Below are positions 1-57,146 of a stretch of DNA of 57,146 nt, one piece after another. Position numbers and translations under genes: made by a program. The stretch comes from Chroococcidiopsidaceae cyanobacterium CP_BM_ER_R8_30. Its GTDB lineage: Bacteria > Cyanobacteriota > Cyanobacteriia > Cyanobacteriales > Chroococcidiopsidaceae. Each line of letters begins with the position of its first letter. Within the stretch, counting starts at the first letter, position 1. Under the pieces are notes generated by a model. That model saw only the letters and a program-made list of their open reading frames with translations. It searched no databases and was not told where the DNA came from. Location of the stretch: assembly GCA_019244235.1 (NCBI GenBank), contig JAFASY010000180.1, forward strand, positions 1-57,146. The letters are read 5' to 3'.

Positions 1-210
1 TTTGATCGGTTTCAGCAGGTGGATGTTTCGGATGCGCGGCAGAAAGGGGGAACAGGTTTGGGCTTGGCAATTTGTCAAAGTATTGTGCAGCAACATGGGG
101 GTAGTATTTGGGTGGAGAGTACGATGGACCAAGGGAGTACCTTCTATTTCACCTTGCCTGTACCTCCAAGAGAGAGCATTGACACTCTCTCCGTCAAGCT
201 GGCGCTGTAA
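1..210 (+). CDS. Sensor histidine kinase, C-terminal end (partial)
   Basis: The reading frame is open from the first base of the window and ends with TAA at 208-210, so only about 69 C-terminal residues are present. They contain the end of a HATPase_c ATP-binding domain: a phenylalanine-box-like FDRFQQ, then the G2 box [19 protein letters not shown], then the closing beta strands ending FYFTLPVP. This is the nucleotide-binding lid of a sensor kinase that phosphorylates its own histidine. The sensor part and any partner regulator lie outside the window. Family assignment is certain; the signal and partner are unknown. Confidence 0.9.
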
Positions 211-411
211 CGGGAGTCCTCTCACTCCATTTCAGATAGAAGAGATAGCGATCGTATCTTTGGGAACCCGATTGGCGCACAGATTCAGAATGGCAGAGAT
301 GACAGCCACTGAGACTCGCCTTGGTACCGTACCACTGTAGTCGAGTTCCTAAATTTGCCATATATCCCTTCCGTTGCTATTAATAGCGGTTGGTGTAGGA
401 ATTTCCGATAA

Positions 412-1032
412 ATGAGTTCAGTTAGCCTGTTATGCCACGAAACTGTCTTTGTCAGTAGGCGACGTAAACGATTAGTCAAGAGGCGAAAATTTAAGAAGCG
501 GTCTTTTAGATGTTTGATGCTAGTTCTAGCAATTTTGCTCTGGTTTGGCTACAGAGAGGTGAAAAGCCAGTTTGAACATCCCCAAGCAATGTTGGTGTTG
601 GGCGGCGCTGTAGAGCGAGAGAGGTTTGCTGCCCAATTTGCTCGTCAGCATCCCAATCTAACTATCTGGGTTTCTTCTGGTAGTCCAAAAGACTATGCTG
701 AACGAGTGTTTGCTAAAGCTGGAATCAGTCCCAGTCGTTTGCATTTAGACTATCGAGCGTTAGATACTGTGACAAACTTCACAACACTAGTCGATGATTT
801 CAAAGCTCGCGGCATCAAGAGCGTCTATCTGATAACTTCTAGCTACCACATGCGTCGAGCTTGTGTCATCGGAGAAATTGTATTGGGGAGCCGAGGAATC
901 GATTTCAAACCCGTTTCGGTTCCGTCCGCCCTGCCACCTGAACCAATTCAAAAAGCTGTGCGTGATGGGGTTAGAGCCTTGCTATGGGTAACAACTGGTC
1001 GTACAGGTGCCAACCTGCTCCGTGGCAGCTGA
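412..1032 (+). CDS. YdcF/SanA-like DUF218 membrane-anchored protein
   Basis: A 206-residue protein of the DUF218 (ElyC/SanA/YdcF) family. A very basic N-terminus is followed by one hydrophobic segment (about residues 35-47), which should anchor it in the inner membrane. The DUF218 core follows: AMLVLGGAVERERFAAQFA, then the DTVTNF and ITSSYHMRRA motifs typical of the family. Family members are linked to envelope integrity and peptidoglycan or lipid-carrier homeostasis, but no reaction is firmly established. An earlier or later start is possible, since no clear ribosome binding site precedes the ATG. Function beyond the family name is not known. Confidence 0.8.
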   Translation: MSSVSLLCHETVFVSRRRKRLVKRRKFKKRSFRCLMLVLAILLWFGYREVKSQFEHPQAMLVLGGAVERERFAAQFARQHPNLTIWVSSGSPKDYAERVFAKAGISPSRLHLDYRALDTVTNFTTLVDDFKARGIKSVYLITSSYHMRRACVIGEIVLGSRGIDFKPVSVPSALPPEPIQKAVRDGVRALLWVTTGRTGANLLRGS

Positions 1033-1047
1033 AGTCATTGAGCCTTT

Positions 1048-1344
1048 CTACGCTGCAACTGACTCTTGTACCAGCACGTAAGGCTGCACAATCAGGGCAT
1101 TAAATCGTTTGGTGCGGTTGCCATTCCAATCTGCGAGCTGAGACGGTGAGGGTTTGGAGAGCAATTGTTCACCAATCCAATGTTGTACAGAAGAGACATT
1201 GTCACTGGCGATCGCTACCCCAACATCAAGTAAGTCTAGCTGAGTTGCCACCACAACCACAGCATCTCGCTGTACGTGAGGGATAAGCCAGTCCCACTCC
1301 GCCTCATCCAAATTTTCTGCAAGTTCTGTTCTTAAATCTGACAT
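1048..1344 (-). CDS. DUF2288 family protein
   Basis: A small (98 aa) acidic soluble protein beginning MSDLRTELAENLDEAEW. The motif string with WDWLIPHVQRDAVVVV and a later W-L-x-E/G core matches DUF2288, a family seen in cyanobacteria and proteobacteria with no assigned function. There is no signal peptide or membrane segment. It lies between two unrelated genes, and its 3' end faces the DUF218 gene. Family assignment is from recognition of the N-terminal pattern; no role is proposed. Confidence 0.7.
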   Translation of the reverse strand: MSDLRTELAENLDEAEWDWLIPHVQRDAVVVVATQLDLLDVGVAIASDNVSSVQHWIGEQLLSKPSPSQLADWNGNRTKRFNALIVQPYVLVQESVAA

Positions 1345-1375
1345 AGTGAAAAATTCAGTTCAATCGCATCTGATT

Positions 1376-1990
1376 TTAACGCCCTAGATCGTGCAGTGCA
1401 TTGATGACTGTAGCACACTGCTGCGTTAGGCTCTCTAGTTCCTGCCGCTCGGTAGAACTAGGGGCAGCAATCGGTTGACCAATCCTAACAGTAATTGAGA
1501 CGAGGCGGGGGATAGCAGAGCCTTTGGTTAAGATTCCCTGAGTTCCCCATAAACTCACTGGCAATAGCGGCGCTTTCGCTTTAGCGGCAATCAGAGCTGC
1601 CCCCAATTTAGGCTCAGTAATCCTGCCATCTGTTGTGCGGGTGCCTTGTAGGAATACGCCTGTGGCCCACCCAGCTTCCAGATACTTAAGTGCCGAACGA
1701 ATCGCACTTCGGTCTGCACTTTCTCGACTTACAGGGTAGGCACCATACAACTGAATCGCCTGCTGTAGTATGGGGATGTGAAATAATTCCTCCTTTGCCA
1801 TGTAAGCCACAGGTCGCCCTACACAGCTAGAGAGAATTGGTGGATCGAAGTAACTGGCGTGATTGCTAACGACCACTAATGGTCCTTGTCGAGGCACATG
1901 TTCAGCACCATAAGTGCGACCTTGGAAGTAAATATGTAGCATGGGGCTCACCACCGACCATTTGAATAGGTGGTAGAGCAAAAGACTCAT
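1376..1990 (-). CDS. 1-acyl-sn-glycerol-3-phosphate acyltransferase (PlsC type)
   Basis: A PlsC-family acyltransferase of about 204 aa that transfers a fatty acyl chain to lysophosphatidic acid or a similar lysolipid at the membrane. The catalytic block I H-x4-D is visible as NHASYFDPP, block II falls around YPVSRESADRSAIRSA, and block III is present as the FLQGTRTTDG variant of the usual FPEGTRS. A GTG start at 2014 would add eight residues; the ATG at 1990 (MSLLLYHLF) fits the family N-terminus better. It is one of two PlsC-like proteins in this window. Substrate is not predictable. Confidence 0.85.
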   Translation of the reverse strand: MSLLLYHLFKWSVVSPMLHIYFQGRTYGAEHVPRQGPLVVVSNHASYFDPPILSSCVGRPVAYMAKEELFHIPILQQAIQLYGAYPVSRESADRSAIRSALKYLEAGWATGVFLQGTRTTDGRITEPKLGAALIAAKAKAPLLPVSLWGTQGILTKGSAIPRLVSITVRIGQPIAAPSSTERQELESLTQQCATVINALHDLGR

Positions 1991-2076
1991 TAATGGTTCG
2001 CGATTTCTACCCACAAGGTTAACCGAAATTTTCGACCTACCAATAGCTATAGCTTATCCCCTTGATAGCGCCGTTA

Positions 2077-3177
2077 TTATCTTTGACTTCTCTCTCTATC
2101 TATCTCCTGGTTCGGTTGAGTTGAACTGACAACTTCAATATCATCGTATTTCTTGACGTTGTAGACAATGGTCGAGATCAACCAACTTAATATAAAGATG
2201 CCAATGATGAGGTAGCCAATAGTGCCAAAGTTATCGCTCAGATTTCCGACAAAATCCCAAAACGGACCCTTCAGGTTTAATTGATCAGCCACGATGCTTA
2301 AAGCTTCAATTCCGCCAATCACTAAAGCAACCAGTACAGAAACCAAAGTGATGGTCATGTTGTAGTAAAGTTTACGAATCGGCTTCACATAAGCCCAGCC
2401 ATAAGCACCAAGCATCATAATCCCATCGGTCGTGTCAACTAAGCACATCCCGGCAGTAAACAAAGCTGGGAACAGTAGGATATTCCAGATTGGCAAACCT
2501 TTAGAAGCTTCGGCTGCAGAAATCCCCAAGAGCCCCACCTCAGTTGCTGTATCGAACCCCAAACCGAAGAGAACACCCAGAGGATACATTTTCCAGCTAC
2601 TGTCTATTAGCCGCAGCAAGGGACGGAAAACGCGACCCCTAATGCCGCGTTGGTCTAAAAATTCGTCCAAAGTCCGCTCATCAAAAGTTCCGCCTCGCTT
2701 GACGGTTTGGAAGGTATGATAAACGTCCCATAGAACGATTATGTTAATGATCGCAATCAGCAACAGGAAAGCTGCAGAAACGCTTGTACCAATCAATCCA
2801 CCGATCTGCTGGAGACCAGGAAAGTCTTTCTTAATAGCGGCAGCGGTTGCGGCAATGGCGACAGACATTAAAACCACAATAGTGGAGTGACCAAGCGAGA
2901 AGAAGAAGCCGACAGCCACAGGTCGTTTTTTATCCTGCATCAATTTGCGGGTGACGTTATCAACCGCTGCAATATGATCTGCGTCCACAGCATGGCGCAA
3001 ACCAAAGCTGTAGGCGATAAGAGAGGTGCCTAGCAGGAGTGGATACTGATGAAAGGCTATGAGGGCAAGGACCCAAAATAAGACATTAGCAATAATCAGA
3101 AGCACATAAATGTTAAAAATATTGCGCCGGACGTGCTTTGGACTATCGTTTAAAACATGAACAAAACCTGTTAGCAT
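2077..3177 (-). CDS. NiCoT family nickel/cobalt transporter
   Basis: A 366-aa polytopic membrane protein of the NiCoT (HoxN/HupN/NixA) class, importing Ni2+ or Co2+. The family signature in helix II is clear: RHAVDADHIAAVDNVTRK. The second signature, LGFDTATEVGLLG, and a third around GMCLVDTTDG are also present. About eight hydrophobic helices are visible. In cyanobacteria nickel feeds hydrogenase or urease and cobalt feeds cobalamin, but no such gene is nearby to tell which. The 5' leader (3178-3420) contains strong alternative hairpins and could carry metal- or cofactor-dependent control. Confidence 0.92.
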   Translation of the reverse strand: MLTGFVHVLNDSPKHVRRNIFNIYVLLIIANVLFWVLALIAFHQYPLLLGTSLIAYSFGLRHAVDADHIAAVDNVTRKLMQDKKRPVAVGFFFSLGHSTIVVLMSVAIAATAAAIKKDFPGLQQIGGLIGTSVSAAFLLLIAIINIIVLWDVYHTFQTVKRGGTFDERTLDEFLDQRGIRGRVFRPLLRLIDSSWKMYPLGVLFGLGFDTATEVGLLGISAAEASKGLPIWNILLFPALFTAGMCLVDTTDGIMMLGAYGWAYVKPIRKLYYNMTITLVSVLVALVIGGIEALSIVADQLNLKGPFWDFVGNLSDNFGTIGYLIIGIFILSWLISTIVYNVKKYDDIEVVSSTQPNQEIDRERSQR

Positions 3178-3285
3178 TTTCCTCCAAAAGACTTAGTCAA
3201 CGAGTAGAGTTAGCAATTAGCTTATTCAAGCTCTAACTTTAGATAGATGTTTATTAAAAACAGCTAGAGTGTCGACTTTAATGAA

Positions 3286-3412
3286 GTCAACAAGTCCTGG
3301 AGATTCTCTCCGGAAGGACGCTGACAAGGCATTTTTCCAGTTTTAGCCAAGCGGCAGCTTGGCTTGATTCAACGTTGCCTTTCCTCTTTTAAAGAAGGGA
3401 AGTAGGAGAATC
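3286..3412 (-). promoter_or_regulatory. Structured leader upstream of the NiCoT gene (candidate attenuator)
   Basis: Four stems can be drawn. GTCA 3286-3289 pairs with TGAC 3322-3325, with GTCC/GGAC and GGAG/CTCC stacked inside it. AAGGCA 3326-3331 pairs with TGCCTT 3376-3381, and AGCCAAGC 3345-3352 pairs with GCTTGGCT 3357-3364. GATTCTC at 3302-3308, inside the first hairpin, can instead pair with GAGAATC at 3406-3412. Mutually exclusive pairing is what a switch would show. I do not see a cobalamin or NiCo riboswitch consensus. It could also be the 3' structure of the upstream CLC transcript. Confidence 0.35.
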
Positions 3413-3540
3413 AACCACTGAAAAGGTGTTAGAAACGCTTGAGAATTACACCTTTGAACAAAAGCCGAGCGCTAAAATTCAGTAAACCTATTTTCATTTT
3501 TAAATTCAATGCGGTGGGGGGGCATATATAAGTTGTCTCC

Positions 3541-5487
3541 TCATCTCATTCCTGACAAACTCGAACCAGACGGGATCTCCGGGAGCTGCTTCAGTTTTTC
3601 CTCTTCTGGTAAAGACAATTCATCAGGCTGAGATGGCACATTCAAATAGTGGCGGAGTAATTGGCGCGTTGCTGCCACCCTATAGACTAAGTCGATTTGC
3701 TCCCGTTCAAGTAAGCCTAAAACTCGCTCTCTTTTGTCTTGGTCTACCACTGGCAACTGGTGTAGACCTCGTGCTGCCATCCGGCTTAAAGCCTCAGACA
3801 AAAGTTCATCAGTGTAAGCATAGAGAATCTCAGTTGTACAAATATCACTCAGTTGTCGAGCGCATGGATTGCCATCCACATCATTAACCCAATGTTGTGA
3901 TTCCCGAACAGAAATTGCCCGGTTGATATCCTCAAGCGTCACAATTCCAATTAACCGCTCTGTATCATCAATGACTAAAGCACTATGGCGTCGATCGCGT
4001 GTCAGAGCTAAACCTGCCTGTAACACTGTCATAGTGCCTGGTAACATCAGCACAGAATCATTCATTGCCTCTGCTACCAGCATTTGCGGCAAAATTTCTA
4101 AGCTTTGGTCTTTCTCAACACTGAGGTCCAAAGGCAGATTTGAGCTAGAAGTTGCGGATGGAGCTTTAAGCTCCACAAGCCAGACGCTCAAGCCCACAGC
4201 TGCCATTAAAGGCAAAACAATGCGGTAGTCGCGTGTTAACTCGAACAATAATAGAATTGCCGTTAGAGGGGCTTTGGCACTGGCAGCTAAAACTGCCGCC
4301 ATGCCAACCATGGCGTAAGCTGGGGGAGCTGCCATATATAGGCCAAGCGTTGGTGCGACCGTTGCCAAAATTTTGGCATAAGCGGCTCCGAAAGAGGCAC
4401 CGAGGAACATAGCTGGAGCAAAAACACCGCCGATAAAACCACTGCCGAGGCTAATCGCCGTCAGCACCAGCTTGAGCAAGAGGAGTATAACTAACAACTG
4501 TGTGGTAAATTCTCCATCTTGTAGCATCGCTTCAATTGTTTCGTAGCCAATGCCCAAGATATAAGGCCATCGTAGCGCTACCAAACCAACACAGGCTCCA
4601 CCAATAACTGGGTGAATAACTGGCGATATTCTGGCTAGCCAAGTGAATCCAGGTACTTGTCCCCTAAAACACTCTCTTGCTAGCCGAATTGCCTGGGTAT
4701 AGGTAATTGCAACCAGACTCGCTCCTAGACCTAACCCCACGTAAAGAGGAAATTCCAGTAGGCTGCGCACCTCGTAAACAGGTAAAGCAAATGCAGGCTG
4801 TGCTCCTAGCCCGATCTGAGCAATTAGCGCTGCTACCACTGCTGCTAATAGCACCACACTGACTGCTGAAGTGGCAAATGTGGTTCCCAGTACCACCTCT
4901 AAGGCAAAGAACACTCCAGCAATCGGGGCGTTAAATCCGGCTGCTAAGCCAGCCGCCGCTCCAGCTCCTAAAAGTAAGCGCTGTCGATCTTGGGACACTT
5001 GCAGCACCTGACCCAAGAGCATACCCAAGTTAGCTCCTATCTCGACACTTGGACCCTCTGGTCCGAGAGAAGCCCCGCTACCTAAAGAAACGGAAGCCGC
5101 TAACATTTTCCTGACTGGTTGGAGTTGTTGAGGTGCCCAATACTGGGCAGAACCACCATGAGCCGCTGCGATCAAAGCTGAGAGTCCTGGTCCAAAATCT
5201 AGAGAGCGCCAACGCATCAACCCAACAATTATTCCCCCACCAATAGGAGCACAAGCTAAAGTCCAACCCCCCCAAACCGTGATTGCTCCCACTAGGTCTT
5301 CTAGCATGAGATGGTGAACTAGCTCGATCAGATAGTGAAACGTAACGACCCCCATGCCAGTGCCGCTACCAATTAGTACTGCTAAGAGCAGCACTACAGT
5401 TTCTGGGGATGGCTGAAAACGGTTGAATATGCGAGTTAAGCGGGTGGAAGACTTAGATAGCGCGCTTCTGTTGCGGTAGAAACTCAT
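3541..5487 (-). CDS. CLC chloride channel/antiporter with C-terminal CBS pair
   Basis: A 648-aa CLC-family protein. The three ion-filter motifs are present: GSGTGMG near the first helices, GSGASLGPEGPSVEIGA (the GxEGP motif with the gating glutamate) and GSGFIGGVFAPAMFLGA (GxFxP). The membrane domain covers about residues 30-450. Two CBS domains follow (about 465-600) and would bind an adenine nucleotide to regulate gating. Bacterial CLC proteins are mostly Cl-/H+ exchangers used in acid or osmotic stress; whether this one is a channel or an exchanger is not decided here. It is upstream of, and collinear with, the NiCoT gene, but 363 bp separate them. Confidence 0.92.
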   Translation of the reverse strand: MSFYRNRSALSKSSTRLTRIFNRFQPSPETVVLLLAVLIGSGTGMGVVTFHYLIELVHHLMLEDLVGAITVWGGWTLACAPIGGGIIVGLMRWRSLDFGPGLSALIAAAHGGSAQYWAPQQLQPVRKMLAASVSLGSGASLGPEGPSVEIGANLGMLLGQVLQVSQDRQRLLLGAGAAAGLAAGFNAPIAGVFFALEVVLGTTFATSAVSVVLLAAVVAALIAQIGLGAQPAFALPVYEVRSLLEFPLYVGLGLGASLVAITYTQAIRLARECFRGQVPGFTWLARISPVIHPVIGGACVGLVALRWPYILGIGYETIEAMLQDGEFTTQLLVILLLLKLVLTAISLGSGFIGGVFAPAMFLGASFGAAYAKILATVAPTLGLYMAAPPAYAMVGMAAVLAASAKAPLTAILLLFELTRDYRIVLPLMAAVGLSVWLVELKAPSATSSSNLPLDLSVEKDQSLEILPQMLVAEAMNDSVLMLPGTMTVLQAGLALTRDRRHSALVIDDTERLIGIVTLEDINRAISVRESQHWVNDVDGNPCARQLSDICTTEILYAYTDELLSEALSRMAARGLHQLPVVDQDKRERVLGLLEREQIDLVYRVAATRQLLRHYLNVPSQPDELSLPEEEKLKQLPEIPSGSSLSGMR

Positions 5488-5765
5488 GGGAAGGGAGGGC
5501 AGTCATCAAGCAGTGAAGTGATTTAAGCGAATTTAAATTTTTGTGTATTACCTCTCATTTTGCGCCATCATTCAGCAACCCGACAAGTAGGCTGGAGCTA
5601 TTGTTTCTTGAATGACAAATCAGACAACAAAATGCAAAGAAAGCAGATTTTATTTGTTAGATGTGTGATTATTAAAGCAAAATGGGCAGACTGAGGCTTG
5701 GGCAATCAAGAATGGTTGGCTACAATTCGATGTCCCTCTGGATAAAGAGATTGGAATGAACTAGG

Positions 5766-6179
5766 TTGAAGACTATGAACTCTCCACACACTTTTGATAA
5801 TTATTCTGTTACTTGCCCAATTTGCCAACGGCTCGATAGTCTACAGCAAGTCGAGCTTAGTCATGGTTTATTTACCTGTCCGCATTGCCAGGAACAACTG
5901 GTAGTGGCATGGAGTGGTCATTATGTCCGTGACCCTCACAAGGGTAAGCACCTAGTCGTCAATGAGGTATTATTACAGCGTAAAAGCCGACCTTTAGCCC
6001 GAATTTTACGGGATTTTGGCAACCTACAGCGACCTTCCCTAATTGTTGTGCTAGGCAGTGCCATTCTCTTCGGGGTCAGCTTTATAACGCTGGAAAGCCT
6101 GAACTCGAAGCATCAGCCGCTTCAGGAGCGCTTGCAAGCAACAGCAGTTGTACATCCTAGCCAAAACTTACATCCTTAA
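5766..6179 (+). CDS. Zinc-ribbon, single-pass membrane protein of unknown function
   Basis: A 137-aa hypothetical. The N-terminus carries two CxxC pairs 22 residues apart (CPICQRL...CPHCQEQL, about residues 17-45), a classic zinc ribbon. After a basic linker comes one hydrophobic segment (about residues 96-113, SLIVVLGSAILFGVSFITL) and a short tail. So it is probably an inner-membrane protein with a cytoplasmic zinc ribbon. I do not recognise a named family. The ATG at 5775 is an alternative start. The gene stands alone between two minus-strand genes. Confidence 0.6.
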   Translation: MKTMNSPHTFDNYSVTCPICQRLDSLQQVELSHGLFTCPHCQEQLVVAWSGHYVRDPHKGKHLVVNEVLLQRKSRPLARILRDFGNLQRPSLIVVLGSAILFGVSFITLESLNSKHQPLQERLQATAVVHPSQNLHP

Positions 6180-6237
6180 TTTTCGCTAGCTACTTTCGTC
6201 AAGTGCCTTTGAGATGCAGCATCTGGAGTGTAGAGAG

Positions 6238-6355
6238 GAATATCCCTACGCCCCACAAAGGCGGACGCAGGGGCGGTTGTAGCCTCGCCCCAACCGCCTC
6301 ACGGACGACAAGTTGCGTGGCGAGGAGACCTCGCCGCAACGTCCTCCCCTACACC
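6238..6355. repeat. GC-rich palindromic intergenic repeat
   Basis: A G/C-rich block with two strong hairpins, GGCGGTT/AACCGCC (about 6274-6300) and GTTGCG...GGCGAGG/CCTCGCC...GCAAC (6312-6340). It lies directly after the stop codon of the GT39 gene. Its style (flanking CCCTAC/GTAGGG, GGGCGAGG core) resembles the dispersed palindromic repeats common between cyanobacterial genes. It may act as a transcript end for the minus-strand gene. No second copy was seen in this window. Confidence 0.5.
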
Positions 6356-7986
6356 CTGTTTTTTGTCATCAATGTCCATCCCTCGGCTGTACCTAGCAGC
6401 TTCACTGGTGTCAGATCTAATTTTTCTCTAGCATCCCGATCAAGGAGAAAATATGGTTGAGGGTCTTGCTGCCATTTTTGTTGCAGCTCTTCAATGGCAG
6501 ACAGCCTACGGCTGGCATCACCAGTGACTGGGATGACTTGGCGATCGCTATAGAAATTCAATGAAGGACGACTGTCATGGTAGGAAGTATAGACTTTCTG
6601 TCCTACGGGAGTGCCTTTGCGGACAATTTCCGCCACTGGTTTAACTGGATAGGTTTCCGCTAACTCCCAAACCCAGTGGTGAGAAGCCATGAGTAGTAGC
6701 AGCGAAACATATGAGCCCCAAAATAAGATTGAGATAAATTGTTTGTCTCCCAAAGCCGCTAAAATAGCTGCCAAGGTCATTGTTGCCCCTACTGCCGCTA
6801 GAATTACCTGTAATTGCCACTTCGGTGCTGCTGGACCCCAGGGACTAAAGTAAAAGCTAACTACTGTAGTTCCTAGCGCTAGCAACGCCAAAACGGCAAC
6901 CCAAGCGCGCGGATAAGCTGGACGCCACTGCCAAGCCTCGGCTAGCTGAACTCCCGTAGCTATAGCCACCGCTGGGTAAAGGGGTAAGACATACCAGGGA
7001 AGTTTAGTTTCCATAGCTGAAATAGCCAGCAAATAAATCCCACCCCAAACCAGCACAAGCTTAGCCCAGCTCAGGTTGCGGTGACTCCAGGTTAAGCGCA
7101 AACCTTGGGGCAAAAAGAGTAGCCACGGCCAAGCATATTCACAGATTTCTAACAAGTAGTACCAAGCTGGTCCTGTGTGATTCTCGACTGAGGTCCAAAC
7201 CCGTCCTAAAGATTGATCGACAATGACTGTACTAAAGGTTTGACCATAGTGCAGCCACTGGGCACCGTACCAGAAAATGACATCAGCGCTACCAAGCAAA
7301 ACACCAATCCACATGTACCAACTACTCAGTAGTCGTGGTGTATCCCAAAAGAGAAACGCCAGGGCGATGGCACCTAGTAGCGCTCCCATAATGCCTTTTG
7401 TGAGGCAAATCAGCCCAAAACTGAAACCGACTCCCAAGCAATAGCGCAGATCGCGGCGTGATCGCAACAGACACCAGATCATCAACAAAAAGAAACACTC
7501 TACCGCCCCGTCTAGCATTGCCAATCGACCATGACGTACAACTGGCAGCATTGTTAGGTAAGTTAGGGCAGAGAAGATAGCCCAAAGTCGTTGGTGAAAA
7601 ATTTCTCGGCCAATGCAATACAGTAGCGGCACCGAGAGTGCAGTTAGCATTGCCCCTGGTAGACGCGTTGTCCACTCATTTACACCACCGATGGAGTAGG
7701 TCAAAGCAATGAGCCAGTGCATCAACGGCGGTTTATTCAGATAAGGTTCGCCTCCAAGTGTTGGATACAGCCAACGCAATGAACCAGATGGAGCCTGCCA
7801 GATGTCACGCGCTACCTGGGCAACAATCCCCTCATCCCAATCTCGTAGCGCCGCTCCACCAAGATTAATTCCGAACAGTAGCACTGCTGCCAACAGCAAC
7901 CCTACAATCCAGAGCCACTCAACCCACTCGTCAGGACGGCGAAACCGCTTCTTTGAACGACCCCAGGCAAAAGTTTGTTTGTACAT
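6349..7986 (-). CDS. Glycosyltransferase family 39 (ArnT/PMT-like) membrane protein
   Basis: A 545-aa polytopic protein of the GT39/ArnT type, which moves a sugar from a polyprenyl-phosphate donor to a lipid or protein on the periplasmic side. The first loop holds the family's catalytic acidic patch, LRDWDEGIVAQVARD, followed by the conserved NKPPLMHWL motif. About eleven hydrophobic segments follow, then a C-terminal soluble part. The ATG at 7986 gives a sensible basic N-terminus before the first helix. The acceptor (lipid A-like, hopanoid or protein) cannot be told. The last codons lie against a palindromic repeat. Confidence 0.88.
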   Translation of the reverse strand: MYKQTFAWGRSKKRFRRPDEWVEWLWIVGLLLAAVLLFGINLGGAALRDWDEGIVAQVARDIWQAPSGSLRWLYPTLGGEPYLNKPPLMHWLIALTYSIGGVNEWTTRLPGAMLTALSVPLLYCIGREIFHQRLWAIFSALTYLTMLPVVRHGRLAMLDGAVECFFLLMIWCLLRSRRDLRYCLGVGFSFGLICLTKGIMGALLGAIALAFLFWDTPRLLSSWYMWIGVLLGSADVIFWYGAQWLHYGQTFSTVIVDQSLGRVWTSVENHTGPAWYYLLEICEYAWPWLLFLPQGLRLTWSHRNLSWAKLVLVWGGIYLLAISAMETKLPWYVLPLYPAVAIATGVQLAEAWQWRPAYPRAWVAVLALLALGTTVVSFYFSPWGPAAPKWQLQVILAAVGATMTLAAILAALGDKQFISILFWGSYVSLLLLMASHHWVWELAETYPVKPVAEIVRKGTPVGQKVYTSYHDSRPSLNFYSDRQVIPVTGDASRRLSAIEELQQKWQQDPQPYFLLDRDAREKLDLTPVKLLGTAEGWTLMTKNRV

Positions 7987-8128
7987 GCTTATATAATTTC
8001 AATTAATTACTGCGATCTAGCCGTCAATCGAGTTTTCCCCATAACCCTAAAAATATACGCATACTAAATATATTGAGCAAATTGAATTTTATCAAGGCAG
8101 ATTAAATACATCAAGTTCCATAAACTTT

Positions 8129-9568
8129 TTACTTGATCATGCTTGCTAAAGCTTCCTGAAGGTCATGAGTGAGGTCAGCAACAGCTAGTCTTGCACTACG
8201 ACGATCGGCTTGATAAACTTCCCAACGGTCTGAAACTGATATCGGTTGACCTACAGTCATCTGTACCCATTGCTTACCCAGTCGTGGACGACGAAAGGGA
8301 TTACCACCGTTAATGCGCGTGATTGTATCCCACATAAGTAACGTAGTTTCAGCAAACCGCTCTACAGTAAATTTTTCCTGAACATACTTGCCTGTCACTG
8401 CGACAAAACTTTCTACTAACCGCATGTGCCACATTCTCAAACTCGCCTCCTCAGCAATTATGTCAGCCAATCCTCGCTCTAAAGGGGAAAGGGCTTCAAG
8501 CTGCTTAATATCTTCTCGGTAAATCCGATCCCAGCCTGCTTGTTCTAGACGACGACAACGGTCGATTAAACTCCCCTTAGCTGGTAGACCAAAGTATTGC
8601 TCTGCTACTAGCAGTGCCGTATTGAGGAGCGCTTGGAGTCGAGAGGCAAATTGCTCGCTCTTCATAGGCAATAGGGTTTCTGAGGAAAAAGATGCTGGTG
8701 TTGCTGTACCAGTAGATATCTCTTTCGTTATGGTCTTGGGTAGTACTTGATGGTAGAACTTAGCATAAAACTCTTCCATCAAGGATAGTAAGTGTTCGCC
8801 CAAACGATAAAGTCGGCGATAGAGGGATGCCTGATCTGTATTTGCATCCCCTACTTGCTCGTCAACTGTGGGTAAACCACTAGCCGCCTCCAATTCACTC
8901 AACAGCTTTTCCAAAGGCTTCCAAGGAGGCTCAACATAATAGTACTGAATGCCGATTGGTACAATCAGAACCTGCTCAGAACGTCCAGCTTTAAGCAAAT
9001 CTTCAACACACCAGAATCCTAGCTGAGCAATGCCTGGTTCCAGTGGGCTGACAATTCCATTGTGACCGTTGGTAGCTCCTTCTGGGGCCGCTGCTAGCGG
9101 TAGCTTACTGTTGGCAAACAAGTCACGAGCTGAGTGCAAACCAATCCGATCGAACTTGCCACGATGAATGGGCGTTCCACCCAAACGAGAATATAGCCAA
9201 CCCACATAAGCTCCCGCCCATATTGGAATACCGCGATCGTAGATGAAATGGGAATGAATCGGACGTTGCAGGGATATTTTCTGTTGCCGTGCTACCTCTG
9301 GAACTAGGCGAGATAAGAGGTATGCCATACAAAGCGGATCGTCAGCACTGGGGTGACGAAACGCCATCATGAAGCGAATTTTACCTGCTTGAAATTGCTG
9401 GTAGAGATCTACTAAAGTTTCGACATTATCTGCTTGAATATGGGTAATTTTTGTTTGCCATCGTAACCAAGCAGGCAATAACAGCTGTATCCCCCGCAGA
9501 ACTAGGGGGTTGAAGGCAGGAGGAATAAATTCTAGAGGTGGTTGAACCTGAATAATTGGATGGGGCAA
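8129..9568 (-). CDS. Large PlsC-type acyltransferase
   Basis: About 479 aa. The N-terminal half is a PlsC-like domain: FRHPSADDP carries the catalytic HxxxxD, PIHRGKFDR is block II and AAAPEGATNGH is block III. The C-terminal half (about residues 250-479) is helical and not recognised. It probably acylates a glycerolipid or related acceptor at the membrane, but the extra domain makes the substrate unclear. Start choice: the frame is open to a TTG at 9607, yet AAGGAG lies six bases before the TTG at 9568, so that TTG is preferred. It is the second acyltransferase of this type within 8 kb. Confidence 0.8.
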   Translation of the reverse strand: MPHPIIQVQPPLEFIPPAFNPLVLRGIQLLLPAWLRWQTKITHIQADNVETLVDLYQQFQAGKIRFMMAFRHPSADDPLCMAYLLSRLVPEVARQQKISLQRPIHSHFIYDRGIPIWAGAYVGWLYSRLGGTPIHRGKFDRIGLHSARDLFANSKLPLAAAPEGATNGHNGIVSPLEPGIAQLGFWCVEDLLKAGRSEQVLIVPIGIQYYYVEPPWKPLEKLLSELEAASGLPTVDEQVGDANTDQASLYRRLYRLGEHLLSLMEEFYAKFYHQVLPKTITKEISTGTATPASFSSETLLPMKSEQFASRLQALLNTALLVAEQYFGLPAKGSLIDRCRRLEQAGWDRIYREDIKQLEALSPLERGLADIIAEEASLRMWHMRLVESFVAVTGKYVQEKFTVERFAETTLLMWDTITRINGGNPFRRPRLGKQWVQMTVGQPISVSDRWEVYQADRRSARLAVADLTHDLQEALASMIK

Positions 9569-9697
9569 AAGTTTCTCCTTTCGCGACACACTTTGATGAT
9601 GAGGCAACCGTGTCCATAATCTCCCACTGTACTAGCCTGATGAACGCCTAGCAGCATCAAAGGTAAAACTACAGCAGCATTAGAATACACCTTTTAT

Positions 9698-9883
9698 CTA
9701 AGTTCTCAGCCTGTTATCAGCAGACAAACGAACATCTTCGTAGAGTAGCGACGCAGGAAAAGTGAAGTCTATGTCGGCAGCATCACAAGTCACAAGCACG
9801 TCTGGATAGAAAAACTCTTGTAATGGTTCCCAGTCTAGGTATTCTGCGGGAGATAGGAAGATGCGATCACCTGCCGCTACCAT
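9698..9883 (-). pseudogene. Internally deleted Uma2 (DUF820) remnant
   Basis: A 61-codon open frame stitched from three separate parts of a Uma2-family protein. The start, MVAAGDRIFLSPAEYLDWE, is the usual Uma2 N-terminus. FYPDVLVTCDAAD is the central YPDVxVTCD strand. IDFTFPASLLYEDV is the usual C-terminal end. The active-site segments between them, normally over 100 residues, are missing although the frame stays open. Uma2 proteins have a PD-(D/E)xK nuclease-like fold and are greatly expanded in cyanobacteria. This copy cannot be a working enzyme. The frame is open up to 9979 but the Uma2 match begins at this ATG. Confidence 0.7.
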
Positions 9884-9948
9884 AAATATTATTTTGACAA
9901 CAGATGCAGTGTATATTTTAGCAAAGCAACTTCGACCGCTTTCCGCGG

Positions 9949-11262
9949 TTAAAAAATAAACATCAGTTTGAGCTGCCATTCTTCCTGAGAGCGGACAAGC
10001 TCAATTTGATGAATAAATTCTCGAAAGTAAAATCGCCGCTCGGTTTCTGATAAGTCTAGCCAAAATTGGGGAATTGAGACGGCTTGAGCAACAGAACGTA
10101 GATTTACTGGTGGCAGAGTCGCAAGTTTTGCCTGGATTTCAGAGATCTCAGTGCGGAGGTTATAGGTACGTAGGGCAGCAGTTTCTGAGTCTAAAATGCC
10201 TTCTGCTTCAAGGTGCGGTAACTGAGCTAGGATATCTTGCTTGGTGACGATCGCCTTACCTAAAGAACTCTTCAGTGTATCCATCTGGGGAAAATCAATC
10301 TGAGCAATTGCTTGGGGAAGTTGGCGGCAAATTGTAGCAATCGTCTGCTCTAGCACCTGTTCGTAGGAGATGGCACGACACTTAGGTCGTCGAGGGCAGG
10401 TAGCAGGACGTAAGTACAGATATTCGGTAGCTTGCCGTGGCGTTGTCACCCGAGCCACGGTCATAGGTGATTTGCATTCACCACAAACAACTAATCCTGC
10501 TAGAGAACGGGGTGCACTTGCTGTGCGCCGCGGCAGACGATGGTTTCGACGCAAAAGCCGATCGACCTGTGCTGCCTCTTCTCTAGCAACTATAGGGACA
10601 TGGGTATTTGAAACCACCTGACCGTTTTGATAAGCTGTATCACCGCGATAAACGGGATTAGTTAACCAGCGTCGCCCGGTCGAAACAGAGATTTTTTTAC
10701 CATATTTCTGTGCCAAGTAGCGAACAGCCCCGCGCAGGGAACCATAAAGCAGGAACTGTTCAAAAAAATCTTTAACGACTGGGGCAGCACTGCGGTCAAG
10801 TATATATTTGTCTTTGCCTCGACGGTAGCCATAAGGGGCTTTGCCAGGTGGCGGTAGAGCTTTGAGGCGATTGCGGGCATGTCCTTTAAGGATGCAGTTG
10901 CGGCGCTGGTTTTGCTGAATTTCTTGCAGCAGTTTGAGCAAGTCTGCTCGGAACTGCCTTGTTTCCGAGACATCTTGCCCCGGCGCTTTGGAAGTGTAAG
11001 ATTGCTCGGTAGCAATCAATTGAACTCCTAGAGCTTCGAGTTCGGCAACGCGATCGCTAACTTCCTGGAGTGAGTCGCCCAGTTCTTCTAGCCGTCGGAT
11101 CAATAAATAATCTACTGGTTCTGCTTGAGTATCGTGGATTAACTGCTCTAGCTCCAACCGCTTGCCTAAATCTTGATAAACTCGGTCCACCTCCTGGTCC
11201 CACACATCACTAGGTGCCGATTCTATTAGTGGATCGGTGTAAGAATAGGCAATGATTTTCAT
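9949..11262 (-). CDS. XisF-like large serine recombinase family protein, catalytic residues lost
   Basis: A 437-aa protein with the build of a large serine recombinase: a resolvase-like N-terminal domain (about 1-90), a recombinase domain (about 140-240, with APYGYRRGKDKYILD and NPVYRGDTAYQNG), a zinc beta-ribbon (CGECKSPM... CPRRPKC, about 265-305) and a C-terminal coiled part. It resembles cyanobacterial XisF. The resolvase domain is eroded at the active site. The usual YxRVS start reads AYSYTD, and the DRLGRS motif reads EELGDS, so the serine nucleophile and key arginines are missing. It may bind DNA without cutting. The frame extends six codons to a TTG, but the ATG at 11262 (MKIIAYSY) aligns with the family start. 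Confidence 0.75.
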   Translation of the reverse strand: MKIIAYSYTDPLIESAPSDVWDQEVDRVYQDLGKRLELEQLIHDTQAEPVDYLLIRRLEELGDSLQEVSDRVAELEALGVQLIATEQSYTSKAPGQDVSETRQFRADLLKLLQEIQQNQRRNCILKGHARNRLKALPPPGKAPYGYRRGKDKYILDRSAAPVVKDFFEQFLLYGSLRGAVRYLAQKYGKKISVSTGRRWLTNPVYRGDTAYQNGQVVSNTHVPIVAREEAAQVDRLLRRNHRLPRRTASAPRSLAGLVVCGECKSPMTVARVTTPRQATEYLYLRPATCPRRPKCRAISYEQVLEQTIATICRQLPQAIAQIDFPQMDTLKSSLGKAIVTKQDILAQLPHLEAEGILDSETAALRTYNLRTEISEIQAKLATLPPVNLRSVAQAVSIPQFWLDLSETERRFYFREFIHQIELVRSQEEWQLKLMFIF

Positions 11263-11280
11263 GACGGAATACAGAGGCAA

Positions 11281-11550
11281 GAGAGGAGACAGAGGCTACA
11301 TTACAGTTGACTCAGTTCAACAATTATAGTGCGATTAACCGGATTGGACATCACGATTCACGTCTGCCTCTGTCTATCTTTAGAAATGAACCACTTCTTG
11401 TACTTCTGACAGAGGATGGTGTAGTCTACTATTCCTATAGTTATTCCTAATAGTTATTTTTAAAGTATTGCCCGGGCGTGCGAAGCAATTCTCCTTACCT
11501 ACCTATGGGAGGATGGAGATTTTGAGAAGTAAAGAATAAAAACGGACAAA
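11281..11550. other. Intergenic region between recombinase-like and decarboxylase genes
   Basis: About 270 bp between divergently transcribed genes. It must hold both promoters, but I could not pick out a convincing -35/-10 pair, terminator or repeat. The last part before the decarboxylase ATG (11551) is AT-rich with no strong ribosome binding site. Confidence 0.4.
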
Positions 11551-12777
11551 ATGACTGAAACAACGTTTCGTGTAGGCGATTGGCAGACATCCAACGAGGC
11601 TCAGAATTCCTGGTTGAAGGAGTTAACCCAAGAGGTTGCAGAAAAAAAAGTACCACTCCATTCAGTATTAGAAGAATTCAAGGCGCTGATAGAACATGAC
11701 CCTGAAGTGTATTTGTACATTAACGAAATGATTTCTCAGGTTCCAGAGAGGTATAAGGAAAACCCTGAAGGAGGATACCAAATCGAAAACTACGACCAGA
11801 TGTTGCGCCTGATCAATGCTGTCTTGACTAAGGCACCTGAGTTTGACGAAACAATTCTGGTCCCTCTTCCAATCAACGTCATTCTGGACTGGTCTATAGG
11901 AACATCCGCCGGATTTGCGGCATTTTTGAATTCTAAAATCAATGCTATTTTTGAGAAAATTCTCAACGCCTGGTGTGAGTTCCTCGATAGCGAAAATTCG
12001 CTGTATGTGCTCAACGACAGCAACAAAGGCTGGATGTGTAAGGCGGCTCAAGAAAAAATCCGCATCAATCAGTATCAATACTCAAAAGAAAAACCATTTT
12101 GGGGATTTAAGTCCTGGAATGCTTTCTTTACAAGGGAATTTAAAGAGGGCGAACGTCCCGTGGCGGAACCAGAGAACGACAAGGTGATTGTGAGTGCTTG
12201 CGAAGCAACGCCTTACAAGATTAGTACTGGTGTGCAAAAATATAGCAATTTCTGGATCAAGTCTCAGCCCTATTCCCTGCAATTCATGTTGGCTAGCGAC
12301 GAATCCGTAGACCAGTTTGTCGGGGGAACAGTCTATCAAGCGTTTCTCAGCCCCTTCAATTATCACCGTTGGAGGAGTCCGGTAACAGGGACAATCCAGA
12401 AAGCGTTTGTACAAAAAGGCACCTACTATGCTGAAGCACCAACAGTAGGTCTTAATCCAGAAGAAATGAATCTTTCGCAGAGTTACATTACGCAGGTCGC
12501 GACCAGAGCCATTATCTTGATCGAAAGTGATGATCCGGTCATTGGCTTAATGTGTGTCGTAGCCGTTGGGATGTCAGAGGTGTCTTCCTGCCAAATCACG
12601 GTTAAACAGGGGCAGCGCGTTAGAAAGGGCGATCTGTTAGGCTACTTCCAGTATGGAGGTTCGACCTATTGTCTTGTCTTCCGACCCGGTGTCATTGCCG
12701 AATTCACGCTGAATGCAATACCACAACCGAGTTCTCAAGTGGTATTGGTTAATTCAAAGATTGCTACTGCAAATTAG
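11551..12777 (+). CDS. Phosphatidylserine decarboxylase-family enzyme with N-terminal PSDC-like domain
   Basis: 408 aa. The C-terminal half is a pyruvoyl-dependent decarboxylase of the PSD family. It has the FNYHRWRSPVTGTI substrate-site histidine motif and the self-cleavage site GGST at about 369-372, where Ser371 would become the pyruvoyl group. The N-terminal 170 residues resemble the PSDC-associated domain found in non-canonical members. There is no membrane-targeting N-terminus. Canonical PSD makes phosphatidylethanolamine. Family members with this extra domain include fungal aromatic amino-acid decarboxylases, so a free amino acid substrate is possible. It is a single gene, not in an operon. 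Confidence 0.8.
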   Translation: MTETTFRVGDWQTSNEAQNSWLKELTQEVAEKKVPLHSVLEEFKALIEHDPEVYLYINEMISQVPERYKENPEGGYQIENYDQMLRLINAVLTKAPEFDETILVPLPINVILDWSIGTSAGFAAFLNSKINAIFEKILNAWCEFLDSENSLYVLNDSNKGWMCKAAQEKIRINQYQYSKEKPFWGFKSWNAFFTREFKEGERPVAEPENDKVIVSACEATPYKISTGVQKYSNFWIKSQPYSLQFMLASDESVDQFVGGTVYQAFLSPFNYHRWRSPVTGTIQKAFVQKGTYYAEAPTVGLNPEEMNLSQSYITQVATRAIILIESDDPVIGLMCVVAVGMSEVSSCQITVKQGQRVRKGDLLGYFQYGGSTYCLVFRPGVIAEFTLNAIPQPSSQVVLVNSKIATAN

Positions 12778-12846
12778 GCAAATCATCATGTTGTTAACCA
12801 AGTGCTACTGCCGCAAGAACTACAGCAGCAACTGATTGCGTTTGAG

Positions 12847-13215
12847 TCAAGCCAGTTGACTCAGCTCAATAATATTGCCATCTGGATCTTGAGTGAACAG
12901 GGCGGTTCGACCAGAGGCGCTCATTTGTATAGGACATTGGTTGGCTAGTAATTGTTCTTTAGCAGCGTCTAAGTTGACAACTGCCAGGGCTACATGCGGA
13001 TTACGCCCCCATTTTTCTGGGTTTTGTAGTTTACTTAGCACGTAGTCTGGGGCAACTATTAGGTGAAGTTGAAACTCGCCGACTTGATACCAAGCACCAG
13101 CATATTTCAGAGATCGCTCTACTTTAGATAATCCCAGTACTTTGCTATAAAAGTCTTCGGCTTGTTCTAAGTTAGAAACGAGAATAGCTGTATGGAGAAA
13201 TTGAGTAATCTGCAT
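12847..13215 (-). CDS. VOC superfamily (glyoxalase-like) protein
   Basis: A 122-aa soluble protein with one vicinal-oxygen-chelate fold of two beta-alpha-beta-beta-beta units. The start (FLHTAILVSNLEQAEDFYSKVLGL) and end (ALFTQDPDGNIIELSQ) are textbook for the family. Possible metal ligands are the early His, the mid-chain FQLHLI histidine and the late Glu. Such proteins include glyoxalase I, dioxygenases and resistance proteins, and sequence alone does not choose. The gene is just downstream of glmS on the same strand (35 bp gap) and may be co-transcribed with it. Confidence 0.85.
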   Translation of the reverse strand: MQITQFLHTAILVSNLEQAEDFYSKVLGLSKVERSLKYAGAWYQVGEFQLHLIVAPDYVLSKLQNPEKWGRNPHVALAVVNLDAAKEQLLANQCPIQMSASGRTALFTQDPDGNIIELSQLA

Positions 13216-13250
13216 TGCTGGTTTTATGAGAAAGTCAAGAGATTACAGTC

Positions 13251-15128
13251 TTATTCAACCGTTACCGATTTAGCTAGGTTACGAGGCTGATCGACATCTA
13301 AGCCACGGCGGGCAGCAATATGATAAGCAAGTAACTGTAGGGGAATTGTTGTCAGGATGGGTGAAAGCAACTCTTCCACTGGTGGGACAGGAATAAGGTC
13401 ATCAAACGTCTCACTCGCATCTGCGTTGTTCATTGGGGTCACGCCAATCAGACGAGCATCGCGGGCTTTGGCTTCTTGTGCGTTGGAAAGAACCTTTTCG
13501 TAAACTAAACCAGGCATAGCGATCGCCACTACTGGTACTTTGGCATCCAATAGGGCAATTGGTCCATGCTTCATTTCTCCTGCTGGATAGCCTTCAGCGT
13601 GAATGTAACTAATTTCCTTCAGCTTCAGTGCCCCCTCTAGGGCAATAGGATAGTTGATACCGCGTCCAATAAAAATGAAATCCCTAGTATCAACAAATTG
13701 CTGGGTTAGCTCCTGGATATAGCGCTCTTGACTCTCTAAAATCAGTTCAATTTGAGCGGGCAAGTAGCGTAATCCATTGAGAATTTCTAAAAGCCTCTCT
13801 AGAGAAATAGTCTGGCGACGATAGCCCAAATCTAAAGCTAAACAGTAGAAAGCTAACAACTGAGCAATAAAGGTTTTGGTAGCGGCAACCCCTATTTCGA
13901 TTCCGGCATGGGTTTCAATGATGTGCGGCACTAGAGATGCCAGCGAACTATCATGTCGATTGGTAATACCCAATAGTCGAAATTGGTATTGGGGTTTTAA
14001 AGTCTTTCGGCGCTCTTTTTCCATTGTCAAAGCTGCCAACGTATCAGCTGTCTCCCCAGACTGAGTCACACCAATCATGAGCGTGTTGGGACCGAGCGGC
14101 GGTGGTGCATAGCGAAACTCAGAGGCATAATGCACAGCCGTGGGGATTCCAGCCAATTGCTCTAGCAGATATTTTCCGACCAAGCTAGCATGCCAGCTTG
14201 TACCGCAAGCTACAATGTGAATCTGTGCTAAATCTTTAAATAGTTCAGCCGCAAGCCCTAATCGAATTGGCATCATAGACGAATCAGATGGGTCCCACTG
14301 ATCGTCCAAATAAGCTTCTAAAAAAGCCCTGACCACTCCTGGTTGCTCGTAGATTTCCTTGAGCATGAAGTGCCTGAAACCCTGTTTTTCTACCAAAATA
14401 GGATTCCAGCTCAAAGTCCGAGGATGTTTTTTGAGGCGATCTCCGGCGAAACTATAAACCTCAACTCCCAGTGGTGTCAGCCTTGCTAATTCACTATTTT
14501 CTAAAGTCAGTACAGTACTCGTATGGGCTGCTATGGCTGGAGTATCGGAGGCACAAAAAAATTCTCCTTGACCAAAACCAATCGCTATCGGGGCTTGTTG
14601 CCGCGCTACCACTAGCTCTTCGGGGTAGTCAGCACAGATGACAGCGATCGCAAATGCCCCTTTTAGTTTGTTTGCTGCCTGCCGCACTGCCTCTAATAGG
14701 GTCAATGGTTGTTCTGCTAAAAACTGGGCGATCAAGTTGGGGATGACTTCGGCATCGGTATCAGATCGAAACTCATGTCCCAGTTGCTTGAGTTCCTCGC
14801 GCAAGTCGCGGTAATTTTCAATAATGCCGTTTAAAACCACTGCTATTCGCTTGGCTGTATCTAGATGGGGATGAGCGTTGTACTCCTCCGGTTTACCATG
14901 GGTTGCCCAGCGAGTATGTCCAATTCCAATCCGAGCCTGGTTATCTATCCTATCTATTTTTTCCCGCAAATAGTGGAGTTTACCCTTGGCGCGAATACAT
15001 TGGATGTCACCTTCCAATACCGTGGCGATTCCAGCAGAATCGTAACCCCGGTACTCCATTCTCTCTAGCCCAGCCAGTAAAATCTCTATTGCCGTTTGAT
15101 TGCCGATATAGCCAACGATACCGCACAT
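13251..15128 (-). CDS. glmS: Glutamine-fructose-6-phosphate aminotransferase
   Basis: GlmS, 625 aa, makes glucosamine-6-phosphate from fructose-6-phosphate and glutamine, the first step to UDP-GlcNAc for peptidoglycan and lipopolysaccharide. The N-terminal nucleophile Cys2 (MCGIVGYIG) starts the class II glutaminase domain (1-240), with GHTRWATHGKP and the NGIIENY motif. Two SIS sugar-isomerase domains follow (about 300-600), with TQSGETADT and the C-terminal LAKSVTVE ending typical of the enzyme. Length and ends match the family. No glmS ribozyme is expected in cyanobacteria and none was seen in the 148-bp leader. Confidence 0.97.
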   Translation of the reverse strand: MCGIVGYIGNQTAIEILLAGLERMEYRGYDSAGIATVLEGDIQCIRAKGKLHYLREKIDRIDNQARIGIGHTRWATHGKPEEYNAHPHLDTAKRIAVVLNGIIENYRDLREELKQLGHEFRSDTDAEVIPNLIAQFLAEQPLTLLEAVRQAANKLKGAFAIAVICADYPEELVVARQQAPIAIGFGQGEFFCASDTPAIAAHTSTVLTLENSELARLTPLGVEVYSFAGDRLKKHPRTLSWNPILVEKQGFRHFMLKEIYEQPGVVRAFLEAYLDDQWDPSDSSMMPIRLGLAAELFKDLAQIHIVACGTSWHASLVGKYLLEQLAGIPTAVHYASEFRYAPPPLGPNTLMIGVTQSGETADTLAALTMEKERRKTLKPQYQFRLLGITNRHDSSLASLVPHIIETHAGIEIGVAATKTFIAQLLAFYCLALDLGYRRQTISLERLLEILNGLRYLPAQIELILESQERYIQELTQQFVDTRDFIFIGRGINYPIALEGALKLKEISYIHAEGYPAGEMKHGPIALLDAKVPVVAIAMPGLVYEKVLSNAQEAKARDARLIGVTPMNNADASETFDDLIPVPPVEELLSPILTTIPLQLLAYHIAARRGLDVDQPRNLAKSVTVE

Positions 15129-15204
15129 TTAGCCGTTCACTCCTCAACACACAGTATCCTCAAACCTACCGGGCAGGAGGTAAAGCGTCAATAGTATCAA
15201 TAGC

Positions 15205-15227
15205 AAAAAGGGAGCAAATTGCTCCCC
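15205..15227 (-). terminator. Rho-independent terminator after psaC
   Basis: On the minus strand an eight-base-pair stem (GGGAGCAA/TTGCTCCC with a one-base loop in its shortest form) is followed by TTTTT. It lies 50 bp past the psaC stop codon, so it should end the psaC transcript before glmS. Confidence 0.75.
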
Positions 15228-15276
15228 GTAGCACCTAAGCGTCCTTTGAGTTGCTTGAAACGCCGATGGTGATGAT

Positions 15277-15618
<342 letters not shown>

Positions 15619-15808
15619 CTATATAACTTCAAACAATGTAATACATAGGGCGACTCATGACTAATGTGTCGCAACGTCTCAGGGTATGCTGGTAAATACA
15701 CCTGCCTTGATCCGGTTTACCTCACCGTCAAAGCTTTATGGATTCGGCATTATAAAAGAGTGTGAATCAAATGCTGATAAACGAAAGAACCAAGGAGACA
15801 GGTTACAT

Positions 15809-16321
15809 ATGGTACTAGTTCGTTGGCAACCCTACCAAGAAATGGCAACCCTACGGCGTCAGTTGGACAGCATGTTTGACGAGATGGCAAACATAAATCG
15901 TATGTCTCAAACCACTTGGAAGCCTGCAGTTGAGTTGAAAGAGACAGAAGACAACGTGGTTGTAAGGGCGGAAATTCCTGGTGTTGAGGGTAAGGACCTA
16001 GACGTTCAAGTGTCGAAGAAAGCAGTATCGATTTCTGGCGAACATCGTTACGAGAAGCAAGCTGAAGTGAAAGGTCACTTCCACACTGAGTTCCGCTACG
16101 GTAAGTTCCAGCGTGTGCTCGCTCTACCAGTAGCAGTTCAAAATGACCAAGTGAAAGCTGAATTCAAAGACGGCATTTTGACGCTGACACTGCCCAAAGT
16201 AGCTGAAGCACGGCACAAAGTGGTCAAAGTTAACCTGACTGATACCACCAATCCAGCGATTGCTGAATCTGAGGCAACGCCAGCCCCTGAAGCTACACCA
16301 GCTGCTGAAGCCACCGTTTAG
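15809..16321 (+). CDS. Small heat-shock protein, Hsp20/alpha-crystallin family
   Basis: 170 aa. The alpha-crystallin domain spans about residues 45-145, with WKPAVELKETEDNVVVRAEIPGV at its start and the closing FKDGILTLTLPKV motif (the A-x-x-x-G-x-L consensus). A low-complexity tail rich in EATPA follows. It would hold unfolded proteins in solution during heat or light stress. Start: AAGGAGA lies 11 bases before the ATG at 15809, so this start is preferred over the longer open frame. A perfect terminator follows, so the gene is probably monocistronic. No CIRCE operator was found upstream. Confidence 0.93.
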   Translation: MVLVRWQPYQEMATLRRQLDSMFDEMANINRMSQTTWKPAVELKETEDNVVVRAEIPGVEGKDLDVQVSKKAVSISGEHRYEKQAEVKGHFHTEFRYGKFQRVLALPVAVQNDQVKAEFKDGILTLTLPKVAEARHKVVKVNLTDTTNPAIAESEATPAPEATPAAEATV

Positions 16322-16377
16322 TCCTAGTTGGATACGGATTGGGTTGAACGTAAAACTTCTGTAGTTTAACTATCTAG

Positions 16378-16423
16378 CCGCTCTTGCTATCTAGAATTCA
16401 GATAGCAAGAGCGGTATTTTTTT
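16378..16423 (+). terminator. Strong Rho-independent terminator after hsp20
   Basis: A 15-bp perfect stem (CCGCTCTTGCTATCT paired with AGATAGCAAGAGCGG) with a seven-base loop, followed by TATTTTTTT. It starts 57 bp after the hsp20 stop codon. Confidence 0.92.
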
Positions 16424-16492
16424 GTAACTATTGGCAGCGATGCCAGTAATATTGTCAGGCGAGGAAGTACTTCCAGGGTTTGAGTTGTCGTA

Positions 16493-17233
16493 TTGAACAT
16501 GAACATAGTAAAAGCTTGTGAATACCGCTGTCTTGCTGATCTGAACCTTTATGATTCTCCCTGCTGCACCCGTTTGGCAACTCAGGCAGCTGTTGGGCGG
16601 CACTTACGGTTTAATAGTTTAAAGCAGGTTGCTGCTGAGGTTTGTCTATGTGAAGATGAATATTCTGGCTGGCTGTCGCTGCAAGATTTGAGTAGGTTAC
16701 AGCCAGCAGAGGTACCTTATCAAGCGATCGCTCTTAGTGAAGCTGAAATTAGGACTCGCCTAGCTACTGTCATTACCTTTGCCAAAGCAGCGATGCAACA
16801 GCAAAATCACTACCTCTGGGGCGGTACAGTGGGACCAAATTACGACTGTTCTGGGTTGATGCAGGCAGCTTTTGCTTCAGTAGGTATCTGGTTGCCTAGA
16901 GATGCCTATCAGCAGGAGGCGTTTACGCAGCCAGTGGCAATTGAGGCAATGTTGCCGGGGGATCTGGTTTTCTTTGGGCTAGCTGAAAAAGCAACACATG
17001 TGGGACTCTATTTGGGGGCGGGATATTATATCCATAGTTCTGGGCAAGAGGTGGGTCGCAATGGTATTGGGATCGATCGGCTTTCGGCACAGGGAGATAA
17101 GGTAAGTCGGTTGTATTATCAGCAGTTGCGACGGGCGGGGAGAGTGGTGAGGAGTTATGAACCGCCTCAGCGTAGCGTTAGCGACTTAGCGTTGCCGAAG
17201 GCGTTAGGCGAAGCCGTTATCCGCAGGCATTAG
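16493..17233 (+). CDS. NlpC/P60 cell-wall endopeptidase with SH3b domain
   Basis: About 246 aa. The N-terminal part (about 10-80) is an SH3b-like cell-wall binding domain. The C-terminal NlpC/P60 domain has the catalytic cysteine in YDCSGLMQAAF and the histidines in ATHVGLYLG and YYIHSSG. Cyanobacterial homologues are gamma-D-glutamyl-diamino-acid endopeptidases that trim peptidoglycan stem peptides. There is no signal peptide, as in characterised relatives. An ATG two codons downstream (16499) is an alternative start. The last 20 or so residues (from SVSDLALP) are encoded by a dispersed DNA repeat, so the native C-terminus was probably replaced. Confidence 0.88.
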   Translation: MNMNIVKACEYRCLADLNLYDSPCCTRLATQAAVGRHLRFNSLKQVAAEVCLCEDEYSGWLSLQDLSRLQPAEVPYQAIALSEAEIRTRLATVITFAKAAMQQQNHYLWGGTVGPNYDCSGLMQAAFASVGIWLPRDAYQQEAFTQPVAIEAMLPGDLVFFGLAEKATHVGLYLGAGYYIHSSGQEVGRNGIGIDRLSAQGDKVSRLYYQQLRRAGRVVRSYEPPQRSVSDLALPKALGEAVIRRH

Positions 17234-17280
17234 ACGCCAAGAGCGAAGCGAAGTGCGAAGCGCGTTAGAGCGCCAAGAGA
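17171..17280. repeat. GCGTTAGCGACTTAGCG dispersed repeat, copy 1
   Basis: A run of short overlapping GCGTTAG/GCGAAGC units. It shares AGCGTTAGCGACTTAGCGTT and then AGCCGTTA-CCGCAGGC-TTAG with a second copy at 37070-37131. Such clustered repeats are a known feature of filamentous and unicellular cyanobacterial genomes. This copy overlaps the end of the NlpC/P60 gene and reaches almost to the GT2 gene. Confidence 0.75.
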
Positions 17281-17294
17281 AGAGGGAGGGTTAA

Positions 17295-18314
17295 ATGAGA
17301 AGTGGGTTGGTTGTTTCGGGAACTGCTGGGTACGCTAATGCGGCAGTTGAGGGGGTACTGGCTGTTTCGGTGGTGGTGCCTGTGATGAATGAGGTGGAAA
17401 GTTTACCTCATTTGATTGAGGCGATCGCCAGTACTATGAGTGCTAGCCAGTTGAGCTATGAAATTATTGTTGTGGATGATGGCTCGACGGATGGTTCGGT
17501 TGAGTTTCTAAGGCGGGAAGCTAGGATTCGTCAAGATTTAAAGGCTGTGCTGCTTCGCCGTAACTACGGACAGACGGCGGCTATGGCGGCTGGGTTTAAC
17601 TATGCCCGTGGTAAGGCTATTGTGACTTTGGATGGTGATTTGCAAAATGACCCGGCTGATATTCCACGACTGCTCGCTACGTTGGCAGAGGGATATGACT
17701 TAGTCAGTGGCTGGCGTCAACATCGTCAGGATGCAACTTTAACTCGGTTACTGCCTTCTAAGGTTGCGAATTGGCTGATTGGACGAATTACTGGGGTGAA
17801 GTTGCATGACTATGGCTGTTCGCTTAAAGCCTATCGTTCAGAACTCGTGGCAGATATGAATCTCTATGGACAGTTACACCGATTTCTACCAGTTTTGGCT
17901 TATATCGAAGGGGCAAGAATTACTGAGCTGCCAGTGCGTCATCATGCCCGTCGCTATGGTCGTAGCAAGTATGGGTTGTGGCGGACATTCCGGGTGTTGA
18001 TGGATTTGTTAACGATTAAGTTTATGCAAACCTTCCTAACCCGTCCTATGCACGTGTTTGGGCTATTTGGTTTGCTATCAATGATTTCGGGGACATTGTT
18101 AGGACTCTATTTAACTTTCTTAAAGCTTGTAGAGGGTCAGAGCATCGGCAATCGTCCTCTGCTAATTTTAGCAGTCCTGCTGTTGGTGACTGGAGTGCAG
18201 TTATTTTGTTTCGGGCTGTTAGCCGAGTTGCTAATGCGAACTTACCACGAATCCCAAGGGCGTCCGATCTACCGAGTGCGGGAGGTGGTTGGAGAAGAAG
18301 GGGGGAAAGATTAG
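17295..18314 (+). CDS. Family 2 glycosyltransferase, polyprenyl-phosphate type
   Basis: 339 aa with a GT2 domain (about 25-235) and two C-terminal membrane helices (about 255-275 and 290-318), the layout of DPM1/GtrB enzymes that charge a polyprenyl phosphate with a sugar. Visible motifs are VVVPVMNEVESL, VVDDGSTDGS, the metal-binding LDGDLQNDP and the family's GCSLKAYR. It could supply the lipid-linked donor for a GT39 enzyme such as the one at 6349-7986, but this pairing is inference. GGGAGGG ten bases before the ATG decides the start. A terminator follows. Confidence 0.9.
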   Translation: MRSGLVVSGTAGYANAAVEGVLAVSVVVPVMNEVESLPHLIEAIASTMSASQLSYEIIVVDDGSTDGSVEFLRREARIRQDLKAVLLRRNYGQTAAMAAGFNYARGKAIVTLDGDLQNDPADIPRLLATLAEGYDLVSGWRQHRQDATLTRLLPSKVANWLIGRITGVKLHDYGCSLKAYRSELVADMNLYGQLHRFLPVLAYIEGARITELPVRHHARRYGRSKYGLWRTFRVLMDLLTIKFMQTFLTRPMHVFGLFGLLSMISGTLLGLYLTFLKLVEGQSIGNRPLLILAVLLLVTGVQLFCFGLLAELLMRTYHESQGRPIYRVREVVGEEGGKD

Positions 18315-18317
18315 AAA

Positions 18318-18344
18318 ACAGGGGGATGCATTTCCCCTGTCTTT
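18318..18344 (+). terminator. Terminator after the GT2 gene
   Basis: Stem ACAGGGG (18318-18324) with CCCCTGT (18334-18340), followed by CTTT. It lies just after the GT2 stop and before the opposite-strand tRNA gene. The T run is short, so it may be weak. Confidence 0.6.
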
Positions 18345-18348
18345 AAAC

Positions 18349-18421
18349 GGGCTAGGAGGGATTCGAACCCCCGACACCGTGGTCCGTAGCCACGTGCTCT
18401 AGTCCACTGAGCTACAAGCCC
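18349..18421 (-). tRNA. tRNA-Arg (anticodon ACG)
   Basis: A 73-nt cloverleaf on the minus strand. The acceptor stem is GGGCTTG with CTAGCCC, which includes a wobble pair. The D arm is GCTC...GAGC and the anticodon stem CGTGG/CCACG encloses the loop CTACGGA, giving anticodon ACG. The T arm is GGGGG TTCGAAT CCCTC. CCA is not encoded. ACG would be modified to ICG to read CGN codons. Confidence 0.96.
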
Positions 18422-18479
18422 TCAATAGATAACTATATTATCATATCTCTCATGTAGATACAGATATGGGCGAGAGGAA

Positions 18480-18983
18480 ATGGCACAGAATTTTCAACAG
18501 CCATCATTGAATTTGTCTCATATAGACGATCAGGGGCAAGCCCAGATGGTCGATGTATCTGCCAAACAGCCAACTATCCGCCAAGCAGTCGCAGCTGCCA
18601 GAGTACGAATGCTGCCAGAGACTTTCGCCGTGATTCAAGCAGGAAATGCCCCCAAAGGCGATGTATTGGGAACCGCAAGGCTCGCTGGAATTATGGCAGC
18701 TAAGCAAACTGCTCAGTTGATTCCCCTTTGTCATCCCTTACCTATCCATAAAGTAGAGATTCAGCTAATTCCCGATCCCCAGCTACCCGGTTATCAGATA
18801 CGAGGAGAGGTCGTCACCAAAGCTGAGACAGGTGTTGAAATGGAGGCGCTGACAGCTGTTTCTGTAGCAGCACTTACTCTCTACGACATGGCAAAAGCCT
18901 TGGAAAAATCGATCCAGATTGAGTCGATTCACTTGTTGAGTAAGACGGGTGGCAAGTCAGGAGACTATAGAAAATCAGAATAA
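18480..18983 (+). CDS. moaC: Cyclic pyranopterin monophosphate synthase
   Basis: MoaC, 167 aa, acts with MoaA in the first step of molybdenum cofactor synthesis, turning the cyclo-dihydro-GTP intermediate into cyclic pyranopterin monophosphate. Typical motifs are [28 protein letters not shown] (active-site His), [20 protein letters not shown] and the closing [11 protein letters not shown]. The ATG at 18480 has GAGAGGAA close upstream. Its last nine bases overlap the end of the convergent rpoN gene. No other moa gene is in the window. Confidence 0.96.
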
Positions 18984-20315
18984 GTTACTAATTTTGCGCT
19001 GATGAGATGAGTCAATTCCAGCTAATTGACGGTACTTCATGACAGTGCGACGGGCGATCGCTAATCTATATCTCAAGTTCAACAACTGAGCCAGTTGGTC
19101 ATCACTGTAGGGGTTGGTCGGAGATTCTTCAGCCACTAGTTGGACGATCAAGTGTTGAACTTCTTGAGGAGTATGACCTCCGACACTGGCTGGGGAGCAG
19201 AGCGCTTGTAGAGGGATCGTTTGAGTTGGATTTTCCGCAATTAGTAGGTAGCGCTCCCGCACGATGCGGCTAATGGTGGCATTGGATAGTCCAACCATTT
19301 GAGCGATTAACTGTTGTGGGGAGGGAACTAAATCAACGGGATTGCGACTAGCAAGAAATGCCTGTTGGCGATCGACTAAAAACTCTCCCACTTTAATTAA
19401 ATTTTCCTGCCATTGGTTGAGAGCAGTTAGTAAGTTCTGTGCTTTTTGAAGGAGCGCCTCCAATCGTTGTCGTTCTCTAGAATTACGTTTTGACTGGCTA
19501 AGAAGTGAAACGGTTTCCTCATTCAAACAAAAATCCTGGCTGACTTCATAGGCAAGAGAAACCTGCCACTGGTTTGAGTCCAAATGGGTTCTCAAATCAG
19601 GTGTAACAATCGCCGCCGGATGATGACTGAAGTGCCGTCCAGGTCGAGGTTCTAAAGCTTGGATCTGCTGAATCGCTGTTTCTAGGGTCGGCAGATCAAC
19701 AGTGTGAGGCAACTGCTTCAATAACGCCTCTTGATGCTGTCGTGCATCTGGTGTAGTGCCAATACAATCAGCAATGTCTTCCAGATAATTTTCAATTAAC
19801 AAGCGGACTAGACTATCCGGAGGAGCTTGGAGTTGAAGCAGCAAACATTCCTGCAGCGATCGTGCCCCAATTCCTGGTGGATCGAGACGTTGCAGATAGG
19901 GAATCATTGCTTCTAAGTCTGCTGCGCTCCAGATGCTTGCTTGTGCCCATACTTCGGGTGTTTCTTCTAGATAACCAGATGGGGAAAGCCAGCGAGTCAG
20001 GTCTATCAATGCCTCTCGTTGTCGGCGCGGTAAATCTAAGACGCCAATTTGTCCCCGTAAATGCTCCTGTAAGTTAGGTTCGGCGGAAATGGGATTGTAC
20101 CAATCTGGCAAAACGTCTTCCAGCAGGGCTTCTCGCTTTTGACCACGACGGATTAAAAATGGATTATTATCAGCTTCCTGCTGCAACTGCTCTCGAATCT
20201 GACGATGATTCAATGGCAGCAATTCTACAAGATGACGCAAAGTCGGATAAAGAACCGCTTGCGTTGCCAAATGCGTTTCGATCGCAGGGGTTGATGTCAG
20301 GGAAGGGCTGTTCAT
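18975..20315 (-). CDS. rpoN: RNA polymerase sigma-54 factor
   Basis: 446 aa with the full sigma-54 layout. Region I is the N-terminal helix pair around [21 protein letters not shown], ending DNNPFL. A short acidic region II follows, ahead of the core-binding domain ([10 protein letters not shown] ... [19 protein letters not shown], the usual RLDPPGVGARxLxECL motif). The HTH region lies about 340-375, and the RpoN box ARRTVMKYR sits at 421-429, where it reads the -24 promoter element. Cyanobacteria are normally described as using only sigma-70-type factors. The ATG overlaps the stop of the upstream activator gene by 4 bp (ATGA), so translation is coupled. A HIP1 octamer lies inside the gene (19054-19061). 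Confidence 0.93.
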
Positions 20316-21481
20316 GCTTCACTCTTTTGGCTTAAGATCAAATGCTCTGGCAGAATGGTTCGTCCACCAGAGAGGACAGCGGCACGTTCTAGGGTGTTCT
20401 GCAACTCCCGCACATTGCCAGGAAAGGAATAATGTTGCAGTTTCTCCATAGCAGTGCGAGTGAGTGCCAGTTGCTTTAGCCCTCGTCGTGCCGCGATCGT
20501 ACTCAAAAAGTGCTGCGTGAGTTGTTCTAAGTCCTCGGGACGATCGCGTAGAGGTGGCAGTTCAATTCGCACGACGTTCAAACGGTAAAATAAATCTTCG
20601 CGAAATTGATGGTGTTGCACCAGCTGCTCCAGATTGCGATTCGTTGCGGCAATCATGCGGACATCAACGGTTCGCGTTTGATTGCTGCCCAACCGTTCAA
20701 ACGAGCGATCTTGCAACACTCGTAATAGCTTTCCTTGAATCACTGGACTCAGTTCACCGATTTCATCCAAAAACATCGTGCCGCCATTTGCCTGTTCAAA
20801 CCGTCCAATTCGGAGATGATTGGCACCCGTAAACGCGCCCTTTTCATGCCCAAATAACTCTGCCTCCAGCAAATGTTCGGGTAGTGCTGCACAGTTGACT
20901 TTAATTAAGGGTGCTTTACCGCGAGGACTGGCAGCATGAAGTGTGGCAGCCACCAATTCCTTACCCGTTCCCGATTCGCCCGTAATCAGGACAGTGGTAT
21001 CCGCAGGCGCAACCCGACCAATCAGTTTGAACACAGATTGCATTGCGGGAGAGCGTCCCAATAATTCTTCCTGTCCTGCTGCAATCGTCGCTCCTACCTG
21101 GTAAGCTGCCTCCTGATGGTGAGCTAATGCTTTTTCCGTCAACTGGACCAGTTCTTCTAAATCAAATGGCTTAGTGAGATAGTCGTAAGCTCCCAACTGC
21201 ATCGCTTCGATCGCTGTACGACTGGTTCCATACGCCGTCATCACAATCACTGGTAATTCAAATAGTTTCTGATTGAGTTGCTTTAGAACCGTCATACCTT
21301 GAGTTTTGGGCATTTTTAGATCTAAGAAAGCAAGATCAAGACGGGTTGCATCATCTTGCAGCACCTTCAATCCCTGTTCCCCATCAATCGCCTCCACCAC
21401 ATCATGCCCTTCACTGCGTAGAATCTGGGTGATCGCCTGTCGCAGTGGTTTTTCATCGTCAATGATTAATATCTTTGCCAT
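20312..21481 (-). CDS. Sigma-54-dependent response regulator lacking a DNA-binding domain
   Basis: 389 aa, NtrC type. The receiver domain (1-120) has the phosphorylation site Asp54 in AFLDLKMP. The AAA+ domain (about 140-380) has Walker A GESGTGKE (168-175), the sigma-54-contact loop GAFTGA (215-220), Walker B GGTMFLDE and the arginine-finger region FREDLFYRLN. It ends 15 residues after GGRTILPEH, so the usual Fis-type helix-turn-helix (about 60 residues) is absent. Such activators, as described for Helicobacter FlgR, work from solution and need no upstream site. It is the middle gene of the kinase-activator-rpoN operon, 16 bp after the kinase. Confidence 0.93.
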   Translation of the reverse strand: MAKILIIDDEKPLRQAITQILRSEGHDVVEAIDGEQGLKVLQDDATRLDLAFLDLKMPKTQGMTVLKQLNQKLFELPVIVMTAYGTSRTAIEAMQLGAYDYLTKPFDLEELVQLTEKALAHHQEAAYQVGATIAAGQEELLGRSPAMQSVFKLIGRVAPADTTVLITGESGTGKELVAATLHAASPRGKAPLIKVNCAALPEHLLEAELFGHEKGAFTGANHLRIGRFEQANGGTMFLDEIGELSPVIQGKLLRVLQDRSFERLGSNQTRTVDVRMIAATNRNLEQLVQHHQFREDLFYRLNVVRIELPPLRDRPEDLEQLTQHFLSTIAARRGLKQLALTRTAMEKLQHYSFPGNVRELQNTLERAAVLSGGRTILPEHLILSQKSEA

Positions 21482-21497
21482 ATTTAGGAGTTTTGAA

Positions 21498-22985
21498 TTA
21501 TGAGTTTTGAGTATCAGGATGTTGCTTGAAGTGATTTAATTCGATTGGAAGATGAATGCTGAAACGGGTATTTCCCGGTTGGGAATACACATCAATATGA
21601 CCTCCATTACGAGTGACAATTTCATGGCTAATTGCCAATCCTAAGCCAGTTCCATCGGTTTTGGTGGAATAGAATGGGTCAAAGATATGTTTGCGATCGT
21701 GATTAGACAATCCTGGTCCCCGATCGTCTACCCAGGCAATGAACCAGTTCTGGTTTTCAGTATCTTTGGTCTGTTCCACACCTACTCTTACTGGTGTTCC
21801 ACTTGGACTTGCCTGAATCGCATTCAAGATCAAATTGACCATCACCTGCCCTAACTCCCGTCGCCGCAGCGGTACTTCTAGCAGCGAGGTAGCAGGCGTT
21901 ACATAGACCAGTTGCACATCCTGTTCTTCTGCTTTCAGCCGCAAGAGCGCCACAGATTCTTGAACAATCGCCTCGAATGAAGTAATGGAGAGCGCTTCCT
22001 GTTGCTGGTTCTGGTCAAAGTACAACAAACGTTGGACTAAATGTTCGAGCCGATCAACTTGCTCAATCAAGCTGGCGCTCGGCAGATCGGTAATTCCCTG
22101 CTTTTGGAGTTGGCGATCGGTGTATTGCAAATTCAGGCGGATGCTGGCAAGCGGATTACGGATTTCGTGAGCCACTCCAGCCACCAGTTGTCCCAATCCC
22201 GCTAACCGTTCCACACGATGGAGCCGTTGCTCTAACTTCTGTCGGCGTGATTGCATCGTATTAATCGCCGCTCCCAAAACCCCCATCTCCGCAGGCAGCA
22301 AGGGGATTTGTGCGGCTGGGTTTGCCTCCATTGCCTGAATGCTTTGCCGAAGTTGCTGAACGCCCCGTTGTAGTTGTAGCGCGATCGCGAAGGTCCACAC
22401 TCCCACAACCAAAATGCCAACTACCACCAATCCACTCAGGATCTTCTGCGGTCCATCTTTCGTTTGGGGCATCCGCTTCATAGTCCAAACCGCGCCCCAT
22501 AAGGGTAACGGCTCTGCCCGTAGCACTAAAATATCTAACCGCGGGTGTAGCACCAATTCTTGAGGGGTTCCCTGGCTAGTTGCTCGTCGAGACAGTTGCA
22601 AGATTTCATCTCGCTCAGCCGGAGGAATATCAGTTTTGGGAATGGGTCCGCCATGCGTGGGAAAGGCATATCCCAGCAGGCGATCCTGTTGGAGTAGGTA
22701 AAAGCCACCCTCCACGCGAGGAAAATTGCCTAACGCTTCAGTCGATAGTTCTCGCAGGCGGACATCCAGTTGGGCTGATATGCCGCTTTGATTCAAGTGC
22801 GACTCCCAATATAGTTTGATCAAGCGGGTGTTGGCACTGGCAAGTTCCCGTTGATTTCGGGCAACTACCGATCCCTCCAGACTCTCGATCAGTTGAAACA
22901 CAAGCCAGACAGCCAATCCTCCCAAACAGAGGAACAGCACTGCCAGAATCGTGAGTTGTCGTTGCAGGCTCCAGCGTTTCCGCAT
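21498..22985 (-). CDS. Membrane sensor histidine kinase of the sigma-54 operon
   Basis: 495 aa from the ATG at 22985. Two membrane helices (about 12-33 and 184-204) enclose a roughly 150-residue periplasmic sensor domain that I do not recognise. A HAMP-like linker, HisKA with His273 in AGVAHEIRNPLASIR, and a HATPase_c domain ([13 protein letters not shown]) follow. The HisKA style (HEIRNPL) is that of NtrB/ZraS/AtoS kinases, which pair with sigma-54 activators. It presumably phosphorylates Asp54 of the next gene product. A -24/-12 promoter lies 24 bp upstream of the predicted transcript start-to-ATG interval. HIP1 sits at 22381-22388. Confidence 0.93.
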   Translation of the reverse strand: MRKRWSLQRQLTILAVLFLCLGGLAVWLVFQLIESLEGSVVARNQRELASANTRLIKLYWESHLNQSGISAQLDVRLRELSTEALGNFPRVEGGFYLLQQDRLLGYAFPTHGGPIPKTDIPPAERDEILQLSRRATSQGTPQELVLHPRLDILVLRAEPLPLWGAVWTMKRMPQTKDGPQKILSGLVVVGILVVGVWTFAIALQLQRGVQQLRQSIQAMEANPAAQIPLLPAEMGVLGAAINTMQSRRQKLEQRLHRVERLAGLGQLVAGVAHEIRNPLASIRLNLQYTDRQLQKQGITDLPSASLIEQVDRLEHLVQRLLYFDQNQQQEALSITSFEAIVQESVALLRLKAEEQDVQLVYVTPATSLLEVPLRRRELGQVMVNLILNAIQASPSGTPVRVGVEQTKDTENQNWFIAWVDDRGPGLSNHDRKHIFDPFYSTKTDGTGLGLAISHEIVTRNGGHIDVYSQPGNTRFSIHLPIELNHFKQHPDTQNS

Positions 22986-23019
22986 GATGTATTGGGATGC
23001 AGTCAATTGATATTGATGG

Positions 23020-23035
23020 TGCAAATGTCATGCCA
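23020..23035 (-). promoter_or_regulatory. Sigma-54 (-24/-12) promoter for the kinase-activator-rpoN operon
   Basis: On the minus strand the sequence reads TGGCATGACATTTGCA. It matches the -24/-12 consensus TGGCACGnnnnTTGCW at every defined position except T for C at the sixth base, with the exact 10-bp gap between GG and GC. It predicts transcription starting near 23009, giving a 24-nt leader to the kinase ATG at 22985. Because rpoN is in this operon, the module would drive its own expression. Confidence 0.85.
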
Positions 23036-23076
23036 ACGTTAGTATTCACGATTCATCTGCAATCCACCTGTATCTT

Positions 23077-23092
23077 TGGCATGATTTTTGCA
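23077..23092 (+). promoter_or_regulatory. Sigma-54 (-24/-12) promoter for the divergent membrane protein gene
   Basis: The plus strand reads TGGCATGATTTTTGCA, the same consensus match and spacing as the opposing promoter and identical to it in the first eight bases. Predicted start near 23103, leaving about 46 nt to the ATG at 23149. The two promoters face outward with 41 bp between them, leaving little room for enhancer sites, which suits an activator without a DNA-binding domain. Confidence 0.85.
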
Positions 23093-23148
23093 CTCTTACT
23101 ATCCAGTTCACGCAGGTCTTGAATTTAGTCGTTGTCCAGAGGTTAACG

Positions 23149-24093
23149 ATGCAGCCAACAAATGATTTCATTTCTGCCCAAGTTGCTCAGGAACTCCTAG
23201 CATTAGCATCCCATCTGGAGACCCAAAAACATCAAACCTATGTTCCGCTTGAGTTAATGCAGGCAGCAACTGAGGCAGGAATCTCTGTTGATACTCTGCA
23301 AGAGGCACTTCACCAGATGCAAGTTCGACAGGCTCAACAACAAGCCCGTCATCACCAATTGCGCTTGGTTCTGAGCAGTGGTTTGGCTGGAGTGGCAATC
23401 TCACTGTTAGGAGTTGGGGTATATGCAAAGCTGAATCAGCAACCCAGTCCAATTCCTCAATTTGCAGCAGATGCTGCCCCCAATCCGAATGAACTGATCG
23501 CCAATTCTCCAACTTCTGATGGTTATACGGCAACCTATACAGGCATTGTCCAACAATATCTCCTGAATCCTGAAGGTCAGGTGGATGGGTTACTGCTCAA
23601 AAATGGACTTCAGGCAAAAGTTCCACCCCATCTCAGCCAGGTATTAACGAATCTGGTGCACCCTGGAACTGAAATTAGCTTCAGCGGAACGCCTGGAACA
23701 CCATCTCGCTTTGGACAGGAAATTCGCACCCTCCAGATTGTTAACCGTCAAACCCAGCAATCGCTCTCCGTTCAGCCCCCGATCGCTCCTCCGCTCCCAC
23801 CGCTAGGTTCCAGCAACTATACTAACCTGTCTGCTGAAGGAACCGTTCAACACTGGCTAGTTGGACATCGAGGAGAACTCAATGGAGCAGTACTAGCATC
23901 GGGTGTACAAATCAAATTCGCTCCTCCAGTTGGTGAACAATTGCTCCCACTGATTCTGGGAAACGACACCATTCAAGTTCAAGGGTTTGGCGAGCGCAGT
24001 TCTTATGGCGAAGTGATTGAGGCAACCATGTTAAGCATCAATAGACAAACTGTACCAGTATCGCCTCCTAAAAAGCTCTCTAAGGAGAACTGA
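23149..24093 (+). CDS. Membrane-anchored protein with two OB-like repeats (likely sigma-54 target)
   Basis: 314 aa from the ATG at 23149, which has AGAGG upstream; the frame is open 10 codons further to a TTG. The helical cytoplasmic N-terminus (1-70) is followed by one membrane helix (about 71-94) and a linker. Two similar periplasmic domains come next: GIVQQYLLNPEGQVDGLLLKN (from about 126) and GTVQHWLVGHRGELNGAVLAS (from about 228). Each continues as a short beta-rich module resembling the small OB-fold envelope domains. Function is unknown. Its placement opposite the kinase operon, behind a matching promoter, suggests it is the output, or a feedback partner, of the signal the kinase senses. 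Confidence 0.75.
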   Translation: MQPTNDFISAQVAQELLALASHLETQKHQTYVPLELMQAATEAGISVDTLQEALHQMQVRQAQQQARHHQLRLVLSSGLAGVAISLLGVGVYAKLNQQPSPIPQFAADAAPNPNELIANSPTSDGYTATYTGIVQQYLLNPEGQVDGLLLKNGLQAKVPPHLSQVLTNLVHPGTEISFSGTPGTPSRFGQEIRTLQIVNRQTQQSLSVQPPIAPPLPPLGSSNYTNLSAEGTVQHWLVGHRGELNGAVLASGVQIKFAPPVGEQLLPLILGNDTIQVQGFGERSSYGEVIEATMLSINRQTVPVSPPKKLSKEN

Positions 24094-24118
24094 AACCTGG
24101 CTTTAGCTTGGCATTTAG

Positions 24119-24289
24119 ATGAAACAGAAATTAGTCCGATTAATCGACAAAATTCTCTTACGGAAAGGTTCTTTGATTGAAACCGTCTATGACCAGTTAA
24201 AGAACATGGTTGTGTTGCAAAAAGTTGTTGAGGACAGAAAATTCCTAGCCAAACATTTGTATCAACAAAAGATGCACCGCTCATTCTAA
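24119..24289 (+). pseudogene. IS982-like transposase C-terminal remnant
   Basis: A 56-codon frame starting MKQKLVRLIDKILLRKGSLIETVYDQLKN. This is close to the DKLLLRKRxxIETVxDQLKN motif near the end of IS982-family transposases. The usual following LEHTRHRS is replaced by an unrelated sequence. There is no terminal repeat or N-terminal domain, so it is a dead fragment 25 bp after the sigma-54 target gene. It marks past insertion activity at the edge of the module. Confidence 0.6.
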
Positions 24290-24505
24290 ACAGTGACTGT
24301 AAATTTTCTCACGACTAAGCACACCATCTACCTGAATGGGATTTTCTGTTAATTTATCAATTATATCTTTTTGGGGAGGTGCTTTTTTCTAAATCAAAAC
24401 AATTACGTGGATATCATCTCCTTCTCTAAATTCTTGTTTGTACTCATCAGGGAGCCGAATTAAACCGTTTTGAATTCTTGCCTTAAACTCTAAAGCCTCT
24501 AGCAT
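24281..24505 (-). pseudogene. AbrB/antitoxin-like small gene broken by a nonsense codon
   Basis: The frame begins MLEALEFKARIQNGLIRLPDEY, the usual start of a common small cyanobacterial antitoxin-like family. It is interrupted by TAG at 24389-24391, after 38 codons. Beyond the stop the same frame continues KKAPPQKDIIDKLTENPIQVDG...LSREKIYS, which is the family's normal C-terminal half. So a single base change has truncated it. The open frame upstream of 24505 does not look like this family. No toxin gene lies next to it. The 3' end meets the transposase remnant. Confidence 0.65.
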
Positions 24506-24636
24506 TTTAATCTCTCTTATATAGGAAGATAATTCAATCTTAGTCCTATCTCCTGCCTGACTATAAACATAAAGCGGGACAGTTAGACTAAGCTCTAAAC
24601 CAGCACAGTAACTAGTATTCCAAGTCAGGGTTGACA

Positions 24637-27600
24637 TCACCTACCACTGCGTCTTTTCCTATCTGGTTGCCCTCTCAAGGGCAAAACGTTACTTTCTGCC
24701 ACGGCTGTGTCGAACTCCACTGCACCTAGAGCTTTTAGCGTAGCTTTCTGAGCTGCGGTTAAACCTGTAACACCAGTGATGTTCATCCCCTCATAAGGTC
24801 TGGGGGGTTGCAACGTTAGTAGACACTTGCCACTCTCCACATCCCACTGCTTAATCGTCCCATCTAGGCTGCTACTAAAGAGAGTCCCCCCTTGAGGATG
24901 AAAAACCACTGACGAAATCATTCCCGTATGCCCTCGCAACGTTTTCAAGGTTTGTCCCGTACTCATTGACCACAACTTCACCAAGAAGTCGTCACTGCCA
25001 CTGGCGAGAATTTGACCATCTGGGCTGAAGGCAACTGAACTGACAAGACCATGATGACCCAGTAGCGTTGTTAGACAGGACCCGGTTGAGACATCCCACA
25101 ACTTCACACTAGAGTCAATGCTGCCACTGGCTAGCAGCTGACCCTGAGGACTGAAGGCGACGGACACGACTTGAGCGTTATGACCCAGTAATGTCTGTAA
25201 GCAGCTCCCTGTTTCCACATCCCACAACTTTATACTGGTATCATGACTCCCGCTGGCTAGTAGCTGACCATCGGGACTGAAGGTAACTGATTGAACCCAG
25301 TTGGTATGTCCTGACAGAGTGTTGAGGCATTGACCAGTGCTGCACACCCATAATTTGACGGTTTGGTCAATACTAGCTGTTGCCAGGAGTTGATCGTTGG
25401 GACTAAAGGCAATGATTCGGATGGGATGAGTGTGTCCGCGCAAAGTTATGTTGCACTCCCCAGTACTAACCGCACACAGCCTCACAGTACAATCATCGCT
25501 ACTACTCGCTAACAGGCGACCGTTCGAGTTGAAAGTGACTGACTGAATCCGACTGGAATGACCGCTAAAAGTTTTGAACAACCGTTCTTGACTCACTGAC
25601 CATAACCTCACCACAGCATCATCACCGCCACTGGCAAGCAATTGGCCATCAGGACTACAAGCAACGGACCAAACTTGATTGGTATAGCCTTGCAGGGTTT
25701 TCACTAGCCTTCCCGTACTGATATCCCACAACCTGACGCTTTGGTCATCACTGCTGCTAGCAACGGTTTGACCATCAGGACTACAGCTAACATGCCAAAT
25801 TCGATCGGTATGCCCCTGTAACTTTCTTAGGCACTTGCCATTCGAGATGTCCCACACCCTCACCATCCGATCCGCACTGCCGCTAACTAGGATATAAGCC
25901 TGAGGACTGAAGGCAATTGTATGCACCCAGTCGCTATCTCCTTGCAGAGTGGTATAGCATAAGCCAGTTGGGACATGCCAGAGTTTAATGGTTTTGTCAC
26001 TACTGCCACTGGCTAGAATCGTCCCTTCACGGTTGAAGGCAAGTGACCACACCTCTCCGGTGTGTCCCTGTAAGGTCTGGCGGCAAAGACCTTCAGACAC
26101 ATCCCACAACTTCAGACTAGCATCGGAACCGCCACTGGCAAGTGTAGTCCCATCCGGACTGAAGGCAATAGAGCGGACATAACCAGTATGCCCCTCCAGG
26201 ATGCGCAGACCTTCCCCAGTGCGCACATCCCAGAGCCGCACCACCGGGTCGGCACCGCAACTGGCTAGAGTGTGACCGTCAGGGCTGAAGCTGACTGAGA
26301 TGATCGTATTACTATGTCCATGTAAGGTGCTCAAGCACTGACCAGTACGAACATCCCACACCTTCACGGTGGGCTCTTGACTGCCACTAGCCAACTTCGT
26401 CCCGTCCGGACTAAAAGCAACTGCCCAGAGCCAAGTTCCATGGAGGCAGGTCAGTAGTTGTTTGCCATCTACTACTTGCCACAAGCAGAGCTGTCCGCTT
26501 GTGTCACCTGTTGCTAGCAGCTTGCCATCTGGGCTAAAGGCGACTGACAAAATTCCACCTAGAGTTTGGGTAAACACCGAACGAGCTAAATCAGCATTAG
26601 TAAAATTCACATCATGCAGGTTAACGTCCTGCAGGTAGGCTTGCCAAACTGCCAGTTCCGAAAAGTCATAGCTGGTCAAATCAATTTGACATTGCCGCAA
26701 TAAGTTAATCAGATTCCCGGCTCCATAACCAGGTAATGCCGCATAGTCTGTTTGCAGTTTGAAGAGAATTTGCTTCAGCTTAGATTCAATATGCTTATTC
26801 GTTCTTAAGAACCTCTGCAGTTGCGCTACCAGTACCTCCAAAACAACGCGAACTTGACTGGCTCTGACATAGTCTTTTGCCTGGGCTTTAATCAAAGAGT
26901 GGCTCATTAGTAACCCAATTGACTCTGTAGTAATCTCTTGGCAAACCTGTTCGAGCAGCTTCTCAGTCATGTATTCCATCACCGCTGGTTGCTGAGTGAA
27001 GCCAGAGGCGCTGGGCTCAATCAGCGAGCGCCTCTGCAAAGACGCCAGCGCCTCTAGGATTTCTCCAGGGCGAACGTTCGAGACCAAGTCGGCTTGTAAA
27101 TCCGGAAAAGTCACTGGTTCCCGCTCCAGCGCCAGCCAGTACATCACCTCTGTTTCTAAATCTGTTAGGCGCTCGAATTGTCGGTCTAACAAGTTGCGGA
27201 TATCTTGGAAAACTAACGTTCCTTGTGCCAACAATTCCAAGAATCTAGCAACAATACTATCAAATAAGTCGCGAATGGCTGGAGCTACCATCTTTAAGGC
27301 TAGGGGATTCCCGGCATAATGTTCGACCAAAGTTCGCCATTCGGCTTCTGAGGCGACAAACTCACCTCTCGCTTGAAACATCTCCCTGGCTACTGCTATC
27401 GGTAACCCGGCCAAATGTAATGAACGTGCAGGCAATGTCTCACCCGCTCTCACCTCCCAACCCCTGGGCTGCTCGCGACTAGTCAGGAGCAAGCAACTGT
27501 GATGAGCTGTTTCAGCCACACATCTGAGGAGTTGACCATAACCGGAATAGCCTTCGCGGTAGCAACCCGTACTCTCACCACTGCTGAGGATGGTTTCGGC

Positions 27601-28287
27601 GTTATCCAGTATCAGCAGACAGCGCCAGGAGCGCAAGTATTCAATCACTCGCAAAACTCTACCTTCTACAGTTTCTGGTAAAGCTATTTCTTGCTGCTGG
27701 GAAAGAAATTGAATCAGCTCGGCTAACAGGTCTTGAACTGGTGGGGCATTCCGTAGACTTCTCCAGAACAGAAACTCAAACTGGTCTTGAATCCGTTGAG
27801 TAATGCTGACTGCCAAAGCCGTTTTACCAATCCCACCCATGCCAAACAGCCCCACTAAGCGACAGTGGTCTTGCACTATCCACTGTTCTAGGGTTTCCAG
27901 TTCGGCAGTGCGTCCGTAGAAGACAGGTAAATCAACTGCATCTCCCCAATCTTGGTGCTTATTAGCACTTGTCCTGACAGAGACGCTCACCTTCGGAGCA
28001 ACTGCTTGAATTAGTTGCGCTTCTTCGGCAATGAGTTTGCCTTGACATTGCAGCAAGACTGAGTGGAGATTTTTTTTAGTGACCCTCTGCCCAAAGCTTT
28101 CTGAGAGGAGCTGCCATAGTTGCGCTCCAGCAACCCTGATATAGCCCAAGTCATACCCACAAGTACTAGCAATCTCCTGATAAGACTGTTCTAACCAACA
28201 GAGCCGAAATATTGTCTCTTGAATTTTGTTCAGATGTTTGGGCTCTATGATCCTTTGGACAATTACTAGTGCTTCTTCAACGTTCAT
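24637..28287 (-). CDS. STAND NTPase with 14 WD40 repeats
   Basis: 1216 aa. The N-terminal helical region (about 1-85, [20 protein letters not shown]) resembles the HTH-like head of cyanobacterial STAND proteins. An NB-ARC ATPase follows: P-loop [13 protein letters not shown] (about 147-159), Walker [11 protein letters not shown] and a GNPLALK motif. A pentapeptide-like stretch ([16 protein letters not shown]) leads into 14 WD40 repeats (about residues 580-1165), enough for two seven-bladed propellers. These proteins are thought to be signal-triggered oligomerising switches, in some cases in phage defence or cell death. No separate effector domain is visible, so the output is unknown. Confidence 0.92.
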
Positions 28288-28299
28288 CTATCAAGGATT

Positions 28300-28990
28300 T
28301 TAAACAATAGTTTTTTGATAGCAAGGTTGTGGCTATTAGAAAGCCGCTTGAACTCAGCCAGAATTACGGCTTCCAGGCGTAATCCCAGGAGCAGGATTCT
28401 TGCCTATCCTCCAAATCGCTTGCTGGAGCACAGCGATAAGTTTTGATAGCGTTGACCTCTCATTAGCCTGAGCCAAAAATAAGAGTTCTGCTGTAAAGCC
28501 CTTAAAAATGTTATGTAACACTTTTACCAATTACGGAATAAAAGCACATACACCCAATAGAAGATTTATTAACTCTTACTTGTGGAAGAGCCAATAATCG
28601 CAGTATTGCTTAAATTAGTTATGTTAAATCTACTACCTAAAGATGGCCTTGGCTATTTGGACATAACTTTTTTCATAACTTTTCTGGCTTGACATCAGTT
28701 GGTTAAGAGAGGAAAGTTAAAAATGACAGATAAAAAAGCAAATTTGGCTTTAGAAATATCAGGAATTTAGTTAACGTAACAACGTTTTAATTTCTGTTAA
28801 AGACTTGTAAAATTTGGGAATGGTATCTTTATGAAGAGTAAAAACCTAATCTTGAATAGATAGTGTAGGACTTTCTGTTGATAGCATTCAATGCTTTTGC
28901 TTATGCAGCCAATTCATCTTGTTGATTTAGTACCACTGTGCCTTTCTCAGTTTCCTTAGGATAAATTTAATGCAGCTACCGCTCAGATTT
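28300..28990. other. 690-bp AT-rich region without a recognised gene
   Basis: It separates the STAND gene from the secreted-protein cluster. The only item of note is a 15-codon frame at 28723-28770 (MTDKKANLALEISGI), with GAGAGGAAAG eight bases before its ATG and TTGACA further upstream. It may be a leader peptide or the cut-off start of a lost gene. No repeats or RNA genes were seen. Confidence 0.4.
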
Positions 28991-29004
28991 ATTTGAGGAG
29001 GTTT

Positions 29005-29430
29005 ATGATGTTAAAACGTCTCTTTATATTACCAATAGCTTTAACAGTAACACTTTTGACAATATCAAATCAAAAAATTGCTCAGGCTAGTGACTGTTCT
29101 GATTACATTTCACAAGGAACAAGTTTAAACTGGAGCCAAAGATCTCCTTCTGGTTTTTATACAGGAACTATGGAGGTAGGTAGTACATGGGATTGTGAAA
29201 GCGCTGTTTGTTTTTCTGGTAGCTTTGATGATGGGACTCCGATTCAAGGAGAGTATAGAAATAACAATTTTGAGATGACTAGAACGATTAAAAGTAACCA
29301 TGTAGAAGGTGGTTTAGCAATTCAGGAGTTCAGGGGAACATGTACTAATGATGAAGTAATTAGAGGAACATGGAGTGATAGAGTTGGAACAGGTTCCGGT
29401 TGGAGTGGACCTTTTAAGATTAGAAAATGA
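29005..29430 (+). CDS. Secreted protein of unknown function (cluster member 1)
   Basis: About 141 aa. The N-terminus (MMLKRLFILPIALTVTLLTI ... AQAS) is a Sec signal peptide with a likely AQA-S cleavage site. The mature part has four cysteines and a small beta-rich pattern, CFSGSFDDGTPIQGEYRNN ... GTWSDRVGTGSGWSGPFKI, resembling the small secreted domains in which a base structure is compared with an added group. GAGGAGG at 28995-29001 sets the start at 29005 or at the adjacent ATG 29008. I do not recognise a family. It heads a run of five secreted proteins on the same strand. Confidence 0.65.
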   Translation: MMLKRLFILPIALTVTLLTISNQKIAQASDCSDYISQGTSLNWSQRSPSGFYTGTMEVGSTWDCESAVCFSGSFDDGTPIQGEYRNNNFEMTRTIKSNHVEGGLAIQEFRGTCTNDEVIRGTWSDRVGTGSGWSGPFKIRK

Positions 29431-29458
29431 TAAATAAGGTAGCTGTTCTTAAGGAGTT

Positions 29459-29746
29459 ATGTTAAAAATCAAACTTGCATTAATTGCGATTACTTCTTTG
29501 CTATTAGCCGAAGTAGTTACCCTAAAACCTGTAAATAGTCAGAGTGTATTTGACATCATGGTTGCTCCTGCTAGACCTCCAGCAAAACAACAACTACCCT
29601 GCCAAGCAACCAATGGAGGCCCTTATGCCACTTGTAGCAGAACAGTCCATCTTCAAAATGTTTCGGCTTCAACAACTGTAGCTTTGTTTTCTGATGGCAG
29701 GTATTACATCACTGCTGATGTGTCTCCGTACAACTATCAACAATAA
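29459..29746 (+). CDS. Secreted small protein of unknown function (cluster member 2)
   Basis: 95 aa with a Sec signal peptide (MLKIKLALIAITSLLLAEVV, cleavage likely near VNSQS). The mature part of about 65 residues has two cysteines (QLPCQATNGG and ATCSRT) that could form one disulfide. It starts 28 bp after the previous gene, with AAGGAG close before the ATG, so the two are probably co-transcribed. No family recognised. Confidence 0.55.
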   Translation: MLKIKLALIAITSLLLAEVVTLKPVNSQSVFDIMVAPARPPAKQQLPCQATNGGPYATCSRTVHLQNVSASTTVALFSDGRYYITADVSPYNYQQ

Positions 29747-30007
29747 TATGCGAAGCTATGAAAAAGTGCCCCGGCTTTTATTAATATCTTTTGCTTTGTT
29801 GAAAACCTACCAGCGCTGGCAAAGAGTAACGATATAAAAATAGCTGTACAGATTAACAAAGATTTAATAGTCGTACATCAATCGTTGACTGCATGAAGTC
29901 TTGAGCAATCACGATAATAAAGTTGATGAAAAATGCGGTTAAGTTGTTTATTGTTTTTCGGTTGTGTTACCAAAGTTTGTTGACTATTTCCCTGAGATGT
30001 TAAAGCG

Positions 30008-30520
30008 ATGAAGACATTATTATCTAAAAGTTTAGCTGTATATGCAACTATTATTAATCTTGGTACTTTCGTTCTAACTACAAAAATTGCTCTTGCTGGT
30101 TGCAACCCCTTTGGTTGTTCTAGTGTACCGAATGTTGAATGTAATCCATTTGGTTGTCCTATTCCACCCAATGGAGCAGCATGCAACCCCTTTGGCTGCC
30201 CTCCAGCTCAAGCTCTACCTAATTCTGATGGAGACCCTCGTGATTTCAACATTCAAAACGATGCGGAGTTACCAATATCCCAGGTTTATATAAGACCTAC
30301 AAATGTCAATAATGCTATATGGTCTAGTGATAGACTAGGTGATAGTTCTATTAGATCTAATACAATCTTCCGAGTTCATATGAACAGCTATCCTTCTGAG
30401 GAGTGCTACTTCGACATAAAGGCAGTCTACTCTGACTCTACTTATGATTACAGTGAAGGTGAGAATCTATGCAACATAAAAACCAAGAGATATGTTGGTC
30501 ATAGTGGTGACTATAAATGA
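30008..30520 (+). CDS. Secreted CNPFGC-repeat protein (cluster member 3)
   Basis: 170 aa with a signal peptide (about 1-30). Directly after it come three copies of CNPFGC separated by 9-10 residues of proline-rich spacer. The rest (about 75-165) is one domain, NDAELPISQVYIRPTNVNNAIW ... LGDSSIRSNTIFRVHM ... CYFDIKAVYSDS. It matches a widespread small bacterial secreted domain with the pattern N-x-PI-x2-lYvSP ... W ... LG ... CxfDlr. Function is unknown. The CNPFGC hexads could bind metal or form a disulfide-linked necklace. GTTAAAGCG precedes the ATG; no strong ribosome binding site. Confidence 0.7.
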   Translation: MKTLLSKSLAVYATIINLGTFVLTTKIALAGCNPFGCSSVPNVECNPFGCPIPPNGAACNPFGCPPAQALPNSDGDPRDFNIQNDAELPISQVYIRPTNVNNAIWSSDRLGDSSIRSNTIFRVHMNSYPSEECYFDIKAVYSDSTYDYSEGENLCNIKTKRYVGHSGDYK

Positions 30521-30874
30521 CTAGATTTTTAGGTGGAGTTCTCAATTAGGTTTAATACTTGTAAATTCTTATATATCTATATGGAACTTGAATTCCTCCA
30601 TGCGAAGATAGTGTGGAGGACTGCGATTGATGCACTTCAAACTTGAATTGGCAAAGTTTGTACAGACATGTGATGCGTGACTGCTGGCTCAAGCCTGTAA
30701 GCAGGCATTGTAATGATGAATAAAATACCAAATCGCGCCATATAGTTCTCTAGCTTCTTTGAAAAAGATAGAGTGATTCTAACAAACGACAAATCCGCTG
30801 GTGATGGTATTGTTAGAGCCCTATAATTGGTTTGACTACTCTCTTTTCCAACTGCCTGGTGACGTTTTTTTGAA
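30521..30874. other. 354-bp gap inside the secreted-protein cluster
   Basis: AT-rich and without a recognised gene. A CCTCCA/TGGAGG hairpin (about 30595-30620) and a GCCTGTAAGCAGGC hairpin (about 30694-30707) are visible. A 21-codon frame from 30591 (MELEFLHAKIVWRTAIDAL) is probably chance. Confidence 0.35.
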
Positions 30875-31954
30875 ATGAAAACTAATTCTAAGACAATGAA
30901 AAAATTGCTTTTTGTTACCTTGCCAATTATAGTTTTTTCAACATTACTTGGTCTTCAAAATTTTGCACGTGCTGATCGCCTTCAATGCCAATCAAATCCA
31001 AAGATTGGGGATAGATGTACTGCAAGAGTTACTATCAGGTTACGAAAAGTCGAATCGGATGGATCTGACGAGTACCATAACAGATTCGAACCGGACCCAG
31101 GTTGGGTTATTGAGGATTTTGATGCCCGTAGCGGTGAGCGTGGACGCACAGGTGAAGTATCGGGTCCAACTGCTACTCCAGTTCAAGCAGGTAACACAGT
31201 TACATCCTCAAGTTATGCAAAATCACAAATTGACCGAGTAGATGAAACAACTCAAAAACTAAGAGCTCAATTCGGTGACCTCCCCATTTACGGTGAGATT
31301 GAAAATCAAGCGCGAACTGAATTGTCTAACGCTGAGGAAACTGCCGCTAAATTTACAACTAGTAACCGGGGTTTACAAATTGACGCATCGGTAGCAGTAG
31401 AGGGAGGTTGCCACCACAGGATATTTGGGAAATGTGAAGACTGGGGGCCCGGAGGCTCACTAGATACAGATGTATTTGTATACCTCAGGTATGTTGGAAC
31501 AAATCAGGATATTGATCGAATTGCTAACAAATACATTGACCAAGCAAATCAAGCAAAAGGACAAAATCTAACAGCTAATAATTCAGCCGTGGTGACGACA
31601 GATGAACTTCCAACTGAGAAAAATTCAGTATCTGCTTGTTCATCTACATACGATCCTAGACCATACCGACCAGGTACTTCTAACTGGGATGGGCATGTCG
31701 GCAAAATAGCATTTAATAACGGAACGAATAGAATTGTAAAGGTCACACTGTATCACCCTGACGCTCCCAATAGACAATTCGGAAGTTGGAATATTCAACC
31801 TGGAGCTAATACTTTCCTTGGTGATAATAACTATGGTATGGATTGGGGAATTCAAGTAGACAATTCTAACATTTGCATCCTCAAGCTAGTCTCTGACTTT
31901 TCTAATGACTCTAACGGTGCTCACTTTCAAACCTGGCCTGAAAGATTACGTTGA
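30875..31954 (+). CDS. Secreted protein of unknown function (cluster member 4)
   Basis: 359 aa. Signal peptide about 1-34 (ending FARAD). The middle region (about 35-235) is hydrophilic and helical with many Asn/Thr. The C-terminal 90 residues (from YDPRPYRPGTSNWDG) form a separate beta-rich domain ending GSWNIQPGANTFLGDN..MDWGIQ. Six or so cysteines point to an oxidising location. An ATG at 30896 after a second lysine-rich start is an alternative. I do not recognise the family. It is in the same orientation as its neighbours but with larger gaps. Confidence 0.65.
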   Translation: MKTNSKTMKKLLFVTLPIIVFSTLLGLQNFARADRLQCQSNPKIGDRCTARVTIRLRKVESDGSDEYHNRFEPDPGWVIEDFDARSGERGRTGEVSGPTATPVQAGNTVTSSSYAKSQIDRVDETTQKLRAQFGDLPIYGEIENQARTELSNAEETAAKFTTSNRGLQIDASVAVEGGCHHRIFGKCEDWGPGGSLDTDVFVYLRYVGTNQDIDRIANKYIDQANQAKGQNLTANNSAVVTTDELPTEKNSVSACSSTYDPRPYRPGTSNWDGHVGKIAFNNGTNRIVKVTLYHPDAPNRQFGSWNIQPGANTFLGDNNYGMDWGIQVDNSNICILKLVSDFSNDSNGAHFQTWPERLR

Positions 31955-32163
31955 TTGGCGGTGTTTTCGATTTGTTGCTTTTAGTCTGAAAAGCTTATAT
32001 ATGGGGCGGTCTAGAAGTTTTAACCAAAAATTCATAACATTAACCTGACCGATATCAAGAAAAGTCTGGGAAAAATCTGATATGCCACGACCATTGTTAC
32101 TTCAGGGTTTCAGAGATTGGATAAAGTCGAGCTAAGTTGTTTATTGTTTTAAGGAATCTTGGT

Positions 32164-33093
32164 ATGAAAATTAAACAGTTAGTAGTTGTTGCTTCGCTGA
32201 CATGTTTGACTTGTGCTTCATCTACTATTGGTACAGTAGATGCACAAACTGGGACGCTATCATATACCTGCCAAGCAACTGGACAATTTTCGTGTGCACC
32301 TTTTAATGTACCTTTTTCGGGATTTGCCTCGACCAGTTATGGCTCCGCCGCCTTTGAAGTTACTAACACTGGTGATGGCATCGGAATACTTGGCTCTAGC
32401 TCCCACAGCTTTGGGGTATATGGTGCTAGCACTGATGGCTACGGGGTGTATGGTACCAGCACCAACACCGTTGGTGTATATGGCTACAGCCCAAACAATT
32501 TTGGTTTAGCTGGCATAAGCAACAATAGCGTTGGTGTATATGGCTACAGCGCTACTGGTGCCTCCGCATGGTTCCGAGGTGGCAGTGGCGGAAACGGCTC
32601 ATGTTATTACAATGGAGGAAGCAACTGGACGTGCAGCAGTGACCGAAATTTAAAGGAGAACTTTATTCCTGTAGATGTAAAAAATATTCTTCAACAGGTT
32701 AATCAACTACCAATCACTAGATGGAACATGAAAGGGGGAAAAATAACTGCAAAACACATTGGACCTATGGCTCAAGACTTTCATGCTCTATTTGCAGTTG
32801 GAGAGGATGACAAGCTTATTAACACAGGAGATGTTCAGGGTGTAACGCTGGCAGCTATTCAAGGGCTATATAAGGTAGTGTTGGAAAAAGACAATCAGCT
32901 TCAGAAGTTAGTGCGGGAAAAAGATACCCAACTTCAGGAGCAGGGAGCTAAGATTGTACACTTACAGAATCAGATAGCTAACCTTCAGAGGCATCAGACT
33001 GAGATTGCACAACTACGGAAAGAAATGAATATAGTGAAAATACAGTTGATGGCCAGTGGCAGTGTCAAAGAAATACAGAACCAAAAAGATTAA
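32164..33093 (+). CDS. Secreted repeat protein with S74 self-cleaving chaperone domain
   Basis: 309 aa from the ATG at 32164. Signal peptide about 1-26. The passenger (about 60-140) contains repeats of the type GVYGxSxxxxGVYG, a pattern expected for a trimeric beta-helix or fibre. The C-terminal 150 residues are a Peptidase_S74 intramolecular chaperone: SDRNLKENF holds the Ser159/Lys164 dyad that cuts just before the serine in phage endosialidase. It is followed by a long coiled coil ending in KEMNIVKIQLM. In phage tailspikes this domain folds the trimer and is then released. Here it is on a chromosomal secreted protein, so a cell-surface fibre is likely. Confidence 0.82.
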   Translation: MKIKQLVVVASLTCLTCASSTIGTVDAQTGTLSYTCQATGQFSCAPFNVPFSGFASTSYGSAAFEVTNTGDGIGILGSSSHSFGVYGASTDGYGVYGTSTNTVGVYGYSPNNFGLAGISNNSVGVYGYSATGASAWFRGGSGGNGSCYYNGGSNWTCSSDRNLKENFIPVDVKNILQQVNQLPITRWNMKGGKITAKHIGPMAQDFHALFAVGEDDKLINTGDVQGVTLAAIQGLYKVVLEKDNQLQKLVREKDTQLQEQGAKIVHLQNQIANLQRHQTEIAQLRKEMNIVKIQLMASGSVKEIQNQKD

Positions 33094-33312
33094 GGTAGTG
33101 CTGAATAGTAATGGCCAAGAGCAGGGTATTGCAGGTTAAACAGTTGCTTTAGAGGGGAGAGGAATCGTTTTTTTGGCACCTGGTTTGTCTACGTAGTTGG
33201 CAGTTTTGCATGTCTCTATTACAGCTTTAGCTTCAACCGTTAGAAGCCGACCACCAAGACTCACGTCAACGCGATGTTTTGGTGCGTGGATGAATGGCGG
33301 AGCAGGACTACG

Positions 33313-33735
33313 CTAGCCGCTTAACACCTGTTCTGCACTCAGTTGCAGGGTGGGGAAACTGAGAGAGGATAGGCGATTGGCACCTGTATACACCGCTTCT
33401 TCATACAACCCTTCCACCAGAGTCAACAAAGTTACTTGCTTTGCTTCGGAGTCTACAATCCAATACTCTGGAATCTTCCTGGCTGCATACTCGGAACGTT
33501 TATGGCGGTAATCCCGCTTTTCATTGTCTGAACCAGGAGAAACAACTTCCGCAACTAATTGAGGAGACGGCATATCCAATAGAATAATACTGCGAGGAGC
33601 ACCTTGGAGTGCAGCAGCAGATTCCTCTGTTAACACCATTACATCAGGTACCCGTGTGGTCGCACGAGAACCACTTACCACGATTTCTGTACCACGGCGT
33701 AGCCAATGACTGCATTTGTTTTTGAGAGATAGTAT
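33313..33735 (-). pseudogene. 5'-truncated Uma2 (DUF820) gene
   Basis: About 140 codons of a Uma2 protein from the TRVPDVMVLTEES strand to the C-terminus, including PSPQLVAEVVSPGSDNEKRDYRHK and the YWIVDSEAKQVTL strand of the PD-(D/E)xK-like core. The N-terminal third is missing. The frame runs on upstream to 33774, but there it overlaps the end of gmhB and no longer looks like Uma2. Past its stop the same frame stays open for about 50 codons (to near 33138) with no recognisable family. It is probably a deletion product and not expressed on its own. Confidence 0.7.
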
Positions 33736-34306
33736 GGCAAATCCATGCAACAGCAGCAGGTAAATCTGTTGCAATGTAATCTGGTTGAGTGTGGTGTTGG
33801 TAGTCTCCTGCTAGAACGCGGCTGCCATATCCAGTCTGCACTAAAATTCCACAGCACCCAGCATTGTGAGCCAGATCAATATCTGTAGCCTTGTCCCCCA
33901 CCATAAAACTACGGCTCAGATCCAAATCATGTTCCCATGCCGCTGCTACTAGCATCCCAGTATTGGGTTTACGCCAAGTACTGCAACAAGCGAAGTCTGG
34001 ATTGATGCCTCCTTCTTCTGGACTGAGGTAGGGACAGTAATAAAGTGCATCTAATTGCGCCCCAGCTTGTTGTTGCAACAACTGGCAAAGACGCTGGTGC
34101 AGTGCTTCTACATGGTCAACTGAGTAATAGCCTCTGGCTGGTCCTGATTGGTTAGAAACTAGACAGCAAAACACCTGTTGATCATTCAACTGACGCACTG
34201 CCTGGGCGGCACCAGGGATTAAGTGTAAGTCCTCAACATTGTGGATGTAGCCTGCCTCAACATTGAGTACCCCGTCTCGATCGAGAAATACAGCGAGTCT
34301 AGCCAC
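33644..34306 (-). CDS. gmhB: D-glycero-D-manno-heptose 1,7-bisphosphate phosphatase, with abnormal C-terminus
   Basis: HAD-superfamily phosphatase of about 220 aa that removes the 7-phosphate in heptose precursor synthesis. Motif I FLDRDGVLN, motif II SNQSGPARG, the zinc loop CPYLSPEEGG..PDFACCSTWRKP (one usual Cys appears within CCS) and motif III/IV FMVGDKATDIDLA are present. The GTG at 34306 overlaps the stop of the heptosyltransferase by 8 bp. The last 30 or so residues (from about CHTISQKQ) are read out of frame through Uma2 DNA, so the native stop was lost. The core looks intact and active. Confidence 0.85.
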   Translation of the reverse strand: MARLAVFLDRDGVLNVEAGYIHNVEDLHLIPGAAQAVRQLNDQQVFCCLVSNQSGPARGYYSVDHVEALHQRLCQLLQQQAGAQLDALYYCPYLSPEEGGINPDFACCSTWRKPNTGMLVAAAWEHDLDLSRSFMVGDKATDIDLAHNAGCCGILVQTGYGSRVLAGDYQHHTQPDYIATDLPAAVAWICHTISQKQMQSLATPWYRNRGKWFSCDHTGT

Positions 34307-35258
34307 CCCAAACCCGCTCCAAGACTGTTTGAGGAGCAATATCTGCCATCTTTGTAGTTGGCGATTTAATGCCTAAGAAGCGATCACTGACAGGTAACAA
34401 TTTTTGTGGCTCTGTTGGACCAAACAAGGCAATAGTATAAGTTTGAACTGCCACGGCAAGATGCATCGGTGCACTATCAGTACACAGCATCAAGTTAGCA
34501 CCAGCAATTAGCGCTGCTAGTTTCCCAATATCAGCAGGGGAAGTCACTTTGACGTTGGGACAGGACGACAACAACTGTTGCACCAACCGCGCATCTTCTG
34601 GTCCCTGGATCAGGACTATCGGCAAATCTGGCTGACGTTGTTGTAAGCTCTGAATAATCTGCTGCCATTTTTGGGCTGGGTAGATCTTATCGATTCCTTT
34701 AGCTTGAGCTAAGTAGCTGGAACCTCCATGGATTAGAATATAGCCGCTTTCTGCAACGCCTAGCCGTTTCTGCTCACTTTCTGCCCAGTCAATATCTGGT
34801 TTGGGTACGCTAATTGCTAGCTCAGGGCAGGGCGAGTTAATGCCTAGTCCTTGTAGCAAGTCATGGTACATCCGGGCAGCATATTGGGAGGTTTTAAGTG
34901 GAACGGGATTGGTGAGAAAAATTGCTCCTGCTCCACTATAGCCAATGCGCTTGGGAATCCCTGTTAGCCAGAGTAGTAGACCTACAGACCATCGCTGCCC
35001 CAAACTCAGGGTAACACTGTACTCGCGATCGCGGATGACGCCCAGCAAGTTACCCCAGTCTGCCAGACTGTTGCGGTCTTTGAAATCAAATGGGATTGCC
35101 TGATGCACTGACTTGCACACCCGATAGGCACCCAAGGAGCGAGGTTCGACAACGACGTCAATCTGAGCGTCAGGGTACACCTGCTTCAGGTGATCGAGAG
35201 TGGGAAAAAATAGAATTTGGTCGCCAATTCCGCCAGGGACAAGGGCTACTACTCGCAT
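34299..35258 (-). CDS. Glycosyltransferase family 9 (heptosyltransferase-like)
   Basis: 319 aa GT9 protein of the LPS heptosyltransferase type (MRVVALVPGGIGDQILFFPTLDHL; C-terminal LMLCTDSAPMHLAVAVQTYTIALFGPTEP). It would transfer an ADP-heptose-derived or similar sugar to a cell-surface lipid or glycan. It overlaps gmhB by 8 bp in the same orientation, so the two form an operon, consistent with a heptose-using pathway. Which acceptor is used is unknown, since cyanobacterial lipopolysaccharides often lack heptose. Confidence 0.9.
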   Translation of the reverse strand: MRVVALVPGGIGDQILFFPTLDHLKQVYPDAQIDVVVEPRSLGAYRVCKSVHQAIPFDFKDRNSLADWGNLLGVIRDREYSVTLSLGQRWSVGLLLWLTGIPKRIGYSGAGAIFLTNPVPLKTSQYAARMYHDLLQGLGINSPCPELAISVPKPDIDWAESEQKRLGVAESGYILIHGGSSYLAQAKGIDKIYPAQKWQQIIQSLQQRQPDLPIVLIQGPEDARLVQQLLSSCPNVKVTSPADIGKLAALIAGANLMLCTDSAPMHLAVAVQTYTIALFGPTEPQKLLPVSDRFLGIKSPTTKMADIAPQTVLERVWGG

Positions 35259-35304
35259 AGTATTTCTTTACGATGACACGCTCATTATTCTAGGATGAAG
35301 AGTT

Positions 35305-35853
35305 ATGATGCGCATAAAAAATGTCTTGGGAGTCGTACTTTTGCTCTCCAGCACTGGTTGGGGGATGAATCAGCCGAGTTTGGCAGTGAGGCTGATGGAT
35401 GGCACTGTTTACTTTAATCAGCCCCCTAGCTTGGTCAAAGCTACGACGACTTATAAAGACCCGCAGGTTCCATCTACTTACTATTTCACTCTAAGTTTGC
35501 CAGAACAGGCTGGTGAACCTTTACAACGAGTGACATTCGCGCAGTACAAAGGATTAGAAACCATAGCATTTGATTTGAAACGTACAGAAGCAGAGGACGC
35601 AGATTCTAGGCAGCAACTCACTTTGGGAGAGGTAACAAGAGACCGCGAGACGAAAACGGTTTCAGTAACGTTCAACCCACCAATTCCCCCAGGTCGCACA
35701 ATTAAAATTGGTTTGCATGCGATCAGAAATCCTCTAGCTGGTGGAGTCTATTTATTCGGGGTTACGGCATATCCAGCTGGTGAAAAATCTCATGGTCAAT
35801 TTCTCGGCTATGGACGGCTACAGTTTTTGAACCCAGGTGGTGGGATAAGGTAA
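35305..35853 (+). CDS. DUF2808 secreted protein
   Basis: About 182 aa with a signal peptide (to about residue 27) and the DUF2808 core: AVRLMDGTVYFNQPPSLVKATTTYK, then the conserved YYFTLSLPEQAGEPLQ and ALPPGRT-like IPPGRTIKIGL. The family is almost restricted to cyanobacteria and has no known function. A second ATG one codon later is equally possible. It is followed 13 bp later by ispD in the same direction. Confidence 0.88.
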   Translation: MMRIKNVLGVVLLLSSTGWGMNQPSLAVRLMDGTVYFNQPPSLVKATTTYKDPQVPSTYYFTLSLPEQAGEPLQRVTFAQYKGLETIAFDLKRTEAEDADSRQQLTLGEVTRDRETKTVSVTFNPPIPPGRTIKIGLHAIRNPLAGGVYLFGVTAYPAGEKSHGQFLGYGRLQFLNPGGGIR

Positions 35854-35866
35854 AGGGGGGAACGCT

Positions 35867-36550
35867 TTGTACTTATTAATTCCAGCCGCAGGTAGTGGAC
35901 GTCGCATGGGCAGTGAGCGCAACAAACTGCTACTGACGTTGCGATCACAACCTCTGATTGCCTGGACACTGCTTGCAGCTGAGGCATCTCAGTATCTGAG
36001 CTGGATAGGCATTATTGCTCAACCCTCTGACTGGGAAGACTTGAAACGGATTCTGGCAGGGCTATCTGTCACGAAGCCAATTCAGTTGATTCAAGGAGGG
36101 AACACTCGTCAGGAATCTGTTCACAATGGTCTACAAGCGCTTCCTATAGAAGCAGAACATGTTTTAATTCATGATGGTGCTAGATGCCTAGTGACATCAG
36201 CTCTGCTAGACCGATGTGCTGAGGAGATTCACTCTTGTCAAGGTTTAATTGCCGCTGTACCAGTCAAAGACACGATCAAGGTAGTAGATGCGCAAAAATT
36301 CATTCAAAGTACACCCGATCGACGGCAGTTATGGGCAGCGCAAACCCCACAGGCATTTGATGTCCAGCTCTTGAAACAGTGCCATACTGAAGGTCGGCGT
36401 CAAGGCTGGGAAGTCACAGATGATGCAGCTTTGTTTGAAAAGTGTGGTTTGCCAGTCCGCGTTGTTGCAGGAGAGGAAACGAATCTGAAGGTGACGACAC
36501 CTGTAGATCTAGCGATCGCTGAATTCATCCTCCGTCAACGATTGGGGTGA
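35867..36550 (+). CDS. ispD: 2-C-methyl-D-erythritol 4-phosphate cytidylyltransferase
   Basis: IspD, 227 aa, couples CTP to methylerythritol phosphate in the MEP isoprenoid pathway that feeds carotenoids and phytol. Motifs: PAAGSGRRMGSERNK (nucleotide-binding), HDGARCLVT, VPVKDTIKVV and AQTPQAF. The start is a TTG at 35867, supported by AAGGGGGG seven bases upstream and by the protein beginning exactly at MYLLIPAAGSG. Four bases separate it from scpB, so the two genes are probably co-transcribed. Confidence 0.95.
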   Translation: MYLLIPAAGSGRRMGSERNKLLLTLRSQPLIAWTLLAAEASQYLSWIGIIAQPSDWEDLKRILAGLSVTKPIQLIQGGNTRQESVHNGLQALPIEAEHVLIHDGARCLVTSALLDRCAEEIHSCQGLIAAVPVKDTIKVVDAQKFIQSTPDRRQLWAAQTPQAFDVQLLKQCHTEGRRQGWEVTDDAALFEKCGLPVRVVAGEETNLKVTTPVDLAIAEFILRQRLG

Positions 36551-36553
36551 GAC

Positions 36554-37054
36554 ATGGCATCAGACTTAACTAACAAGATAGAAGCTATCCTGTATTTAAA
36601 AGGTCAGCCACTCTCGATCGCTGAGATCGCTGAGTTTGCTGGATGTGATCGCGCTACAGTCCTGGATGGATTGCTAGAGCTAATAGATGATTACGCACAC
36701 CGTAACAGTGCCCTAGAAGTTGTAGAAACCCCTTCTGGCTACAGCCTCCAGCTTCGGTCTGGGTATCAGGACTTAGTACAAACTCTGATTCCAGTCGAAT
36801 TGGGAGTAGGAGCAATGCGAACGCTAGCAGCAATCGCGCTCAAGAACCCAATAACACAAGCAGACTTGGTAGAACTGCGCGGTTCTGGAGCTTATCAACA
36901 TGTCCAAGCACTCGTCGAGCTAGGTTTTGTCCGTAAACGTCGACAAGCTGATAGCCGTTCCTACTATCTACAGGTGACCGACAAATTTCATCAGTATTTT
37001 CAGATCGAGCAACTGCCGCAGCTAGAAGAGGCAGAGGAGCAGCGCGAAGTCTGA
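36554..37054 (+). CDS. scpB: Segregation and condensation protein B
   Basis: ScpB, 166 aa, bridges the SMC-ScpA ring that compacts and segregates the chromosome. The two winged-helix domains are clear: IEAILYLKGQPLSIAEIAEFAG at the start, and the second with ALKNPITQADLVELRG and ELGFVRKRRQADSRSYYL. Length matches short cyanobacterial ScpB. It follows ispD by 4 bp, so expression is likely linked to isoprenoid synthesis only by operon position. The 3' flank runs into a dispersed repeat. Confidence 0.92.
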   Translation: MASDLTNKIEAILYLKGQPLSIAEIAEFAGCDRATVLDGLLELIDDYAHRNSALEVVETPSGYSLQLRSGYQDLVQTLIPVELGVGAMRTLAAIALKNPITQADLVELRGSGAYQHVQALVELGFVRKRRQADSRSYYLQVTDKFHQYFQIEQLPQLEEAEEQREV

Positions 37055-37069
37055 GCGGAGGTTTCCTCC

Positions 37070-37131
37070 GTTAGCGTCAGCGAAGCGTTAGCGACTTAGC
37101 GTTGGCGCAGCCGTTAGCCGCAGGCGTTAGC
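37070..37131. repeat. GCGTTAGCGACTTAGCG dispersed repeat, copy 2
   Basis: Shares the AGCGTTAGCGACTTAGCGTT core and the AGCCGTTAGCCGCAGGCGTTAG tail pattern with the copy at 17171-17280. It lies just after the scpB stop codon. Confidence 0.75.
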
Positions 37132-37203
37132 TCTTCCTTTAGGAAGCTCGGAACTTCGGGTATAGGGAGCAGCAGAGGGGCAGAGGAGACGTAATTCTTT
37201 TCT

Positions 37204-37641
37204 CTAAAGTTCTGCCTCTTTTGCAACTTCCGAAACTCCTATCTGTGTGTCTGGTTGGCGAGTATACCAATATGCCCAGGCAATTAACACTGCTTGCAAA
37301 GGCAGCCTTACCATATAAAGTAACTGACTATGCGGGATTCCCTCAATCTCAATGTTGTGCAAAGTCATGTAGATGTTGGCAGGAAAAACGCCAATAAACA
37401 GGGCAATTAGTCCCCACGCCGCTGCTACACTAACAAACGGAATTGATAAGCCAATGCCACCCAAAATCTCGAAGAAACCGCTGAGGTAGACAGACGCTAA
37501 CGGCGGAAACGGAGGCGGTACAATGCGAGCATACTGCTCTGGTCTGAGGAAATGGGTGATGCCAACAATGATGATAGATACAGCGAGTACACCCCGAAGA
37601 ATTTCTTTGCGGCGATGACGGTTTTGAGGTGCAGAATGCAT
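37204..37641 (-). CDS. DoxX-like membrane protein
   Basis: 145 aa with four hydrophobic helices and the DoxX-family pattern: GITHFLRPEQYARIVPP after helix one, SGFFEILGGIGL in helix two, and PANIYMTLHN before the last helices. The C-terminal tail is acidic. Family members are linked to quinone or thiosulfate redox chemistry or to detoxification, but this subgroup has no fixed role. No operon partner. Confidence 0.8.
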   Translation of the reverse strand: MHSAPQNRHRRKEILRGVLAVSIIIVGITHFLRPEQYARIVPPPFPPLASVYLSGFFEILGGIGLSIPFVSVAAAWGLIALFIGVFPANIYMTLHNIEIEGIPHSQLLYMVRLPLQAVLIAWAYWYTRQPDTQIGVSEVAKEAEL

Positions 37642-37912
37642 AGGGACCAGAGGAAACTATCTATCAAATGATAAAGTGAACGACTGCTCTGCTTTGTCTA
37701 TCCGAAGTTAGCTCTTCACCGGATAGTAGAAATCTCATTCCTGGTTAGTTAAGCGCTCAATGCCCAATACGCAAAGAAACCTGTCTCTTTAGGCAGAGGA
37801 GCAGTCAGATCAACGGAATTAAATTTAGCAGGCAGCCTTTGAGGATAGGTCCAACAATGTTTGGCTTTCAAACATCCTACTTGTGCTGCTCAGTTTAATC
37901 CCAGAATCTAGA

Positions 37913-38551
37913 ATGGAACTTGACCTTCGCCAGCTCAGTAATCACGATCGCTACAAGCTCCTGACAAGCGTTGTAGTTCCCCGCCCAATAGCATTAGTCA
38001 CTACTATAAATCAAGAAGGGCAACACAATGCTGCCCCTTACAGCTTCTTCAATGCTATGGGTAGCGACCCTCCAGTCGTTGTCATTGGAGTTGGCAACCG
38101 CCAGCCTGGAGAGCCAAAAGATACAGCTCATAACATCCGCTTCACCAGAGAGTTCGTCGTTAATTTGGTAAACGAACCTATTGCTGAGCAAATGAATATT
38201 ACTGCAATTGATTTCCCGCCAGAGATTGATGATTTAGCCATGGCGGGATTGACTCCTGTCCCTTCTGTACGGGTACAAGCCCCGCGAATTGCGGAATCAC
38301 CTGTGAATCTTGAATGTCGCGAGATTGCTACGCTCAATATCGGTCAAACCAGAGTTGTTGTTGGTGAGGTACTGCATATACAGATCAAAGATGAGTTTGT
38401 CGATCCTGTAAAGCTTCACATTCATACAGAGCAGTTGCGTGCAGTTGGTCGGATGCATGGAGGCGGGTGGTATGTTAAAACCACAGACCTGTTTCAGCTT
38501 GATAGAATTACATACAAGGAGTGGCAGACCAAGCCTCATCACACATCGTAG
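37913..38551 (+). CDS. Flavin reductase-like (FMN-binding split barrel) protein
   Basis: 212 aa. The N-terminal motif RPIALVTTINQEGQHNAAPYSFFNAM is typical of the flavin reductase-like family, which binds FMN and uses NAD(P)H. TREFVVNLVNEP and GQTRVVVGEV complete the barrel. It starts at the ATG at 37913, as the ten codons before it do not fit. The final codons and stop (CATCACACATCGTAG) are in a duplicated piece of the ubiD 3' end, showing that this gene and ubiD once converged and overlapped. Substrate unknown. Confidence 0.87.
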   Translation: MELDLRQLSNHDRYKLLTSVVVPRPIALVTTINQEGQHNAAPYSFFNAMGSDPPVVVIGVGNRQPGEPKDTAHNIRFTREFVVNLVNEPIAEQMNITAIDFPPEIDDLAMAGLTPVPSVRVQAPRIAESPVNLECREIATLNIGQTRVVVGEVLHIQIKDEFVDPVKLHIHTEQLRAVGRMHGGGWYVKTTDLFQLDRITYKEWQTKPHHTS

Positions 38552-38633
38552 CCGAACAAATTGGGGTCAACCTCCCCTAGCTGCAAATCTGCTAAGCCGT
38601 ACTCAGCCCAACGCCGCTCTACCATCGTCGCCA
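38537..38633. repeat. Left copy of the 97-bp ubiD 3'-end direct repeat
   Basis: Matches 46995-47091 in the same orientation at 93 of 97 positions. It holds the last codons of ubiD (read on the minus strand) but no functional ubiD gene, and supplies the stop codon of the flavin reductase gene. Together the two copies bracket an 8.36-kb segment. Confidence 0.9.
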
Positions 38634-38682
38634 TATCGGATCGTCGTTACCATATATGTAGTTCGTCGATGTATGAATTTGT

Positions 38683-38899
38683 ATGGCAGTCGAACTTGAG
38701 ATACCACAAGAGTTGCCATTTCTTAAGGCTATCTGCTGGCAAATTACTGACATTAAACGTTTTACTCCTAAAGAAGCTAGGTCGGTATGAAGACGGTTGG
38801 CACTTCTTGGGAGTGTTAGGGGAGCCCACTCCAGAGGAGCTTCAGTTTATCAAACAATTAATCGAGCGCTATGGCTCCTGGTTAGCAACTGATGTTTGA
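38683..38899 (+). pseudogene. Small AbiE-like partner gene with a frameshift
   Basis: The first frame reads MAVELEIPQELPFLKAICWQ ... FTPKEA and stops at 38788-38790. The +1 frame continues GRYEDGWHFLGVLGEPTPEELQ ... RYGSWLATDV to 38897-38899. Joined, they give a roughly 72-residue protein of a type found directly before nucleotidyltransferase toxins in cyanobacteria. Its end overlaps the toxin ATG by 8 bp, as in a coupled toxin/antitoxin pair. The break is near 38775-38783. A decayed gene is more likely than programmed frameshifting, given the ruined toxin. Confidence 0.6.
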
Positions 38900-39263
38900 A
38901 CGAGAACATCATCGCAAAATTCTAGTCATCCTCAATCATCTTAATGCCGATTTTTTACTTAGCTGCGGTGTTTACTTCGGCGGCGGTACTCTTGTCAGTC
39001 TGAAGCACGGCGAACATAGATTGAGTCAGGATATCGATTTAATGTGTTCCTTTGATGATAGATACAGTTCCCTGCGTCGTGAAATCAGCGATCACGGATA
39101 TCCAGCTATCTTTCACAAGTTTGATAACATCACACTACCTAGAGAGATTCAGGCTGACCGTTATGGAATTCGGTTTCCAGTTGTTGTAGATGGAACTCCA
39201 ATTAAGCTAGAAATTGTTCCAGAAGGGTTGATCGAATTTGGCAGCCCAGACTTCCCTACTTGG
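38892..39263 (+). pseudogene. AbiEii-type nucleotidyltransferase toxin, 5' half
   Basis: The first 124 codons of an AbiEii-like nucleotidyltransferase. They include the active-site string FGGGTLVSL..GEHRLSQDIDL, with the GG, the serine and the DxD-like acid pair. The homologous part ends at PDFPTW (39263), where a transposon-like element has inserted. The frame then runs through the inverted repeat to 39332, adding an artificial tail (GKGSVAATKCH). The missing C-terminal half is found at 46595-46960. The intact protein would have been about 244 aa. Confidence 0.8.
39257..39261. other. Target site duplication, left (TACTT)
   Basis: TACTT immediately left of the terminal GGGG; the same five bases follow the right terminal CCCC at 46591-46595. 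Removing one copy plus the element restores an in-frame toxin gene. Confidence 0.8.
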
Positions 39264-39296
39264 GGTAAGGGTAGCGTAGCTGCGACGAAGTGCCAC
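39262..39296 (+). repeat. Left terminal inverted repeat
   Basis: 35 bp starting GGGGTAAGGGTAGCG and ending ACGAAGTGCCAC. It pairs with the right end at 46556-46590 (3 mismatches) and also, less well, with an inner copy at 39523-39557. Confidence 0.85.
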
Positions 39297-39486
39297 ACAG
39301 CATCTGAAAGCTTTAGTGGTCAAGGAGTCTAGAAAAATTTCCCGGATTTAGCTAAAACGTACCAAGAATGCCCATTTATGGGCAAGTTTTCAACTTCTGA
39401 GTGCTTGAAACCTTGATTCTACCGTAACTTCTTCAACCACTTCATCCATTATTTATGGGTAAGTTGCTATTTTTGAGATTTTTTAG
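39297..39486. other. Non-coding stretch inside the left end of the element
   Basis: About 190 bp with no gene. It contains two similar short strings, TTTATGGGCAAGTT (39374 region) and TTTATGGGTAAGTT (39452 region), about 78 bp apart. With the flanking inverted repeats it forms a 296-bp unit (39262-39557) that looks like a miniature inverted-repeat element. Confidence 0.4.
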
Positions 39487-42400
39487 TTAAATTCCTTGCT
39501 GTACAACTGTTTCAGCTTTTACGTGGCACTTGGATGCAGATTTGCTACCTTTACCCCTAGATGGTTGTAGTGGCAAGCGAATGACAAAGGTTGAACCCTG
39601 TCCTTCCCCTGCACTTTCAGCATGAATAGTACCATCGTGAAGTTCGACAATGTGACGGGCGATCGCCAATCCCAGCCCTAGCCCCTTCGCTGCATTTGCA
39701 CCTTCAGCTTGACGAAAGCGAGCGAACACATGGGGGAGAAAATCAGCCGCAATCCCAATGCCTGTGTCAATAACCCAAATTTCAGCATAGGCGGCATCAG
39801 CAGAACTGTTATCATTCCCAACTGACAGTTCGACCCTAACACTGCCGGATTCTGGTGTGAACTTAATGGCGTTGGTCAGAAGATTGCAGATTACCTGCTG
39901 AAGGCGATCTCTATCTCCCATCACGACAACGGGTCTCGTAACGTTTTCCTGCCCAGTTAAGTTGATTCCTTTATCTGCTGCGGTTTGAGTTACCGTTGCG
40001 AGCGCGGTTTCAATCACAGGCTTTAGTTCAATGAGTTGAGGATTGAGACGGAGTTTGCCTGCACTGATGCGGGATAGCTCAAGTAGATCTTGTACCAGTT
40101 TGCCTTGCAGTGTGGCATTGCGCTCGATCGTGTCTAACGCTTTGCTCAGCATGACTGGGTTGGGCGGACTACTTCGCAACAGGCGCGTCCAGCCGAGAAT
40201 GGATACTAGAGGGGTGTTCAGTTCATGAGAAATGACTGAGATAAACTGCTCTTTTTGACGATTAATGATTCGCTCCTGCTGAAGTACTTCGCCACGTAGC
40301 TGCGCCATTTGAAGATGAGCCGTAACCCGAGAGACGAGTTCCTGTGCTGAGAAGGGTTTGATCAAGTAGTCATCGGCTCCAGCCTCCAGCCCAACGACTA
40401 TCGCTTCTTCTCCCGCACGAGCCGAGAGCAGAATGATGGGAATCTCTCTAGTTCGTGGGTCTGCTCGCAATGCCTCAAGCAATTCAAAACCATCCAGTCC
40501 TGGCATCATCACATCGCTCAGGATGAGATCAGGGACTTGTTCTCGAGCCGCTGCTAGAGCCGTTACCCCATCTGCGACAGCTTCGACTTGAACTTGTTCG
40601 CTCAGGATACGGATCAAATACTCCCGCATATCGGCATGATCATCGACTACAAGCACACGAGAAGATGTAGGGTCTGCTTTCGGCTCTGAAGCTCCCCCTA
40701 AATCCTCCTTATTGAGGGAGACTTGAACTAAATTCTCCCTCAATAAGGGGGGTGGGGGGGAATCTAGCGTGGGAAGCCATCGCTCTGTTTCTTCCACATA
40801 AGCAGCAGCACCCATTGCAGTAGATGCCAAAGTACGGGTGGGTTGAATGCGATCGCCTTCATCTTGAAGGCGATCGTTGGGCAAGTGTTCTGCCCCAAAT
40901 GGTAGAGAGACTGTGAAACACGTACCCTCCCCTAAAATGCTGCTGACCTCGATAGTGCCACCATGCAGTCTAACCAGTTCATGTACTAGGGCAAGACCAA
41001 TTCCTGATCCTTCATGAGTTCGTGCCTGGGTGCCCCGAACTTGGTAGAACCGCTCAAATAAATGGGGCAGGTGTTCGGGGGCAATTCCAGTCCCCGTGTC
41101 TTGGATCTGGAGAATCGCTTGATTGCCATCAGCAGAACGTAATCTAACCGTGATTGCGCCCTCGAAAGTGAATTTGAATGCGTTGGAGAGTAGATTCAAA
41201 ATAATTTTTTCCCACATTTCCCGATCTACAAAGACAGGTTCGGGTAGGGGTGGACAATCAACAATCAACTGTAAACCTGCTCGTTCGAACGCAGACCGAA
41301 AAACGCTACTGAGTTCTGTGGTGAACATTGCCAGATCAGTCGGTTCATAAATCGCTTCCATGCGTCCGGCTTCAATGCGAGAGAAGTCAAGCAGGGTATT
41401 GACCAGTTTCAATAAGCGGAGGCTGTTACGGTGGACGAGTTCCAAGCGTTCTCTATGAACAGAGTCGAGGGGATGGGTGCGATCATTCAGGGCATCTTGC
41501 AAAGGAGCCAGGGATAGCGTCAGCGGTGTCCGGAACTCGTGACTGATATTGCTGAAGAAGAGGGTTTTGGCGCGATCGAGTTCTGCCAGAGATTCGGCGC
41601 GTTGGCGTTCTTGTTCACGCTCAGATTGTTCTCGCACTCGCTGAAGTTCCGATTCACGCAGGGCGGCTTCGGTGCGGGCGCGTTCCTGAGTCTCGAAGTG
41701 ACTATTGATAATGACAGCGGCAGACTGCGTGACGATTTCGGCAAGCGTAAGGTCGCGCGGCGAAGCCTCACGCGGCTCGCGGAAGTACATCGCCAACGTC
41801 CCAACGCCTTTTCTGTCGCGCGTCTGGATCGGAAAAGACCAGCAGCCGCGATAGTCATACGCCTGAGCCAGGTAGAGCCAGGGTTGCCACAACGGCTCTT
41901 CAGCAACATCGCGCGTCACAACCGGACGACCCATTGGAATCGCCAGCCCGCAGGCGAGGGAATCTTCACCGATCTTAAACCCGTCCACCTGCAGCAAGTA
42001 AGAATCGGGCATACTTCCTGCGCCATAAACCGGGTGCAGGCTGCTACCCTCTGGATTGGCGATGTAAAAGGCTGTCCGCGCCTCGCCTGCGGTTTCTTCA
42101 GCCACTAGGCGAGCGAGAATGTCGAGCGAATCTGCAAGCGGTGCGCCATTGACTGCTGCCTGAAATGCTTCTTTCTGCCCGTGCATCCGCGTCTCATTTT
42201 CCCGCAGGGCTGTTTCGGCTTGCCGCCGCTCAATTAAATCAGCAGCCTGTCGTGCGAGTACATCGAGCAGACCTAGCTCCCGTTCGGATGGCTGATGCGG
42301 TTCCTGCCAATGCGTGGAAATCATGCCGATGACCTGACCACTACGGGAGATCAGCGGTGTGGTCTGCACTGCTCTGACTCCCGAACGGCGATAAGCATCG

Positions 42401-43152
42401 AGATCGCCACTGCCAGCCATAAACTCGCAGGTTTCAACATCGGGAACGAGCGCCCGCTCACCCGTCTTCAATGCCACACCGCAGGTACTATCCGAATCCA
42501 CCCGCACCCACTCACAAAAGGCTGCCGAGGCTGAGTCAAATCCTTTCCATGCCAGTAACTGTAGTTCGTTGCGATCGGGGTGCAGCATCTGCATACCGCC
42601 CATCTCTGAGCGCATGAGAGCGATCGCCGCCTCCAAAATCTGCCCATACAGGGCATCAATATTTTCTTCCTGAACCAACTGGCTACTAATGAACTGTAAC
42701 TGCTTGGCATCCGCCAGTTCTACCGCCAGTCTCGACTCACTCTCGCGCAGGGCTTGCTCGGCTTGTTTGCGTTCGGTGATGTCATAGGAAACGACCAGCA
42801 CCGCATAAACCTCTCCATCTTCAGCCAGAAGCGGTGTCCCCCGTGAGATGTACCAGTGATTGTGGGCATCGTGTTCAACCTCAAAAGGCTCACCCGCCAG
42901 AGCCTTGCAGTACATCGGCTCGTAACTTGTGGCTAATTCGGGCGGCAGCGCCTCGAAAATCGTCCGTCCAACGAAATCTTCCGGTTTGAATCCAGAGATC
43001 GCCAGTGCTTCTCCCTCCGCCAGCAAATAGCGCAGGTCGCGATCGACCACAAACGCCGCCCCACCGGGAAGATTAGAGATGAAAGCGTGCGATAGCCCTT
43101 CGGTACTCAAAATGTCGTTGAGTGTGACAGCTTCAGGATTTGGGCGTTGCAT
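39487..43152 (-). CDS. Hybrid histidine kinase, PAS-GAF-GAF-HK-REC-HK
   Basis: 1221 aa, no membrane helix. Order: PAS (about 15-130), GAF (about 150-310), second GAF (about 330-490), HisKA with FFSNISHEFRTPLTLS (about 535), HATPase_c (about 640-755), receiver with phospho-acceptor in DLILSDVMMPG (about 830-945), second HisKA with FISVISHELNTPLVS (about 970) and HATPase_c (to about 1200). Two full kinase modules around one receiver suggest an internal phosphorelay. The last residues (from about GKGSKSASKCHV) are encoded by an inverted-repeat copy at 39523-39557, so the natural end has been altered. It is 20 bp after the paralogous kinase gene. Confidence 0.93.
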   Translation of the reverse strand: MQRPNPEAVTLNDILSTEGLSHAFISNLPGGAAFVVDRDLRYLLAEGEALAISGFKPEDFVGRTIFEALPPELATSYEPMYCKALAGEPFEVEHDAHNHWYISRGTPLLAEDGEVYAVLVVSYDITERKQAEQALRESESRLAVELADAKQLQFISSQLVQEENIDALYGQILEAAIALMRSEMGGMQMLHPDRNELQLLAWKGFDSASAAFCEWVRVDSDSTCGVALKTGERALVPDVETCEFMAGSGDLDAYRRSGVRAVQTTPLISRSGQVIGMISTHWQEPHQPSERELGLLDVLARQAADLIERRQAETALRENETRMHGQKEAFQAAVNGAPLADSLDILARLVAEETAGEARTAFYIANPEGSSLHPVYGAGSMPDSYLLQVDGFKIGEDSLACGLAIPMGRPVVTRDVAEEPLWQPWLYLAQAYDYRGCWSFPIQTRDRKGVGTLAMYFREPREASPRDLTLAEIVTQSAAVIINSHFETQERARTEAALRESELQRVREQSEREQERQRAESLAELDRAKTLFFSNISHEFRTPLTLSLAPLQDALNDRTHPLDSVHRERLELVHRNSLRLLKLVNTLLDFSRIEAGRMEAIYEPTDLAMFTTELSSVFRSAFERAGLQLIVDCPPLPEPVFVDREMWEKIILNLLSNAFKFTFEGAITVRLRSADGNQAILQIQDTGTGIAPEHLPHLFERFYQVRGTQARTHEGSGIGLALVHELVRLHGGTIEVSSILGEGTCFTVSLPFGAEHLPNDRLQDEGDRIQPTRTLASTAMGAAAYVEETERWLPTLDSPPPPLLRENLVQVSLNKEDLGGASEPKADPTSSRVLVVDDHADMREYLIRILSEQVQVEAVADGVTALAAAREQVPDLILSDVMMPGLDGFELLEALRADPRTREIPIILLSARAGEEAIVVGLEAGADDYLIKPFSAQELVSRVTAHLQMAQLRGEVLQQERIINRQKEQFISVISHELNTPLVSILGWTRLLRSSPPNPVMLSKALDTIERNATLQGKLVQDLLELSRISAGKLRLNPQLIELKPVIETALATVTQTAADKGINLTGQENVTRPVVVMGDRDRLQQVICNLLTNAIKFTPESGSVRVELSVGNDNSSADAAYAEIWVIDTGIGIAADFLPHVFARFRQAEGANAAKGLGLGLAIARHIVELHDGTIHAESAGEGQGSTFVIRLPLQPSRGKGSKSASKCHVKAETVVQQGI
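39523..39557 (-). repeat. Inner copy of the element's inverted repeat
   Basis: 35 bp in the same orientation as the right end, matching the left end at 28 of 35 positions. It overlaps the 3' end of the first hybrid kinase gene and gives that protein its C-terminal tail. Confidence 0.75.
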
Positions 43153-43172
43153 AGGGCTTATCTCTCTCGAAG

Positions 43173-46100
43173 TCAGGCATCCGAATTGGGTTGAGTAGGA
43201 TGATTGAGTGGTAGCCTGACGGTAAAGGTTGCGCCACGTCCCTCTCCCTCGCTGGCTACCTGAATCGTACCGTGGTGTAATTCGACCAAGTAATGAGCGA
43301 GCGCCAACCCAATCCCCACTCCGCCAGGGGTATGACGACTGGGCACTTCTGCCTGGGTGAAGCGAGCGAAGACATAGGGCAAAAAATCAGGACGGATGCC
43401 AATTCCGGTATCGCTCACAATAATTTCAACATCGGAACCGAGACGCTCTAATCGGATGGTGACTTGCCCTCCCTGGGGTGTGAATTTAATGGCGTTCTCC
43501 AGCAGGTTAGTAATGACTTGTTTGAGGCGATCTCCATCGGCCACAACGTTACTGAGTCTACTATCCGATATCATCTCAACTAATAATTGGATCTTCTTGG
43601 ATTCAGCCACCGGACGAAATGTTGTCACAACGCTTTGGATCAGGGCAACCAAATCAACAACTTGAGATTTCAAGCGCAACTTTCCAGAGAGGATACTCGC
43701 AACATCGAGTAAATCTTTCACCAGTTTTGCCTCGATTGTGGCATTCCGTTCGATTGCGGCGAGTGCCCCAGCCACCTTAGTCGCGTCCAAGGATTGATTT
43801 TGGAGGAAGCGTGCCCAACCGAGAATGGTTGCCAACGGCGATTGCAGTTCGTGGGTAACGGTCATGAGAAACTCATTTTTGAACCGATTTGCCGATAGCT
43901 CCTGGCGGAGTCGGGACATTTGCAGTTGAGTTTCCACTCGTGCGATTAGTTCACGGGCGGAGAAGGGTTTGATCAGGTAATCATCGGCTCCGGCTTCTAG
44001 TCCAACGACTGTTGCTTCTTCGCCTGCTCGTGCCGACAACAGAATAATCGGAATACTTTGGGTGATGGTGTCAACCCGTAAAGCCTTGAGCAGTTGGAAG
44101 CCATCCATCTCTGGCATCATCACATCGGTCAGCACCAGGTCAGGAAGCTGTTGTTGGATCATATTGAGGGCGATTGCCCCATTCGCTGCTGTTTCTACCT
44201 GCCATCGTTCACTCAACAACCGTCGTAAGTAGTCGCGCATGTCGGCGTTGTCATCGACCAGTAGAATCCGGCTGGATGCAGACGAGGGGATGTGTGGGTA
44301 AGTCGGTGCAAAGGCTTGATCGGGAGTAGGGATAGATTTTTCCTCACTCCCCACTCCCCATTTTCCATTCCCTTCTTGAGATAGCCACCGCAACGCTTCT
44401 TCTACATAAGGTGATGCCCCCATTGCGGTTGAAGCTAACGTGCGGGTTGCCTCAATCCGTTCAGCGGGTAAATGAGCGCAGCCAGTGGGAATGAACACGC
44501 GAAAGCAACTGCCTTCTCCCTCAACACTGCTCACCTCAACCGTGCCCCCATGCAGTTTGACCAATTCCTTACAGAGCGATAAGCCAATCCCTGAGCCTTC
44601 AAACGTCCGTCCCGGCGCTCCTTTGACCCGGTAGAATCGCTCAAACAGATGCCCAATTTCTGTGGTGGGAATGCCAATGCCGGTGTCTTCTACCGCTAGT
44701 TCAACCTGATTGCCAACGAGATGTAAACGCACCGTAATCGCACCTGTAAATGTAAATTTGAAAGCATTCGAGATTAAATTGAGCACAATCTTTTCCCACA
44801 TCTCCCGATCGACATAAATTGGCTCAGGCAGAGGCGGACAATCCACCACGAAGCGCAACTTTGCCCGCTCGAGCGCCGACCGAAACACACTGGCTAACTC
44901 TGCGGTAAAGGTTGCCAGAGCGGTGGGTTCATAAACGGCAGAGATGCGAGCGCTTTCAATGCGTGAAAAATCCAGGAGCGTGTTGACTAACTTGAGCAAA
45001 CGCAACCCGTTACGCTGTATCACTTCAAGGCGCTGTTGTTGACCAGGTGAAAGGGGAGCATCTCGCTCGGAGAGCGCATCTTCTAAAGGACCCAGCATCA
45101 AGGTGAGCGGCGTCCGAAATTCATGGCTGACATTGCTGAAGAAAGTCGTTTTGGCGCGATCGAGTTCTGCCAAAGCTTCAGCCCGGAGGCGCTCTTCTTC
45201 GTAAGCCAGGGTATTGGCGATCGCAGTTGTCACCTGACCCGCAACCAGAGAGAAAAAGCCCCGGTAGTCATCATCGAGGGGACGGTACGGGCTAATGCCA
45301 GCAATCAAAACGCCTAGTGTTTCTTGCCCAGGGCGGGTGAGGGGCAGGGCGATCGCGCTATCGGGAGATTCATCCCACGCTCCACCAGGGAGTGGACCAA
45401 AGCGAGCAATGAGTTGGTGAATGACTCGGTTTTCTCCAGTGGCTAAAACTGCATGGAGTAACCAACAATCGGAGGCTTGAGGGACAAGCTTAATCGCCCT
45501 GGGACTAACAGGACTTCCCATCTCTAGATTGGTGGTACTGACCAGTCGAGCCTGTTGATGGTCGCTGTCGAACAAATAAATCAGGGAGAAGGGAATATCC
45601 TTGGGGTTATTGGCTAACACATCAGCGGAAATTTGACAGGCTTCGTTGACCGTCTTGGCATGGGCTGTTTCTGCCCCCAATTCTCGGAGGGTACGTAGGC
45701 GGCGATCGTCTATCACTCGTCGGGTATCTTCCGTGCAGGCACAGAAGATACCGCCCACGCCATCTTCATCCCTTCCAATGGGGCTGTAAGAGAAGGTAAA
45801 GTAGGTTTCCTCCCGGTAGCCATTGCGTTCCATAATCTCCAAGAATTCTTCATTCCAGGAAGGATTTCCGTTATCCAGAACGTCATACGCGAACGGTCCC
45901 ACCGAGTGCCAAAGCTCTGCCCAGATATCACTCGCTGATTCACCTAAAGCTGTGGGGTGCCGCTTACCTAAAACGGGAATATAAGCATCGTTGTAGAGGT
46001 TGATCAGGTCGCGACCCCACCAGATAAACATGGGATAGCGGGAGCCTAAGATAATCCGAATTCCCGTTCTTAAGCTCTGCGGCCAGGTTTCGACTGGACC

Positions 46101-46208
46101 TAGCTTGCTCTTTGACCAATTGTGCGCTCGCATCAAAGCTCCCATTTCGCCACCGCCTGCAAACAGGGTCTCAGATAAGGAATTGGGGGATTCGGAAGTG
46201 ATCGTCAT
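43173..46208 (-). CDS. Hybrid histidine kinase, PAS-GAF-HK-REC-HK
   Basis: 1011 aa soluble paralogue of the downstream kinase. The N-terminus (GGGEMGALMRAHNWSKSKLGP ... YPMFIWWGRDLINLYNDAY) is a PAS domain common in large environmental hybrid kinases. A GAF domain (about 175-335), HisKA (FFSNVSHEFRTPLTLM), HATPase_c, receiver (LVLTDVMMPEMDG), second HisKA (FLMTVTHELQSPLATI) and HATPase_c follow. It is the first gene of a two-gene unit; the 20-bp gap implies one transcript. No response regulator with an output domain is nearby, so the signal must go elsewhere. It lies within the inverted-repeat element. Confidence 0.93.
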   Translation of the reverse strand: MTITSESPNSLSETLFAGGGEMGALMRAHNWSKSKLGPVETWPQSLRTGIRIILGSRYPMFIWWGRDLINLYNDAYIPVLGKRHPTALGESASDIWAELWHSVGPFAYDVLDNGNPSWNEEFLEIMERNGYREETYFTFSYSPIGRDEDGVGGIFCACTEDTRRVIDDRRLRTLRELGAETAHAKTVNEACQISADVLANNPKDIPFSLIYLFDSDHQQARLVSTTNLEMGSPVSPRAIKLVPQASDCWLLHAVLATGENRVIHQLIARFGPLPGGAWDESPDSAIALPLTRPGQETLGVLIAGISPYRPLDDDYRGFFSLVAGQVTTAIANTLAYEEERLRAEALAELDRAKTTFFSNVSHEFRTPLTLMLGPLEDALSERDAPLSPGQQQRLEVIQRNGLRLLKLVNTLLDFSRIESARISAVYEPTALATFTAELASVFRSALERAKLRFVVDCPPLPEPIYVDREMWEKIVLNLISNAFKFTFTGAITVRLHLVGNQVELAVEDTGIGIPTTEIGHLFERFYRVKGAPGRTFEGSGIGLSLCKELVKLHGGTVEVSSVEGEGSCFRVFIPTGCAHLPAERIEATRTLASTAMGASPYVEEALRWLSQEGNGKWGVGSEEKSIPTPDQAFAPTYPHIPSSASSRILLVDDNADMRDYLRRLLSERWQVETAANGAIALNMIQQQLPDLVLTDVMMPEMDGFQLLKALRVDTITQSIPIILLSARAGEEATVVGLEAGADDYLIKPFSARELIARVETQLQMSRLRQELSANRFKNEFLMTVTHELQSPLATILGWARFLQNQSLDATKVAGALAAIERNATIEAKLVKDLLDVASILSGKLRLKSQVVDLVALIQSVVTTFRPVAESKKIQLLVEMISDSRLSNVVADGDRLKQVITNLLENAIKFTPQGGQVTIRLERLGSDVEIIVSDTGIGIRPDFLPYVFARFTQAEVPSRHTPGGVGIGLALAHYLVELHHGTIQVASEGEGRGATFTVRLPLNHPTQPNSDA

Positions 46209-46555
46209 ACCTGGCTCTCCTGGATCGCGATGCAGCTTTCAAGTACACTCTACCAATCTTGTTTCAGGCTGATACTCGCCCAGCCAATTTACGTTGTCAG
46301 AAATTGCAGATGTAGTGAAAATATATGGAATGCCAGGAACGAGATGGCAGTCCGAGCCGCAATGGAGGATTGATCGCTATATTGAGGCTCAAGTCTGGGA
46401 CAAGCGCCCGATTTGGGAATTTCTCTCCACAAACACCTTTGATGCAAGTTAAGCTCACTGTCATATCGATTCTCAAGAGGACTTTTCTAGTAGATGCGTT
46501 AGAAGAAGGAAAAATTTTTCTGAAATCCTTTCCTGGTCCAAGTTCTAGCCGTCAC
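46209..46555. other. Region between the kinase promoter side and the right end of the element
   Basis: About 350 bp. A 40-codon frame at 46330-46452 (MPGTRWQSEPQWRIDRYIEA...) has a plausible coding look but no recognised family. A longer frame from 46325 runs through the inverted repeat into toxin DNA and is an artefact of the insertion. The kinase promoter should lie near 46210-46320 but no clear motif was found. Confidence 0.4.
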
Positions 46556-46590
46556 GTGGCACTTCGTTGCAGCTTCGCTACCTTTACCCC
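46556..46590 (-). repeat. Right terminal inverted repeat
   Basis: 35 bp ending CTACCTTTACCCC on the plus strand, the inverse of the left end with 3 mismatches. It is followed directly by TACTT. Confidence 0.85.
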
Positions 46591-46594
46591 TACT

Positions 46595-46960
46595 TGGTCG
46601 CCAGTTGCTTGCCTTAATGAAAACGATAGTATAACTGAAAAACTTTTGGCTAATACAGATTGTTGGGCAGACCGCCGTAGGAGGTCGAGAGATCTAATTG
46701 ATCTAACAGTTCACAGGTTTGCTGCTCCTATATCAGACGAAGCAATTGCTAAAGCAGAGAGGGTGTATCCAGCTATTAAAAACCTAAAGCAAGCAATTGT
46801 TCATTTCCAAGAAAATCCTGACTACTGACAGGAATGCTTTGAAGCAATGGCTGTTAGCAATCCGGGCAGAATTATAGACGGATTGGACTTGCTTGCCGCA
46901 GATTTTGACATAGGAGCCACAGCAAGAGTTCTCAGCGAAACAAGTATAGACATAGGGTAG
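46595..46960 (+). pseudogene. AbiEii-type nucleotidyltransferase toxin, 3' half
   Basis: Continues the toxin cut at 39263: after the shared PTW the frame reads SPVACLNENDSITEKLLANTD, then RRSRDLIDL, the usual C-terminal KLLAN..RSRDLIDL motif of these nucleotidyltransferases. A TGA at 46826-46828 interrupts it (expected CGA, Arg), after which the frame continues QECFEAMAVSNPGRIIDGLDLLAADF to TAG at 46958-46960. So the gene is both split and carries a nonsense mutation. Confidence 0.78.
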
Positions 46961-46994
46961 AAGTTATACGCTATAAGGATGTTCCGCCAACTTC

Positions 46995-47091
46995 CATCAC
47001 ACATCGTAGCCAAACAAATTGGGGTCAACCTCCCCTAGCTGCAAATCTGCTAAGCCGTACTCAGCCCAACGCCGCTCTACCATTGCTGCCA
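46995..47091. repeat. Right (original) copy of the 97-bp ubiD 3'-end repeat
   Basis: The true 3' end of ubiD. The left copy at 38537-38633 differs at four positions only. Confidence 0.9.
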
Positions 47092-48502
47092 CACCTGAAT
47101 CGGATTCCAGAACCTCTCCCCAAGCATGCTCTGTTTCAGGAGGAATCTTGGTGGTAGCATCAATCCCCATCCGACCACCTAAGCCGATTTTCTCACTAGC
47201 AAAATCTAGGGTGTCAAAAGGGGTATTAGGCAAAATAAACACGTCCCGTGTTGGGTCCACCTTGGAACTAATAGCCCACACCACCTGCCTGGGATCTCGG
47301 ATGTTGATGGTTTTATCTACTACAATCACAAACTTGGTATAGGTGAATTGCGGTAGGGCACTCCAGAAGGCAAGAGCCGCACGCCGGGCTTGTCCGGGAT
47401 AGGCTTTGTCGATAGAAATAATCGCCGCTTTATAACTAAGGGCTTCCATCGGCAAGAAGAAGTCAACAATTTCTGAGACTTGTTGCCGCAGGATTGGGGT
47501 GTAAATCCGGTTGAGGGCGATCGCCATCATTGCCTCTTCTTTCGGCGGACGACCACTAAAAGTCGTCAAGTAGATCGGATTTTTCCGGTGAGTCATACAT
47601 TGGAAGTGAATCACTGGCGAATCCTCCACGCCACCGTAATAGCCCATATGATCGCCAAAGGGGCCATCTGGCAGCACTTCCCCTGGCGTAATCCTACCTT
47701 CCAAAACGAACTCTGAATCGGCTGGGACTTCTAAATCGACAGTTTTACACTTAGCTAGTTGTACCCCAGACCCTCCATAAAGACCAGCAAATAGCCACTC
47801 TGATAGGTCTACTGGGATGGGTGTCGCAGCTGCCATGATAATTAAAGGGTCAACACCGAGGGCGATCGCTACCTCCAACTGCTGCCCGCGCTCAGCCGCT
47901 TTACGCAGATGCCGTGCTCCACCCCGCACCGACAACCAGTGGACTGTCATGGAGGAGCCCGATTGCAACTGTAGCCGATACACCCCCACGTTCGGCGTCC
48001 CAGTCTCGCAATCTTTCGTAATGACTAAACCCAGCGTGATAATTTTACCCGCGTCACCTGGATAAGGACGAATCAATGGCAACTGCGTCAGATCCAGCTC
48101 CTTACCCTGAATCACCACTTGTTGACAAGCAGGGAAAAAGTCACGTCCTGGTTTTGCCTTTAGGACGTCAAACAGCACCTTGCCAAATTCCACTGCCTGG
48201 GAAATTTTCTTCGGCGGCTTAGGCTGTTGCAGCATACCTAGTTTTTTCCCCAGAGCTTCTAGCTCCTCCGGTTGCTGCATATTCATTGCCCAGCAAATCC
48301 GTTCTACTGTACCCATCAAGTTAATTGCGACAGGATAGGCTGCACCTTTGACGTTTTCAAATAGCAGTCCTGGACCACCTCGTTGTAGCATTCGATTGGA
48401 AATTTCAGCAATTTCTAAGTCTGGATCGACCAGCGCCTCAATCCGTCGCAATTGCCCCCGCTCTTCCAGCAGTTTTAGGAATCCTCGTAAATCTCTTGCC
48501 AT
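46997..48502 (-). CDS. UbiD family decarboxylase
   Basis: 501 aa, standard UbiD length. It starts MARDLRGFLKLLEERGQLRRI and has the prenyl-FMN binding segments (GVYRLQLQSGSSMTVHW, then the catalytic E-x-x-x-R-E region read as LEGRITPGEVLPDGPFGDHMGYYGG). UbiD enzymes need prenylated FMN made by a UbiX partner, which is not in this window. In cyanobacteria the likely role is decarboxylation in plastoquinone synthesis from 4-hydroxybenzoate, but other aromatic acids are possible. Its 3' end is duplicated 8.5 kb upstream. Confidence 0.93.
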   Translation of the reverse strand: MARDLRGFLKLLEERGQLRRIEALVDPDLEIAEISNRMLQRGGPGLLFENVKGAAYPVAINLMGTVERICWAMNMQQPEELEALGKKLGMLQQPKPPKKISQAVEFGKVLFDVLKAKPGRDFFPACQQVVIQGKELDLTQLPLIRPYPGDAGKIITLGLVITKDCETGTPNVGVYRLQLQSGSSMTVHWLSVRGGARHLRKAAERGQQLEVAIALGVDPLIIMAAATPIPVDLSEWLFAGLYGGSGVQLAKCKTVDLEVPADSEFVLEGRITPGEVLPDGPFGDHMGYYGGVEDSPVIHFQCMTHRKNPIYLTTFSGRPPKEEAMMAIALNRIYTPILRQQVSEIVDFFLPMEALSYKAAIISIDKAYPGQARRAALAFWSALPQFTYTKFVIVVDKTINIRDPRQVVWAISSKVDPTRDVFILPNTPFDTLDFASEKIGLGGRMGIDATTKIPPETEHAWGEVLESDSGVAAMVERRWAEYGLADLQLGEVDPNLFGYDV

Positions 48503-48628
48503 TGTTTAAGAAAGTCTGAATAAGTATTTTCAGCGCGAAGCTTTCTTTTTTATTATCAGCTTAAAGCCGTGTTGCTTGAAGCATGTAACACCTACACAGG
48601 TTTTTGCATGTCGGTATCTTAAATTACA

Positions 48629-48862
48629 CTACTGGCTGCAATGTGAGGAGCTGAAGAACTGTCCTTCTCTAAATCTCTCCAGATACATATTAAAAACTTC
48701 TTCAGAGCTAATTCCTTCTTGAACTAACTGTTTCAAATTGGTAATTCGATTTACCAGTGCAATAACTGCATCTATATTAGTAGAAACTGTGATAGATAAG
48801 AGCGAGCTATGAGATGATAAAAAATAGTTGTATGAGTCTGATCCAACTTTGAAAATAATCAA
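48629..48862 (-). CDS. Doubtful small ORF in the ubiD-pstS gap
   Basis: 77 codons, unrecognised. The N-terminal part is serine-rich. The second half (ITNLKQLVQEGISSEEVFNMYLERF) has a plausible helical coding look, so it may be a remnant of a larger gene. No ribosome binding site is evident. The rest of the 650-bp gap between ubiD and pstS holds the Pho box and nothing else recognised. Confidence 0.25.
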   Translation of the reverse strand: MIIFKVGSDSYNYFLSSHSSLLSITVSTNIDAVIALVNRITNLKQLVQEGISSEEVFNMYLERFREGQFFSSSHCSQ

Positions 48863-49030
48863 CTAGTTTTTAGACTGTTGTTAGAACCGAATGAGGTGTA
48901 ATAATTATTTACTCAGAGAAAATATATGCCTCATGACTATATTCGTTATATTTTTATAACTTAATAGCTGAAAGTGATATGGAGCAATTTATAGATAGCT
49001 TAGTAAGTATCAGAAAAACTTTAATCCAAG

Positions 49031-49079
49031 CTTAAACGGAGCTTAACCTTGCTTTATTTCCTCTTAACTATCTTGAACT
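49031..49079 (+). promoter_or_regulatory. Pho box upstream of pstS
   Basis: Tandem 8-bp units with an 11-bp period: CTTAAACG at 49031, CTTAACCT at 49042, TTTATTTC at 49053 and CTTAACTA at 49063, then CTTGAACT at 49072. They match the cyanobacterial CTTAACCT-type repeats bound by the phosphate regulator SphR/PhoB. The array lies about 75 bp before the pstS ATG. Confidence 0.8.
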
Positions 49080-49151
49080 AGCGAAGGTTGTAAGTTATCA
49101 AATAAATGTGAGTAAATTACTCAATTTTGCTGTGGTAGAGGATGAAGCTAT

Positions 49152-50204
49152 ATGATTTTCTTCACGACTGCTTTTCGACGTTTTGTAGTCACAACTTCAG
49201 TCGTCTCGACTGCTGTATTTGGACCGCTCTTGACTACGATTGCCCAAGCTGTGCCGCTGAATGGTGCTGGATCAACCTTCGTAGCACCCTTGTTACAACT
49301 ATATGCAGCCCAAATCAAGCAGCAATATCCAGATATTTCCATCAATTACCAAGGAATTGGTAGTGGAGCCGGGATCAATCAAATGATTGCTGGAACCGTT
49401 GATTTTGCTGGTAGTGATGTGGCGATGAAAGATTCGCAAGCGGCCAAAGTCACTCGGGGTGTAGTATTTGTCCCCGTAGCTGGTGGTCCGGTTGCTATAA
49501 TCTACAACCTACAAGGGGTTAACAACCTTAAACTATCCCGCAGCGTGCTGCCTGCAATCTTTGGCGGTCAAATTACTAATTGGAACGATCCGAAGATTGC
49601 TGCAGACAACCCAGGCGTGAATTTGCCGAATCAGCCAATTAAGCTAGCTGTGCGTGCTGACTCTAGCGGTACAAGTTACATTGTAACAAATCATCTCAGT
49701 GCTGTCGATCCCTACTTCAAAGGTAGAGTTGGTGTTAGCACCACTCCTAATTGGGCAGGCAGCCCCTTAAGAGGGCAAGGAAACCCTGGCGTTGCCCAGA
49801 TAGTGAAGCAGACTCCAGGTACTATTGGCTACGTCGAGGCTGAGTACGCGAAGAAAAACAATATCCCGACAGCATTGGTACAGAACAAGCAGGGCACCTT
49901 TTTGGCTCCTAACCTAGAAGATGCTAATGCGGCTTTGAAAGGCGTACAGTTTAACAGCGATTACCGAGTTACCTTCAGTAAGCTAGGAGATCCTTCTACT
50001 GGCTATCCGATTTCGGGTTTAACTTGGATAATGGTCTACAAAAAGTATGACCAGCCAGGTAAAGCAGATTCCATCAAGAAGATGGTCCAGTGGAGCCTCA
50101 CAAAGGGTCAGACCTTGAATAGCCAACTGGGATATACTCAGATCCCACAAGAAGTGACGAGTCAGGTCATTCAAACAGTGAACAGCAGCGTTACAGGCCC
50201 ATAG
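49152..50204 (+). CDS. pstS: Phosphate ABC transporter, substrate-binding protein
   Basis: PstS, 350 aa, periplasmic phosphate-binding protein. Signal peptide about 1-33 (ending AQA-VP). The mature start LNGAGSTFVAPLLQLY, then GSGAGINQMIAGTVDFAGSD and RADSSGTSYIVTNHL, hold the phosphate-contacting residues. It is first in pstSCAB, 108 bp before pstC, behind a Pho box, so it should be induced by phosphate limitation. Confidence 0.95.
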   Translation: MIFFTTAFRRFVVTTSVVSTAVFGPLLTTIAQAVPLNGAGSTFVAPLLQLYAAQIKQQYPDISINYQGIGSGAGINQMIAGTVDFAGSDVAMKDSQAAKVTRGVVFVPVAGGPVAIIYNLQGVNNLKLSRSVLPAIFGGQITNWNDPKIAADNPGVNLPNQPIKLAVRADSSGTSYIVTNHLSAVDPYFKGRVGVSTTPNWAGSPLRGQGNPGVAQIVKQTPGTIGYVEAEYAKKNNIPTALVQNKQGTFLAPNLEDANAALKGVQFNSDYRVTFSKLGDPSTGYPISGLTWIMVYKKYDQPGKADSIKKMVQWSLTKGQTLNSQLGYTQIPQEVTSQVIQTVNSSVTGP

Positions 50205-50311
50205 AGAAGAAAGATGGGGAGGTAGGGAGATGGGGAGTAATAAGGAAGACTTCCTCCCATCTCTCTTGTCACCCTACCTTTTTCATCTTTCCTCTTACCC
50301 CCTTTATTAAC

Positions 50312-51304
50312 ATGCAAGAACCATCTGAGATCACAGCGACAACAATTGCACGTCCGTTTGATGGGAGTAATAACGATCTGACAACAGGAACTGGAGCAAA
50401 TTCTGGGTTAGATATTGGGTTTACATGGATAGTGTATGCTTTTGCCTTCACTACAGCGTCAGTGCTTTTATGGTTAGCATGGGTCATTTTCCAAAAGGCT
50501 GAACCAGCGATTCAACATTTCGGGTTAGGATTTCTGTGGAGCCAGGATTGGGATGTCGATAATCTAAAATTTGGAGCGCTGCCCTATATCTATGGGACGC
50601 TGGTTTCTTCGTTAACGGCTCTACTATTGGCTTTACCAGTGGGGCTAGCGGTGGCACTTGTGACTAGTGAAGATTTTCTTCCATTTTGGGTGCGCTCGCC
50701 CATAGCTTTTATTGTTGAACTTATTGCGGCTATCCCCAGCGTCATTATTGGTTTGTGGGGAATCTTTGTCTTAAGTCCTTTTCTCCAACCTGCTCAAGTA
50801 TGGCTACATCATAATCTTGGGATGATTCCCTTATTTGGTACGCAGCCCTTCGGACCTAGTATGCTAGTTGCCTGCGTCATCCTAGCAATCATGATTTTGC
50901 CGACAATGGCTGCTATTAGCCGGGATGTGTTGTTGGCGCTTCCCCGAGATCTACGGAGCGGTTCTATGTCTTTGGGGGCAACGCGCTGGGAAACGATTTT
51001 TGGGGTCTTGCTAAGAGCCGCTTTTCCAGGAATTGTGGGTGCAGCAATCCTAGCACTAGGAAGAGCTTTAGGCGAAACCATGGCAGTTACAATGGTGATC
51101 GGTAACTCGCCTCAACTTAGCTTTTCGTTGTTAGATGGAGCTGCCACAATTCCGTCTTTATTAGTCAATCAATTTGGGGAAGCGCAGGACAGTTTACACA
51201 TCGGAGCCTTGATGTATCTGGCTTTGATTCTGTTTGCTCTGACACTGCTAGTGAATATTATTGCTGTACTGATGGTTCGGCTGATAGTTCGGCAACAGGG
51301 ATAG
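50312..51304 (+). CDS. pstC: Phosphate ABC transporter permease PstC
   Basis: 330 aa inner-membrane permease with six helices after a cytoplasmic N-terminal extension of about 45 residues. The PstC core has PLGLAVA-like ALPVGLAVALVTSEDF, the IPSVIIGLWGIFVL segment and the ABC-contact EAA loop ALPRDLRSGSMSLGATRWETI followed by GRALGETMAVTMVIG. It forms the channel with PstA. Second gene of pstSCAB, 25 bp before pstA. Confidence 0.94.
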   Translation: MQEPSEITATTIARPFDGSNNDLTTGTGANSGLDIGFTWIVYAFAFTTASVLLWLAWVIFQKAEPAIQHFGLGFLWSQDWDVDNLKFGALPYIYGTLVSSLTALLLALPVGLAVALVTSEDFLPFWVRSPIAFIVELIAAIPSVIIGLWGIFVLSPFLQPAQVWLHHNLGMIPLFGTQPFGPSMLVACVILAIMILPTMAAISRDVLLALPRDLRSGSMSLGATRWETIFGVLLRAAFPGIVGAAILALGRALGETMAVTMVIGNSPQLSFSLLDGAATIPSLLVNQFGEAQDSLHIGALMYLALILFALTLLVNIIAVLMVRLIVRQQG

Positions 51305-51329
51305 GGTAGCGAATTTTGGATTTTAGATT

Positions 51330-52271
51330 ATGACATTCATCCCCTCAAATCAAGTCCCTCAAGAATTCTCAACAAATGGCTCCATCACCGCAGAATTGTT
51401 CAGTCCGCTGCCTCGCGGTCGGACACTTTTTAATACTGGCATGACGGTGATTGCGTTTGCTTTAACTGCTTTAGCGCTGTTACCGCTTTTTGCTGTATTG
51501 ATTTCAATCCTGGTAAAAGGAATTCCTCACCTGAAGTTGGATGTTTTCACCTCTTTACCTGCCCCGCCAGGAGGACTAACAAACAGGCCCAATGGATTTG
51601 CTAACGCAATTATTGGTACGGTCATGATGGTAGGGATTGCTTCCCTACTAAGCCTTCCCTTCGGCATCATAACTGGCATCTTTTTGGCTGAGTTTGGACA
51701 TAGGTCAGCGCTCGTTAGTGTAGTGCGCTTCCTAACTACCATCCTCACGGGCGTTCCTTCCATCATCTTTGGTGTTTTTGTCTACGGTGTTATCGTCCTC
51801 AACAGTTCACCTAAAGGATTTTCAGCCGTAGCTGGGGGTATTGCCCTAGCCCTCATTATGCTCCCGATTGTAGCCCTCACCACCGAACAGGCATTGAAGC
51901 TCGTACCTCAGCATAATCGTCTTGGCTCCGCAGCTTTGGGAGCTAGCCGTTTGCAAACGACTTTTCGCATTGTTGTATCTGCTGCTATCCCCGCAATCAC
52001 GACTGGCTTCTTGCTCGCTTTAGCTCGTGCTGCTGGTGAGACTGCCCCACTAGTATTCACCGCTCTACTTGGCTATAGTCCAGATTGGCCGCAGGGATTC
52101 TTTAATCCCACACCTTCTTTGGCCGTATTAATTTATAACTACGCCACATCCCCTGAAACTGAGCAAAATCAGATAGCTTGGACGGCTGCTTTAGTGCTAG
52201 TCGGTCTCGTTTTAGGTGTAAGCATCTTCTCTCGTTTAGTGACCAGCAAACGCCTAAAGATTAGAGGTTAG
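51330..52271 (+). CDS. pstA: Phosphate ABC transporter permease PstA
   Basis: 313 aa permease partner of PstC, six helices. Motifs: [16 protein letters not shown], the [14 protein letters not shown] segment, the EAA loop [21 protein letters not shown] and [17 protein letters not shown]. The short N-terminal extension (about 25 residues) is hydrophilic. Third gene of the operon. Confidence 0.94.
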
Positions 52272-52339
52272 TTATAAATTTGTCTCGTATTCCTTATACC
52301 TTAGCCCTTTCTAGTCCTAACTCATTCTCTAAAGAACCT

Positions 52340-53173
52340 ATGCGATCCGCTAATGATAATTCGAGTGGGAATCCGATAGCTCCAGCAGACGAAAATTTGA
52401 CTCCAGTCACAGCCCTCAGTGTCAAAGATTTAAGCTTTTACTACGGCGATCACAAGGCACTTGAAGCGGTATCGATGGAAATCTATCAACGACAGATAAC
52501 TGCAATTATTGGTCCTTCTGGTTGTGGCAAATCAACCTTTATTAAATCCCTTAATCGGATTAGTGAATTAGAGGGAAAAGTCCGGGTGGAAGGTCGTGTA
52601 GAGTTCTACGGTCAAGATATCTACTCGCGCGGTGTCAACCTCAGTCGGCTGCGTCGCCAAATTGGTATGGTCTTCCAAAGACCGAACCCATTTGCTATGA
52701 GTATCTACGATAATGTTGCTTACGGCGTCAGGATAGCGAGTTATCGACCTAGAAGAGAGCTAGATGAGATTGTAGAATCTGCCCTTAGAAGTGCTGCTCT
52801 CTGGGATGAGGTGAAAGATAACCTGAAGAAATCTGCGCTAGGACTTTCTGGCGGTCAACAGCAACGACTCTGTATTGCTCGCGCCTTAGCAGTGAATCCC
52901 AAGGTGTTGCTGATGGATGAGCCTGCTTCTGCCCTCGATCCAATCGCCACAATGAAGATTGAGGAACTGCTGCATACACTGCGCCAAGAGTTAACAATTG
53001 TGATTGTAACTCACAATATGCAACAAGCTTCTCGTGTTTCCGACTATACAGCATTTTTTAGTACTGATGAAAGTCGGATTGGTCAGATGGTTGAATTTGG
53101 TTCAACACCAGATATCTTCACTGCTGCTACTCATCCCCGTACTCGTGACTATGTTCAAGGGCGGTTTGGTTGA
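52340..53173 (+). CDS. pstB: Phosphate ABC transporter ATP-binding protein
   Basis: PstB, about 277 aa from the ATG at 52340. The frame opens at a TTG at 52280, but the extra 20 residues are not conserved. Walker [11 protein letters not shown]-loop [14 protein letters not shown] signature LSGGQQQR, Walker [14 protein letters not shown] and switch histidine in VTHNMQQ are all intact. It powers phosphate uptake through PstCA. Last gene of pstSCAB; a GCTTAATG/CATTAAGC hairpin (53197-53226) follows but lacks a T run. Confidence 0.93.
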
Positions 53174-53220
53174 GGCGATGCCTCAAGTTGCTTTAAGCTT
53201 AATGTTCCGCTAGAACTGCA

Positions 53221-53574
53221 TTAAGCAAGTTCAAAATTAGACTCTGCTACTGCATCGCAGTCAATCTCAATCGATTCCCATTCTTTACATGCTTTCTCGC
53301 AAATCTCTAAAGCTTTACCCCTTAGCCTTGATGTATCTCTCCAGCCAAAGATAATAAGTGAACCTGGATGGTTGATATTATTTCCTGTATGAGAATATGA
53401 GATTTTGCAACCGTAAAGAGAGTTATATCCTTCATTGATAAACACTCCCTTTTCCCCCTCATGTTGCCATACAGTTAAGTAGTTACCTCTTCCCAAAATT
53501 TCAATCACCTTCAAAGCAAAAAGTTTCTTCAACGCCCACTGTTTTCTTTGGACCGCCTTCTCTTGCTCATTCAT
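53221..53574 (-). CDS. Hypothetical protein
   Basis: 117 aa, soluble, convergent with pstB. The N-terminus is basic and helical (QRKQWALKKLFALKVIEILGRG). The centre is beta-rich (NYLTVWQHEGEKGVFINEGYNSLYG) and the C-terminal helix is acidic with CEKACKEW. It looks like a real small globular protein, but I do not recognise a family. ATG at 53574 has no strong ribosome binding site. Confidence 0.5.
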   Translation of the reverse strand: MNEQEKAVQRKQWALKKLFALKVIEILGRGNYLTVWQHEGEKGVFINEGYNSLYGCKISYSHTGNNINHPGSLIIFGWRDTSRLRGKALEICEKACKEWESIEIDCDAVAESNFELA

Positions 53575-53609
53575 ATGATTTTGTTAATTGACTTTATTCA
53601 GAAGTTTGT

Positions 53610-53642
53610 AAAAAAAGCCCGTTAGAGGTTCAAAACGGACTT
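53610..53642 (-). terminator. Possible minus-strand terminator hairpin
   Basis: Read on the minus strand, AAGTCCGTT pairs with AACGGGCTT (one mismatch) and is followed by a T run. No minus-strand gene lies upstream of it, so it may block antisense transcription or belong to an unannotated RNA between here and dhaK. Confidence 0.4.
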
Positions 53643-53830
53643 GTAGAATTGAGGGAGTTGCTATGTGCTTTTAGTATGGACCAGTATCTAGGTACAAGTG
53701 TGAACTCGGTATATTGATTGAGTAACTTTTCAGTGAAGCGCCTCACCCTTTATGGGGTTCAGCTTCCTATTCAAGCAATAAGGTAAAAATCTATACTTTC
53801 TTGAACATCATCTAAATCTCAGCAGTGACC
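53643..53830. other. Gap between two hairpins upstream of dhaK
   Basis: About 190 bp with no gene. It lies between two terminator-like structures, so a small RNA is possible, but I see no known RNA motif. Confidence 0.3.
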
Positions 53831-53866
53831 CAAAAGCGGTCAGGCATGTTGAACTAACCGCTTTTT
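53831..53866. terminator. Bidirectional-looking terminator before dhaK
   Basis: AAAAGCGGT pairs with ACCGCTTTT around a 16-base loop, and T runs follow on both strands. It is 85 bp before the dhaK start, so it could end incoming transcription or attenuate dhaK. Confidence 0.5.
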
Positions 53867-53951
53867 CTCCCGATTTCGTCTAAACTCCAAAAAAGAAGTA
53901 ATAGTCCCTTATTCTGGTCTTAGCGCCCTGTAAGCAAGGAGTGACCAGATC

Positions 53952-55025
53952 GTGAAAAAACTGATCAACAAGCCTGAAGATTTTGTGCGCGAGAGTCTAG
54001 TTGGCATGGCAGTGGCTCATCCCGATTTGATTAAGGTGCACTTTGACCCAAACTTTGTCTATCGCTCTGATGCACCTATGCAGGGCAAGGTGGCAATCAT
54101 TTCTGGTGGGGGTAGTGGTCACGAACCGATGCACACTAGCTTTGTTGGGATGGGAATGCTTGATGCCGCCTGTCCAGGAGAGGTTTTCACTTCACCGACT
54201 CCTGACCAAATGCTGGAAGCTGCCAAAACAGTGGATGGTGGGGCTGGCGTTCTCTACATTGTCAAGAACTACAGCGGTGATGTGATGAACTTCGAGATGG
54301 CAACAGAACTTGCCCGTACTGTAGGCATCCGGGTGTTCAATATCTTAATTGATGACGATGTGGCAGTCAAGGATAGTCTTTACACCCAGGGACGCCGAGG
54401 CGTAGGGACTACTGTGCTAGCAGAAAAAATCTGTGGTGCGGCTGCTGAGCGGGGCTATGATTTGCAGCAAGTTATGGATCTGTGCAGACGGGTCAACCTT
54501 AACGGGCGGAGTATGGGACTGGCGCTAACCTCCTGCACTGTACCTGCCAAAGGAACACCAACCTTTACACTTGGCGATAACGAAATGGAAATGGGCATTG
54601 GTATTCATGGTGAACCAGGGCGCGAACGTATGGCCCAGAAATCAGCAGATGAGATGACTGAGATGCTGGCACTATCAATTATTGAAGATTCTACATACAG
54701 TCGTACGGTGCGCGAGTGGGATGAAGACGGAGGCGAATGGGTAGACGTCGAACTGATAGATCAGCCCTTTCAGAGGAGCGATCGCGTGCTAGCTTTTGTC
54801 AACAGCATGGGTGGCACTCCCATTTCCGAACTTTATATCGTCTATCGCAAATTGGCAGAAATCTGCCAGAAGCAGGGAATCCAGATCGTGCGAAACTTGG
54901 TTGGTCCTTACATCACTTCTTTGGAAATGCAAGGTTGCTCGATTACCCTGCTCAAGTTGGATGATGAGATGATTCGGCTATGGGATGCACCTGTGAAGAC
55001 GCCGAGCTTACGTTGGGGAATCTGA
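53952..55025 (+). CDS. dhaK: Dihydroxyacetone kinase subunit DhaK
   Basis: 357 aa, slightly longer than typical DhaK, binds dihydroxyacetone covalently through a histidine. [28 protein letters not shown] is the substrate loop with the conserved GGGSGHEP motif, and the active-site histidine is in [10 protein letters not shown]. The start is GTG with AAGGAG upstream. dhaL follows 17 bp later. Separate DhaK and DhaL subunits usually work with a PTS-type DhaM phosphoryl donor. Confidence 0.93.
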
Positions 55026-55042
55026 TGAGGGCACAGTTTTAA

Positions 55043-55672
55043 ATGGTAACGAAAGATCAGATTGTGCAATGGTTGCAGGCTTTTGCAACTCTTTTAGAGC
55101 AGAATAAAGACTATTTAACTGAATTGGATTCAGAGATTGGTGATGCTGACCACGGCATTAATATGGATCGCGGCTTCAAAAAGGTGATGAGTCAGTTGTC
55201 TAGTGTTGCAGACAAAGACATCGGTAGCATTTTGAAGACGGTGAGTATGACCCTAATCTCTAACGTTGGCGGTGCTAGTGGCCCTCTTTATGGCACCCTG
55301 TTCTTACGAGCTGGTACAGCAGTCGCTGATAAGCAGGAACTGACTGACGAAGATATGGCCAAATTGCTTCAGGCTGGGTTAGATGGTGTGAAGGAGCGTG
55401 GCAAGGCTCAACTGGGCGATAAGACAATGGTGGATGTTTTGTCTCCCGCTGTGACAAATTTTCACCAGGCTCTAAACGAGGGCAAGAATGCGATCACAGC
55501 ACTACAACAGGCTGTGACAGCAGCTGAGCAAGGTATGAAAGACACCATACCGATGCTTGCCAGGAAAGGTCGGGCTAGCTACCTAGGAGAGCGAAGTGTT
55601 GGTCATCAAGATCCAGGTGCTACTTCCTCTTATTTAATGCTGAAGAGCTTGTTAGCAACTCTTGAAAGTTGA
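55043..55672 (+). CDS. dhaL: Dihydroxyacetone kinase ADP-binding subunit DhaL
   Basis: 209 aa, all-helical DhaL. EIGDADHGINMDRGF holds the Asp ligands for the two Mg2+ ions of the bound nucleotide. SNVGGASGPLYGTLFLRAG and GDKTMVDVLSPA complete the nucleotide site, and ATSSYLMLKSL ends the fold. DhaL transfers phosphate to dihydroxyacetone on DhaK. No dhaM follows; the next gene is on the other strand. Confidence 0.93.
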   Translation: MVTKDQIVQWLQAFATLLEQNKDYLTELDSEIGDADHGINMDRGFKKVMSQLSSVADKDIGSILKTVSMTLISNVGGASGPLYGTLFLRAGTAVADKQELTDEDMAKLLQAGLDGVKERGKAQLGDKTMVDVLSPAVTNFHQALNEGKNAITALQQAVTAAEQGMKDTIPMLARKGRASYLGERSVGHQDPGATSSYLMLKSLLATLES

Positions 55673-55682
55673 GCTTGCACAG

Positions 55683-55748
55683 AAGGCAACGCTGGAGCTG
55701 CCAAAGAGCCGAATGTTGAGTCGTCGGAGCTAACACAGGCGTTGCCTT
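55683..55748 (+). other. Long hairpin in the dhaL 3' region
   Basis: AAGGCAACGC at 55683-55692 is a perfect inverse of GCGTTGCCTT at 55739-55748, enclosing 46 bases with a weaker internal pairing. No T run follows. It may be a 3' stability element or part of a small RNA that ends at the terminator at 55808-55845. Confidence 0.4.
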
Positions 55749-55807
55749 GAGTGGTCAAGTTATTTTCGCTACAAATAAACAAATAAGTAGATGGGATAAA
55801 TATAAAA

Positions 55808-55845
55808 ACGCTCTCTTGCGACATACTTGTCAAGAGAGCGTATTT
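55808..55845 (+). terminator. Terminator of the dhaKL transcript
   Basis: ACGCTCTCTTG (55808-55818) pairs perfectly with CAAGAGAGCGT (55831-55841), followed by ATTT. It is about 135 bp after dhaL. The rest of the gap to 56097 shows nothing recognisable. Confidence 0.7.
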
Positions 55846-56097
55846 AGGTGGTGTGAGGAGCAAACTTAATGTTTGCTTGATTAAAGTGTAGCGATTAGAT
55901 ATGAAGCCCACATGGCAATCAGGTGACAATGCTGCTAACAGCAGTATAAACTAAATCTCATGCTATATGTGCCTAAACATCTGATAAAGCAGTGGTTTTG
56001 CCTCTCACTTTACCATATGCTGAAAAGCGTTTTTGCAACACAACCTCCACGCTAGGCGAAATCTCACACTTGCTATTGTGTTGGCAAAAAAGAGATT

Positions 56098-56565
56098 TTA
56101 TAGAGTTTCGGAGGAAGAGTCTTTTGACTCTGACAGCATTTGAGTTGGTATGAGTTGCAAGCGTTGCCACTCTTGCTGCAAATGCTTGCCCCATTGGGCG
56201 GCTAGGGGAATTTCTGTAAAGGGAATACTTACAGTAGATGATGTAAGTGTGAATTCTAGGGTGATCGCCTTGCCTTTACTTGGTGGTGACTCCATGGCAA
56301 CTGGCTGGTCATCTACTAACAAGCGAATTGATTGCACATCTGTTAAGGAAAAGGTTTCCAGGTCAATCGGACCAACGCGCGTAGGTTTTCCCCAAGTCAA
56401 ATTGCTACCATTCTGACCTAGTACTGCATAAATATCGTACTTAGCACGCTCAAATTCCTGTGCCCAACGACGATAGGCTTCAACTTTTTGATACTCATTC
56501 CAGCCCTGCCAAGTTAGCCAGATAAATAACACTAGCAAGGGCAACCACAAAAGACCACGTTCCAT
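56098..56565 (-). CDS. Small membrane-anchored protein of unknown function
   Basis: 155 aa. One hydrophobic N-terminal segment (MERGLLWLPLLVLFIWLTWQGW) is an uncleaved anchor or signal. The rest is soluble, with a helical stretch (about 25-45) and a beta-rich core (GPIDLETFSLTDVQSIRLLVDD), typical of small cyanobacterial envelope or thylakoid-associated hypotheticals. No family recognised. It has no operon partner in the window. Confidence 0.6.
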   Translation of the reverse strand: MERGLLWLPLLVLFIWLTWQGWNEYQKVEAYRRWAQEFERAKYDIYAVLGQNGSNLTWGKPTRVGPIDLETFSLTDVQSIRLLVDDQPVAMESPPSKGKAITLEFTLTSSTVSIPFTEIPLAAQWGKHLQQEWQRLQLIPTQMLSESKDSSSETL

Positions 56566-56579
56566 TGCAAACTAAGACA

Positions 56580-57146
56580 TTGCCTTATAAAAACAACCTT
56601 AGCACAATAATTGATTACACTTCCCTTCAAAACAATTGCTCAAGTCAGCAAACCAGTTCAGGCAACTAAGTGTTCTTCCATACCTAGATCCCTATATTAT
56701 TTGCGAGACAGTTACTACTTGACAAGTTTTGAAAACTATGTATTCTGAGACTTTCCTATCCGGTAGATAGGCACTACTTAAAGTTCTACTGTTTTTCAAG
56801 TTCGGTTTGTAGCACCTCAGAAGTGCCAGACAAGACATCTAATATAGCTTCAGTCACCATATTAAATTAACAAAAATCAGGGGATATGAAGATGCGGGCA
56901 ATTCAGGATCAAAGTCAAAATTGATATAACCAGAAATTCTTAAAGAGATGAAATATGCATCAACTCAATAAAACTTTTGATCGAGATTGAGAAAATGAAA
57001 GAATATTCCTAATATCAATAAGGAGATAAACACCAACTAGTAGTCTCTTTCCCATTCGTCGAAATGATGTTTTTCAGCTAATTGATTGCTGTTACAATTT
57101 ACTCTGACTACATCTTTGTTACTTGGATTGCAACTGAGCATCTAAA
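56580..57146. other. AT-rich region at the window end, no gene seen
   Basis: No open frame of useful length and no RNA gene or strong hairpin was recognised. It may hold the promoter of a gene beyond the window. Confidence 0.4.

Follow-up and report, generated by a model that had tools for sequence, protein, structure and literature searches.

Probable divergent sigma-54 promoters of a compact rpoN-containing circuit in a few cyanobacteria

The genome of the Chroococcidiopsidaceae cyanobacterium CP_BM_ER_R8_30 carries, between a kinase-activator-rpoN operon and its divergent neighbour, two -24/-12 elements that very probably form the divergent sigma-54 promoter pair of a compact, self-contained circuit present in a few cyanobacteria. 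Throughout, the window denotes the whole 57,146-nucleotide stretch of contig JAFASY010000180.1 that was analysed. Sigma-54 is described as absent from 29 cyanobacterial genomes in a passage of one report (PMC3162934), and a passage of a 2024 survey assigns only sigma-70 genes to the cyanobacterial genomes analysed so far (PMC11119718), similarly to a passage of PMC4181335. Exceptions are named in one sentence from 2025, Gloeocapsa sp. PCC 7428 and Leptolyngbya sp. O-77, which like the organism studied here are cyanobacteria with rpoN; the passages of that paper on them describe no promoters, regulon or operon (PMC12316311). No description of a cyanobacterial sigma-54 regulon was found in the literature searched, most subscription papers lying outside its reach. 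The wider finding, as read from sequence comparison, is a rare self-contained sigma-54 circuit with an apparently small regulon, self-regulation that is conserved in part, and visible signs of decay. A conserved circuit of this kind with identifiable promoters would change the sigma-70-only picture of cyanobacteria. The features of the locus are collected in Table 1.

Table 1. Predicted promoters and genes of the circuit in the window, with candidate sites on contig C175 of the same genome
Feature	Position	Strand	Remarks
Putative sigma-54 -24/-12 promoter TGGCATGACATTTGCA, kinase-activator-rpoN operon	23020..23035	minus	predicted start 23009; counterpart in Nostoc loci
Putative sigma-54 -24/-12 promoter TGGCATGATTTTTGCA, divergent gene	23077..23092	plus	predicted start 23103; counterparts in Nostoc loci, G618 and G641
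Membrane histidine kinase, 495 aa	21498..22985	minus	HisKA, HATPase_c
NtrC-type sigma-54 activator, 389 aa	20312..21481	minus	receiver, AAA+ with GAFTGA, lid; without C-terminal DNA-binding domain
rpoN (sigma-54), 446 aa	18975..20315	minus	AID, core-binding and DNA-binding domains; 4-bp overlap with activator gene
Divergent gene, 314-aa membrane protein	23149..24093	plus	two OB-like repeats, no known family
Candidate site on C175 before OB247	30 bp upstream		followed on the same strand by MFS, PHB-depolymerase-like esterase, second MFS, permease
Candidate site on C175 before OB134	165 bp upstream		site overlaps end of permease gene; followed by YdcZ-type protein, OB236, LipP1-type lipase
Candidate site on C175 before GDT1/OFeT-like protein	192 bp upstream

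A preliminary description had placed two near-consensus 16-mers with few differences, 41 bp apart and pointing outward, in this gap; their positions are exact, their separation and orientation are as claimed, and they differ at 2 of 16 bases. Each has TGGC and TTGC elements with canonical spacing upstream of a start codon, the minus motif lying 34 bp from the kinase ATG (22985) and the plus motif 56 bp from the divergent ATG (23149), distances as sensible as had been asserted, and the predicted starts are a consequence of the usual -12 geometry. The mechanical ORF list gives a TTG at 23024, which overlaps the minus motif; the Nostoc homologues favour the kinase ATG at 22985. That a chance origin is very unlikely was also upheld. 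Exact TGGCAYGNNNNTTGCA occurs 2 times in the window against 0.027 expected under a first-order Markov model, and some 2e-9 pairs are expected in the gap under a Markov model, both expectations referring to a pattern picked after the sites were seen. With one mismatch allowed the window still holds just these 2 sites and 16 of 100 shuffles also reach 2, so the strength of the observation lies in exactness and position. Under a matrix derived from other genomes only, the two sites are the top scorers of the window, at 25.7 and 17.9 bits, the next place reaching 13.8 bits. A search for enhancer sites found that the inverted repeats of the gap are mainly the two promoters themselves, those in Nostoc being mostly low-complexity repeats, and a simple consensus scan of the divergent gap detected no sigma-70-like promoter.

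The three regulatory genes encode recognizable components of a sigma-54 system. The window RpoN scores above the Pfam cut-offs for all three domains (AID 27.8, CBD 127.8 and DBD 106.7 bits), is the sole PF04552 match in its genome, and carries the RpoN box ARRTVMKYR, compared with TRRTVTKYR in Nostoc and ARRTVAKYR in solved sigma-54. RpoN of N. calcicola FACHB-3891 and of PA-18-2419 is 58-59% identical to it, and for N. calcicola the AID is absent from the Pfam matches at E 0.05. The best model for the window protein is the NCBIfam equivalog TIGR02395, at 249.2 bits beneath a cut-off of 277.35, which we read as divergence of this RpoN rather than as membership of another family. The activator combines a PF00072 receiver with a PF00158 AAA+ domain, its GAFTGA motif being seen in the alignment. 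No other full-length PF00158 protein occurs in the genome, where five weaker matches are partial; this model also matches in 14 of 14 control genomes, archaea included. The activator ends after the AAA+ lid, in place of a 46-residue C-terminal tail common to six relatives, in which no Fis-type or other Pfam domain was recognised. The absence of a DNA-binding domain in the sole activator of a genome is the combination by which FlgR and CtcC are grouped here, and the window protein shows it. The structure model of the kinase had too low a confidence (pLDDT 49).

The divergent protein matches no Pfam or NCBIfam family. It has a helical N-terminus and, from its sequence, one likely membrane helix, and its two repeats were modelled, with modest confidence, as beta-beta-beta-alpha-beta-beta units similar to OB folds (pLDDT 57 for the whole protein and about 61-83 per block within the repeats). 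Foldseek returned two matches for this model at E<=0.001, both to Thermus SSB with low TM-scores, the remainder being mainly other OB folds; given these scores and the modest model, the protein is assigned by fold class only. A sequence search matched 74 of 243 genomes, nearly all over the N-terminal region only; among the matches listed, those covering the repeat region outside G000 were just G498 and G431, and G618, G641 and G643 were not among them. The N-terminal 100 residues (window 23149-23450, comprising the helices and the membrane helix) are common across the order in proteins that lack the OB repeats. Adjoining the divergent gene, at 24637-28287 on the minus strand, is a 1216-aa protein with a P-loop NTPase part and, by eye, WD40-like repeats.

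Genes for RpoN proved rare among the cyanobacteria sampled. In a draw from the phylum PF04552 matched 12 of 386 genomes, 3 of them above the cut-off: the window's genome (full), G125 (a remnant) and G224 (a marginal partial match, 23.1 bits over 48 positions). G224 and the nine matches below the cut-off were judged to be chance, except G005, a deletion scar. A profile of the window and two Nostoc RpoN matched 9 of 388 genomes drawn from the order, seven with full-length genes (G000, G643, G641, G618, G419, G441 and G430) and two with broken ones (G654 and G125), and 2 of 388 drawn from the class, both already known; these three draws share genomes. Named genomes were also scanned, by a method that detects only close relatives, and yielded three Nostoc loci, in N. 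calcicola FACHB-3891, which apparently corresponds to G643 of the order draw, in PA-18-2419, and in the MAG JL34, which apparently corresponds to G654 and in which rpoN is broken.

All three Nostoc loci share a gene order of divergent OB gene, kinase, activator and rpoN, followed on the other strand by a CitMHS/ArsB-type permease and an MFS gene. Loss of both motifs in homologues that keep the genes had been named as one observation that would speak against the promoters; both are kept in all three loci, and a third site precedes the MFS-permease pair. The spacer between the divergent sites varies (182, 216 and 57 bp), and the distance from motif to ATG is identical in 3 of 3 loci (41 bp for OB, 26 bp for the kinase, 49 bp for MFS). 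G618, from another family, has three sites, the divergent ones back to back and 26 bp apart, flanked by OB-permease and, on the opposite side, by MFS-kinase-activator-rpoN; its operon-side sites stand some 660-900 bp before the MFS reading frame. The frame behind those operon-side sites (L070 15330-15770, minus) has a signal-peptide-like start and a Pro-rich tail and is interrupted by a stop codon. G641 has sites before its OB and MFS genes. The three g144 genomes (G419, G441 and G430), whose gene neighbourhood differs from that of the window, have one site each, TGGCATCNTTTTTGCA, which in G441, the one for which ORFs were listed, precedes a 143-aa Pro-rich protein. When one matrix, partly trained on these same sites, was applied to 237,337 bases, the scores were two-peaked, with 23 places reaching at least 18 bits, none between 15 and 18, and 10 between 12 and 15. 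MFS homologues were found in 6 of 243 genomes and included four loci without rpoN, of which L159 was dropped as having no upstream DNA; upstream of the homologues in the other three genomes without detected rpoN (G477, G487 and G435, the last classed so through its inferred inclusion among the 388 order-draw genomes) no place exceeded 9.8 bits.

The proposal that rpoN is transcribed by its own product held in part. The Nostoc loci share the arrangement, and G618 plausibly does too; no kinase-side site above 9 bits was detected in G641 or in the three g144 genomes, and the feedback loop would therefore belong to part of the family. In the window's genome, the position of the minus site makes self-activation of rpoN likely.

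It had also been proposed that few sites elsewhere in the genome would indicate a dedicated regulon; among the loci examined, three plausible sites remain besides the window pair, all on C175 (Table 1). Genome-wide, TGGCAYGNNNNTTGCW occurs 9 times versus 2 for the reversed control, 5 of the 9 being the two window sites and the three on C175; near matches with up to 2 mismatches number 93 versus 33. From these 93 places, 24 near-consensus loci were examined besides the window pair: 18 fall inside mechanical ORFs of at least 120 aa, 1 row was dropped for a wrong coordinate, and 5 are intergenic, namely the three C175 sites, before plausible targets, and L044 and L053, which have no ORF of at least 80 aa within 260 bp. 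The divergent protein has three paralogues on C175, OB134, OB236 and OB247, and two of the three sites there precede one of them. Strand and spacing suggest that the C175 genes following each site belong to its operon. The YdcZ-type protein of C175 is identical at 129 of 147 residues (88%) to one in G641, whose gene lies behind TGGCATGATTTTTGCA on a different contig from rpoN. Pro-rich stretches recur in OB134, OB236, the g144 protein and the interrupted frame of G618.

Genome-wide counts as such were set aside as proof: exact TGGCAYRNNNTTTGCA occurs 0-4 times per genome with and without rpoN alike, among 27 genomes (7 with full-length rpoN, 18 without and 2 with a broken gene). The difference lies in the place of the exact matches and not in their number. 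Matches at circuit loci amount to 4 of 4 in G000, 3 of 4 in each of G618, G643 and G641, 3 of 3 in G654, 0 of 1 in G441 and 0 of 2 in G125, and G419 and G430 have none because the g144 site departs from the pattern. TGGCATATCTATTGCA is frequent in N. calcicola (G643), several copies lying at contig bases 76-91, and is probably a contig-end repeat rather than a set of promoters.

Several relatives display what appear to be stages of loss. G125 retains the C-terminal part of rpoN and a fragment of the MFS gene, kinase and activator were not found within the 19.9-kb stretch examined, and its MFS promoter, TGGCACGATTATTTGC, has a 1-bp spacer insertion relative to Nostoc. In G005 and G453 a short stretch separates a response-regulator gene from comM, an order read in G005; one end of the stretch matches the promoter region of G441 and, in G005, the other matches the 3' end of G441 rpoN, regions that are 8.4 kb apart in G441. 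This scar is read from sequence matches, in which 6 of 14 genomes matched and G453 matched both parts of the G005 stretch at 90-92%, a multiple alignment of it being uninformative. In the G005 relic site, TGACATCATTTTTGCA, the -24 GG is changed. From the G125 remnants and the G005/G453 scar, the ancestors of these three genomes most likely had the sigma-54 system and then lost it. In JL34 rpoN is interrupted, yet all three sites are intact, which counts against strict co-loss. The JL34 gene (L058 7995-8813) runs into tandem-repeat-like sequence resembling repeats just downstream of rpoN in N. calcicola (L056 9283-9825); the repeat seems to have broken rpoN, or the MAG is misassembled there. 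Both g2 genomes keep two exact sites (G005:C53:4860, G005:C85:4415 and the G453 counterparts) despite having only a deletion scar of rpoN; of the two in G005, one is inside an ORF and the other about 530 bp before a secreted-protein-like gene.

Such losses raise the alternative that the sites are genuine sigma-54 promoters of a circuit that is itself decaying in the window's genome, with a tail-less activator that no longer works. The missing tail could represent loss of function, six relatives having kept it, and in other genomes the system has been broken (G654, G125) or deleted (G005, G453). We nevertheless consider this reading improbable: none of the three regulatory ORFs is interrupted, the proteins retain GAFTGA, the receiver and the RpoN box, both sites of the window and all three on C175 are undamaged, and H. 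pylori FlgR works without a DNA-binding domain, activating without binding DNA, according to a passage of PMC3930126. Less probable still is that the 16-mers serve as operators for some other regulator. In its favour, each forms a weak imperfect inverted repeat and the two are inverted relative to each other; against this stand the match to the -24/-12 consensus with fixed spacing beside the only rpoN, the near-constant distance to the start codon within Nostoc, and the damage to relic sites where rpoN has been lost. The original assignment of the 16-mers as sigma-54 promoters is strongly supported by comparative evidence: the operon next to the sites contains the genome's only rpoN, the sites persist in Nostoc and G618, and the G125 and G005 relics are damaged.

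A tree comparing 8 RpoN sequences from cyanobacteria with 8 from elsewhere gathers the cyanobacterial proteins into a single clade (100/100) with a long stem (2.59). Its program flags a possible long-branch join with Aerococcus, so the tree gives no reliable sister group. That the rpoN block contaminates the assembly or was imported very recently from another phylum, as the reported absence of sigma-54 from 29 cyanobacterial genomes (PMC3162934) might suggest, is scarcely credible, since psaC and glmS (named from sequence) on the window contig identify the host as a cyanobacterium, the GC3 of the block is close to that of its neighbours, the same block occurs in named Nostoc contigs, and all eight cyanobacterial RpoN fall into the one fully supported clade.

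We propose that the promoter pair operates within the following circuit. The membrane kinase would sense a signal and phosphorylate the neighbouring NtrC-type activator in a presumed phosphorelay; the activator, having no DNA-binding domain, would form a ring in solution and, using ATP, open the sigma-54 polymerase poised at a small number of -24/-12 promoters. One of these would drive the kinase-activator-rpoN operon, which the minus site precedes, and so create positive feedback. The others would drive the divergent OB-repeat membrane protein and its C175 paralogues, along with MFS, CitMHS/ArsB-type, YdcZ-type and GDT1/OFeT-like membrane proteins and esterases. For basal expression of rpoN a sigma-70-type promoter would be needed. 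By analogy, the missing activator tail suggests enhancer-independent activation: a single activator in the cell would need no enhancer for specificity, and the 41-bp gap would leave little room for one. We can only guess that the circuit acts at the envelope against a small-molecule or ion stress, by export or by protection. Somewhat short of even confidence goes to the fuller reading, in which a circuit of single origin keeps a sigma factor private to one two-component system, acts as a unit of kinase, sole activator, sigma factor and few promoters, works with the unusual cyanobacterial polymerase, is enhancer-free in the window's lineage, is subject to positive feedback and has been lost piecemeal together with its promoters. 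In such a minimal system, with one sigma factor, one activator and few promoters, sigma-54 would have to work with the cyanobacterial polymerase. The promoters of the circuit could serve in phototrophs as a tightly switched set, and the relics of the circuit would show how a sigma factor and its promoters disappear.

Self-regulated rpoN, as proposed for the window, is found in other phyla in Geobacter sulfurreducens and Dokdonia. There rpoN serves broad regulons with many activators, unlike the window circuit with its one kinase-activator pair and handful of predicted promoters. A closer arrangement is E. coli zraP/zraSR, which, as tabulated in PMC8743547, also has a kinase-activator operon, a divergent gene for a membrane/periplasmic protein and an RpoN site between them; ZraR can autoregulate zraSR, as stated in a passage of PMC12316311. 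The window differs in that its operon contains rpoN, its divergent protein has OB repeats and its activator is without a DNA-binding domain. The window proteins score below the ZraS and ZraR equivalogs (168 of 479 and 397 of 760 bits), and the divergent protein, with OB-like repeats and no Pfam/NCBIfam match, is not assigned to ZraP. H. pylori FlgS/FlgR and Chlamydia CtcB/CtcC resemble the window in having an activator without a C-terminal DNA-binding domain, according to passages of PMC3930126 and PMC7482065; they belong to other phyla and have other targets, whereas the window has kinase, activator and rpoN in one predicted self-regulated operon.

Elsewhere in the window, ORFs at 38561-38630 and 47019-47085, both on the plus strand, share the starting residues MGSTSPSCKSAKPYSAQRRSTI and represent a duplicated fragment; the ORF at 47019-47085 is antisense to the end of the gene at 46997-48502.
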